From a virus: a stretch of DNA of 34,201 nucleotides. The notes under the pieces were generated by a model. The model made no database searches, was not told the origin of the DNA, and was given only the letters and a program-made list of their open reading frames with translations. The position numbers and the translations under genes were made by a program. The stretch lies in the IMG/VR virus record IMGVR_UViG_3300044730_001395, positions 1-34,201 of that record; one strand, written 5' to 3'. Positions 1-34,201 of this stretch are shown here, piece by piece. The stretch's first letter is position 1, and each line of letters starts with the position of its first letter.

Positions 1-127
1 AGCGAGTTGACCTAGTGCAAGAGCTTTGCCCCTCTTGCGTGGTCGTGCAGTGTCCTATGCATTCGCCGGTTATTCCAGGAATAGGTAAAGTTGAACAGCA
101 CGGAACAAACTCAAAGCCAAAACCAGG
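1..127. repeat. Terminal direct repeat, left copy
   Basis: Bases 1-127 are identical to 34075-34201. The repeat lies inside one open reading frame that runs on in the same frame across the join. An exact 127-base overlap equals a common assembler k-mer length, so this is best read as the overlap of a circularised contig and not as a biological terminal repeat. Removing one copy gives a circle of 34,074 bp. Confidence 0.95.
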
Positions 128-722
128 GCATATAGTATCAACAGACGGCCAGCATTGTTTTGATATAGATATTCAAAAGTGGATTAAGCAACACGCAGAA
201 AGTGAAATCACTTTCTTGTGGGCCCCACGTTTTAACTTGCGAGAATCAGTAAAACCGCCCCAAGTGATATCAGCGCCAGAAAATCGAACAGCTTATCCGC
301 CATTAAAATATATTAACGGTATTGTAGCTCTAACAAAAGAGCCTGGGTCTATTCCCTATCCTGTATTTCCGGCTACTCCACTTAAAAAGCCTGAACTTTG
401 GAAAACATTTGCAGAGGATAGCCCAGGCGAAACCGACAAGCGCGGAAACCGGCCCCTAATAATGCTCAAAAAGAAAAGTGATTTTGTTCAGATTTTAACC
501 TTTGACGGTAAAAACATCGGAAGGCTTAAATACTATGGAACGTACGGCGCTACTCTTTTTAGGTTTTATAGTGGTATGGCAGGTGCTGTGGGCCTTTACG
601 CTTACGAGATAGGCGAGAAGGCTATAGAACTAAGCGGCTCCAATTACATTTGGATACAGCAGGGCGAGAAAGTTTATGGGCCAATTTGCGCTCCATTTAG
701 ATTACCTTTTTACCAAAAGTGA
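1..722 (+). CDS. Possible TIM-barrel glycoside-hydrolase-like protein (C-terminal part; gene starts at 33747)
   Basis: This is the 3' part of a 349-residue protein whose ATG lies at 33747; frames agree across the 127-base terminal overlap. The complete protein has a barrel-like N-terminal half with alternating short strands and helices (for example KFYISHSCEY and ITFLWAPRFNL) and a C-terminal domain rich in Tyr and Gly with the segment YYGTYGATLFRFY. There is no signal peptide or membrane segment. It sits directly after the lysozyme gene and before a holin-like gene, so a cell-wall or polysaccharide hydrolase is a reasonable guess, but I cannot point to a firm catalytic motif. It ends with TGA at 720-722. 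The reading frame is certain; the function is inference from fold-like pattern and neighbours. Confidence 0.6.
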   Translation, partial: RVDLVQELCPSCVVVQCPMHSPVIPGIGKVEQHGTNSKPKPGHIVSTDGQHCFDIDIQKWIKQHAESEITFLWAPRFNLRESVKPPQVISAPENRTAYPPLKYINGIVALTKEPGSIPYPVFPATPLKKPELWKTFAEDSPGETDKRGNRPLIMLKKKSDFVQILTFDGKNIGRLKYYGTYGATLFRFYSGMAGAVGLYAYEIGEKAIELSGSNYIWIQQGEKVYGPICAPFRLPFYQK

Positions 723-733
723 GGACTGAAGAA

Positions 734-943
734 ATGGAACAAGAAAAAGGAATGTTTAAATCAATGGGAATCTGGGGCGGCGTCCTCAGTTTGCTACCTG
801 CATTAGATGCCCTGCACGCCTACCTTGAGGCGTCGCAGTCTTTTCTGCCCGAGCCTGTGCAGTTCGTAACTATCGGCATTGGCGCGGTCCTATCAATTTT
901 CGGACGGCTTCGCGCTGATTCGAAGATTAAGGGACTTCTTTAA
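734..943 (+). CDS. Holin-like small membrane protein
   Basis: This 69-residue protein has two hydrophobic stretches, roughly residues 10-27 (GIWGGVLSLLPALDALHA) and 42-57 (VQFVTIGIGAVLSIFG), then a basic tail GRLRADSKIKGLL. A short protein ending in GRL-x-A-x-x-K after a hydrophobic hairpin is a recurrent holin-like pattern in phage lysis modules. The ATG at 734 is chosen because GAGG at 721-724 lies nine bases upstream; a GTG at 719 overlaps the previous stop but has no suitable ribosome site. It is the last late gene, and its 3' end overlaps the last early gene tail to tail. A role in releasing the lysozyme encoded at 33263 fits the context. Confidence 0.6.
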   Translation: MEQEKGMFKSMGIWGGVLSLLPALDALHAYLEASQSFLPEPVQFVTIGIGAVLSIFGRLRADSKIKGLL

Positions 944-1268
944 TCATTCGGCGGCGGGTGCGTAGGTACCTGCCGCTTGATTGCCCAAAATGGTCAAGTA
1001 ACTGCACTGACCTAAGTTCAGGGTCGTCAATAAATCTTATTGCATTGCGTTGTGCGCTGTCCACGTCCTCCACCAAGTGAGTGAGCACCCAGCGGAACGA
1101 AAACGGGTCGTTACTTATCCCCTTTATATACTCCGATGCTTCCTCCGATAGAGATTTTTGCTTGTGGTTTGGGTATAGCTTCGGAGCGATAACAGCATCG
1201 ACCACGGCGCGGCTTACGATTGCAATCAATAAATTTTCTTCGGGAGAACGCGACGGTATATAGTCCAT
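927..1268 (-). CDS. Small early phage protein beside RusA-like gene
   Basis: The product is 113 residues with no signal or membrane segment. Its middle holds EEASEYIKG followed by DPFSFRWVLTHLVED, which resembles the Ser-Phe-x-Trp region of small phage early proteins often found near resolvase or SSB genes; I know no proven function for them. The open frame extends upstream to 1517, but that would overlap the RusA-like gene by 230 bases. The ATG at 1268 has GAAGG seven bases before it and leaves a 19-base gap after the RusA-like stop, so I prefer it. It is the last gene of the leftward early unit and its 3' end overlaps the holin-like gene by 17 bases. Confidence 0.6.
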   Translation of the reverse strand: MDYIPSRSPEENLLIAIVSRAVVDAVIAPKLYPNHKQKSLSEEASEYIKGISNDPFSFRWVLTHLVEDVDSAQRNAIRFIDDPELRSVQLLDHFGQSSGRYLRTRRRMIKEVP

Positions 1269-1287
1269 CGCGTCACCTTCTGAAAAT

Positions 1288-1830
1288 TTAGCTTTCAGCG
1301 CTCCCAGTGCGCGAATAAAGTGCCCTGGTAAAAGGCTCGGTTTCTTCTCTCCTGACAACGTAGATTTCTGTTCTATCGTCGGGCTCTCCGTAGTCTCCGG
1401 CTTTTCTACAAAAGATCTCGGCTCTTGTGTCATTGTTATAAACTCCAGCATGTTGCAACCAGTCTCCAATAGGCTTACAAAAATTGTGCGAGTCGATTCG
1501 GCTTCGATGTTTGCCAAGCGTTACGAGCACGGTAACAAGCTCGTCCCCGAATGAGGGCGGCATAGCCCCAGCGTTAAGAAGGGCTTGGGTGTAATACGCG
1601 CTAATAAGCGCGAGGCGGTCGTGCTGATATTTTGATTTAGCTAGAAACGGGAGGCGGCAGCGGTGCCCAGTTTTGCGCGAAAAGCTCCACTTATAGCGGA
1701 TTTCGCGACTGTTTGAGGTGCTTGGAAACTGGGAGGCTGCCCCGAAAAGGGTGATTTTGAGGGAATAGAGAGAATTATCCTTGCGTAGGATTTCGACAGC
1801 GCACGACGATGGATTGCCCTCTGCTTTCAT
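1288..1830 (-). CDS. Divergent RusA-like Holliday junction resolvase
   Basis: This 180-residue protein matches the RusA fold pattern: an ITLFG strand near residue 26, a basic middle, then D113-S-H115-N116-x-x-K119-x-x-x-D123 and D134 in a VYNND segment. RusA enzymes resolve branched DNA as dimers using an Asp-x-Asp-Asn-x-x-Lys motif plus a later Asp. Here the second Asp is His115 and the later Asp pair is Asn-Asp, so activity may be altered. The first 25 residues look like an added tail; an in-frame TAA sits just upstream and no later GTG, TTG or ATG precedes the domain, so ATG 1830 is kept although no good ribosome site is seen. A late-early role in processing replication or recombination intermediates before packaging would fit. 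Confidence 0.6.
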   Translation of the reverse strand: MKAEGNPSSCAVEILRKDNSLYSLKITLFGAASQFPSTSNSREIRYKWSFSRKTGHRCRLPFLAKSKYQHDRLALISAYYTQALLNAGAMPPSFGDELVTVLVTLGKHRSRIDSHNFCKPIGDWLQHAGVYNNDTRAEIFCRKAGDYGEPDDRTEIYVVRREETEPFTRALYSRTGSAES

Positions 1831-1842
1831 ACGTTAGCAGCA

Positions 1843-1862
1843 GCAAGCGGGGCAACGCTTGC
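1843..1862. repeat. Inverted repeat upstream of the RusA-like gene
   Basis: GCAAGCG at 1843-1849 and CGCTTGC at 1856-1862 form a perfect seven-base stem with a six-base loop, 12 bases upstream of the RusA-like start codon on the minus strand. No U-rich tract follows in either direction, so it is not an ordinary terminator. It could limit ribosome access or mark an RNA processing site. Confidence 0.4.
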
Positions 1863-1872
1863 GCCGTAGTGT

Positions 1873-2145
1873 CTACCTCTTCCCCTCCCAAAAACGCGAA
1901 CCAAAAAGGCGAGCAAGCCTATAATATAGGTGAGCCTTCATAATTAGAAGCGGATTACCTTCCGCGAGTTTCAGCATCATATTAAAAAAATAGATGTCTG
2001 CTTCTTTCCGCTTTATTTGTTGCTGGTGCCAGGAGTTTTCTAGGTACATTAGATCATGCACTCGGCAGGCATGATAGAATGGATCTCTCTCCCCTGACGC
2101 GAGCGGACTAATTCCGCAGCCTGTGTGTTCGTCGTCTTTTGGCAT
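1873..2145 (-). CDS. Phospholipase-A2-like fold protein
   Basis: This 90-residue protein contains C-R-V-H-D-L-M-Y, matching the C-x-x-H-D-x-x-Y active-site helix of the phospholipase A2 fold, followed by EADIYFFNMML, a second helix with the usual Ala-Asp, and a C-terminal YYRLARLFGSRFW. An N-terminal CGISP lies where PLA2-like proteins carry the calcium-loop region. Small phage proteins of this pattern with a final RLFG are known to me as a family without proven enzyme activity. There is no signal peptide. ATG 2145 is used because GAGG ends five bases before it; a GTG two codons upstream has no ribosome site. It follows the 44-residue gene by seven bases. It might act on host membranes, or might keep only the fold. 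Confidence 0.6.
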   Translation of the reverse strand: MPKDDEHTGCGISPLASGERDPFYHACRVHDLMYLENSWHQQQIKRKEADIYFFNMMLKLAEGNPLLIMKAHLYYRLARLFGSRFWEGKR

Positions 2146-2152
2146 AATCACC

Positions 2153-2287
2153 TCAGCAATGCGTGTGTTTAAGTAGGTGCTGGACTAGTATCTCCAGCTC
2201 TTTGACTCGCTTCTTAAGCGCATTAATATTCCGCATAGTCGCATCGTTTGGATTATTACGCTTCTTAGCTTTCTTTTTTGGTTTCAT
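2153..2287 (-). CDS. 44-residue basic coiled-coil protein
   Basis: A very short gene. It starts at ATG 2287 with AAGGAGA five bases upstream and stops with TGA at 2153-2155. The product begins MKPKKKAKKRNN, strongly basic, and continues as a heptad-like helix INALKKRVKELEILVQHLL, then HTHC. It overlaps the preceding gene by 23 bases and is followed after seven bases by the PLA2-like gene. Its start region, SD plus ATGAAACCAAA, copies those of the two genes before it. A nucleic-acid-binding or oligomerising role is possible from charge and heptads; no family is recognised. Confidence 0.6.
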   Translation of the reverse strand: MKPKKKAKKRNNPNDATMRNINALKKRVKELEILVQHLLKHTHC

Positions 2288-2495
2288 GATTCTCCTTCCA
2301 ATTTTGTTTAGCCTGTGAAATCGCGCTTTCGTTAGAATCTGCGTAGCCTATCCACCAAATAACTCGATTGAACATGTTACCCCCATATATGCCATCACAC
2401 TTAATGGCTACCATTTCGCTATCAGTCGGGAAGGCTTCGCTCTTTTGGTTTGTTGAGGACACGACATAGAGGGAGTTAGCTTCCTTTGGTTTCAT
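2265..2495 (-). CDS. Small early protein of unknown function (76 aa)
   Basis: The product is 76 residues starting MKPKEANSLY and containing VIWWIGYADSNESAISQAKQNW in its C-terminal half. No known domain is recognised. ATG 2495 follows GAGGGG by four bases, an excellent site, so the longer TTG start at 2507 is rejected. The ribosome site is formed by the end of the upstream gene (Phe-Glu-Gly-Lys codons), and the genes overlap by 20 bases, suggesting coupled translation. The first codons ATGAAACCAAAG are shared with the genes starting at 2790 and 2287. Confidence 0.6.
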   Translation of the reverse strand: MKPKEANSLYVVSSTNQKSEAFPTDSEMVAIKCDGIYGGNMFNRVIWWIGYADSNESAISQAKQNWKENHETKKES

Positions 2496-2790
2496 CTTTC
2501 CCCTCAAATTTAGCTTTCAATCTCTTGTACTCTTGTTGCTCCCTTGCAAGCCTCTCCTGTTCCTCTGCGTGTTGCAGCTCGCTCCAGTAGTCTTTGATGA
2601 TGCCAAGATGGTCGATCTTCCCGCTTACGACATAAGCAGCTGTACATTCTTTGTTTGACTTCTCTAGTCGGCGGTGTATCCAGTAAACGGCATTCCTGCC
2701 AGCGTCTAGCTCGCCATCTACCGCAAATACTTCTGCCTCGTCGCCAAACAGCAAGATAAGGCATGTGTGTGGTTCAATCTTTGGTTTCAT
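2476..2790 (-). CDS. Early protein, paralogue of the product at 4134-4424
   Basis: This 104-residue protein has an N-terminal strand TCLILLFGDEAEVF, a middle YWIHRRLEKSNKECTAAYVVSGKID and a charged helical tail ending KRLKAKFEGK. The protein at 4134-4424 shares the same order: C-x-x-LF-x-D, YWLKRW, GAYIVKSKLD and ERLKKKFEGK. They are clear paralogues from a local duplication. AGGAGG lies four bases before ATG 2790. Its length and charge suggest a soluble protein; no function is known to me. The stop overlaps the next gene. Confidence 0.65.
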   Translation of the reverse strand: MKPKIEPHTCLILLFGDEAEVFAVDGELDAGRNAVYWIHRRLEKSNKECTAAYVVSGKIDHLGIIKDYWSELQHAEEQERLAREQQEYKRLKAKFEGKDETKGS

Positions 2791-2938
2791 CTTTCCTCCT
2801 GTTCAGCACATTTGAAACAATTATGAAGAGAATATTGGCGATCGCCTGTTTGAGATTATGCACAGCAACCGAGTCATCTACGCCGTGTTCTGCGGCTAGG
2901 TCGCTCACCAGTTTGTTTAGGTCGATGTCACTACTCAC
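2774..2938 (-). CDS. 54-residue early protein
   Basis: The GTG at 2938 follows GGAGG by six bases and overlaps the stop of the upstream gene, so it is preferred to a TTG further upstream at 2959. The product begins MSSDIDLNKLVSDLAAEHG and has one hydrophobic helix, ANILFIIVSNVL, before a charged end RRKDETKD. The hydrophobic helix could be a short membrane segment or a packed amphipathic helix. Its stop lies inside the next gene's 5' end. No family is recognised. Confidence 0.5.
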   Translation of the reverse strand: MSSDIDLNKLVSDLAAEHGVDDSVAVHNLKQAIANILFIIVSNVLNRRKDETKD

Positions 2939-3152
2939 CTTCCACCTCCACGATTGCAACTCTCTTCCCGTTTACAAGCGGCGCTTCTCTTGGCTCTAGC
3001 AGTTTGTGCAGGTTGTTGAGCGCCCATGCAGCACCATCTAAATAGGCCCCTTCTATTGGTAGCGAATCCTCGGTATTGTCACCATCGACGTATGCTACTG
3101 CTTTTCTCGCTACGAGTTTCATCGCCCCCTCTCTCAGCTTTGGTTGTGTCAT
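2931..3152 (-). CDS. 73-residue early protein
   Basis: The ATG at 3152 overlaps the upstream stop as ATGA, typical of coupled translation. A second ATG ten codons in (MKLVARKAV) has GAGGGG immediately before it and may be an alternative start. The product contains LPIEGAYLDGAAWALNNLHKLL and ends KRVAIVEVEGE. It looks soluble and small, with no recognised domain. Confidence 0.5.
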   Translation of the reverse strand: MTQPKLREGAMKLVARKAVAYVDGDNTEDSLPIEGAYLDGAAWALNNLHKLLEPREAPLVNGKRVAIVEVEGE

Positions 3153-3355
3153 AGCTTGCCCGTGTAAATGTAAGCGTCGTGAAACATACTTGGTTCCCAG
3201 CCTTTCGGCAGGGATCGGAGACGATAGCGATTAGGCAGTTCATTATAATTCGTGTGCGCCCATAGGGGCCTATAGTCAATCCTTCCTCGCACTACCATAA
3301 GCTCGTTTCTTCTTGCCCATCTGAATAACTTTATGCGCTTGCGTCGGGGGCTCAT
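3149..3355 (-). CDS. 68-residue basic early protein
   Basis: The product begins MSPRRKRIKLFRWARRNE, very basic, and continues with a Tyr- and Arg-rich segment IDYRPLWAHTNYNELPNRYRLR. GAGG lies ten bases before ATG 3355. It is the first gene after a 131-base gap holding a good promoter match at 3391-3419, so it may head its own sub-transcript. No family is recognised; the charge would suit nucleic-acid binding. Confidence 0.5.
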   Translation of the reverse strand: MSPRRKRIKLFRWARRNELMVVRGRIDYRPLWAHTNYNELPNRYRLRSLPKGWEPSMFHDAYIYTGKL

Positions 3356-3390
3356 TTTTGTTTTTCCTCAAAAGTGGACCGCTACCATAG

Positions 3391-3419
3391 TTTATAGTTT
3401 CCCCTTATGGAGCGATCAA
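3391..3419 (-). promoter_or_regulatory. Putative sigma70-type internal early promoter
   Basis: On the minus strand, TTGATC (3414-3419) and TATAAA (3391-3396) are separated by exactly 17 bases. Four of six and five of six positions match the consensus boxes. It lies in the only real gap (3356-3486) in this block of small genes and points at the gene starting at 3355. The rest of the gap contains only very short open frames and a weak five-base hairpin (AAGCC/GGCTT) with no U-tract. Confidence 0.45.
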
Positions 3420-3486
3420 AGCCTCCGGCTTCTCTCATCTCTGGCAGCGATCCGGCCCAAGCCCGAAGGCGTGGGGCGCATGGCTG

Positions 3487-3735
3487 TTAGGGCTTACTAG
3501 GTGGCTGAGGGATTGGCATCCAAAACTTGACATCATCATATGATTGCTCACAACATGTTTCGCTTTTCCAGTGATAAATTTTGCCTGTAAATTTATTAAC
3601 CGAGGTACTATTTGGCACGTAGTATAAAACCTGCGGGGCGTCATATCGACTACAATTCGTTGTTAAGACGCTTGCATATGGCGCTGGTAGCCTCTCAGCA
3701 ACATCAATCCAACCATCCGGCCTATTCTCGCTCAT
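3487..3735 (-). CDS. DUF551-like small phage protein
   Basis: This 82-residue protein has the DUF551 layout: GWIDVAERLPAPYASVL at the N-terminus and VKFWMPIPQPP near the C-terminus, which stands for the usual HW-x-P-x-P-x-P end. DUF551 proteins are small, soluble and common in phages, with no settled function. ATG 3735 is used because GGGGGAG lies just before it and it leaves a 16-base gap after the upstream gene; the open frame itself runs back to 3801 over that gene. The leader is nearly identical to that of the gene at 3943. Confidence 0.65.
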   Translation of the reverse strand: MSENRPDGWIDVAERLPAPYASVLTTNCSRYDAPQVLYYVPNSTSVNKFTGKIYHWKSETCCEQSYDDVKFWMPIPQPPSKP

Positions 3736-3751
3736 CGCTCCCCCTGTTTGG

Positions 3752-3943
3752 TTATCTATACTTATCAAAGTTGTCATCTTTAGCAGCTTCATAATCTGCA
3801 TCGTCTAAATCACGTTGGTGACTGCGCTCACAGTTAGCACTGCAAAGCCTTTCCTCTCTGCTTAGCTTGTCGGCTGATTCAAAACGAGATCCACAAATCT
3901 CGCATGAGTACACATACCATGCGCTAGGTTTTGAACTTTCCAT
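3752..3943 (-). CDS. Small zinc-ribbon-like protein
   Basis: The 63-residue product has SCEIC (C-x2-C) at about residues 14-17 and LCSANC (C-x3-C) about 19 residues later, followed by ERSHQRD, so a four-cysteine or Cys/His zinc site is likely. The C-terminus is acidic (DLDDADYEAAKDDNFDKYR). ATG 3943 follows GGGGGAG by a few bases in a leader shared with the gene starting at 3735. Zinc ribbons of this size usually bind nucleic acids or proteins; the partner is unknown. Confidence 0.6.
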   Translation of the reverse strand: MESSKPSAWYVYSCEICGSRFESADKLSREERLCSANCERSHQRDLDDADYEAAKDDNFDKYR

Positions 3944-3960
3944 CACTCCCCCTGTTTGGT

Positions 3961-4134
3961 TTAAGGCAATTGCTTCATGCATTGAGTGCAATTTGTAATC
4001 ATCATTACAAAAAGCACAAACCCAATATGGCCTAGATTCGCAGCAATGCGGCCAAGCTGCTCCACTATCTTATTAACGTGCTGCGCCTGATTACGTTCGG
4101 CTAAAAGCTCCATTTCAACATCTCTTGGATCCAT
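3961..4134 (-). CDS. 57-residue single-pass membrane protein
   Basis: A short gene. It starts at ATG 4134, one base into the stop of the upstream gene (TGATG), with GAGGG six bases upstream, and stops at TAA 3961-3963. The N-terminal two thirds is a charged helix (DPRDVEMELLAERNQAQHVNKIVEQLGRI shape), followed by one hydrophobic segment GHIGFVLFVMMIT and a C-x-x-C end (NCTQCMKQLP). A small membrane protein with a cytoplasmic helix is the simplest reading. No family is recognised. Confidence 0.6.
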   Translation of the reverse strand: MDPRDVEMELLAERNQAQHVNKIVEQLGRIAANLGHIGFVLFVMMITNCTQCMKQLP

Positions 4135-4424
4135 CACTTGCCCTCAAATTTCTTTTTCAGCCGCTCGTACTCTCTATGCTCTCGTATCCGTTGCACATCC
4201 TCTGCATACTCCTCTTGCTCTTTTTTTATTTGAGAATAGATCGGATTTAAATCTAGCTTGCTTTTGACTATGTAAGCGCCCGTAGCTTTTCTCCCTAGCT
4301 TTTCATCCCAACGCTTTAGCCAATATTTAACATCGTTAATCATCTCTTTTGGGGTTGTCTCAATAAAATCAGGATCACTTCTATCATCAAAAAATAAAAT
4401 AACTGTGCATGGTTCCTCTTCCAT
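4134..4424 (-). CDS. Early protein, paralogue of the product at 2476-2790
   Basis: The 96-residue product begins MEEEPCTVILFFDD and has YWLKRWDEKLGRKATGAYIVKSKLD, then a long charged helix ending ERLKKKFEGK. The order and key residues match the protein at 2476-2790, so the pair arose by duplication. ATG 4424 follows GGAGGGA closely and shares a base with the upstream stop (TGATG). In both paralogues the final codons for Phe-Glu-Gly-Lys also supply the ribosome site of the next gene. Function unknown. Confidence 0.65.
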   Translation of the reverse strand: MEEEPCTVILFFDDRSDPDFIETTPKEMINDVKYWLKRWDEKLGRKATGAYIVKSKLDLNPIYSQIKKEQEEYAEDVQRIREHREYERLKKKFEGK

Positions 4425-4696
4425 CACTCCCTCCCATCCATTTTCGGCCTTGGCGGTAAGGTAGCCTCTTTCGGCCCACCATCCAAGCCCGTAACTCTTT
4501 CAAACTCAGCAAAAGCCAGCCGAATATCAGCTTCATTCAATCGCTGATCTCGCAGTAGTTGCACCGCAAACTCAAGTGCGTCTTGAAGTCCTTGGTTATA
4601 ATGATAGCGCTCTACTTGCCCTAAGTTAGCTGTAAAACCTTGATAACGCGCTACTGCCTCTTGAGTCGGTGTAATTATTGGATCTAGTCGTGACAT
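4424..4696 (-). CDS. 90-residue helical early protein
   Basis: The product is mostly helical, with YHYNQGLQDALEFAVQLLRDQ and EADIRLAFAEFERVTG, and a Pro- and Lys-rich tail. ATG 4696 directly abuts the stop of the upstream gene, and a run GAGGGGGG lies six bases before it. There is no membrane segment. I do not recognise the family. Confidence 0.55.
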   Translation of the reverse strand: MSRLDPIITPTQEAVARYQGFTANLGQVERYHYNQGLQDALEFAVQLLRDQRLNEADIRLAFAEFERVTGLDGGPKEATLPPRPKMDGRE

Positions 4697-5125
4697 TTAT
4701 TCCCCCCTCGCGAACTTGTCGGCGGCTTTTAGAATACCCTCTGCGATTGACTCCGCTTTCTCCGGCACCCAATAAATAGCTTCGTTGTCGTATGCATGAG
4801 TGATTGTTGCAACCGCAACCCGCTCAAACAGATCGCGGCGGCGTTGTTCTTGGGGGTTTTTAGCCTCGCGATTGGCTGCAATCTCTTTTAATATTCTTTC
4901 TTTAAATTCCGAACGTGAATTGTTCTCGCTCGCCTTGCTCAAGTCTGGCAGCGCGGCCCAGTGGGTGATAGTTAATTCAGGGCAAAGACTGTTAAACGCT
5001 TTGTTAAGGGGATTGAATCGGCAAACGTCGAAGTCTGCTGCCTCATAGCACACAAAATAACTGGCTTCTTCCTCCGGCAACCGCTCACAGACTGGTATGA
5101 ATTCTAGCTCGATTTTTAAGCTCAT
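4697..5125 (-). CDS. DUF551-like N-terminus fused to a helical C-terminus
   Basis: The first 60 of 142 residues follow the DUF551 pattern: FIPVCERLPEEEASYFVCY, then ITHWAALPDL. The remainder is a separate helical part with EQRRRDLFERVAVATITHAYDNEAIYWVPEKAESIAEGIL, the type of short segment often seen in phage early proteins. So this looks like a fusion, or a DUF551 protein with an added tail, and it is the second DUF551-like gene in the region (see 3487-3735). ATG 5125 overlaps the upstream stop as ATGA. Confidence 0.6.
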   Translation of the reverse strand: MSLKIELEFIPVCERLPEEEASYFVCYEAADFDVCRFNPLNKAFNSLCPELTITHWAALPDLSKASENNSRSEFKERILKEIAANREAKNPQEQRRRDLFERVAVATITHAYDNEAIYWVPEKAESIAEGILKAADKFARGE

Positions 5126-5301
5126 GATTCTTTCTCCTTCTTACGTAGCGAATCGACAAACTCGACGAGTGCTTCATAGACGAACTCTTCTAAGTAGATC
5201 GTATTGCTAGCTCCGTTCCCGTTATCTGTCACAAGCTTGATCATGTCACCCTCAAGCGAGGCATAAACCGAATCACCTAAATACGTTTTATGCTCTTCCA
5301 T
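5122..5301 (-). CDS. Conserved-type small phage protein (YLGDSVYA motif)
   Basis: The 59-residue product begins MEEHKTYLGDSVYASLEGDMIKL and continues TDNGNGASNTIYLEEFVYEALVEFV. The YLGDSVYA and TDNG-x-G-x-SNTI-x-LE signature is familiar from many phage and prophage small proteins of unknown role. GAGGGG lies five bases before ATG 5301, which overlaps the protease stop as TAATG. The codons upstream to 5319 are open but unlikely to be used. Confidence 0.65.
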   Translation of the reverse strand: MEEHKTYLGDSVYASLEGDMIKLVTDNGNGASNTIYLEEFVYEALVEFVDSLRKKEKES

Positions 5302-5933
5302 TATTTCCCCCTCAAACAATGCTTACCCTTGTGCTGTTCTGCTTCTGAAAAACTTACGCCGTTATTAACCAAGCTCAAAACTGCGCTGGCCATTATCGTT
5401 GGCTCTTTATAGTTATGATCTAGCCCCAAAGTGTGCCCTAGCTCGTGCATGATTGCGAAAAACGAATGGCTAAACCGCTCAGCACCTAACGAGTTGTGGG
5501 ACTGAACTACAGCAAGCGCCATGCTTAGCCCGTTGTATTTGCGCCAGCAGTAGTTGTTTCCCATGCCGACCATCCAGCGGTTCTGATTCTCATCAAGCAC
5601 CGGCGGCACATACACTGCGGCCCATCGCTTGCGGTTTCCGCGCCATATCCTGTGATAATAGTAAACCCTCTGATAGTAGTGGGAGAATAAAGAAAGCGTA
5701 GGCCCAAACGGGAAAACCTTTTGCTGTTCGATGCCCCTAATTCTTAAGCGCACTTTGCTTTTAAAATCAGCTTTCATGCTGGCCTTAAGCCACTTATTAA
5801 GCTGGCTAACTTTATCAAGTGGAAGTGAGATATCAGACTTTACGTAGTAGATATTCAGCGTGGGCCGCTCGGCCTCAGCAACCGAAATCAAAGTTAATGC
5901 AGCGGTTAAGGCAGCTAAGAATTTAATATTCAT
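5301..5933 (-). CDS. Secreted metzincin-type zinc metalloprotease
   Basis: The 210-residue product carries H163-E-L-G-H167-T-L-G170-L-D-H173, the full metzincin zinc-binding motif, followed by a Met-turn-like P-T-I-M181. The N-terminus is a clear Sec signal, MNIKFLAALTAALTLISVAEA, with a likely cut after Ala21, so the enzyme should act in the periplasm or outside. The metzincin clan includes matrixins and archaemetzincins; I do not assign a subfamily. ATG 5933 is preferred because it gives the signal peptide; the frame is open to 5996 with no better site. The SD is weak (GAG). Its start overlaps the end of a membrane coiled-coil gene and its stop overlaps the next start, so it is made as part of the early operon. 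Target unknown: host envelope protein, toxin activation, or superinfection control are possibilities. Confidence 0.8.
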   Translation of the reverse strand: MNIKFLAALTAALTLISVAEAERPTLNIYYVKSDISLPLDKVSQLNKWLKASMKADFKSKVRLRIRGIEQQKVFPFGPTLSLFSHYYQRVYYYHRIWRGNRKRWAAVYVPPVLDENQNRWMVGMGNNYCWRKYNGLSMALAVVQSHNSLGAERFSHSFFAIMHELGHTLGLDHNYKEPTIMASAVLSLVNNGVSFSEAEQHKGKHCLRGK

Positions 5934-6177
5934 CGTTGTTGCTCTGAAATCTACTGTCGCGGCCTGATTCATAGCCAGCATCGTAGCCTTCCTCATAAGC
6001 GACCTCAGTCGCTCTTTCTAAGTCGCTTTCTATCTCTTGTTTAAGCTGATGCAACTCTCCTTCTAGCTCTTCTTTAATGTGTTCAATTTCGCTGTTTAAG
6101 CGCAAAACCTCTTGCTTGAAATGCGCGGCCAAAAGTACAGCAGCCAAAATAATGAAAAGTGTTAATGCTTCAATCAT
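5923..6177 (-). CDS. Membrane-anchored coiled-coil protein
   Basis: The 84-residue product has an N-terminal membrane segment (ALTLFIILAAVLLAAHF) followed by a long charged coiled coil, SEIEHIKEELEGELHQLKQEIESDLERA, and an acidic Gly-Tyr tail YEEGYDAGYESGRD. GGAG lies about ten bases before ATG 6177, at the end of the upstream gene. It overlaps the metalloprotease start by 11 bases, which suggests that the two are made together. The topology recalls an inner-membrane spanin, but it lies in the early operon and its partner is a protease rather than a lipoprotein, so I do not call it a spanin. Confidence 0.55.
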   Translation of the reverse strand: MIEALTLFIILAAVLLAAHFKQEVLRLNSEIEHIKEELEGELHQLKQEIESDLERATEVAYEEGYDAGYESGRDSRFQSNNDEY

Positions 6178-6179
6178 AA

Positions 6180-6509
6180 CTATTCGTTCTCCCAGAAATT
6201 GCAGCGGCCTTGGGTGCTCGCGAGGGTCGCAGCGTTTCGCCCTGTTCGCGTCTTTCTCTTTCCGATCTCTCGAATCTGCCCGAGCTTCTTTAGCTCAGAA
6301 CACCTAGCGCTTGCCGTTTGGTGGCTAATGCCGAGCGCCATTTCGATTTCGTCGCAGGTGGCACCCAAAGCCCCACGCGACCGGATATAGTCGGAAACTC
6401 TCCGCCTTAACTCTCCAGCGCTGCCCACTACCGATCTAAAAGCATCACGGCTATTCTCGTTGCCCCCGTGGTTACGCTCGCAGATGTCGAAAAGACCTAT
6501 TTGCTTCAT
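6180..6509 (-). CDS. Winged helix-turn-helix DNA-binding protein
   Basis: The 109-residue product contains RRRVSDYIRSRGALGATCDEIEMALGISHQTASARCSELKKLGQI, split here as helix, turn and recognition helix, followed by a basic wing GKRKTRTGRNAATL. This is the winged-HTH pattern of small phage regulators in recombination and replication operons. AAGG lies six bases before ATG 6509. The gene begins just after a minus-strand terminator that separates it from recT, so it and the genes after it may depend on antitermination or a weak promoter. It probably tunes early or late transcription. Confidence 0.65.
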   Translation of the reverse strand: MKQIGLFDICERNHGGNENSRDAFRSVVGSAGELRRRVSDYIRSRGALGATCDEIEMALGISHQTASARCSELKKLGQIREIGKRKTRTGRNAATLASTQGRCNFWENE

Positions 6510-6520
6510 AGAGCTGCCTT

Positions 6521-6552
6521 TAAAAATTGCCGTGGTAAACTAGGGCCACGGC
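6521..6552 (-). terminator. Rho-independent terminator after recT
   Basis: On the minus strand GCCGTGG and CCACGGC (6546-6552 and 6529-6535 on the plus strand) form a perfect seven-base stem with a ten-base loop, followed by AATTTTTA. It lies between recT and the winged-HTH gene and would cut transcription of the downstream small genes unless read through. Confidence 0.7.
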
Positions 6553-6564
6553 TCCCCCGAGAAA

Positions 6565-7419
6565 CTAAGCGGGCGACGTTGCCCCCGCGCCCTCTCTCTC
6601 CTCGCTCTGTTTTTCTTCGTTCGCAGTTTCGACAACGTCCTGTACGGCGACACTGACGGCACCTGAAAAATCCATGGTCGCCTCGCTCGCATCTTTGTCG
6701 AGTGCTTGTGCAAGCTCGGTGCTTTTCGGTACAAGTTTAAGCGCTTGCCTGAGTGCTGTTTTCCTCGCCATCGCGTCAAAGTCATCAGCCGAACCGTTCC
6801 AAGGGCTAGAACCCGAGCGAGCGGCGGGGCTGCGCTTCTTTATCCCGTCAATAAACGACATCGGGAGAACCGTGATTTGCGTGCCGTGCAAAGTTTCAAT
6901 GCAGCAGTAAACGCAGCGACGCCCCCCGCGCCCGCCGTCAAGGTAAGGGCGGTGCTTCAAGTACTGATTCGTACCAAGAGAGAAATCGAAATCATCAGCC
7001 TCATAAACCATGGCTGTTTGAATCGACTTTATGAAACCGCCCTGAAAAGCGAGCTTCACAAGCCCCTGATACTGAGGCCAAAAGTTGACTTCATACTTGC
7101 CAGTCTTGCCGTTCTTCATCGGAACTAGGGCAGCCTCTTGCATGGCTCCCGGGTAAAGCTTTAATTCCGAGCAGGTCAAAAGCGCCCGCCCAAAACTCTC
7201 GAATGTGCATTTAAGCAGGTAAGGGTTTTTGTTGACCGATTCCATCGCCACTAGAAGCAGCCGCTTGGCGTTATCCTCCGAGCCCCAAAGATTACTAAGG
7301 CGCTTAGAATTTGATTTGAACCACTCACCGCATTGCATTTCGAAGCTGCCAGCAGTCGCCGGTGCTCCCGCCTGTGCGAGCCTCAAAGCCATTTCATTTT
7401 GTTTGTTTTGTGTACTCAT
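6565..7419 (-). CDS. recT: RecT-family single-strand annealing protein
   Basis: The 284-residue product is RecT-like: CTFESFGRALLTCSELKLYPG, then EAALVPMKNG and VNFWPQYQGLVKLAFQ, then the YEADDFDFSLGTNQYLKHRP block, SFIDGIKKRSPAA and DFDAMARKTALRQALKLVPKS. These are the standard blocks of the family in order. RecT anneals complementary single strands and works with a 5' to 3' exonuclease, here encoded directly upstream with a one-base gap. The C-terminal 40 residues are acidic and low in structure. AAGGAGA lies upstream of ATG 7419. The pair supports homologous recombination, including circularisation or repair of the phage genome. Confidence 0.92.
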   Translation of the reverse strand: MSTQNKQNEMALRLAQAGAPATAGSFEMQCGEWFKSNSKRLSNLWGSEDNAKRLLLVAMESVNKNPYLLKCTFESFGRALLTCSELKLYPGAMQEAALVPMKNGKTGKYEVNFWPQYQGLVKLAFQGGFIKSIQTAMVYEADDFDFSLGTNQYLKHRPYLDGGRGGRRCVYCCIETLHGTQITVLPMSFIDGIKKRSPAARSGSSPWNGSADDFDAMARKTALRQALKLVPKSTELAQALDKDASEATMDFSGAVSVAVQDVVETANEEKQSEEREGAGATSPA

Positions 7420-7420
7420 T

Positions 7421-8332
7421 TTACTCTGTCTCCTTTATTGAAAGTCTGTTGTAAGCGCTTGCCTTGCACTCGTACGCGGCGCGCTCGATTCGCTTATTTG
7501 TTACGGTGTAGCGACCCCAGAAGCCCTTGGTAGCGTCGCCCATGAGTTGCTGGAGCCTCGCCTTTGCGGTTTCAAGGCGGGCCTTTGGCTGGTCTAAAAA
7601 CCCCTCAAGCCTCTCGACTTCTCGCCGTGCCTCTTCCCAGGCTTCAAGCGCTTCGCCCGCCTCGTCCGGTAAATTTAAATTTTTGTTTTGGTCAGGCGTG
7701 ATTAGGTTAAGAACATCTTTATCGAGGGCCATCGCTGGCGGCTCTTTGTCGGTTTTTACGTAGTGAATGAACTCCTCAGCCTTAGCCATGCACTGGCTAA
7801 AAACTTCAGCGCTAAACTCTAATGCCGGTGTGTAGAAGTCCTTTGGTGAATTGCCGCAGAGGGCAGCTAGGAAACCACTCTTAAGCCCTAGCACCCCGAG
7901 CTGCCAATTTAGTTGTAGGTGGTCAGAGGGCAGCATCCCGCCATCCTCGTAATGACGAGCCATGCCGAACGAGCGAGCCTTGCACTCCACGATCTGCGCG
8001 TCGCGGTTCGTGTCGCTCCAAAGATAGTCAGGCGTGGCGGTCGCCCACTCAGCCGAGGCACTTGCATACATCGCATCGGGTTTGAATAGTTTCGCCTCGT
8101 TCTTGCGCTCAAACAGTTCGGCCACCACAGGCTCTAGCTTGCGCCCTAGCCACATGTGGTCATTATCTAGCTGTGGAGCGTCGCGCCCCGTTTTCTCGCG
8201 CCACAACTTAAGCGGCGAGCTGTAACTTGATAGCCCGCAGATGATTGCGACCTCTGACGAACCCACAGTCTTTGATTTTAATTTGAGCCACTCCTCACGG
8301 TGGTTCTCGATGTCGCGAATAAGGGTTTTCAT
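7421..8332 (-). CDS. YqaJ-family (lambda Exo-type) viral exonuclease
   Basis: The 303-residue product has VGSSEVAIICGLSSYSSPLKLW at residues 23-44, a WLGRKLEP segment with E67, then ATPDYLW with D102 and IVECKAR with E116 and K118, and finally DHLQLNWQLGV. D-x-n-E-x-K is the PD-(D/E)XK nuclease core, and YqaJ and lambda Exo degrade one strand from DNA ends to give the single strands that RecT anneals. A helical region with EAWEEARREVERLEGFL follows. The start overlaps the upstream stop as ATGA. It forms a two-component recombinase with the next gene. Confidence 0.92.
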   Translation of the reverse strand: MKTLIRDIENHREEWLKLKSKTVGSSEVAIICGLSSYSSPLKLWREKTGRDAPQLDNDHMWLGRKLEPVVAELFERKNEAKLFKPDAMYASASAEWATATPDYLWSDTNRDAQIVECKARSFGMARHYEDGGMLPSDHLQLNWQLGVLGLKSGFLAALCGNSPKDFYTPALEFSAEVFSQCMAKAEEFIHYVKTDKEPPAMALDKDVLNLITPDQNKNLNLPDEAGEALEAWEEARREVERLEGFLDQPKARLETAKARLQQLMGDATKGFWGRYTVTNKRIERAAYECKASAYNRLSIKETE

Positions 8333-8952
8333 TTTACCACCTCCAAGCCCTCTGCAATCGGCTGCGCTGGTGGCGTGTAGCCATCAACTTGTTCGTACGG
8401 CACTCGCTTCCCGCCCCTAAATGCTGGGGTGATATTGATATCCGTCGCCAAAAAGTGAGGCGCTCCGATTAAATCCCAGGCCCTCTCGACCCCAGGCTCG
8501 CGCAAAAATCTCTTGGCGGGCGGTCCATCATCAGCCCAGCGCTGCGCGGCGGCGTCCCATAGCTGTTTTTTTGCCCTGCGGTAGTCTTTGACCCAGTTGG
8601 CTTTGGACACTAGCGCGGCCCACTTCACGGCTTGCGGTGGTCCGACAATCGCCTTTAGCTCATCGCTAACGAAATCAGGGCCGAGCATATCCATGCAAAA
8701 ATCAATTACCTGATATTCGCGCTCCCATTGGTTCAGCCTGTCGCCTTCTCTCGGAAAAAGGCTTTTTAGCAGCCCGTTCATGGCGGCGATTTGCGGGGCG
8801 TATTCGCTCGTTTCCACGTGCTTACGAACCCCAGTCATGAATTCCCTGCGGGTGTATTTCCTGCCGCAAAGGTCAAACCAATAGCGGCTCGCTACCTCGC
8901 TCACGTTAAATCGCGGGTAAAGTTCCCGAATTTCCTCTAAGCAGCTCATCAT
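8329..8952 (-). CDS. Putative replication protein, helicase-loader-like
   Basis: The 207-residue product begins MMSCLEEIRELYPRF and has RYWFDLCGRKYTRREFMTGVRKHVETSEYAP split over two helices, which resembles the region of phage P-type loader proteins that follow a replication initiator. The rest contains REYQVIDFCMDMLGPDFV and WAALVSKANWVKDYRRAKKQ. No ATPase motif is visible. The frame is open to 9108, but the start at 8952 sits one base after the upstream stop and avoids a 155-base overlap. Position between a probable initiator and the recombination genes supports a replication role, with moderate confidence. Confidence 0.5.
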   Translation of the reverse strand: MMSCLEEIRELYPRFNVSEVASRYWFDLCGRKYTRREFMTGVRKHVETSEYAPQIAAMNGLLKSLFPREGDRLNQWEREYQVIDFCMDMLGPDFVSDELKAIVGPPQAVKWAALVSKANWVKDYRRAKKQLWDAAAQRWADDGPPAKRFLREPGVERAWDLIGAPHFLATDINITPAFRGGKRVPYEQVDGYTPPAQPIAEGLEVVK

Positions 8953-8953
8953 T

Positions 8954-9793
8954 TCATTCGAATCCACGTTCCATCGCCTCAATAATTTTTTTACGTTCTT
9001 TTTCAGCTTCCTCTTTGGTTTTGCCCGCATTGGGACCAGCTCTGGGGCGAGTCGCGGCAAGGTCGGCGCAGTCGCGCACGGTCCTCCAACCCGAGGAAAT
9101 CGAGCCATTTACGTCGCGAATAAAATCTAGGTTTCTGCCGTGATAGCGCATGATGAGCGCCTCGGCTTGGATCTGGTCCCACGGTTTTTTAAGGGTTTTC
9201 TGGGTGTACTCACCCCAGCGGCGCAGCGCTTCGGAAGCTTCGGGGCTTTCGGTCGGAATGGTTTCCCCCGCACCCCCTTCCTTAGAACTAACTACATGAT
9301 CAGTATCATAGTCATAGTCAGTATCAGGGAATCCGACTTTGTCGGGAGATTTTCTCGGATTTTTTCCCGAAAAAGTGCGATTAATCTCAGATTGCTCGGG
9401 TTTAATCTTCAGTTTCTTCGCGTACTGCTCTTGGTCCTCAATTACAACGCTATTAGAAAAGCCACCTAGCTCGGGTTGGATTAAGCCCTCTTGAACGCAA
9501 TAGTTAAAGAACCCCTCGGAATCCTTAACCTCGTTTTCTTCGGCAATATCTAAAATTGCATCCTTGCTAATCACTGCGTTTGTGGCGCAGGACATCGTGA
9601 GGTAAATTTCAATTAAAGCTAATTTGGAGGTAAGCCCGTAAAGGCGTTTCAGCGCTCGGACTTTTCCGAGGCTCATGAAGTTTACGCGAATAAGAGCGTG
9701 CTTAAGTTGAGCGCGAGGTTTGATTGAGTGCTTTGCTTGCACTCTTTCCTTGCTCTCTTTCGTGGTTGTGGTATTTTCGTTTGTACTTAGCAT
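8954..9793 (-). CDS. Putative replication initiation protein (DnaD or O-like)
   Basis: The 279-residue product has an N-terminal helical domain with FMSLGKVRALKRLYGLTSKLALIEIYL, then AILDIAEENEVKDSEGFFNYCVQEGLI, as in Lin1244/Lin1753-type or DnaD-type initiators, a low-complexity linker with DTDYDYDTDH, and a C-terminal ALIMRYHGRNLDFI and ISSGWRTVRDC region similar to DnaD-type ends. Such proteins bind the phage origin and recruit the helicase loader. ATG 9793 is used; GTG 9802 is an alternative. The best ribosome site (AAGGAGA, 9817-9823) is placed for ATG 9809, which is followed at once by TGA, and a hairpin covers the start, so translation looks regulated. Confidence 0.6.
   Translation of the reverse strand: MLSTNENTTTTKESKERVQAKHSIKPRAQLKHALIRVNFMSLGKVRALKRLYGLTSKLALIEIYLTMSCATNAVISKDAILDIAEENEVKDSEGFFNYCVQEGLIQPELGGFSNSVVIEDQEQYAKKLKIKPEQSEINRTFSGKNPRKSPDKVGFPDTDYDYDTDHVVSSKEGGAGETIPTESPEASEALRRWGEYTQKTLKKPWDQIQAEALIMRYHGRNLDFIRDVNGSISSGWRTVRDCADLAATRPRAGPNAGKTKEEAEKERKKIIEAMERGFE
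9750..9777 (+). promoter_or_regulatory. Weak plus-strand promoter match inside the replication gene
   Basis: TTGCTC at 9750-9755 and TATTTT at 9772-9777 are 16 bases apart on the plus strand. The match is modest. It is listed because an intrinsic terminator on the same strand follows at 9824-9857, which would define an antisense RNA of about 70 bases over the replication gene's start. Confidence 0.2.
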
Positions 9794-9823
9794 GTGGCTC
9801 ACATCACATGCTTAAGTCTCCTT
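9785..9823 (-). promoter_or_regulatory. Start-site hairpin and start-stop element of the replication gene
   Basis: ACTTAGCATGTG at 9785-9796 and CACATGCTTAAGT at 9805-9817 pair over 12 bases with one bulge, burying ATG 9793. Upstream on the minus strand AAGGAGA (9817-9823) is seven bases from ATG 9809, but that ATG is followed by TGA, and an overlapping second ATG-TGA comes five bases later. Ribosomes loaded at the strong site would stop at once and might restart at GTG 9802 or ATG 9793. Confidence 0.5.
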
Positions 9824-9857
9824 AAGGCTCTTGGGTTACTCTCCAAGGGCCTTTTTT
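9824..9857 (+). terminator. Plus-strand intrinsic terminator, antisense to the early operon
   Basis: AAGGCTCTTGG (9824-9834) pairs with CCAAGGGCCTT (9843-9853) as eleven bases including one U-G pair, with an eight-base loop, and is followed by a T-run to 9857 and GTTTG. In the minus-strand RNA the wobble becomes an A-C mismatch and no U-tract follows, so it works only rightward. No rightward gene lies upstream in this region. Confidence 0.65.
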
Positions 9858-9875
9858 GTTTGTTCGATACGTAAA

Positions 9876-9946
9876 GTTATCGGTCAAACGGGAGACTCAA
9901 GCAAAATTCGATAATTCCTTATAAACTCACCAAAAAACAACTGCAA
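9876..9946 (-). promoter_or_regulatory. Candidate promoters for the replication and recombination genes
   Basis: Two minus-strand matches lie between the integrase and the replication gene: TTGCAG to TATAAG (9941-9946 and 9918-9923) and TTGCTT to GATAAC (9899-9904 and 9876-9881), each with 17-base spacing. The -10 boxes are better than the -35 boxes. Either could start an early transcript independent of the switch promoter. TTATCG/CGATAA arms at 9877-9882 and 9909-9914 may form an operator. Confidence 0.35.
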
Positions 9947-9957
9947 GCTAAAAACGA

Positions 9958-10863
9958 CTAGTAAACCAATTTTATCGCGGGGCTATCTTCGACCTCTTTA
10001 GCCCTCTTATCGTAAACCCTGACCATTTCCTCGGTTAAGTGGCCTAGTGCATCGGCGGTCTCGCGGTCACTAAAGCCCATGGATTTTAATTTAGTGGCAA
10101 AGGTAGCCCGCGCACTATGCGGGGCGGCTTTTATCCCGAAAATGGCACAATATTTTTTAAATACCCGAACCAAGGTCAATTGGTCGATTCTGCCTCGTAC
10201 TTTCCCCGATGCGTAATAAAAAACGAAAAGCGGGTCAGTAGCATCAGCCCCCTCAGCTTTTCTCTGACTTATTAGCCTTGATATATAGGGCCTGGCGAAT
10301 TTAGCCACCACACGAACCTGCCTCCGGCCCGCCTTTGAATTTTTCAGCTCTAGGTACACAACACCCTTGGGGCTTACCTTAACGTCGCCCACAGCCAGCG
10401 CTATGGCCTCGCTGCGCCTAAGTCCCGCACCAAAAAGCACCGATAACATGGCCCTATCTCTTATCTCTTTTTTGCCGCGCCCCTCTGGGGCCTCTAGTAT
10501 TTTTTTGACAACAGAGAACGGAATTAGAACAGTTGGGCGCTTTTGTGTCTGCTGACGGCGCGAAATTGCGTATTTAACCGCCCTTAGAGGATTATTCTTT
10601 AAATAATCGAGCGCCATCAGGTGTTCACATACGCTATGAAGCGCGTGGAAGTGCACCAGAATTGTTTTATCGGCGTATTTTTTGCCATCGGGAGCAATCG
10701 CCAGCTTTAACCTCGCAAAGTACGCCAGCGCCTCCACTGCCCGTACTTTATTAAGAGGTTTACCTACAGACTCCTCAAAAATATCAATAATAGAGCGGTA
10801 TTGTTTTTTAGTATTTCCCGACTTCATGGCGAGAATTAATTCTATGGCGTCGTTTATCATCAT
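9958..10863 (-). CDS. int: Tyrosine-family integrase
   Basis: The 301-residue product has the full catalytic set of tyrosine recombinases: R149 in GAGLRRSE, H249-S-A-R252, H275 in LGHLTEEM and the nucleophile Y284 in VRVYDKR. The N-terminal 100 residues form the core-binding domain (NTKKQYRSIIDIF, then HALHSVCEHLMALDYLKNNP). Length is like XerC/D and short phage integrases, without a long arm-binding domain. It should insert the phage into the host chromosome, which makes the phage temperate. GGGGGG lies eight bases before ATG 10863 but sits in a hairpin (10870-10908). I could not identify attP; no excisionase is recognised. Confidence 0.9.
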   Translation of the reverse strand: MMINDAIELILAMKSGNTKKQYRSIIDIFEESVGKPLNKVRAVEALAYFARLKLAIAPDGKKYADKTILVHFHALHSVCEHLMALDYLKNNPLRAVKYAISRRQQTQKRPTVLIPFSVVKKILEAPEGRGKKEIRDRAMLSVLFGAGLRRSEAIALAVGDVKVSPKGVVYLELKNSKAGRRQVRVVAKFARPYISRLISQRKAEGADATDPLFVFYYASGKVRGRIDQLTLVRVFKKYCAIFGIKAAPHSARATFATKLKSMGFSDRETADALGHLTEEMVRVYDKRAKEVEDSPAIKLVY

Positions 10864-10869
10864 TTATAG

Positions 10870-10908
10870 CGCCCCCCGAAATGTGATATTTACACACCTC
10901 AGGGGGCG
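10870..10908 (-). promoter_or_regulatory. Hairpin that can hide the integrase ribosome site
   Basis: On the plus strand CGCCCCC (10870-10876) and GGGGGCG (10902-10908) are perfect inverted arms, with inner arms TGTG and CACA in between. In the minus-strand mRNA the 3' arm is the G-run that would serve as ribosome site for the integrase ATG at 10863. Folding would lower integrase translation. No U-tract follows, so it is not a terminator. It might instead be a recombinase binding site. Confidence 0.5.
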
Positions 10909-10926
10909 TTCCTTGTTTGCTTCAGT

Positions 10927-11100
10927 CTAACGTCTTTGTGGCCTATTTTCAGCTACTTGCACGAATGGCTCCCCTTCCCAGATTTGCCAAGCGGTGTTTA
11001 GCATATCCACCGAACCCCATAGGCAGGTAAGATAAATAAAAAACCAAAACATTTTATGCAGGCTGAAAAATGATTCCCCCTGAAATTCATTATTTGTCAT
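10927..11100 (-). CDS. 57-residue small membrane protein
   Basis: A short gene. It starts at ATG 11100 with GGAGG nine bases upstream and stops with TAG at 10927-10929. It has one hydrophobic aromatic segment, KMFWFFIYLTCLWGSVDML, and a polar C-terminus QVAENRPQRR. It overlaps the end of the lipoprotein gene by 11 bases, so the two are probably translated together. Together they could form an envelope pair; no family is recognised. Confidence 0.6.
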   Translation of the reverse strand: MTNNEFQGESFFSLHKMFWFFIYLTCLWGSVDMLNTAWQIWEGEPFVQVAENRPQRR

Positions 11101-11296
11101 TTCGGTAGCCCTCCCCTGCGCAGTTTACAAAGCGGCATTTTAGCGGCATCGACTTGCTTGCTGTCTCTTGTACCTCTCGGCGCTCGTCCACGGCATAAAG
11201 CCCAACCTTGCCCCCTAGCTCTATCCCCGAGCACCCTGTGGTCAAAACTGCAATTCCTAACCACAAAACCGAACTAACAATTATTCCTGCTTTCAT
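11090..11296 (-). CDS. Small lipoprotein
   Basis: The 68-residue product starts MKAGIIVSSVLWLGIAVLTTGC, a lipoprotein signal with Cys22 after Thr-Thr-Gly, a slightly unusual lipobox. The mature part is about 46 residues, with GGKVGLYAVDERREVQETA and CRFVNC, whose two cysteines may pair. The GGK-x-GLY-x-VDER pattern is familiar from small phage and prophage lipoproteins of unknown role. AAGGAGA is eight bases before ATG 11296. Possible roles are superinfection exclusion or an outer spanin; its neighbour lacks the coiled coil expected of an inner spanin. Confidence 0.65.
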   Translation of the reverse strand: MKAGIIVSSVLWLGIAVLTTGCSGIELGGKVGLYAVDERREVQETASKSMPLKCRFVNCAGEGYRNDK

Positions 11297-11322
11297 TTTT
11301 CAGTCTCCTTTAAATAAACAAC

Positions 11323-11541
11323 CTAATTTAAAACTTTGGCCAAAACCTCAAGCTGCCTCTTCTGTGCCGGTGTCGGCTCCCCTGCCCTTTGTAGCTGTTC
11401 GTTATAGTCGCGCAGCTTCATGGCTAGGCACCGAGCTAAAATCATGCGCTCGGCTGTATAGGCGGCCCTGTATGCCTCGCGAATCTCTTCCTGTACCTGA
11501 AGCAATGTCTCAGGGTTTCTCACATCGATTTTATTTTTCAT
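11323..11541 (-). CDS. First leftward early gene, helical protein
   Basis: The 72-residue product begins MKNKIDVRNPETLLQVQEEIREAYRAAYTAERMIL and is helical throughout, ending in a second helix PAQKRQLEVLAKVL. GGAGGG is six bases before ATG 11541; the frame is open to 11562 but has no ribosome site there. It is the first gene after the leftward switch promoter, the position of cro-like or excisionase genes, yet no HTH is visible. Function unknown. Confidence 0.55.
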   Translation of the reverse strand: MKNKIDVRNPETLLQVQEEIREAYRAAYTAERMILARCLAMKLRDYNEQLQRAGEPTPAQKRQLEVLAKVLN

Positions 11542-11556
11542 TTTATGCCCTCCATA

Positions 11557-11592
11557 ACTCAAGTTTGTTTGACTAGTGAATGCCTCTTGAGT
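11557..11592. promoter_or_regulatory. Palindromic operator over the rightward -35 box
   Basis: ACTCAAG (11557-11563) and CTTGAGT (11586-11592) are arms centred exactly on ACTAGT (11572-11577), which lies in TTGACTAGTGAA. The nested symmetry, 36 bases with 12 of 18 positions paired, suggests a dimeric repressor site. A second ACTAGT centre lies 49 bases away, within CACTAGTCAA at 11620-11629, an exact inverted copy of TTGACTAGTG. A third partial copy, ATTCACTA, is at 11635-11642 just before the regulator's ATG. Confidence 0.6.
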
Positions 11593-11597
11593 ATGAT
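11569..11597 (+). promoter_or_regulatory. Rightward switch promoter
   Basis: TTGACT (11569-11574) and TATGAT (11592-11597) are separated by 17 bases, matching the sigma70 consensus at five of six positions in each box. The start of transcription should be near 11604, which makes ATG 11643 the first usable start of the regulator gene. The -35 box lies within the ACTAGT operator. Confidence 0.75.
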
Positions 11598-11600
11598 GTA

Positions 11601-11629
11601 AGTATCGTCAACAACGATGCACTAGTCAA
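11601..11629 (-). promoter_or_regulatory. Leftward switch promoter
   Basis: On the minus strand TTGACT (11624-11629) and GATACT (11601-11606) are 17 bases apart; the -10 box is weaker than that of the rightward promoter. Transcription would start near 11594, giving a leader of about 53 bases for the gene at 11541. The two -10 boxes are only three bases apart and point at each other's start, so both promoters cannot be occupied together. Confidence 0.6.
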
Positions 11630-11642
11630 GGGAAATTCACTA

Positions 11643-11900
11643 ATGAATGAAAAAAAGTTAGATGTAAGTCTGTCTGTTATGAAATTAGCTAAAATAGTTA
11701 GGGAAACCGCAGGGTTGAACCCATGGCAGATGTACAAGCAGATGGGCAAAAAGAGCGTGCAGGCTTATTTAAGCCTCGAACGCTCCGCAAAGCGCATAAC
11801 ATTAGAGGATTTTTTCGCGCTAGAACGTATCTGGCTTGAAGCGGGGCAGAGTAAATCCGCATTCGAGGAGTTGGCGAGGAAATGTGCACAAAAAAAATAA
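11643..11900 (+). CDS. Small helix-turn-helix regulator, repressor or Cro-like
   Basis: The 85-residue product contains VMKLAKIVRETAGLNPWQMYK and then GKKSVQAYLSLERSAKRITLEDFFALERIW, which fits an XRE-type HTH (the SLE-x-S-x-x-x-I end of the recognition region is characteristic). It should bind the ACTAGT repeats just upstream as a dimer. The open frame extends to 11580, but that codon lies upstream of the predicted transcription start; ATG 11643 has AAGGGAA eight bases before it. It is followed after nine bases by the secreted protein gene. With only one regulator visible here, it could be the CI-type repressor although it is short and lacks a peptidase domain. Confidence 0.65.
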   Translation: MNEKKLDVSLSVMKLAKIVRETAGLNPWQMYKQMGKKSVQAYLSLERSAKRITLEDFFALERIWLEAGQSKSAFEELARKCAQKK

Positions 11901-11909
11901 AGGAGACTT

Positions 11910-12320
11910 ATGCGAAAGATTATTGCCCTGTTAGCTCTTATTCCTACAATCGCCAGCGCTGAATTTATTCCAGTCGGTTGTTATGTAGCCGATTATTACC
12001 GAACCGACCCATGCTGGTATTCAAATAGCGCATTTTACCAATGGACTGCCTACGATAATCAAAACACGGCGGTGCTAATATATGGCAGCCCAGTCGCTGC
12101 GATAATTCAGAATGCAGCTAATGAGCAGACCGCAAAGAACGCCTGCTTGAATAATCTCGATAACGCAATTATTGCCTATCAGTCGGAATCAAAACGAGCA
12201 GATGATAATTATAACTTTGCCATTTATTACCAGACTGAATTTAATAAACAGCTCAGTTACGCTAAGAAGCTAAAGAAAGCCTGCGGCAGTAAGTGCAAGA
12301 AAATAAAGGCACCAAAATAA
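11910..12320 (+). CDS. Secreted cysteine-containing protein co-transcribed with the regulator
   Basis: The 136-residue product starts with a Sec signal MRKIIALLALIPTIASA. The mature protein has five cysteines (VGCYVADYY, DPCWY, NACLNN, KKACGSKCKK), a central helical region with many Asn and Ala, and a lysine-rich C-terminus. AGGAGA lies just before ATG, downstream of the regulator's stop, so both genes form one unit from the rightward switch promoter. A gene expressed with a repressor would be on during lysogeny, so superinfection exclusion or lysogenic conversion is likely. No family is recognised. Confidence 0.6.
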   Translation: MRKIIALLALIPTIASAEFIPVGCYVADYYRTDPCWYSNSAFYQWTAYDNQNTAVLIYGSPVAAIIQNAANEQTAKNACLNNLDNAIIAYQSESKRADDNYNFAIYYQTEFNKQLSYAKKLKKACGSKCKKIKAPK

Positions 12321-12341
12321 AAACGGGGCATAAAGCCCCGT
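12313..12341 (-). terminator. Intrinsic terminator between converging genes
   Basis: ACGGGGC (12323-12329) and GCCCCGT (12335-12341) form a perfect seven-base stem with a five-base loop. On the minus strand it is followed by a TTTTATTTT tract, so it ends the leftward transcript of the gene at 12369-12593. On the plus strand no U-tract follows, although the hairpin may still help end the regulator unit. Confidence 0.75.
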
Positions 12342-12368
12342 CCCTCCCTGCACGAGAAGGTAATTCTG

Positions 12369-12593
12369 TTAAAGCGCCAAAGCTTGGTCGGCCTTCTGGT
12401 CTACAACCTGCGCGGCATCACGTACTAGCACAGCTAATGCGGCGATAGCATCAAGCTCAGCCTGTGTGAATACAGCACCGCCAGCTTGTAGGCCCTGAAT
12501 CTTCACCACAATCGCGTCCATCTTGCTATTCACAAGACCGACCAACATTTGGACAGTTCCAAGCACATCAAGAGTTTCTTGTACAGTTGCCAT
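12369..12593 (-). CDS. Small helical protein, isolated leftward gene
   Basis: The 74-residue product begins MATVQETLDVLGTVQMLVGLVNSKMDAI and continues with a second helical part FTQAELDAIAALAVLVRDAAQVVDQKADQAL, rich in Ala, Val and Leu. It looks like a small coiled-coil protein; no signal peptide or basic region is seen. AAGGA lies about ten bases before ATG 12593. It stands alone, leftward, between the regulator unit and the terminase genes, with its own terminator, which suggests a separately controlled accessory gene or a small virion protein. Confidence 0.5.
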   Translation of the reverse strand: MATVQETLDVLGTVQMLVGLVNSKMDAIVVKIQGLQAGGAVFTQAELDAIAALAVLVRDAAQVVDQKADQALAL

Positions 12594-12905
12594 AGGAATG
12601 AAATCCTTTAATAAAAGCCAATAAATGTAAGGGTTTTAGAGCGAGGGAACGAGCATCAACAATCTTCCATCCTCGAACGGAGCAGCCCCAGCCGTCCATC
12701 CCTAGGGTAGCATATTGTCTAAAATCACTATGCGGCAGATCCGTAACTCTGTGAAACAATTTGTGGTGCTCAAAACCACAAGAACCGAAAAAATAATTTC
12801 TCAAATTGCCTAACCGCCACCATTATAAAATCTATGGCAAAGAAAAAAGGCAAAAAAGGCGGCAAGCGCGGTTGTTAATTCTCAGATCAGAATTGATCAG
12901 GATTT
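12594..12905. other. Regulatory gap ahead of the late operon
   Basis: This stretch holds no convincing large gene. It contains a perfect hairpin TTGTGGT/ACCACAA (12761-12781) without a U-tract, a TTTCTCAAATT element (12797-12807), a good -10-like TATAAA (12824-12829) with no matching -35 box, a possible 14-residue peptide gene at 12834-12878, and an interrupted palindrome AATTCTCAGATCAGAATT (12877-12894) just ahead of the terminase small-subunit gene. It is the natural place for the late promoter, which may need a phage activator. A minus-strand frame (12568-12804) has only a TTG start and no ribosome site. Confidence 0.5.
12834..12878 (+). CDS. Possible 14-residue basic peptide
   Basis: ATG 12834 to TAA 12878 encodes MAKKKGKKGGKRGC, eight Lys or Arg in fourteen residues. 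No ribosome site is clear. Very short basic peptides of this kind sometimes precede phage terminase genes, but this could also be chance in an A-rich stretch. Confidence 0.25.
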   Translation: MAKKKGKKGGKRGC

Positions 12906-13214
12906 ATGGCGCTCTTCCAAAAAGGTAAATCAGGGAATCCGGCAGGACGACCGAAAGAACTCGCAGAGGTCAAAGCCTTCGCGCGGGAATTTGGTCGTGA
13001 AGCTATTGAGACGCTTGCGAGATTAATGCGCGAGGGCGACCCGAGAACGCAAGTTTGCGCGGCTAAGGAATTGCTCGATAGAGGATTCGGGCGGCCTGAA
13101 CAGTCCGTGGATGTTACCGGCGAGGTCATAAAATACGTCGTCAGATTGCCAGCGACTCAAGCGAACACAAGCGAATGGGTGCAGAATCACGCCCCGAAAA
13201 CAATCGAACAATAA
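12906..13214 (+). CDS. Terminase small subunit-like protein (DUF5681 type)
   Basis: The 102-residue product starts MALFQKGKSGNPAGRPKE, the GKSGNP-x-GRPK signature of DUF5681 proteins that precede large terminase genes, followed by helices AFAREFGREAIETLARLM and AAKELLDRGFGRPEQ. The position directly before, and overlapping, the large terminase supports a role in choosing and presenting DNA for packaging. AGGA lies a few bases before ATG 12906. DUF5681 members are short, so the length is normal. Confidence 0.75.
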   Translation: MALFQKGKSGNPAGRPKELAEVKAFAREFGREAIETLARLMREGDPRTQVCAAKELLDRGFGRPEQSVDVTGEVIKYVVRLPATQANTSEWVQNHAPKTIEQ

Positions 13215-14599
13215 TTTGGGAACCGCAGCCAGGGCCACAAACGGCGCTGGTGACTTGTCCAGTCTTTGAGGTTTTCTTCGGGGGAGCCCGAGGCGGCGGC
13301 AAGACAGACGGCATGTTGGGCGATTGGGTCAATCATGCATCTCTATACGGCGAGCACGCTATCGGCCTTATGGTGCGTCGTAAGCGCACCCAGTTAATTG
13401 AGACAATCGAGCGTAGCCAGCAAATCTATCCGAAACTAGGGGCAACTTTTAATGGCCAAGAAAAGATGTGGCGTTTCCCTGACGGCGCCCGCCTGCGTTT
13501 TGCCTATCTCGAGAGGGACCAAGACGCCGATGAATATCAGGGGCACTCTTATACCCGAGTTTATGGCGAGGAGCTGGGCACCTTCCCCTCTCCCGCCCCC
13601 ATAAAGAAACTAATGGCGACCCTCCGCTCTGGCTCTGGCGTTCCTTGCGGATTTCGCGGGACGGGAAACCCAGGAGGGGCTGGCCATCAATGGGTGAAGG
13701 CTCGCTATATAGACCCCTCACCGACCGGGTGGAAGATAATAAAAGAGCGCTTTATTGACCCCGTTTCTAAGAAAGAGGTCGAGCGCGAGCGCGTGTTTAT
13801 TCCGTCGTTCCTCTCCGATAATAAGTATTTAGGTGCCGATTACGTCGCAAACTTACAGATGTCAGGCTCTCCTGAGCTAGTTAGAGCGTGGCTAGAAGGC
13901 GATTGGTCAGCGATTGCTGGCGCGTTCTTCCCTGAGTTTGGGATGAACCACATCGTGAACCCCGTAGAATTGCCCCCTGATTGGGTGCGATTTAGGGCCT
14001 ACGACGACGGCTCGGCCTCCCCTTTTTGCTGCCTCTGGTTTGCCGTTTCAGATGGCCAGCTTCCACAGTTCCCACGCGGCGCTCTTATCGTGTATCGGGA
14101 ATGGTACGGAGCCAGCGAGCCCAATGTCGGGTTAAAACTCCAAAAAGAGGCGATAGCCAAGGGAATACTGGACAGAGAGGCCAAGGGCGAAAAGATAGCC
14201 TATTCAAGGGCGGACCCCGCGATATTCAAGCAAGACGGAGGTCCCTCGGTGGCTGAGGTCTTTGCAAAGCACCGCGTTTATTTCACGCCAGCGGATAACA
14301 CGAGAATTCCGGGACATAGCCAGTTTAGAAGCCGGTTAATTGGCGCAGAAAAGCCAATGATTTATTTTTTTTCTAATTGTCTTAACTGCATAAGGACAAT
14401 TCCGGCCCTTCCGCACGACACGGTGAAACCCGAGGACGTAGATACCGATGCAGAAGACCATGCCTATGACGCTGCCCGCTACGGCGTTATGTCCCGCCCA
14501 TGGGTAAGGCAGGTAGCTCAGAGCAATATCATTAGCGTTAAGACCCCGACCTTTGACGAGGTAATCAAAAGCCAAAAGCGGCGCGTGGGTCGCTATTAA
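13175..14599 (+). CDS. terL: Terminase large subunit
   Basis: The 474-residue product is the packaging ATPase-nuclease. Walker A is G37-A-R-G-G-G-K43-T44; the Walker B region reads TRVYGEEL at about residues 127-134, with Glu-Glu in place of the usual Asp-Glu. The C-terminal nuclease domain starts at YDDGSASPF and includes SRADPAIF and DHAYDAARYG, which give the acidic metal-binding residues. It overlaps the small-subunit gene by 40 bases, probably for coupled translation. Together with the portal it fills the head. The Glu-Glu is a family variant or a local oddity. Confidence 0.92.
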   Translation: MGAESRPENNRTIIWEPQPGPQTALVTCPVFEVFFGGARGGGKTDGMLGDWVNHASLYGEHAIGLMVRRKRTQLIETIERSQQIYPKLGATFNGQEKMWRFPDGARLRFAYLERDQDADEYQGHSYTRVYGEELGTFPSPAPIKKLMATLRSGSGVPCGFRGTGNPGGAGHQWVKARYIDPSPTGWKIIKERFIDPVSKKEVERERVFIPSFLSDNKYLGADYVANLQMSGSPELVRAWLEGDWSAIAGAFFPEFGMNHIVNPVELPPDWVRFRAYDDGSASPFCCLWFAVSDGQLPQFPRGALIVYREWYGASEPNVGLKLQKEAIAKGILDREAKGEKIAYSRADPAIFKQDGGPSVAEVFAKHRVYFTPADNTRIPGHSQFRSRLIGAEKPMIYFFSNCLNCIRTIPALPHDTVKPEDVDTDAEDHAYDAARYGVMSRPWVRQVAQSNIISVKTPTFDEVIKSQKRRVGRY

Positions 14600-14620
14600 T
14601 TATTTTTTTCTCAGATTCTA
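14600..14620 (+). promoter_or_regulatory. T-rich tract with TTTCTCAGATT element after terL
   Basis: A run of seven T lies directly after the terL stop, followed by TTTCTCAGATT at 14607-14617, one of four copies of TTCTCARAT found in late-region gaps. No hairpin precedes the T-run, so it is not a terminator by itself. The function is unknown. Confidence 0.3.
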
Positions 14621-14663
14621 AAATATCCCACACACTGGGCTCGGTTCATTTTACATGCATCCT

Positions 14664-14695
14664 GCCCCCTGTGCTTGTTTAGGCGGGGGGTTTTT
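14664..14695 (+). terminator. Likely terminator between terL and the portal gene
   Basis: CCCCCT (14665-14670) pairs with AGG-C-GGG (14681-14687) as a six-pair stem with one bulge and a ten-base loop, and TTTTT follows at 14691-14695. The G-run (14685-14690) is also the only SD-like sequence ahead of the portal ATG, though 17 bases away. It may reduce read-through from terL into the portal and head genes. Confidence 0.5.
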
Positions 14696-14707
14696 CCCTA
14701 ATCCCCT

Positions 14708-16933
14708 ATGCAGCTAACCGAGAAACAGACCCCCGAGGAGCGCGAGACAGCCGAAGAGGCTGAAGCCGTTGCGCAGTGGCTTACTGAAATTCAGCTCGCG
14801 GAAAAGGATAAATATTATTCTGACTGGGTGAAGCGCTGCGAAAAGATAGAGCGGCGCTATAGGGATGAGCGGGCATTTGATTTGCTTGAATCAGAGAACC
14901 GCCAGAAGCGTTTCAATATCCTCTGGTCGAATGTTCAAACCCTTCAGCCAGCTATCTATTCGCGCCTTCCTAAGCCCGAAGTACAGCGCCGATTCAAAGA
15001 TTCTGACCCTCTCGCACGTTCAAGCGCTCAGATGCTAGAGCGGGCTATAGAATTTAACATGCAGAGCTTTGACCTTGACTCTGTGCTCGTGCACTGCCGC
15101 GACGATTATTTACTCTATGGGCGTGCTCAAGCCTGGCTTCGTTATGTGCCCGAATTCGGCGCTATGACCGATGAAATGGGGCAGCCTGTCATGGGCGAAG
15201 ATGGAAAGCCAGCAGAGCGCATAGTAAGCGAGCAGGTAGTGGTGGATTTCCTCGACCACAAAGATTTCTTACATAACCCTGCCCGCACCGAGGAGGATGT
15301 TAGGTGGAAAGCGCGGCGTGTCCACATGAACCGCTCGGAGCTTGAGACTAGGTTCGGGAAAGACAAGGCCAAAGAAATTACGCTTGATTACGTGCCCGAG
15401 CACCTTGAAAAGCGGGATGTGACCAACGACGCAGCACAGGAGCAGTACAAGAAAGCCTGCGTGTGGGAAATCTGGAACAAGCCCACAATGATGGTCTATT
15501 GGGTAGCAAAAGGCTATTCGCTTTTCCTTGATAAACAAGAGGACCCGCTTGGCCTCCGTGGTTTCTTCCCATGTCCTAAGCCTTTGCTCGGCATAACAAC
15601 CACCAAGACCATGATACCAGTGCCTGAGTTCGCGCTGTATCAGGACCAGGCCGATGAGCTTGACGAGGTTACAAGCAGAATCTCCTTACTCACGAGGGCG
15701 CTGCGTGTGGCTGGTGTTTACAACGCTAGTCGGTCCGAACTTGCTCGCCTCCTCTCCGAGGGCGTGGAAAATGAGCTGATACCCGTGGAAGATTGGCCAA
15801 CCTTCGCGCAGGGGAATGGACTAAAGGGCGCTATGGATTTCCTGCCGATTCAGGATATCATAACAACCCTCATGCAGCTCTACGATGCCCGCGAGCGCAT
15901 CAAGAATGAAATCTATGAGCTGACAGGAATCGCCGACATCATTAGGGGCCAAACATCAGCCAGCGAGACAGCTACAGCCCAGCAGATTAAAGGGCAGTTT
16001 GCTACTCTGAGACTTGCCGACCGGCAGCGAGCTATTCAAAAGTTTGCCCGCGATATTGTTGAGCTAATGGGCGAGCTAATAGCCGAGAAGTTCCAAGCCG
16101 AGACTCTGGCGGCAATGTCTGGCTTACAAAACCTTGACCAAGCCACTCAAGCCAACTTCGAGGCAGCGCGGGCACTGTTAGCCGATGACGTGCTTAGAAA
16201 CTACCGAATCGACATAGAGACAGATTCGACCATTGCGATCGACGAGAATCAGGACAAGCAAAGCCGCATTGAATTCATGCAGGCGGTAACTCCTTTCATT
16301 GACAAGTCGATGCAGGTAATTCAAAGCACCCCAGCGTTTGCGCCTCTAATGACTGAACTCCTCATGTTTACCGTACGCGGCTTTAAGGCAGGGCGCGGGC
16401 TAGAGGCAACCTTAGAGCAAGCCATGGTGCAGGCGCAGCAAATGGCGCAGCAAGCCCAGCAGCAGCCTCAGCAGCCCGACCCGCAGATGCTAAAGCTTCA
16501 AGCCGATATGCAAATGAAACAGGCCCAGCTCCAGTTTGAGCAAGAAAAGGCAGCAGCGAAGATGCAGCTAGAGCAGCAAAAAGCGCAAATAGATTTGCAG
16601 CTCGCTCAGGCCACTCAGGCACTCGACTTACAAAAAGCGCAGTTTAACGCAGCTATTGAGCAAGAACGACTACGCGGCACTATGGAGTTACAAGCTGAAA
16701 AGGTTCGCGCTGATATGGCGCTCAAGGCTATGCAGGCTCCAATGCAAGAGCAGCTAGCCACCATGCGCGACGTGGAAGAGCCTAGAGTTACAACATCACA
16801 GCCCATAATTGTGAACGTCGATGCACGCCAGCCAGTTAGAAAACTTGCGAATATCGTGCGCGACCAGAACGGCCAAATGCAGGACATCATAATCACTGAA
16901 GCGCCTAACGAGGAGCAGCTGCCCGCTGTGTAA
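14708..16933 (+). CDS. Portal protein, P22-type
   Basis: At 741 residues this matches the size of P22-like portals. Recognisable parts are RRYRDERAFDLLESENRQKRFNILWSN near the N-terminus, the DHKDFLHNPARTEEDVRW region, and YELTGIADIIRGQTSASETATAQQIKGQ with the following helices, each split over the standard order. The C-terminal 150 residues are Gln- and Ala-rich helix, as in the long barrel of P22-type portals. Twelve copies should form the vertex through which terminase pumps DNA. ATG 14708 has no strong ribosome site and follows a probable terminator. Confidence 0.85.
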   Translation: MQLTEKQTPEERETAEEAEAVAQWLTEIQLAEKDKYYSDWVKRCEKIERRYRDERAFDLLESENRQKRFNILWSNVQTLQPAIYSRLPKPEVQRRFKDSDPLARSSAQMLERAIEFNMQSFDLDSVLVHCRDDYLLYGRAQAWLRYVPEFGAMTDEMGQPVMGEDGKPAERIVSEQVVVDFLDHKDFLHNPARTEEDVRWKARRVHMNRSELETRFGKDKAKEITLDYVPEHLEKRDVTNDAAQEQYKKACVWEIWNKPTMMVYWVAKGYSLFLDKQEDPLGLRGFFPCPKPLLGITTTKTMIPVPEFALYQDQADELDEVTSRISLLTRALRVAGVYNASRSELARLLSEGVENELIPVEDWPTFAQGNGLKGAMDFLPIQDIITTLMQLYDARERIKNEIYELTGIADIIRGQTSASETATAQQIKGQFATLRLADRQRAIQKFARDIVELMGELIAEKFQAETLAAMSGLQNLDQATQANFEAARALLADDVLRNYRIDIETDSTIAIDENQDKQSRIEFMQAVTPFIDKSMQVIQSTPAFAPLMTELLMFTVRGFKAGRGLEATLEQAMVQAQQMAQQAQQQPQQPDPQMLKLQADMQMKQAQLQFEQEKAAAKMQLEQQKAQIDLQLAQATQALDLQKAQFNAAIEQERLRGTMELQAEKVRADMALKAMQAPMQEQLATMRDVEEPRVTTSQPIIVNVDARQPVRKLANIVRDQNGQMQDIIITEAPNEEQLPAV

Positions 16934-16936
16934 AGT

Positions 16937-17563
16937 GTGACTACTCAACTAATAGACGCCGGTAAAAATCCCACAGTTCCCGTTAGCGTCACTAACGTGT
17001 CGGGCGAGATAGTTCAGAACATTATTCTCACAGACGGCACCGATTTAGTTCCGGTTGGCACGGCGGGGAAGCCAATTCAAACAACAGGGGCAGTTTCGGG
17101 AACGGTTACAGCAAACCAAGGCACGCCACTAGGCGCTGGCACTGGCTGGCGCATGACCGAATACGGCACAGTAGGTCTACCGAATGTTTATTTTAATTTG
17201 TTCGGCGTGTGGGAAATCCCCGTAAGTATTATTGGAGATCCCAACACTGGCAGCCCTTGGGCTTTTATTTCAAATCGTGGGCTCATCCAGTTTAAGTCGA
17301 CGGCAGTTGCGCGGCTAGTGATTACTGCAAGCATAACGAGCGTAACTCTTTTACCCGCTCAAACTCTGCGCTCAGGCGCTTCAATATTTAATAACTCCAC
17401 AGCGATTTTGTATATTAAATATGGCGCTACTGCTTCGCTGTCATCGTGGGATGATAAGCTATTCCCGAATCAAAAATTAGAAGTGCCATTTGGGATTGAT
17501 ACAATAATCGATGGTATCTGGGATGCGGCAGTAGGGGACGCTCATGTTATGGAGTGTTACTGA
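16937..17563 (+). CDS. Beta-rich virion protein of unknown role
   Basis: The 208-residue product starts at GTG 16937, three bases after the portal stop. It is rich in Val, Thr and Gly. The C-terminal half has SGASIFNNSTAILYIKYGATASLSSW broken into strands, PNQKLEVPFG and IDGIWDAAVGDAHVMECY, a pattern I know from phage structural proteins (decoration or fibre-like). The N-terminal VPVSVTNVSGEIVQ looks like a short beta domain. No transmembrane or signal sequence. A capsid decoration or head-fibre function is plausible. Confidence 0.5.
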   Translation: MTTQLIDAGKNPTVPVSVTNVSGEIVQNIILTDGTDLVPVGTAGKPIQTTGAVSGTVTANQGTPLGAGTGWRMTEYGTVGLPNVYFNLFGVWEIPVSIIGDPNTGSPWAFISNRGLIQFKSTAVARLVITASITSVTLLPAQTLRSGASIFNNSTAILYIKYGATASLSSWDDKLFPNQKLEVPFGIDTIIDGIWDAAVGDAHVMECY

Positions 17564-18576
17564 TGCCAACCTATAACTATTCATTAGATACTGTTTTGAA
17601 TGTTGGCAACACCTCTACGATCTCTATTCGTATTCCTACGGCAGCGTTGACTGCTTACCATGTTGGCTTTGGTGGCTCTACTGAAACTACTACTAGCGTC
17701 ATAAATATGTCGGAGACTTCGAGCATCACGACTGGCGGAATAACGTCCACAATTGAACATACTGGATCGGCGCTGAACATGCGTGCCATGAATTTTGCCG
17801 CAGTGCATAACGGCTCTGCTACAGCGCAAAATCCAACTGGCGGGAATTTCTCGGCTCAATTGGCTGTGAAAAATGCAGGAACCGCACAAGTTACTGGTCT
17901 TAACGGGAGCGCTTCGCTAAACGGAACAGTTACGCACGCATCTAATACCACTAACCTTCAAAATAGCTTTGAATGCACTGATGGTGGAGCGACTATAACC
18001 GGCGGTATTATTAACGCTCGTTCAGTTTGGGCAAAAGAGCCAGCAGCATATACGGGAGCTGCAACTATTCGGCGCTGGGCTATTCTTTGCTCAGGGGACT
18101 TTCAGATTAACACTAATAAAAAACTTATTATTGGTGGCGGCGACGCTAGTGTTGGGGACGATTATTTTAACGGCACTGGCTCTCTAATTGAAACATTTAT
18201 CAATGGCCTTAAAGTTTGCGACTTTTCTTTAACCGCTTTCAATTTAGCCGATGGATATAATATTGCCGTTGGTTCAACAACCGGAACAAAGATAGCGTTA
18301 AATACAACAGATAAATTAGGTTTCTTTGGCGCAACTCCAGTAGTTAGACCAGCGGCTTACACACAGACATTTGCAACAGCAAGCAGGACCGTGCCAAATC
18401 CTACAGCCACAGTGCCGGGAGCAACAAACACTCTAGGAGGCTGGGGGTTTGCATCAAGCGCAGAAATGACAACTTTTGTGAATGAGATTAAGAATCTCAT
18501 TACTGACGATGAAAATTTAAGGAAGACTATTAACGCATTAATTGATGACCATCAATCATTAGGATTCGCAGGGTAA
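17563..18576 (+). CDS. Fibre-like virion protein
   Basis: The 337-residue product is Thr-, Gly- and Ala-rich and beta-like for most of its length, ending with LGFFGATPVVRPAAY and a helical tail (EIKNLITDDENLRKTINALIDDHQSLGF) of the kind that trimerises phage fibres. The GFFG-x-TPV-x-(Q/R)P motif is common near fibre C-termini. ATG 17563 overlaps the previous stop (TGATG). Its location between portal and scaffold genes, away from the tail fibre at 31901, suggests a head- or neck-attached fibre. Confidence 0.55.
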   Translation: MPTYNYSLDTVLNVGNTSTISIRIPTAALTAYHVGFGGSTETTTSVINMSETSSITTGGITSTIEHTGSALNMRAMNFAAVHNGSATAQNPTGGNFSAQLAVKNAGTAQVTGLNGSASLNGTVTHASNTTNLQNSFECTDGGATITGGIINARSVWAKEPAAYTGAATIRRWAILCSGDFQINTNKKLIIGGGDASVGDDYFNGTGSLIETFINGLKVCDFSLTAFNLADGYNIAVGSTTGTKIALNTTDKLGFFGATPVVRPAAYTQTFATASRTVPNPTATVPGATNTLGGWGFASSAEMTTFVNEIKNLITDDENLRKTINALIDDHQSLGFAG

Positions 18577-18579
18577 AAT

Positions 18580-18861
18580 ATGGCACTAGAGGAAGATCAA
18601 GCATTTTTGGAAAAGATAGCAGAGTGCACCCGAGAGTTGTCATTCTGGTACAACAAAAAGTATGAGCAGGTTTCGTATAAGGGTTTGCTGATACTAGAGG
18701 CGACAGCCGAGCAAAAGGGCGCTTGCGACTCTGTGATTGACACAATCCATCAAAAGCTTTTGGCTTTGGTTGAGTCTAAGATTCAGCAGTCCGTTCCGGG
18801 GCCTCTTAAGTCACAAACTGACATATTAAATCAGGGCGTAATTGTTGCGGGTGAAAAATGA
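18580..18861 (+). CDS. Small helical head-region protein
   Basis: The 93-residue product begins MALEEDQAFLEKIAECTRELSFWYNKKYEQVSYKG shape-wise as two helices and ends with QTDILNQGVIVAGEK. No known domain is recognised. It begins three bases after the previous stop and its own stop overlaps the next start as ATGA, so it is part of the late operon. Small helical proteins at this position may be assembly factors. Confidence 0.55.
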   Translation: MALEEDQAFLEKIAECTRELSFWYNKKYEQVSYKGLLILEATAEQKGACDSVIDTIHQKLLALVESKIQQSVPGPLKSQTDILNQGVIVAGEK

Positions 18862-19043
18862 GCTACAAACTAAACCTACTACCAAACCAAGAACAGCTAA
18901 AAATGCTACTTCTTAAAAAGCTCGAGCTTGAGGAGAACATAGCAAAAATAGACGCGGTTCTTGCCCTTGCGGCTTCCGAAAACGTGCAGCTTGCCTACGG
19001 GAAATTAGCGGAAGAGGGCAAAATCGTGGCAAAAAACACATAA
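18858..19043 (+). CDS. 61-residue coiled-coil protein
   Basis: The product contains LKMLLLKKLELEENIAKIDAVLALAA, a strong leucine-rich coiled coil, then LAYGKLAEEGKIVAKNT. It overlaps the preceding gene as ATGA. It is likely to pair with another small late protein. No family is recognised. Confidence 0.5.
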   Translation: MSYKLNLLPNQEQLKMLLLKKLELEENIAKIDAVLALAASENVQLAYGKLAEEGKIVAKNT

Positions 19044-19049
19044 TGCTAG

Positions 19050-19415
19050 ATGTTATTACTTATCTGGCCTCGTTATAGCGACGATGCAGCCGACGGCATA
19101 GACTACTCGGAATATGCCGCACGGCCGAGGCCAGCCGAGCCCCATAAAAGGCGCAAAGAGCCCGAGGCATTAAGGCCACGCCTAGACGACGTCGACCCCC
19201 TCCCCTCTTTCGACGAATCGGAGTTCAAGCAGGCCCAGGCGGAGCTGTCCGACTTCTATCAGAGTTTACAGGTAATTATTCAAGGGCTCGACGATTACGA
19301 GTCTCAGCGGGCCTTTTTATTACAATTAGAGGAAATATCCCGCATCCTTTTTGAAAAAGAGGCGGCACGGCGTAGGGAAGAAGAGGAAATTCTGGCCTTT
19401 TTGCTCTGCCAATAA
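19050..19415 (+). CDS. Charged late protein with Pro/Arg-rich middle
   Basis: The 121-residue product has a disordered N-terminal half with DDAADGIDYSEYAARPRP and HKRRKEPEALRPRL and a helical C-terminal half ending ARRREEEEILAFLLCQ. A second ATG at 19043 reads out of frame and stops after eleven codons. No ribosome site is obvious. It lies between the small coiled-coil gene and a 44-base gap. No function is recognised. Confidence 0.45.
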   Translation: MLLLIWPRYSDDAADGIDYSEYAARPRPAEPHKRRKEPEALRPRLDDVDPLPSFDESEFKQAQAELSDFYQSLQVIIQGLDDYESQRAFLLQLEEISRILFEKEAARRREEEEILAFLLCQ

Positions 19416-19423
19416 AAATTCTT

Positions 19424-19445
19424 TTTCTCAAATAGTGAAATTCAC
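19424..19445 (+). promoter_or_regulatory. Shared late-gap motif with a palindrome
   Basis: TTTCTCAAATA (19424-19434) is one of four TTCTCARAT copies in late-region gaps. It is followed by GTGAAATTCAC (19435-19445), a perfect palindrome around one base. TAGTGAA here also occurs in the switch operator. It lies 14 bases before the gene at 19460 and may be a regulator site. Confidence 0.35.
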
Positions 19446-19459
19446 CTCATAGTGCTCGC

Positions 19460-19726
19460 ATGGAGCCAAAAATTACCCGCGAACAGATTAAGGTTTTAGT
19501 TGAAACCTTTTTATCTAGGCAGGGTTTTAGCGTGGCGAAGGTCGAAGAGGCTGGTAATTGCCAGATTTTTCGAGCTGCGGCGCGAAATGGCGCGGTAATT
19601 GGGTCGGTCACTATACCCCCTGGAATATTAGAGCTGCCAGTGAGCGAGGCGCAAAAGTATGTAGCAGGCATTGTGCTTGATATGTGCAGGGCGTGTGCCT
19701 CCGAGCCAGCAGGTAGGGGGGCCTAA
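19460..19726 (+). CDS. 88-residue late protein
   Basis: The product contains MEPKITREQIKVLVETFLSRQG, then FRAAARNGAVIGSVTIPPG and AQKYVAGIVLDMCRACASEP. It appears to be a compact alpha/beta protein. It follows a 44-base gap holding a possible regulatory element and overlaps the next gene by one base (TAATG). No family is recognised. Confidence 0.5.
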   Translation: MEPKITREQIKVLVETFLSRQGFSVAKVEEAGNCQIFRAAARNGAVIGSVTIPPGILELPVSEAQKYVAGIVLDMCRACASEPAGRGA

Positions 19727-20016
19727 TGACGCGGCGTCTCTATGTGTGGCGCGACGGTAAAATGGTCGAGGTAGGCGCAGAGTTTAGGCCAACCCCGAGG
19801 GTGCAGACTCAGATAATTACCGACTCAATGCCGAACCTCTGGCACCCAGGCGACGGCAAGCACTACGACTCTAAAAGTGCTTTTAGGCGGGCGACTAAAT
19901 CGCTAGGGCTTCAAGAGCTTGGAAACGATATGCCGAACCACAAAAGTCATACAGATGCGGGTGCTGTTAAAGCAGATTTATTACAAGCAGCGAAGAAACT
20001 TAAATATATTGAATAA
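19726..20016 (+). CDS. Conserved-type podovirus head-region protein
   Basis: The 96-residue product begins MTRRLYVWRDGKMVEVG and has IITDSMPNLWHPGDGKHYDSKSAFR broken into the D-x-M, HP-x-DG and SKS-x-(F/Y)R motifs, then LGLQELGND. I recognise this pattern from short genes next to scaffold and capsid genes of many phages; the role is not known. The DG-x-x-YDSKS part resembles the tail of FmdB-like or nucleic-acid-associated proteins but no cysteines are present. It overlaps both neighbours by one base. Confidence 0.6.
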   Translation: MTRRLYVWRDGKMVEVGAEFRPTPRVQTQIITDSMPNLWHPGDGKHYDSKSAFRRATKSLGLQELGNDMPNHKSHTDAGAVKADLLQAAKKLKYIE

Positions 20017-21140
20017 TGAGCGAAGAAGTAGAAACCGAACAAATTCAAACGCCAGCGGAGGAAAGCCGTGCGTCAGTTGCTGATGATATTCGTGCGGCTA
20101 TGGCGGAACTGGAGACTACGCAAGCAGATGCAGCGCCAGGAACAGCAGAAGCGCCTTCAAGCAATCCGCAGGGTCCAACGGCAATTAAAACTAGTGGCAA
20201 AGACGCCACGCCAGAAGCGGCCCCATTAGAAAAGAATTCGAACCCATCGGAAGGAAAAGCGCAACAAGTAAAGGCGGGGCCATCGGTGAAAGACCCGAAC
20301 CCCGAATCTATTACAGCGCCCATTTCCTGGTCGGCTGAGAAAAGACAAGCGTTTACATCTTTGCCTCGTGATGTGCAGCAGTACATCGTGGAGCGAGAAT
20401 CAGAAACGCAGCGTCTCATTTCGCAGAAATCCGGAGAATACGACAAGACGGTCCGCAGCAGTAAGGAAGTTTTGGACGTGCTCGAACCTTATAGACAGAA
20501 TTTCGCTCAAAGAGGAATTTCTGACAAACAGGCCATCGAGTACCTACTCCGTGCGAATGAGTTCCTAGAGAAAAATCCACAGGACGCTATTCGCCGACTT
20601 GCTGAAATGCACGGGCTCGACCTTGCCGAAGTCGCGCAACAAACCGAAACGATTGACCCCCAGATCCAAACATTGAAACGCGAGCTTGATGAGCTGAAGG
20701 GGCATTACAGCCAGCAGCAAACAAGAGCGCAGCAGCAATATCTACAACAGATAGATACTTTTATTTCGTCGTTTGAAAAGGCAACCGATGCCGAGGGTAA
20801 TAAACTTTATCCTCACGTTGGAGATCCGAGTTTTGAAGGTTTAATGGCTGGCGAGGTGACTCGCCTACGCAATATGAATCCTCAAATTCCGCTCGATACG
20901 CTTTTAAAGACGGCATATGAAAATACTATTTGGATACACCCAGAACTCCGCGAGGCTGAAATAAAAAAGCGCCACGGAATTGCTGAGGCTCGTAGAATAT
21001 CCGAGGAAAAGACCAAAACAGCCGAGGCGCGAAAGCGTGCTGTGTCTGTCACTGGTTCGCCTTCGGGTGCCGCTAAACCAATGACTACAGGATCTGTACG
21101 GGGGGACATCGAAGCCGCGTTTGAAGCGCTTGGTCGTTAA
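20016..21140 (+). CDS. Scaffolding protein
   Basis: The 374-residue product has a disordered acidic first 100 residues rich in Ala, Pro and Glu, then ISWSAEKRQAFTSLPRDVQQYIVERE, a helical middle with SDKQAIEYLLRANEFLEKNPQDAIRRLAE, a coiled coil and a basic end KKRHGIAEARRISEE, with VSVTGSPSGA and DIEAAFEALGR at the C-terminus. This layout and the place directly before the major capsid gene are typical of podovirus scaffolds, which guide procapsid assembly and then leave. It starts one base into the previous stop (TAATG). Confidence 0.8.
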   Translation: MSEEVETEQIQTPAEESRASVADDIRAAMAELETTQADAAPGTAEAPSSNPQGPTAIKTSGKDATPEAAPLEKNSNPSEGKAQQVKAGPSVKDPNPESITAPISWSAEKRQAFTSLPRDVQQYIVERESETQRLISQKSGEYDKTVRSSKEVLDVLEPYRQNFAQRGISDKQAIEYLLRANEFLEKNPQDAIRRLAEMHGLDLAEVAQQTETIDPQIQTLKRELDELKGHYSQQQTRAQQQYLQQIDTFISSFEKATDAEGNKLYPHVGDPSFEGLMAGEVTRLRNMNPQIPLDTLLKTAYENTIWIHPELREAEIKKRHGIAEARRISEEKTKTAEARKRAVSVTGSPSGAAKPMTTGSVRGDIEAAFEALGR

Positions 21141-21165
21141 TTTTTAACCAAGGGCAGAAAATACA

Positions 21166-22140
21166 ATGGCAACCCCGAATAGTACAATTTCGGAAATTGC
21201 AACCCTCACCATGCGTAACCGCACTGGTAAATTAGCTGACGATGTAAGCAAAAACAATGCATTACTCCGTCGCCTAATGGAAAAGGGTCGCATTAAACCT
21301 GTAAGTGGCGGACGTTCAATTTCTCAGGAAATTGAGTTCTCCGAAAATGGAACCTTTAAACGATACTCTGGCTATGAGACTTTGAATATATCGCCTAGCG
21401 AAGTGTTCACAAGCGCGGACTTTAACTATGCACAAGCAGCAGTTGCGGTCACGATCTCAGGCTTGGAGCAGCTTCAAAATAGCGGTAAAGAGGCGGTCAT
21501 TGACCTGCTTGAGTCCCGCATAACGAACGCTGAAAAAACGCTTAGAAATAACATAGCAACCGATTGCTACTCTGACGGCACTGCCGACGGTGGTAAGCAA
21601 ATCGGAGGCTTGCAGTTGATTGTAGCTGATACACCTACCAACACGGTCGGTGGAATCAACGCGAATACCTTCACGTTCTGGAGAAACATCAGTTTCGACG
21701 CAACAACAGACGGTCCCGCAGCAGCAACTTCAACCAACATTCAAAGCTACATGAACCGAGTGTACGTGCAGCTTGTCCGTGGAACGGATGCCCCTGACCT
21801 AATAACCGCAGACAATAACTATTACAGGCTTTACTGGGAATCATTGCAGGCTATCCAGCGCATTAATTCGCCGCAGCTTGGGCAGGCAGGCTTCAATAGC
21901 CTGAAGTTCATGAATGCCGACGTAGTTCTTGATGGTGGTCAAGGCGGAGGCGCTAAAACCAACAGCATGTACTTCTTGAACACCGACTATATTTTCTTCC
22001 GCCCACATCGGGAGAGGAATTTCGTTGTTCTCGACGGCGAGCGCTTCGGTGTGAACCAAGACGCTATGGTCAAGTTGATAGCTTGGGCTGGCAACATGAC
22101 TTGTTCGAATCGTAGCCTTCAGGGCGTTCTTAAAGACTAA
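21166..22140 (+). CDS. Major capsid protein
   Basis: The 324-residue product has LTMRNRTGKLADDVSKNNALLRRL at the N-terminus, SGGRSISQEIEFSENGTFKRYSGYE, VAVTISGLEQLQNSGKEAVIDLLE, and KQIGGLQLIVADTP blocks, and ends MVKLIAWAGNMTCSNRSLQGVL. These blocks are typical of a large family of phage coat proteins with the HK97 fold. It follows the scaffold gene after 25 bases, with AAGGG upstream of ATG 21166. It forms the capsid shell. Confidence 0.88.
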   Translation: MATPNSTISEIATLTMRNRTGKLADDVSKNNALLRRLMEKGRIKPVSGGRSISQEIEFSENGTFKRYSGYETLNISPSEVFTSADFNYAQAAVAVTISGLEQLQNSGKEAVIDLLESRITNAEKTLRNNIATDCYSDGTADGGKQIGGLQLIVADTPTNTVGGINANTFTFWRNISFDATTDGPAAATSTNIQSYMNRVYVQLVRGTDAPDLITADNNYYRLYWESLQAIQRINSPQLGQAGFNSLKFMNADVVLDGGQGGGAKTNSMYFLNTDYIFFRPHRERNFVVLDGERFGVNQDAMVKLIAWAGNMTCSNRSLQGVLKD

Positions 22141-22157
22141 TTAGAGGAGAATAAAAA

Positions 22158-22649
22158 ATGGCTTTTAGAATTCAGACCCCTCTAATCGGTTTGCAGGCAA
22201 TCGGCGAGGTTTCGACTACAGTGCAGGTTCCACTTGGAACCATCGTTGTGGCCGAGGATCCGGTTTACGGCAGCGGTGAATTTATTTACCTGACTGGCCT
22301 AGCCGCGACTGCAATCGGTACGTGGGTCACATACAACTCCGATGACAACTCAACTACTTTGCTTGCTGCAAACGCTATCGGCCCAGTGGCTGTAGCTATG
22401 TCGGCAACGGTAGCGAGCACCTACGGGTGGTACCAGATCTCAGGTAAGGCCATCGGCCTTTGCCTGGCTCTGTTCGCAGACAACGCGAACGTGTATGCGA
22501 CCGGCACCGCTGGCAGCGTAGACGACGCAGTAGTCGCAGGCGACCGAGTGAAGAATGCCAAGGGCGCAAGCGCCATCGGTACACCTTCCGGTTCGTTTGC
22601 AGAGTTCGAGATCGCTCGTCCGTTTATGGATGACGCTCTTGCAGCTTAA
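22158..22649 (+). CDS. Head decoration-like protein
   Basis: The 163-residue product is beta-rich, with VPLGTIVVAEDPVYGSGEFIYL, then YGWYQISGKAIGLCLALFADNANVYAT and DDAVVAGDRVKNAKG. This pattern is typical of small capsid-associated proteins encoded after the major capsid gene. AGGAG lies nine bases before ATG 22158. A terminator follows directly, so capsid and this protein can be made in excess of the downstream tail genes. Confidence 0.65.
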   Translation: MAFRIQTPLIGLQAIGEVSTTVQVPLGTIVVAEDPVYGSGEFIYLTGLAATAIGTWVTYNSDDNSTTLLAANAIGPVAVAMSATVASTYGWYQISGKAIGLCLALFADNANVYATGTAGSVDDAVVAGDRVKNAKGASAIGTPSGSFAEFEIARPFMDDALAA

Positions 22650-22658
22650 TGACAACAC

Positions 22659-22686
22659 GGGGCGGGCGCGGATGCCCGCCCCTTTT
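22659..22686 (+). terminator. Strong intrinsic terminator after the capsid genes
   Basis: GGGGCGGGC (22659-22667) and GCCCGCCCC (22674-22682) form a perfect nine-base GC stem with a six-base loop followed by TTTT. It is on the plus strand between the decoration-like gene and the next virion gene and should lower downstream transcription. Confidence 0.88.
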
Positions 22687-22707
22687 AACTAATAAGAAAG
22701 AGGAAAC

Positions 22708-23388
22708 ATGGACAGTTTCAATTTTGATTCGTTCACGGTCGGCGGTAATGGCGTGGCCAGTTTTGGCAGCGACAACGCACTGCACTTCGTTTGGAAAATG
22801 GACGTGATGGAACTAACAGCAGAGACGGAAATAAAAGGGCGTAAGATTTATGCCGACGTCGAAATGTGCGAAATCCACTACCCGGGGCTAAAGAACGTAC
22901 TATTTAAAAAGTTCTATCCAGCAAAAAAAACTTACAAAGCAGAGCTAGAAACATTCCTTAGAATGCACCCGAAAGCAAGGCAGCTATATAAGGAATGGAA
23001 AGAGGGCTGTGCCACTCCAACGGTGGGCACTCCAGTTACAGAATGGGCAGCTTTAAGCGAATCTGAGCGGGCAGAGCTTCGGGCTATGAACCTCTTTACT
23101 ATAGAGCAGATAGCAGAAGCCTCCGACATAACTTGCCAGGCTATGGGAGCTAAGGGGCGCGAGTGGAGAACAAAAGCACAAGCTTTCATTGCGACATCGA
23201 CAGAGACAGCAGCGGCGCAAAGGTTCGCGGCTGAAAATGAGCGGCTACGCGCTGACCTCGATTCACTGCGCGAGCAAGTAAATACCTTACGTGTTGCCGA
23301 GCTAGACGCACCTAAAAAGCGCGGTCGTCCACGAAAAGATTCAGTTGAGAATGTAGAAACCACAACATTTACGGAGTCCGACGAATGA
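22708..23388 (+). CDS. Late protein with C-terminal AT-hook-like motif
   Basis: The 226-residue product begins MDSFNFDSFTVGGNG and has PVTEWAALSESERAELRAMNLFTIEQIAEASD split by a turn, a pattern familiar from podovirus virion genes next to the capsid gene. A coiled coil (AAENERLRADLDSLREQVNTL) follows, and then KKRGRPRK at residues 203-210, which fits an AT-hook for the DNA minor groove. A DNA-contacting packaging or head-completion role is plausible. GAGGAAA lies just before ATG 22708, after the terminator. Its end overlaps the next gene as ATGA. Confidence 0.6.
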   Translation: MDSFNFDSFTVGGNGVASFGSDNALHFVWKMDVMELTAETEIKGRKIYADVEMCEIHYPGLKNVLFKKFYPAKKTYKAELETFLRMHPKARQLYKEWKEGCATPTVGTPVTEWAALSESERAELRAMNLFTIEQIAEASDITCQAMGAKGREWRTKAQAFIATSTETAAAQRFAAENERLRADLDSLREQVNTLRVAELDAPKKRGRPRKDSVENVETTTFTESDE

Positions 23389-24071
23389 AATTTATAGTTT
23401 ATTTATTCGCTTATTTCTTTGTTTGTGTGGGCTCAGCGGTAGCTATCTCCCCGCCATACCTACGCAACGACGCTTTGGCTACGATAAACTCTGAGAATTT
23501 AGTACCAGGCAGCGCATCGGTAGCCTCTAACGGGACTCTAGCGTGTAACCTGGTCGCGACAGATTTAGGAGTTACTGGAGCTGTGCGGTTAGAGGACGCG
23601 GCAGCAGCGTCAGGCCATGGGGGCATGGCTACATTGGGCGTGCGAGTGGACGCGCCAGCGGTGCAGACGTCGTTAACGGGAGATTACGGTTTTTTAACGA
23701 TCGATAGCTTAGGGCGCAGCATGTCGGCTTTCGCGCCCAACGCCGTGCTGACGAGGGCTTGTTCCTCTGCGGCCACAGGAACAGCAGACACCACAATATT
23801 GAATAACGCGGGCGGCGCGATTCGTTACTACATCACGTCGATTGGATGTTCAAACACTTCAGCCGTTCCGAGCGAAATAACATTCGAGGAAGGTGGATCT
23901 TCAGTCATGTGGAAGGCCGCAATTCCAGCCCTAGCCGTGGGTGGTAATCTGCAAATCGATTTTGGTAACGCTCCGTTAAGAACCGGCGCGAATACAACAT
24001 TTACATTTTTTATGACTACCACAGCAACGTCCACAACTTGTTGCGCTAGTGGTTATCAGATTACCGACTAA
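23385..24071 (+). CDS. Beta-rich protein with N-terminal signal
   Basis: The 228-residue product starts MKFIVYLFAYFFVCVGSAVA, a clear signal peptide or anchor, which is unusual for a virion gene. The rest is Thr-, Ala- and Gly-rich with GGAIRYYITSIGCSNTSAVPSEITF, GSSVMWKAAIP, and LRTGANTTFTFF followed by TSTTCCASGY. The latter blocks resemble a beta-sandwich seen in phage structural proteins. It may be a virion protein exposed to the envelope or an adhesin-like exported protein. Function unknown. Confidence 0.5.
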   Translation: MKFIVYLFAYFFVCVGSAVAISPPYLRNDALATINSENLVPGSASVASNGTLACNLVATDLGVTGAVRLEDAAAASGHGGMATLGVRVDAPAVQTSLTGDYGFLTIDSLGRSMSAFAPNAVLTRACSSAATGTADTTILNNAGGAIRYYITSIGCSNTSAVPSEITFEEGGSSVMWKAAIPALAVGGNLQIDFGNAPLRTGANTTFTFFMTTTATSTTCCASGYQITD

Positions 24072-24082
24072 TAAGGGGCTGT

Positions 24083-24952
24083 ATGTCGCTATTGTCGATG
24101 ATTCAAAATGCGGCATCAGAGCAGGGGCTACCGCGTCCATCTTCGGTCATTGGTTCTACCGAGGTGACGACGCGGCAGCTACTGGCTATTGCTCACAGAG
24201 CGGTAAGAGAGGCCCGCACGCGGGCATGGTGGCCTAAGCTTACAAAAGAGCACACCATTACAGTGGTGGACGGCCAAGCAGCCTATGCAATGCCTGCCGA
24301 TTACGACAGGCAGATTCATAGGACGGCATGGAATCGCGATAGAAAGTGGGAAATCATCGGGCCACTTACTCCGCAAGAATGGCAATATAGAAAGTCTGGG
24401 ATAGTGCAGACATCCCCGCGCCAGCGCTTCAGAATGATAGGCTGGGCAGATAATCAGTTTACCGTGCAGCCAACGCCCTCAACGGGTGACGCTGGGCAAA
24501 TAATCGCTTTTGAATATCAGTCTGTCAGTGGTATGCGCCCAGTGACTTGGACTGAGGGCGCAACATTCTTGGCGGGCGCTTATTGCTCTTATAACGGAAA
24601 TATATACAGCACAATCTTAGGCGGAGTCACTGGCTCAACAGCTCCAACGCATACGACAGGCAGCGCATCAGACGGCGGCATTACTTGGGATTATTTCAGC
24701 GGTGCCTATTCAGAATTTTTAGCTGATACCGATGTATGCCTTCTCGACGAGGATATGATCGGCCTCTCTATTCAGTGGCGCTTCATGCAGCAAAAGGGCC
24801 TGAGCTACGAGAAAATCGAGGCAGAATATGAAAAGGCTTTAATGCGCGAAATCGTCGCCGAAATTGGCGCGGTAACTCTCTCGTTAGTTCGCTCACCGAC
24901 CACGATGCTAATTAATTCAATGAATATTCCTGACACGGGGTACGGCTCATGA
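24083..24952 (+). CDS. Head-tail adaptor-like protein with inserted sugar-binding-like module
   Basis: The 289-residue product has an N-terminal helix STEVTTRQLLAIAHRAVREARTRAWW and YAMPADYDRQIHRTAWNRDRKW, as in P22 gp4-type adaptor proteins that join portal and tail hub. Residues about 155-208 form an inserted module with AYCSYNGNIYSTIL, GVTGSTAPTHTTG and DGGITWDYF, a repeat-like unit otherwise common in phage tail fibres. The C-terminal helices (EDMIGLSIQWRFMQQKGLSYE) return to the adaptor pattern. The start is ATG 24083 with AAGGGG upstream. The end overlaps the next gene as ATGA. Confidence 0.65.
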   Translation: MSLLSMIQNAASEQGLPRPSSVIGSTEVTTRQLLAIAHRAVREARTRAWWPKLTKEHTITVVDGQAAYAMPADYDRQIHRTAWNRDRKWEIIGPLTPQEWQYRKSGIVQTSPRQRFRMIGWADNQFTVQPTPSTGDAGQIIAFEYQSVSGMRPVTWTEGATFLAGAYCSYNGNIYSTILGGVTGSTAPTHTTGSASDGGITWDYFSGAYSEFLADTDVCLLDEDMIGLSIQWRFMQQKGLSYEKIEAEYEKALMREIVAEIGAVTLSLVRSPTTMLINSMNIPDTGYGS

Positions 24953-25797
24953 GTTGGAAAATCAACGTAATGACGGGGCAAACTTACTGGGAACCTGACT
25001 TTGCCCCTACACCACAATCAGGGCCACCACAGGAGCAAGGCGGCGGGCTCGCTAGTAAGCTAGGCGGCCTCGCAGGAACAGCGGGCGGTGGTTATGTGGC
25101 TACTAATTTATTTGGGCCCACAGCGGCAGCAGCAGCCCCAACAGGAACGGCTTTAGCAGGTGGCTCGACTTTACTGGGCTCAACCTCTGCCCCGTCGGCG
25201 CTTCTCCCCTCTTTAACTTCCGCAGCCGCTCCAAGCGCAGCCGCAGGAATTGCGCCCACAGCAGCGGCACCGGCAGCGGGCGCCGGTATAGGGCTAGGCG
25301 CTTTAGCAAGCGGAGCGGCAGCAGTGGCAGCCCCGTTAATATTCGGCTCAATGGTCGATAAATATTTCTTTGGGCAAAAGCCTAAACGCCAGTTTGATGT
25401 AAATGAAGTTATTCAAGACATGCCTGGGCAGTTTAATAAACTAGGCACCCAAGTAAAAAACTACGAAAATCTAAGCACCGAAGGGCGCACAAAATTAATT
25501 AATGCGCTTCACGATTCAAAGCTTTTAGCGCTTCCAGGACACGCTGAAATTGTCGACGGGCAAGCAGTCACAAAAGAGAGAAGCCCAGAATACATAAATT
25601 GGAGTCGCTGGCTAAGGGACCCTCGCGGAGGCTCAGAAGCTGCCAACGACCGTACATCTAGGTGGTATAGCCCAGTTGGGAAGCAGCCAACAGCGGACGA
25701 AATTAATAGCGCCCATTGGTTGAAAGATTCTAAGCGGCAAGAACTGCTAAACGCCCTAGCAGCGGTAAAAACTGCGGAGGACGAGGCTAATGCCTAG
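24949..25797 (+). CDS. Ala/Gly-rich putative internal virion protein
   Basis: The 282-residue product starts MSWKINVMTGQTYWEPDF and has a low-complexity Ala-Gly-Pro stretch (about residues 40-130) that includes hydrophobic runs such as LGALASGAAAVAAPLIFGSM, able to cross or insert into a membrane. The C-terminal half is soluble-looking with PGQFNKLGTQVKNYENL and SPEYINWSRWLRD. It lies between the adaptor gene and the propeller gene and starts within the upstream stop. A DNA-ejection role is possible. Confidence 0.5.
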   Translation: MSWKINVMTGQTYWEPDFAPTPQSGPPQEQGGGLASKLGGLAGTAGGGYVATNLFGPTAAAAAPTGTALAGGSTLLGSTSAPSALLPSLTSAAAPSAAAGIAPTAAAPAAGAGIGLGALASGAAAVAAPLIFGSMVDKYFFGQKPKRQFDVNEVIQDMPGQFNKLGTQVKNYENLSTEGRTKLINALHDSKLLALPGHAEIVDGQAVTKERSPEYINWSRWLRDPRGGSEAANDRTSRWYSPVGKQPTADEINSAHWLKDSKRQELLNALAAVKTAEDEANA

Positions 25798-27319
25798 GAC
25801 TCAGGTCGCTCAATCGCAGGCAATCCCCGCACCTATAGGCGGGTGGAACACTCGCGACCCGCTCGACCTAATGGCCGATACAGACGCGCTACGAATGGTG
25901 AACTATTTTCCAAGCACGTCCAGTGTGGATTTACGAAAAGGCTTTCGCAGTCACTCAACTGGCATGGGCTCGGCAGCCGTTGAAACTGTAGCGGAACATG
26001 TGGGCGCTACAGGCACCCGCACACTTATCGCTTGCGCTAACGCCAATATTTACGACGCCTCAACCTACAGCGGCACGGCTACCTCTCTTGCGAGTGGGCT
26101 ATCAAATAATAAATGGCAAACCGTAAATTTTAGGGATGCTGGCGGAAACTCTTATTTGATGATGGCCAACGGTGGCGACGTGGTGAAGGCGTTTAATGGC
26201 ACTGTTATCAGTAACCCCGCATTTACCGGCGTTACACTTTCAAATCTTATTGATGTCACCACTTTTAAGGGGCGTCTTTATTTCGTAGAAAAGAATTCGA
26301 CTTCCATTTGGTACGGCGATATCGACGCATCAAGCGGCGCATTAACGGAACTAGATGTGGGGTCTCTCTTCAAAAGAGGCGGATATCTATTAACTGCGGC
26401 ATCTTGGACAAGAGACACGGGCGGCGGTTCTCAGGACTTGCTGGCGCTTGTATCCTCACAGGGCGACGTGCTCATTTATGGCGGGACGGACCCAGGCGCA
26501 ACAGATTGGGAGCTGGTCGGACGCTTATACTTGCCAGCCCCAATTGGGCGGCGCTGTATGGGTAACATTGGCTCGGAGCTTGTAATAGTCACGAATCAGG
26601 GCCTGATTCCCTTCTCGAGCATCATCAACGTGACGCCCGAGAAAGAAAGCAATTTCGTTAAGCTCACCGATAAAATCAGCAGCGCCTTTGCTACTGCGTC
26701 CGAATCTTACGGCTCGAATTTCGGCTGGCAATTTCTCCCCTACTTTCGCGGGAAAATGGGCATTGTAAATATTCCGATTATTGCGGGCGGGCAAGCAGAG
26801 CAGGCTGTAGTAAATACCCTCACCGGCGCATGGTCTAAATTCACCGGAATAAATGCATCTAGCTGGTGCTTATTTAACGATAAGCCTTACTTCGGCGGCA
26901 CTGACGGCAAGGTGTACGAATTCGATTACGGCTACAACGACGGCGGTAACGAAATACCAGTTCAGTTAAAAACTGCATTCAATTACTTAGGCGACCGGCA
27001 GAGCCTCAAAAAAATCACACTAGCCCGCGTCATGGCTGCGGCCCAGGGCGACATTAGTTTTACCTTCAACATCGACACAGATTTTCAAGATAGGCCACTC
27101 AGCGACACGATTTCACTAACTGGCAGCTCTGGTAGCGACTGGGACACCTCAGACTGGGACACCTCGAGCTGGGACTCGGGAACTGTTTACAGCCAAGACA
27201 CCTATTCTGTGGACGGGCTCGGTAGATGCGTAGCGGTGCGGGTGCAAGGAAATTACCGCGATTTATCTCATTCGATTTCAGCGTTTCATTTAGTTTATGA
27301 GCAAGGGGGTTTCTACTAA
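25790..27319 (+). CDS. Tail hub / DNA-stabilisation protein, P22 gp10-like beta propeller
   Basis: The 509-residue product starts AIPAPIGGWNTRDPLDLMADTDALRMVNYFPST after a short tail, with the usual opening of podovirus propeller tail proteins. Repeated strands such as FKGRLYFVEKNSTSIWYGDI, WCLFNDKPYFGGTDGKVYEF and RQSLKKITLARV fit a beta propeller, as in P22 gp10, which closes the portal after packaging. Near the C-terminus a tandem repeat gives SDWDTSDWDTSSWDSG (27137-27180). ATG 25790 overlaps the preceding gene by eight bases. Confidence 0.75.
   Translation: MPRTQVAQSQAIPAPIGGWNTRDPLDLMADTDALRMVNYFPSTSSVDLRKGFRSHSTGMGSAAVETVAEHVGATGTRTLIACANANIYDASTYSGTATSLASGLSNNKWQTVNFRDAGGNSYLMMANGGDVVKAFNGTVISNPAFTGVTLSNLIDVTTFKGRLYFVEKNSTSIWYGDIDASSGALTELDVGSLFKRGGYLLTAASWTRDTGGGSQDLLALVSSQGDVLIYGGTDPGATDWELVGRLYLPAPIGRRCMGNIGSELVIVTNQGLIPFSSIINVTPEKESNFVKLTDKISSAFATASESYGSNFGWQFLPYFRGKMGIVNIPIIAGGQAEQAVVNTLTGAWSKFTGINASSWCLFNDKPYFGGTDGKVYEFDYGYNDGGNEIPVQLKTAFNYLGDRQSLKKITLARVMAAAQGDISFTFNIDTDFQDRPLSDTISLTGSSGSDWDTSDWDTSSWDSGTVYSQDTYSVDGLGRCVAVRVQGNYRDLSHSISAFHLVYEQGGFY
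27137..27180 (+). repeat. Short tandem repeat encoding DWDTS units
   Basis: A 15-base unit GACTGGGACACCTC plus one base occurs twice in a row at 27137-27166 and then partly a third time (to about 27180). It is in frame and encodes Asp-Trp-Asp-Thr-Ser repeats. Such a repeat may vary in copy number by slipped replication. It lies in the C-terminal part of the propeller protein. Confidence 0.75.
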
Positions 27320-28449
27320 TGGCCAACAGAAAGCCACAGGACCAAAAAGGGATAGAGCTTAGAAATGCAATTCGGCAGGCGAAAGCCTCGGGCGATAGCG
27401 GAGCGTTTCGGCAGGCTCAAGATGCTTATTCAACCTATCGCGGGCGTTCGACAGGACCGCAGAGCCCAGGGCAACGCATGAACCTCGGGAATGCAAAGGG
27501 CGTGATTAGAGCCCAGCGCAAAGAAAATCAAGACACGGCGCTTCAGTCTAATCAGATGAATAACGCCAATGTGTCAGGCCCTGGCGTAAATCGAACAGTT
27601 ACCTACGACGAAAACGGGAACCCCACTGTAAATGTAGGAATGGGCGAGCAAGAAAAGGGGCTCTATGACCGTTTCATGAAAATGGCGGGCGAGGATGTCG
27701 ATTTTTCGAACATGCCTGCAATGCCAACAGACTTCAGTGCCGACCGGCAGCGCATCGAGGATCAGCTATATGGGCGCGAGGCAGAAAGGTTAAACAAGCA
27801 GTTCGGCGACCAAAAAGCTGACTTTGATAGGCAGATGTCACAGCGTGGTATTCCTATCGGCTCGGAGCTTTACAATAAGCAGCTAAATAATTTCGAGCAG
27901 CAAAAACAGCAAGCATTTAGCGGCGCACGGCAGAACGCAATTCAGACAGCAGGCGCAGAGGCTCAGAATCTTTGGAGCAATACGCTAGGCGCTCGGCAGC
28001 AGGGCATTAGCGAATACGATTACAAGCGCAATGCTCCGATGAATCAGTTTAGCGGCCTCATGGGGCTAGGCGCTGGGCTAACTAACCAGTTCGGCGGCTT
28101 CCAGGGCTCGCCAGTGCAAAACACTGACATTGGGGGTATCGCGCTAGGCTTTGAAGGGTTACGACGTGCGGGCAGCGGCGGCACATCGCAAGCTGATTGG
28201 TTGGCGCGTATGCAGGCGCAGACGCAGCAGCAAAAAGACTTGATGCAGTTTGGGCAAGACCTGAACAACCAGAATAAACCAAAGCAGCCTGGTTTTGGCG
28301 ACTTTGCAGGAAATTTAGGCGGGTCATTCCTTGGTTCTCTAGCGGGGGGATTCGGTGAGTCATTTGGTAATTCTTTGGGTAGCAGTTTCTTTAAAACCAA
28401 ACCCGTGGACGGAACCGGCTTTTTTAATAAGGACGGGAGCGTAAGATGA
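27319..28449 (+). CDS. Internal virion / ejection protein A
   Basis: The 376-residue product has a basic N-terminus MANRKPQDQKG, a Gln/Asn-rich middle and helices with DRQRIEDQLYGREAERLNKQFGDQK, then MSQRGIPIGSELYNKQLNNFEQQKQQAF, the QRGIP-x-GSE-x-Y signature of phage internal proteins, and a Gly-rich end (GNLGGSFLGSLAGGFGESFG) that may insert in membranes. Three consecutive genes here match the number and order of P22-type ejection proteins. It overlaps both neighbours by a few bases. Confidence 0.65.
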   Translation: MANRKPQDQKGIELRNAIRQAKASGDSGAFRQAQDAYSTYRGRSTGPQSPGQRMNLGNAKGVIRAQRKENQDTALQSNQMNNANVSGPGVNRTVTYDENGNPTVNVGMGEQEKGLYDRFMKMAGEDVDFSNMPAMPTDFSADRQRIEDQLYGREAERLNKQFGDQKADFDRQMSQRGIPIGSELYNKQLNNFEQQKQQAFSGARQNAIQTAGAEAQNLWSNTLGARQQGISEYDYKRNAPMNQFSGLMGLGAGLTNQFGGFQGSPVQNTDIGGIALGFEGLRRAGSGGTSQADWLARMQAQTQQQKDLMQFGQDLNNQNKPKQPGFGDFAGNLGGSFLGSLAGGFGESFGNSLGSSFFKTKPVDGTGFFNKDGSVR

Positions 28450-29780
28450 GCGATATATTATTGCAGGCACTTCTAGGCGCATCAAAGAGAGACGCAGAGC
28501 GCGATCCGTTCCTTGCTGGGGCTCGTGGTATTGAGCAGGTTGATTCCTCTCAGTACGACATGAGCCCAGGGCAGCGCATCCTTGCGGGAGTGCTCTCAGG
28601 GCTTGGCGGCGGCGTGTCTCGCGGCATAGGTGAGTCTCGCGTCAAAGATAAATACAACACTCGCAGCAATAACCTCATGGAAGGTATGCGAAGCGGTAAG
28701 CTCATGGAGGCCCTAGCAGCCGACGAAGAGCTTTCTTCAATCGCGCCACTTTACGCAATCCAAGAGGAACAAAATAAGGTCGGAAGGCTTCAGGAGCTGA
28801 ATAAGGCGTTATTGCCTAAAGGCTACATGATGAAATCCTTTGACGGGAAACCCGAGCAGGTATTCGACCCTATCGCCGACGACGTTCGGAAGGCGCGAGA
28901 AATTAAACGCGCTGAACTAATGGAAACGCGGAATTCCTATGGAGCCCCTGGGATGCAGGGAACAGGCACCTCGGAAGCAGCTCCCCTCGGCATGTTTGGC
29001 GATTACGAAAATACCAACGCTAAACGAAATCAATTAATGCGCGAAGGTATGTCTCAAGGACTAACCCCGAACGGGGCGCTTGAATATGCCGACAAGAACT
29101 TGGCAGCAGCTACTGCAATGTCTAAAGAGGCGGTTAAGAAAATCGAATCGAGCAGGCGCCGCGCTGATAAACTAAAAGAATTGGCCTCAGTCGCTGAAGC
29201 CGGTGTTCAGGGCGCGGGCGAAACTGGTGGCACAGCCTGGGGGCTTCGTGACTTCATTAGTAAGGCTTACGCGCAAGTGGACCCAGAGGAGCGGCAGCAA
29301 AGGGCCTCGCAGGCACTCCTCGAATCTATTGAGCCCGATATTATCGCAGCATCAAGACCCGTGGGCGTCGGGGCAATGAGCGATAGAGAAATGAAAAGCT
29401 ACCTAAGCGCAGGGCCATCATCAGCAAAGGCACCGGACGAGAATCGCAAGCTAATTGAAAAAATGAAGAATGTGGCGGCGATTGAACAGGAATATGGCGA
29501 TTTCTTGGAGGCTTATATTGAAGATAAAGGGGATGCCATCGGAGCAGATAAGGCTTGGCAATCTTATAAAGAGGCTCACCCTCTTATCGTTCAAGACGGT
29601 AGCGGCGAATTTGTTTTTAATAGTAACCGGCAGCCGTGGACCGATTTCTTTAGTCAAAAGCGGCAGCAAGTTAGTGAGCCAAGCGTACAAGGTGGCGGAG
29701 AAATTCAAACGAGAATGATCGGCGGGCAGCCCGTGCGCGTAAGGCGTTTGCCCGATGGTCGTTATGAGGAGGTTGAATAG
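28446..29780 (+). CDS. Internal virion / ejection protein B
   Basis: The 444-residue product begins MSDILLQALLGASKRDAERDPF and has SPGQRILAGVLSGLGGGVSRGI, a Gly-rich hydrophobic stretch near residue 45, and then long helices (KSDVRKAREIKRAELMETR-type charge pattern). The C-terminus has IGGQPVRVRRLPDGRYEEVE, a typical small C-terminal phage tail segment. Its position between two other internal-type proteins supports an ejection role; no enzymatic domain is visible. Start ATG 28446 overlaps the previous stop as ATGA. Confidence 0.6.
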   Translation: MSDILLQALLGASKRDAERDPFLAGARGIEQVDSSQYDMSPGQRILAGVLSGLGGGVSRGIGESRVKDKYNTRSNNLMEGMRSGKLMEALAADEELSSIAPLYAIQEEQNKVGRLQELNKALLPKGYMMKSFDGKPEQVFDPIADDVRKAREIKRAELMETRNSYGAPGMQGTGTSEAAPLGMFGDYENTNAKRNQLMREGMSQGLTPNGALEYADKNLAAATAMSKEAVKKIESSRRRADKLKELASVAEAGVQGAGETGGTAWGLRDFISKAYAQVDPEERQQRASQALLESIEPDIIAASRPVGVGAMSDREMKSYLSAGPSSAKAPDENRKLIEKMKNVAAIEQEYGDFLEAYIEDKGDAIGADKAWQSYKEAHPLIVQDGSGEFVFNSNRQPWTDFFSQKRQQVSEPSVQGGGEIQTRMIGGQPVRVRRLPDGRYEEVE

Positions 29781-31897
29781 TGGGTAGAATATTCACCGAA
29801 GCAGATTTCGACGACAGCAAATTACCTGAGGCAGCACCACAGACAACACCTGGCAGACTAGCGGCGGGCGGACTTCTTAATATATTTAACTCGCTTGCTG
29901 GTGGCTTTGGTGACGAAGTTACAGCAGGCGGCGCGGCTAGGTTGAATCAGCTTAAACGAGCATTTACCGACGAACCAGGCAGCTATGAAGCCGACTACGA
30001 TAAGCACCTCGGGCTATCGCGGCAGCTTCGGCAGGAGTTCCGCAATCAGTCGCCAGCGGGGGCTTTGTTCCAAGATGTGGCTGGCGGCGTACTTTTACCA
30101 CTTGGGAAGCTTTCCACAGCGGGCGGCATATTAAAGAACGCTCTTCGTGGTGGCGCTCGCGCTGCCACAGTTGGCGGTGTTTACGGATTTGGAGAGGGCG
30201 AGGGCGGTATCGGTAATAGGCTAGAAAACGCGAAAGATAGCGCCTTAGTTAGTGGCCTATTGGGTGGAGCCTTAAGCGGCGGCGCGAAGGCAGTCGAGAA
30301 AGTGGCGCGCAATGTCTCGAATAGAGCGGGAAATGCTGCGTCTGAAACAATGGAAAAGGGTCTAGGCGTTCAATACGGCGACCGCGTTAAAGGACTAAAT
30401 AGAGTTAATTTGTTTATTGATGACGCTGGCGACCTTGTTCCGTATGAGCAAGCTGGAGAAGCTGCGGCTATTCAGGCCCCTATACAGCGGCAAATAGCTG
30501 CGCTTAAAGATTCAGGGGTATTTAAGAACGCGCCTGATGATGTCGGCGCATTAAAAATTCACCTCACTGGCAAGGCAAAAGAAATAGGTCGCACTATTGG
30601 CGCTCTATCAAAAGAAGCCGACGAAGTAGTCGGCGCTAAAGAAATCCAGCCGATACTTGAAAAAACAGACGAGTTTATCAACGGCTACCGTGGAACGGTT
30701 CGCGATAATCTAAAAGGCAAGATTGACGAAATTCTCGAAGACTATGCAAAGGAGCCAGGTTCTGGCTTTTCTAAGCTAACCAAGTTCCTCGATAAGCTAC
30801 AAAAAGAAACCACTTTCGACACGGCAACGCCTAAAGAGGTTACGCAATTAAAGAGGTTTATTTCCTTCGATTTGCGTAAAACGGCTGAAAATATATTTGA
30901 TGAAGTTCTTCCAGAAAAGGCAGGGGCATACGCGAAAGCGAATGAATTATATTCTGGAATTGCGGCAGTCGGTAAGACGCTAAATAAACCGCTTGCTCGT
31001 CAGACCCCAAAGCTCGGTGATTACGTTAAGGGCGGAAGTTTGCCGATGACTGTGGTGACCGGTGCGGCGTCATTGCCCCTCGGCCTCGGCCCTGCTGCTG
31101 CGGTAACTGGGACCTCAATGGCTGCCGGAGCGGTGAAAAAATATCTTGAAGCAGCCCGCCCGATGTCTACCTCTCGTGGGTATGAGAAGCTTGCTCGGGC
31201 TGCTGGTGATCTAGCGAATAAGTCAGAAAAGGCTCTACCGGTTGCCCAGAAACTCGGCGTTTCAATTGCGCCATCTCTTGCTCAAGGGCCTCAAGACGAG
31301 TCTCAAGAGGCTGCACTAGTAGGCGGTGAATCACGAGGAGTGAGCCCACAACAACAAAAAACAGGATCCCAAGATCGTCGCCAGTCATCTAGTGCAGCTC
31401 CAAAAAAACGCAGGGTCTTCAGTGAGGAAGATTTTGACCCAATACCACAGGGTGAACTACCCCCCGAAACTAGTCAACGGGGCAAATCAATTCGCGATAT
31501 TTCCGCAATTACCTCAAATTTAAGCCCCTTTATTCAGGCAGTTATAGAGGTAGAAAGCTCAGGAAAACCGAACGCTCGTTCGCCTAAGGGTGCACGGGGG
31601 CTAATGCAGATAATGCCTGAACACTATAAGCGATTGGGCATAACCGACCCTGAAGATGCAGCGCAGAGCATCAAGGGTGGAACGCAGATTTTGCAGGAGG
31701 AGCTAGAAAGATTCGGAGATCCAAAACTAGCGCTTGCTGCGTACAACGCAGGCTCACCCCGAGTGATTAAAGCAATTAGCAAAGCGGGGTCGGATTCGTT
31801 CGAGCGGATTTACCCATATCTGCCAAAAGAAACACAGCAATATGTCGCAAAAGTTTTAGCAGCCTACAAGAAACGCGCACAATCTCAGGAGATTTAA
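29780..31897 (+). CDS. Ejection protein with C-terminal lytic transglycosylase domain
   Basis: The 705-residue product has an N-terminal RIFTEADFD (R3-D11), a Gly/Ala-rich membrane-like stretch around residues 100-170, a long helical middle, a second hydrophobic stretch near 420-450, then RVFSEEDFD (545-553) and a C-terminal SLT domain with E592-S-S-G, GARGLMQIMP and LALAAYNAG. SLT enzymes cut peptidoglycan between MurNAc and GlcNAc; in virions this opens the wall for DNA entry. GTG 29780 is used, with GAGGAGG seven bases upstream, sharing a base with the previous stop. Domain call is firm; ejection role is inferred. Confidence 0.85.
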   Translation: MGRIFTEADFDDSKLPEAAPQTTPGRLAAGGLLNIFNSLAGGFGDEVTAGGAARLNQLKRAFTDEPGSYEADYDKHLGLSRQLRQEFRNQSPAGALFQDVAGGVLLPLGKLSTAGGILKNALRGGARAATVGGVYGFGEGEGGIGNRLENAKDSALVSGLLGGALSGGAKAVEKVARNVSNRAGNAASETMEKGLGVQYGDRVKGLNRVNLFIDDAGDLVPYEQAGEAAAIQAPIQRQIAALKDSGVFKNAPDDVGALKIHLTGKAKEIGRTIGALSKEADEVVGAKEIQPILEKTDEFINGYRGTVRDNLKGKIDEILEDYAKEPGSGFSKLTKFLDKLQKETTFDTATPKEVTQLKRFISFDLRKTAENIFDEVLPEKAGAYAKANELYSGIAAVGKTLNKPLARQTPKLGDYVKGGSLPMTVVTGAASLPLGLGPAAAVTGTSMAAGAVKKYLEAARPMSTSRGYEKLARAAGDLANKSEKALPVAQKLGVSIAPSLAQGPQDESQEAALVGGESRGVSPQQQKTGSQDRRQSSSAAPKKRRVFSEEDFDPIPQGELPPETSQRGKSIRDISAITSNLSPFIQAVIEVESSGKPNARSPKGARGLMQIMPEHYKRLGITDPEDAAQSIKGGTQILQEELERFGDPKLALAAYNAGSPRVIKAISKAGSDSFERIYPYLPKETQQYVAKVLAAYKKRAQSQEI

Positions 31898-31900
31898 GAC

Positions 31901-32908
31901 ATGCCACGAAACGGTTCAGGAACATATTCGCGAAACACTGGAGTTTACACGGGCTCGACAGCGTGGACACAGACACGCGACGCTCTGAGAAAGATTCGGG
32001 TAGATGACCACGACGCGCACGATCAAGACATTGCAGACGCCATAACCGCCTCGCTTGCTAAAAACGGTGAGACAACCCCAACGGCAAATTTACCAATGGG
32101 CGGCTTCGCACACACTAACGTCGCAGACGCCACAGCCCGCACGCAGTACGCGAAAGTGTCGCAGATACAAGACAGCACCTATATTTATGGTGGCGTAAGT
32201 GGCGGATCAGCAAACACCCAAACCATAACACTAGCGCCAGCGCTTACCGCACTTTTTAACGGCATGAGAATCAGATTTAAGGCTGGTTTCTCTAACACCG
32301 GGGCGACAACTCTCAATGTGAACGGCGTCGGGGCAACAGCGGTGCAGCTTTTCAGCTCCACAGCCTTACAAGGTGGCGAGCTTATCGCGGGCGTGTTCTA
32401 TGAGGTAATTTACGACTCTGGCGGCCCAGCGTTTATCTTAGTGCCTGGCGACCGCGTACTATTGAAACGCGACGACGCAGGCGGAACGATAAGCAACACC
32501 GTTACCGAAACAGACATGCTTTCTCAGAGTGTAATTGCAAATTATTTACAATCGCAGCGTATTTTGAAATATAGGGTTTTCGGCTTGGTATCAAACACAT
32601 CGGGCTCGGGTATCGATTTCACTTTCCGCGTGAAGTTCGGAGGAACTACATACCATTCCAATAACTCAGTTGTAGGGACAGGGTCTAGCTTCCCGGTTGT
32701 TATTGAGGGCGAGATTTTCGGAGTCACTAATACCAGTCAAAGAGGCTGGGCGAAAGTTAACCTCAACGCTGCGACCACAACGCTTGTCAGCAACTCGATG
32801 AATAAAGACATTACGAGCGCGCAAACTTTAGCAATTACTGGGCAGATGGGGACAGCCTCGGCGAGTGCCTCAATTGTAACTTACGGTGCAACAGTGGAGC
32901 TTGTTTAA
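31901..32908 (+). CDS. Tail fibre / receptor-binding protein
   Basis: The 335-residue product starts MPRNGSGTYSRNTGVYTGST, then DDHDAHDQDIADAITASLAKNGETTPTANLPMGGF split over the virion-attachment part, and HTNVADATARTQYAKVSQIQD, all familiar from podovirus tail fibres. The middle is a beta-rich shaft (LNVNGVGATAVQL), and the last 140 residues form a separate beta domain that likely binds the host surface. AGGAGA is eight bases before ATG 31901. No tailspike hydrolase motif is seen. Confidence 0.75.
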   Translation: MPRNGSGTYSRNTGVYTGSTAWTQTRDALRKIRVDDHDAHDQDIADAITASLAKNGETTPTANLPMGGFAHTNVADATARTQYAKVSQIQDSTYIYGGVSGGSANTQTITLAPALTALFNGMRIRFKAGFSNTGATTLNVNGVGATAVQLFSSTALQGGELIAGVFYEVIYDSGGPAFILVPGDRVLLKRDDAGGTISNTVTETDMLSQSVIANYLQSQRILKYRVFGLVSNTSGSGIDFTFRVKFGGTTYHSNNSVVGTGSSFPVVIEGEIFGVTNTSQRGWAKVNLNAATTTLVSNSMNKDITSAQTLAITGQMGTASASASIVTYGATVELV

Positions 32909-32909
32909 T

Positions 32910-33266
32910 ATGCGAAATGGGGCGGGTCCTCTTGAGTGTATTTTGGCTGAGAAATGGGAAGCTATTAACATCAAGGCACGGGATGCCTCAGAAAGCATTG
33001 ACCGAATGGTGGAGGGCATGGGCGAAATTGCTGACAAGCTTAAAGAGCTTAATGCGCAGCTCGACCACTTAAACCGCCACATAGTGGGCGCAGCAGTGGA
33101 CGGACCGAAAAAACTGGAGCGGGTGCTGGTGGTACATGTTTCTCTGACCGTCTTAATGATGTTTTTATGCGGTACGCTTATCGTGGTGGATAGAGTGAAA
33201 CATACAGATACAAGTGTCGGAGTGAGTGGCACGGGCTTTACTATTGGACACGATAAAAAGCCATGA
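32910..33266 (+). CDS. Membrane protein of the lysis module
   Basis: The 118-residue product has an N-terminal helical part with a coiled coil (RMVEGMGEIADKLKELNAQLDHLNRHI) and then one strong membrane segment VLVVHVSLTVLMMFLCGTLIVV, with a short polar tail. GGAG lies about ten bases before ATG 32910. The stop overlaps the lysozyme start as ATGA. A holin, antiholin or lysis accessory role is suggested by position and topology, but no family can be named. Confidence 0.6.
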   Translation: MRNGAGPLECILAEKWEAINIKARDASESIDRMVEGMGEIADKLKELNAQLDHLNRHIVGAAVDGPKKLERVLVVHVSLTVLMMFLCGTLIVVDRVKHTDTSVGVSGTGFTIGHDKKP

Positions 33267-33739
33267 GAGAGTTTCCCCTCGATTGGTGGTCTACGCTAGA
33301 AAGCGTCATTCGTTACGACGAGGGGCTACGTTATCTGCCCTATGACTGCGCCACGGGTAAACCAGTCAAAGCAGCGAAGGGTAAAATCACTATAGGCTAC
33401 GGGCGAAACCTTGAGGACAAAGGCATTAGCGAGGCAGTGGCAAGCCTCATGTTACGCGAGGACATAGAGGACGCCTTGGGCGGAGCGCGGCAAATTCTAG
33501 GGCCTGTACTTTTCGACTCCCTCAGCGCACCACGGCAGCATGGACTTGTGTCGATGGTGTTTCAGCTTGGGGCGGGTGGCGTGTTAAAATTCCAAAATAC
33601 TGTGGCCTTTATGAAGCAAGGCAAGTGGGCTGAAGCGGGAGAAGAGGCAAGAAAAAGCGTTTGGTATAAACAGACGCCTAATCGAGCCCTTCGGGTAATC
33701 GCTTTAATCGCTGACGAAAAATATAACTATCCACCATAA
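33263..33739 (+). CDS. Endolysin, T4-type lysozyme (GH24)
   Basis: The 158-residue product has IRYDEGLRYLPYDCATG and GKITIGYGRN, the GH24 catalytic region: E20 is the acid; the residue nine positions later, where T4 lysozyme has Asp20, is C29 preceded by D28; T43 fits the conserved Thr of the TIGYG segment after a seven-residue insertion. The end NTVAFMKQGKW and PNRALRVIALI fits the helical lobe. It cleaves peptidoglycan for lysis. There is no signal peptide, so export needs a holin. Cysteine at the Asp site occurs in some GH24 phage lysozymes. Confidence 0.85.
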   Translation: MREFPLDWWSTLESVIRYDEGLRYLPYDCATGKPVKAAKGKITIGYGRNLEDKGISEAVASLMLREDIEDALGGARQILGPVLFDSLSAPRQHGLVSMVFQLGAGGVLKFQNTVAFMKQGKWAEAGEEARKSVWYKQTPNRALRVIALIADEKYNYPP

Positions 33740-33746
33740 GGGATAT

Positions 33747-34201
33747 ATGTTCGGTTTAGATTATCTAGGACTTGGTTCGAAGCATTGGAAAGTGGCCCCT
33801 TCTCTTGAGGCTTTCCCTCAAGGCTGGGCTTTGGGCGCTTTTGCTAGAACATTTGGCGACGCGCTTCCTAATGTCAGAAAGTTTTTAGACTCTGGCAAAG
33901 TATCGGCTTTTCGCTTGCAAGCTTGGTGGTCGAACGCGCATAAGATTGCGCCTATAAAGTACTTAAAGGAAGAGCTACCAAGGTGGGAAAAGTTAGCGCA
34001 GGCTTACCCGCATGTGAAATTCTATATTTCTCACTCGTGCGAATATTCGGAACAAAACAAAGCGGAAATAAAAAAGCGAGTTGACCTAGTGCAAGAGCTT
34101 TGCCCCTCTTGCGTGGTCGTGCAGTGTCCTATGCATTCGCCGGTTATTCCAGGAATAGGTAAAGTTGAACAGCACGGAACAAACTCAAAGCCAAAACCAG
34201 G
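33747..34201 (+). CDS. Possible TIM-barrel glycoside-hydrolase-like protein (N-terminal part; continues at 128-722)
   Basis: ATG 33747 begins seven bases after the lysozyme stop and the frame stays open to the window end, where it joins the frame at 1-722 through the 127-base overlap. The joined protein is 349 residues. This part starts MFGLDYLGLGSKHWKVAP and has EAFPQGWALGAFARTFGDALP, KFYISHSCEYSEQ and CPSCVVVQCPMHSP. The alternating strand-helix pattern and the FYISHSCEY strand suggest a sugar-hydrolase barrel, but catalytic residues cannot be named with confidence. It is between a lysozyme and a holin-like gene. Confidence 0.65.
   Translation, partial: MFGLDYLGLGSKHWKVAPSLEAFPQGWALGAFARTFGDALPNVRKFLDSGKVSAFRLQAWWSNAHKIAPIKYLKEELPRWEKLAQAYPHVKFYISHSCEYSEQNKAEIKKRVDLVQELCPSCVVVQCPMHSPVIPGIGKVEQHGTNSKPKP
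34075..34201. repeat. Terminal direct repeat, right copy
   Basis: This is the exact copy of bases 1-127. The join places 34201 next to 128 and restores one uninterrupted coding sequence. It supports a circular or circularly permuted genome. Confidence 0.95.

Follow-up and report, generated by a model that had tools for sequence, protein, structure and literature searches.

The DNA analysed, hereafter the window, is a virus record of 34,201 bases with an exact 127-base direct terminal repeat (1–127 and 34075–34201). With such a repeat the record probably represents the whole genome of a phage, assembled circularly, at ~34.07 kb (34,074 bp). Its capsid (49–64% identity) and portal (33–38%) have distant kin in the Myxococcus phages Mx8/Mx9, Stenotrophomonas phage BUCT555 and Bradyrhizobium phage ppBjS10J-1. 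The locus of interest is a gap of 101 bp (11542–11642), which parts a leftward early operon from a rightward gene for an 85-aa protein. The operon starts at 11541 with a 72-aa ORF and runs leftward through genes for a lipoprotein and a tyrosine integrase; a helicase-loader-like gene, a gene for a RecE-like/YqaJ nuclease, RecT and others follow. For the product of the first ORF, a 72-aa helical protein (P0002; 11323–11541, minus strand), the model shows a long helix and a short one and no helix-turn-helix (HTH), and family profile searches (Pfam, PHROGs, NCBIfam) gave no match. The tyrosine integrase (9958–10863, minus strand) matched Pfam PF00589 with an E-value of 1.3e-21 and phrog_1 with 4e-31, and these profile matches indicate a temperate phage. 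As is characteristic of temperate-phage immunity regions, the integrase adjoins the putative control region within the same genome.

Some further features were seen among the leftward genes. Between the integrase and the replication gene, just before the Shine-Dalgarno sequence of the latter, a strong 12-pair hairpin followed by a T-run is found on the plus strand (9824–9853), in a part of the genome where all genes run leftward. A 231-aa predicted zinc metalloprotease (5301–5996, minus strand) carries the motif HELGHTLGLDH and a signal-like segment close to its N terminus, and matched Peptidase_M10 barely above the cut-off.

Rightward from 11643 the 85-aa gene is followed directly and in the same direction by a gene for a 136-aa protein (11910–12320, plus strand), and the late genes start at 12906. 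The 136-aa protein has a signal-peptide-like N terminus and found only itself in IMG/VR; its position suggests a possible role in lysogenic conversion or superinfection exclusion. At the end of this gene there is a good leftward terminator-like hairpin (12319–12345, minus strand), which lies behind a 74-aa minus-strand gene (12369–12593). Rfam and tRNA scans gave no matches.

The gap contains one predicted promoter for each direction. The rightward promoter PR (11569–11597, plus strand) consists of TTGACT (11569–11574), a 17-nt spacer and TATGAT (11592–11597), with a predicted start at ~11604. The leftward promoter PL (11601–11629, minus strand) consists of TTGACT (11629–11624), a 17-nt spacer and GATACT (11606–11601), with a predicted start at ~11594. 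The two −10 boxes are 3 bases apart, and all elements are found where a first-pass annotation of this DNA had placed them. PR agrees with the consensus at 10 of 12 positions and PL at 9 of 12. Both −35 boxes reach 5 of 6 with the optimal spacer of 17 nt; the −10 box of PL (GATACT) is weak. PR is accompanied by a Shine-Dalgarno-like AAGGGA (11628–11633) and PL by a strong Shine-Dalgarno sequence, GGAGGG, ahead of the ATG at 11541.

The starts, which are sequence predictions only, lie ~10 bp apart (11604 on the plus and 11594 on the minus strand), compared to the 7–25 bp that define bidirectional promoters. Promoters of this kind are common, as is bidirectional initiation from −10 symmetry (PMC10268837). 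The predicted transcripts would be divergent rather than convergent and would not overlap, while the polymerase on either promoter would cover the other one. Very probably the gap holds two overlapping promoters that can be used by only one polymerase at a time. The mutual exclusion that had been proposed earlier follows from this geometry, but it would shape expression only if the promoters are strong (PMC12825309): In the five E. coli bidirectional promoters tested, basal activity did not suffice for polymerases to compete, and the directions competed only once one of them was strongly activated (PMC12825309).

Both −35 boxes lie, as previously described, within an exact 10-nt inverted repeat (TTGACTAGTG at 11569–11578 and CACTAGTCAA at 11620–11629). 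Among 2000 dinucleotide shuffles of the gap, 6 contained an exact inverted repeat of at least 10 nt, a figure that, like all others given here for the repeats and the promoter pair, comes from a test picked after the pattern had been seen and serves as a guide only. The repeat forms part of two operator-like sites. O1 (TTGACTAGTGAA, 11569–11580, centre 11574.5) lies over the −35 box of PR and at ~+15 to +26 of PL, and O2 (TGCACTAGTCAA, 11618–11629, centre 11623.5) lies over the −35 box of PL and at ~+15 to +26 of PR. The two sites mirror each other about position 11599, and the two promoters share this axis. Two features were absent from the first-pass annotation. One is a third operator-like site, O3 (TTCACTAATGAA, 11636–11647), which spans the start codon of the 85-aa gene and is located upstream of PL at a distance of 18 bp from O2; in the repeat search TTCACTAATGAATG at 11636–11649 was 86% like TTGACTAGTGAATG at 11569. 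The other is a 30-nt inverted repeat (11564–11593/11623–11652) with 22 of 30 matches (73%), where the best of 400 shuffles reached 20.

Out of 500 shuffles of the region, not one contained three non-overlapping 12-mers within two mismatches of a reference. Elsewhere in the genome three such 12-mers occur only in a portal-gene stretch near 16392–16539, and outside the gap the genome contains no 12-mer within one mismatch of TTSACTAGTSAA. Half-sites of the form TTGAST number 4 in the gap vs 0.1 expected. The symmetry of the gap is not due to chance.

Among the six half-sites of O1–O3 (AGTGAATG, AGTCAAAC, AGTCAAGG, AGTGCATC, AATGAATG and AGTGAATT) only two have a C at the fourth place, namely those that double as −35 boxes. 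The −35 box TTGACT reads AGTCAA on the opposite strand, and one sequence appears to do two jobs, as operator half and as −35 box; such a double role would account for the exact inverted repeat. For the putative binding site a 12-mer resembling TTSAYTARTSAA is the more apt description; its half-site is AGTGAAT, which becomes AGTCAA where it also serves as a −35 box. ACTAGT had been put forward as the site of the regulator. By itself this hexamer is not enriched (7 in the genome vs 4.5 expected) and was rejected as the signal. What stands of the proposal are the repeated operator-like sites over both −35 boxes, while the 12-mer provides a better fit and the sites are three rather than two.

The candidate repressor is the 85-aa protein (P0001; 11643–11900, plus strand). 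A single-sequence model gave a five-helix Cro/C1-like fold (helices 12–23, 27–34, 39–48, 54–66 and 71–83; pLDDT 72, pTM 0.63). Most Foldseek matches were to controller proteins of restriction-modification systems, to XRE repressors and to HTH proteins of phages, with probabilities of ~1, TM values of ~0.5–0.73 and E-values of 0.005–0.1, none of them below 0.001. Pfam, PHROGs and NCBIfam yielded no HTH family match, including none to a Cro/C1-type (XRE) profile. No usable homologue turned up in phages, in plasmids, among 18 relative records or in 398 genomes belonging to one phylum; two weak genome matches, one to part of a 2449-aa frame and the other to an ORF near an RsuA-like pseudouridine synthase, were taken as chance. 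With moderate confidence the protein can be regarded, from its model, as of Cro/C1 type.

The operator-like sites could instead serve another regulator, such that the 85-aa gene would merely be controlled from the gap. The 72-aa protein or a host repressor might take this role, or a second candidate DNA-binding regulator in the leftward early operon: a 109-aa winged-helix protein (6180–6509, minus strand) with a MarR-like HTH, which matched phrog_1123 with an E-value of 9e-11 and phrog_2440, a 'transcriptional regulator', with 2e-4. It is however the 85-aa gene that adjoins the gap, has its start codon inside O3 and is modelled with a Cro/C1 fold. Small HTH genes adjoining such gaps usually regulate them, and we regard another regulator as unlikely. 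The same two leftward proteins bear on the earlier view that the system is simpler than a lambda-type switch: The regulator gene is indeed short, but the winged-helix candidate and the 72-aa helical neighbour leave this view unsupported.

In a promoter scan of the phage genome PR and PL formed the sole overlapping divergent pair. Overlapping pairs with a summed score of at least 19 arose in 0.22% of the shuffles of the 101-bp gap; whole shuffled genomes contained on average 0.81 overlapping divergent pairs at any score and 0.28 at a score of at least 19. Given these genome-wide rates, it is the position in an early divergent gap that makes the pair convincing. Conceivably only one promoter is real, the other being a by-product of symmetric operators and −10 symmetry, which would leave a simple autoregulated repressor operator. 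This would be in agreement with the poor −10 box and the 9 of 12 matches of PL, with consensus promoter counts around the gap that do not exceed those of shuffles, and with reports that −10 symmetry commonly gives bidirectional initiation (PMC10268837) at an often low basal activity (PMC12825309). A single promoter is nonetheless distinctly unlikely, as a gene with a Shine-Dalgarno sequence is present on each side of the gap, both −35 boxes are good and optimally spaced, and the scan found no promoter-like site in the gap besides PR and PL.

O1 is the most palindromic of the three sites and sits within an outer palindrome (11557–11592) with the arms ACTCAAG (11557–11563) and CTTGAGT (11586–11592), whose centre at 11574.5 coincides with that of the left ACTAGT. 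Of the 322 palindromic hexamers in the genome this ACTAGT is the only one with exact symmetric arms of at least 7 nt within 25 nt, which bears out its previously noted central position. The arms could act as additional half-sites (ACTCAAG vs AGTCAAG), or they could form a stem at the 5' end of the leftward mRNA. The latter reading, an RNA element that would not be part of the operator though compatible with a switch, is very unlikely: While the arms would pair in the predicted leftward transcript just ahead of the Shine-Dalgarno sequence, the fold of −8 kcal/mol (z −0.8 to −1.0) was equalled by 30–39 of 200 shuffles and had no Rfam match, such that an RNA hairpin was rejected as folding not above chance.

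In IMG/VR no divergent relative of the regulator, the 136-aa secreted protein or the integrase was found for a conservation test. The only other copies detected in this database are fragments, L002 identical over 5550 bp and L004 with one difference in 4328 (99.98%); being identical or nearly so, they add nothing on conservation. The exact operator pair occurs on four other IMG/VR contigs. It was rejected as a sign of related switches, since L051 and L053 carry it inside coding genes; L050 and L052 share the same 50-base span with L051 and were on that ground taken as the same chance match. In two structural relatives, L006 and Bradyrhizobium phage ppBjS10J-1, the switch region contains two divergent genes of HTH or HTH-like type. 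The promoter scan detected no overlapping promoter pair in either region, so the geometry is not common to these two relatives.

Repeat statistics, geometry, the adjacent Cro/C1-like fold, the integrase in the leftward operon and the Shine-Dalgarno sequences on both sides together support a genetic switch. We consider it fairly probable that the gap 11542–11642 controls the choice between lysis and lysogeny in a temperate phage, with the 85-aa protein acting as repressor of both the leftward operon and its own gene. In this scheme, for which we infer promoter activity, binding, the order of site filling and lysogeny, PL would drive the leftward early genes (72-aa ORF, lipoprotein, integrase and perhaps the replication and recombination genes), and PR would drive the Cro/C1-like repressor and the 136-aa secreted protein. 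The repressor, probably a dimer, would bind the three related palindromic sites. Filling of O2, helped by its neighbour O3, would shut the leftward operon, while filling of O1 would limit the repressor's own synthesis. The preferred order would be cooperative binding to O2 and O3 first, closing PL, followed at higher concentration by O1, limiting PR. Since the promoters would share a melting region, the polymerase could open only one at a time, and repression of PL would also remove the competitor of PR.

A dimer on O1 or O2 could hamper both directions. Due to their mirror symmetry about the promoter axis, these two sites cannot alone favour one direction, such that any asymmetry would have to stem from O3, from promoter strength (10 of 12 for PR, 9 of 12 for PL) or from another protein. 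What speaks against the preferred order is the palindromy of O1, the highest among the three sites, which would favour self-repression before repression of PL.

The logic of such a switch is already known from the pLS20 promoters Pc/Pr, from bidirectional promoters and from lambda- and P2-type switches. In lambda-type switches a Cro/C1-fold protein has three operators, located between divergent genes. The phage resembles them in its three operator-like sites, its Cro/C1-fold candidate and its divergent genes. A divergent cro-like gene sharing the operators was not found, the first leftward gene being modelled without HTH. Lambdoid promoters are back-to-back and the repressor and Cro share operators (PMC7498355), whereas here the promoters overlap and a single Cro/C1-like gene adjoins the gap. 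P2-like phages possess face-to-face promoters 40–60 bp apart with convergent transcripts (PMC7498355). With P2/186-type switches the phage would share lytic and lysogenic promoters opposed on a short stretch and a small first lytic gene (PMC7498355); in contrast, its predicted starts diverge ~10 bp apart without transcript overlap, and no Cox/Apl-like protein was found in this phage. The phi13/TP901-1 CI-MOR switch likewise has divergent promoters and three CI operators (OR, OL, OD), though its CI has extra domains and MOR as a partner (PMC8516035), while the 72-aa leftward protein shows no detectable kinship to the families searched. The commonest E. coli and Salmonella bidirectional promoters also have opposite-strand starts within 7–25 bp, but they share one −10 box with starts 18 bp apart (PMC10268837, PMC12825309), unlike the two separate −10 hexamers and two good −35 boxes found here.

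The predicted geometry matches neither the lambdoid nor the P2 scheme and appears closest to pLS20. On this plasmid the divergent promoters Pc and Pr overlap, the polymerase itself is part of the switch and the regulator Rco(LS20) has multiple roles (PMC4207663); a switch built from overlapping divergent promoters and a multi-role regulator is an established design. The phage, judged by its predicted promoters, fits this layout: a regulator gene on one side, a large operon on the other and operator-like sites over or beside the overlapping promoters. In pLS20, by contrast, repeated CAGTGAAA motifs make up two operators that lie 75 bp apart, DNA looping is involved, and Rco activates its own promoter at low concentration (PMC4207663); the phage has three short palindromic sites that all fall within 80 bp. 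It is a tentative and rather doubtful possibility that the switch represents a third geometry besides the back-to-back and the face-to-face one, in which the promoters share a melting region, a single 85-aa repressor without known relatives is in charge and the decision depends essentially on polymerase exclusion; these comparisons extend to the systems named above, and we do not claim a new class.

By sequence evidence the control region is real, in part as the first-pass annotation had it, and known in kind. If our reading is right, it would be a very short phage decision region of ~100 bp with one small protein. It would then offer a clean natural test of whether polymerase exclusion and one autoregulated repressor can hold two states, and the mirror symmetry of O1 and O2 would provide a sharp prediction for it, namely that O3, promoter strength or another protein sets the bias between the two directions.
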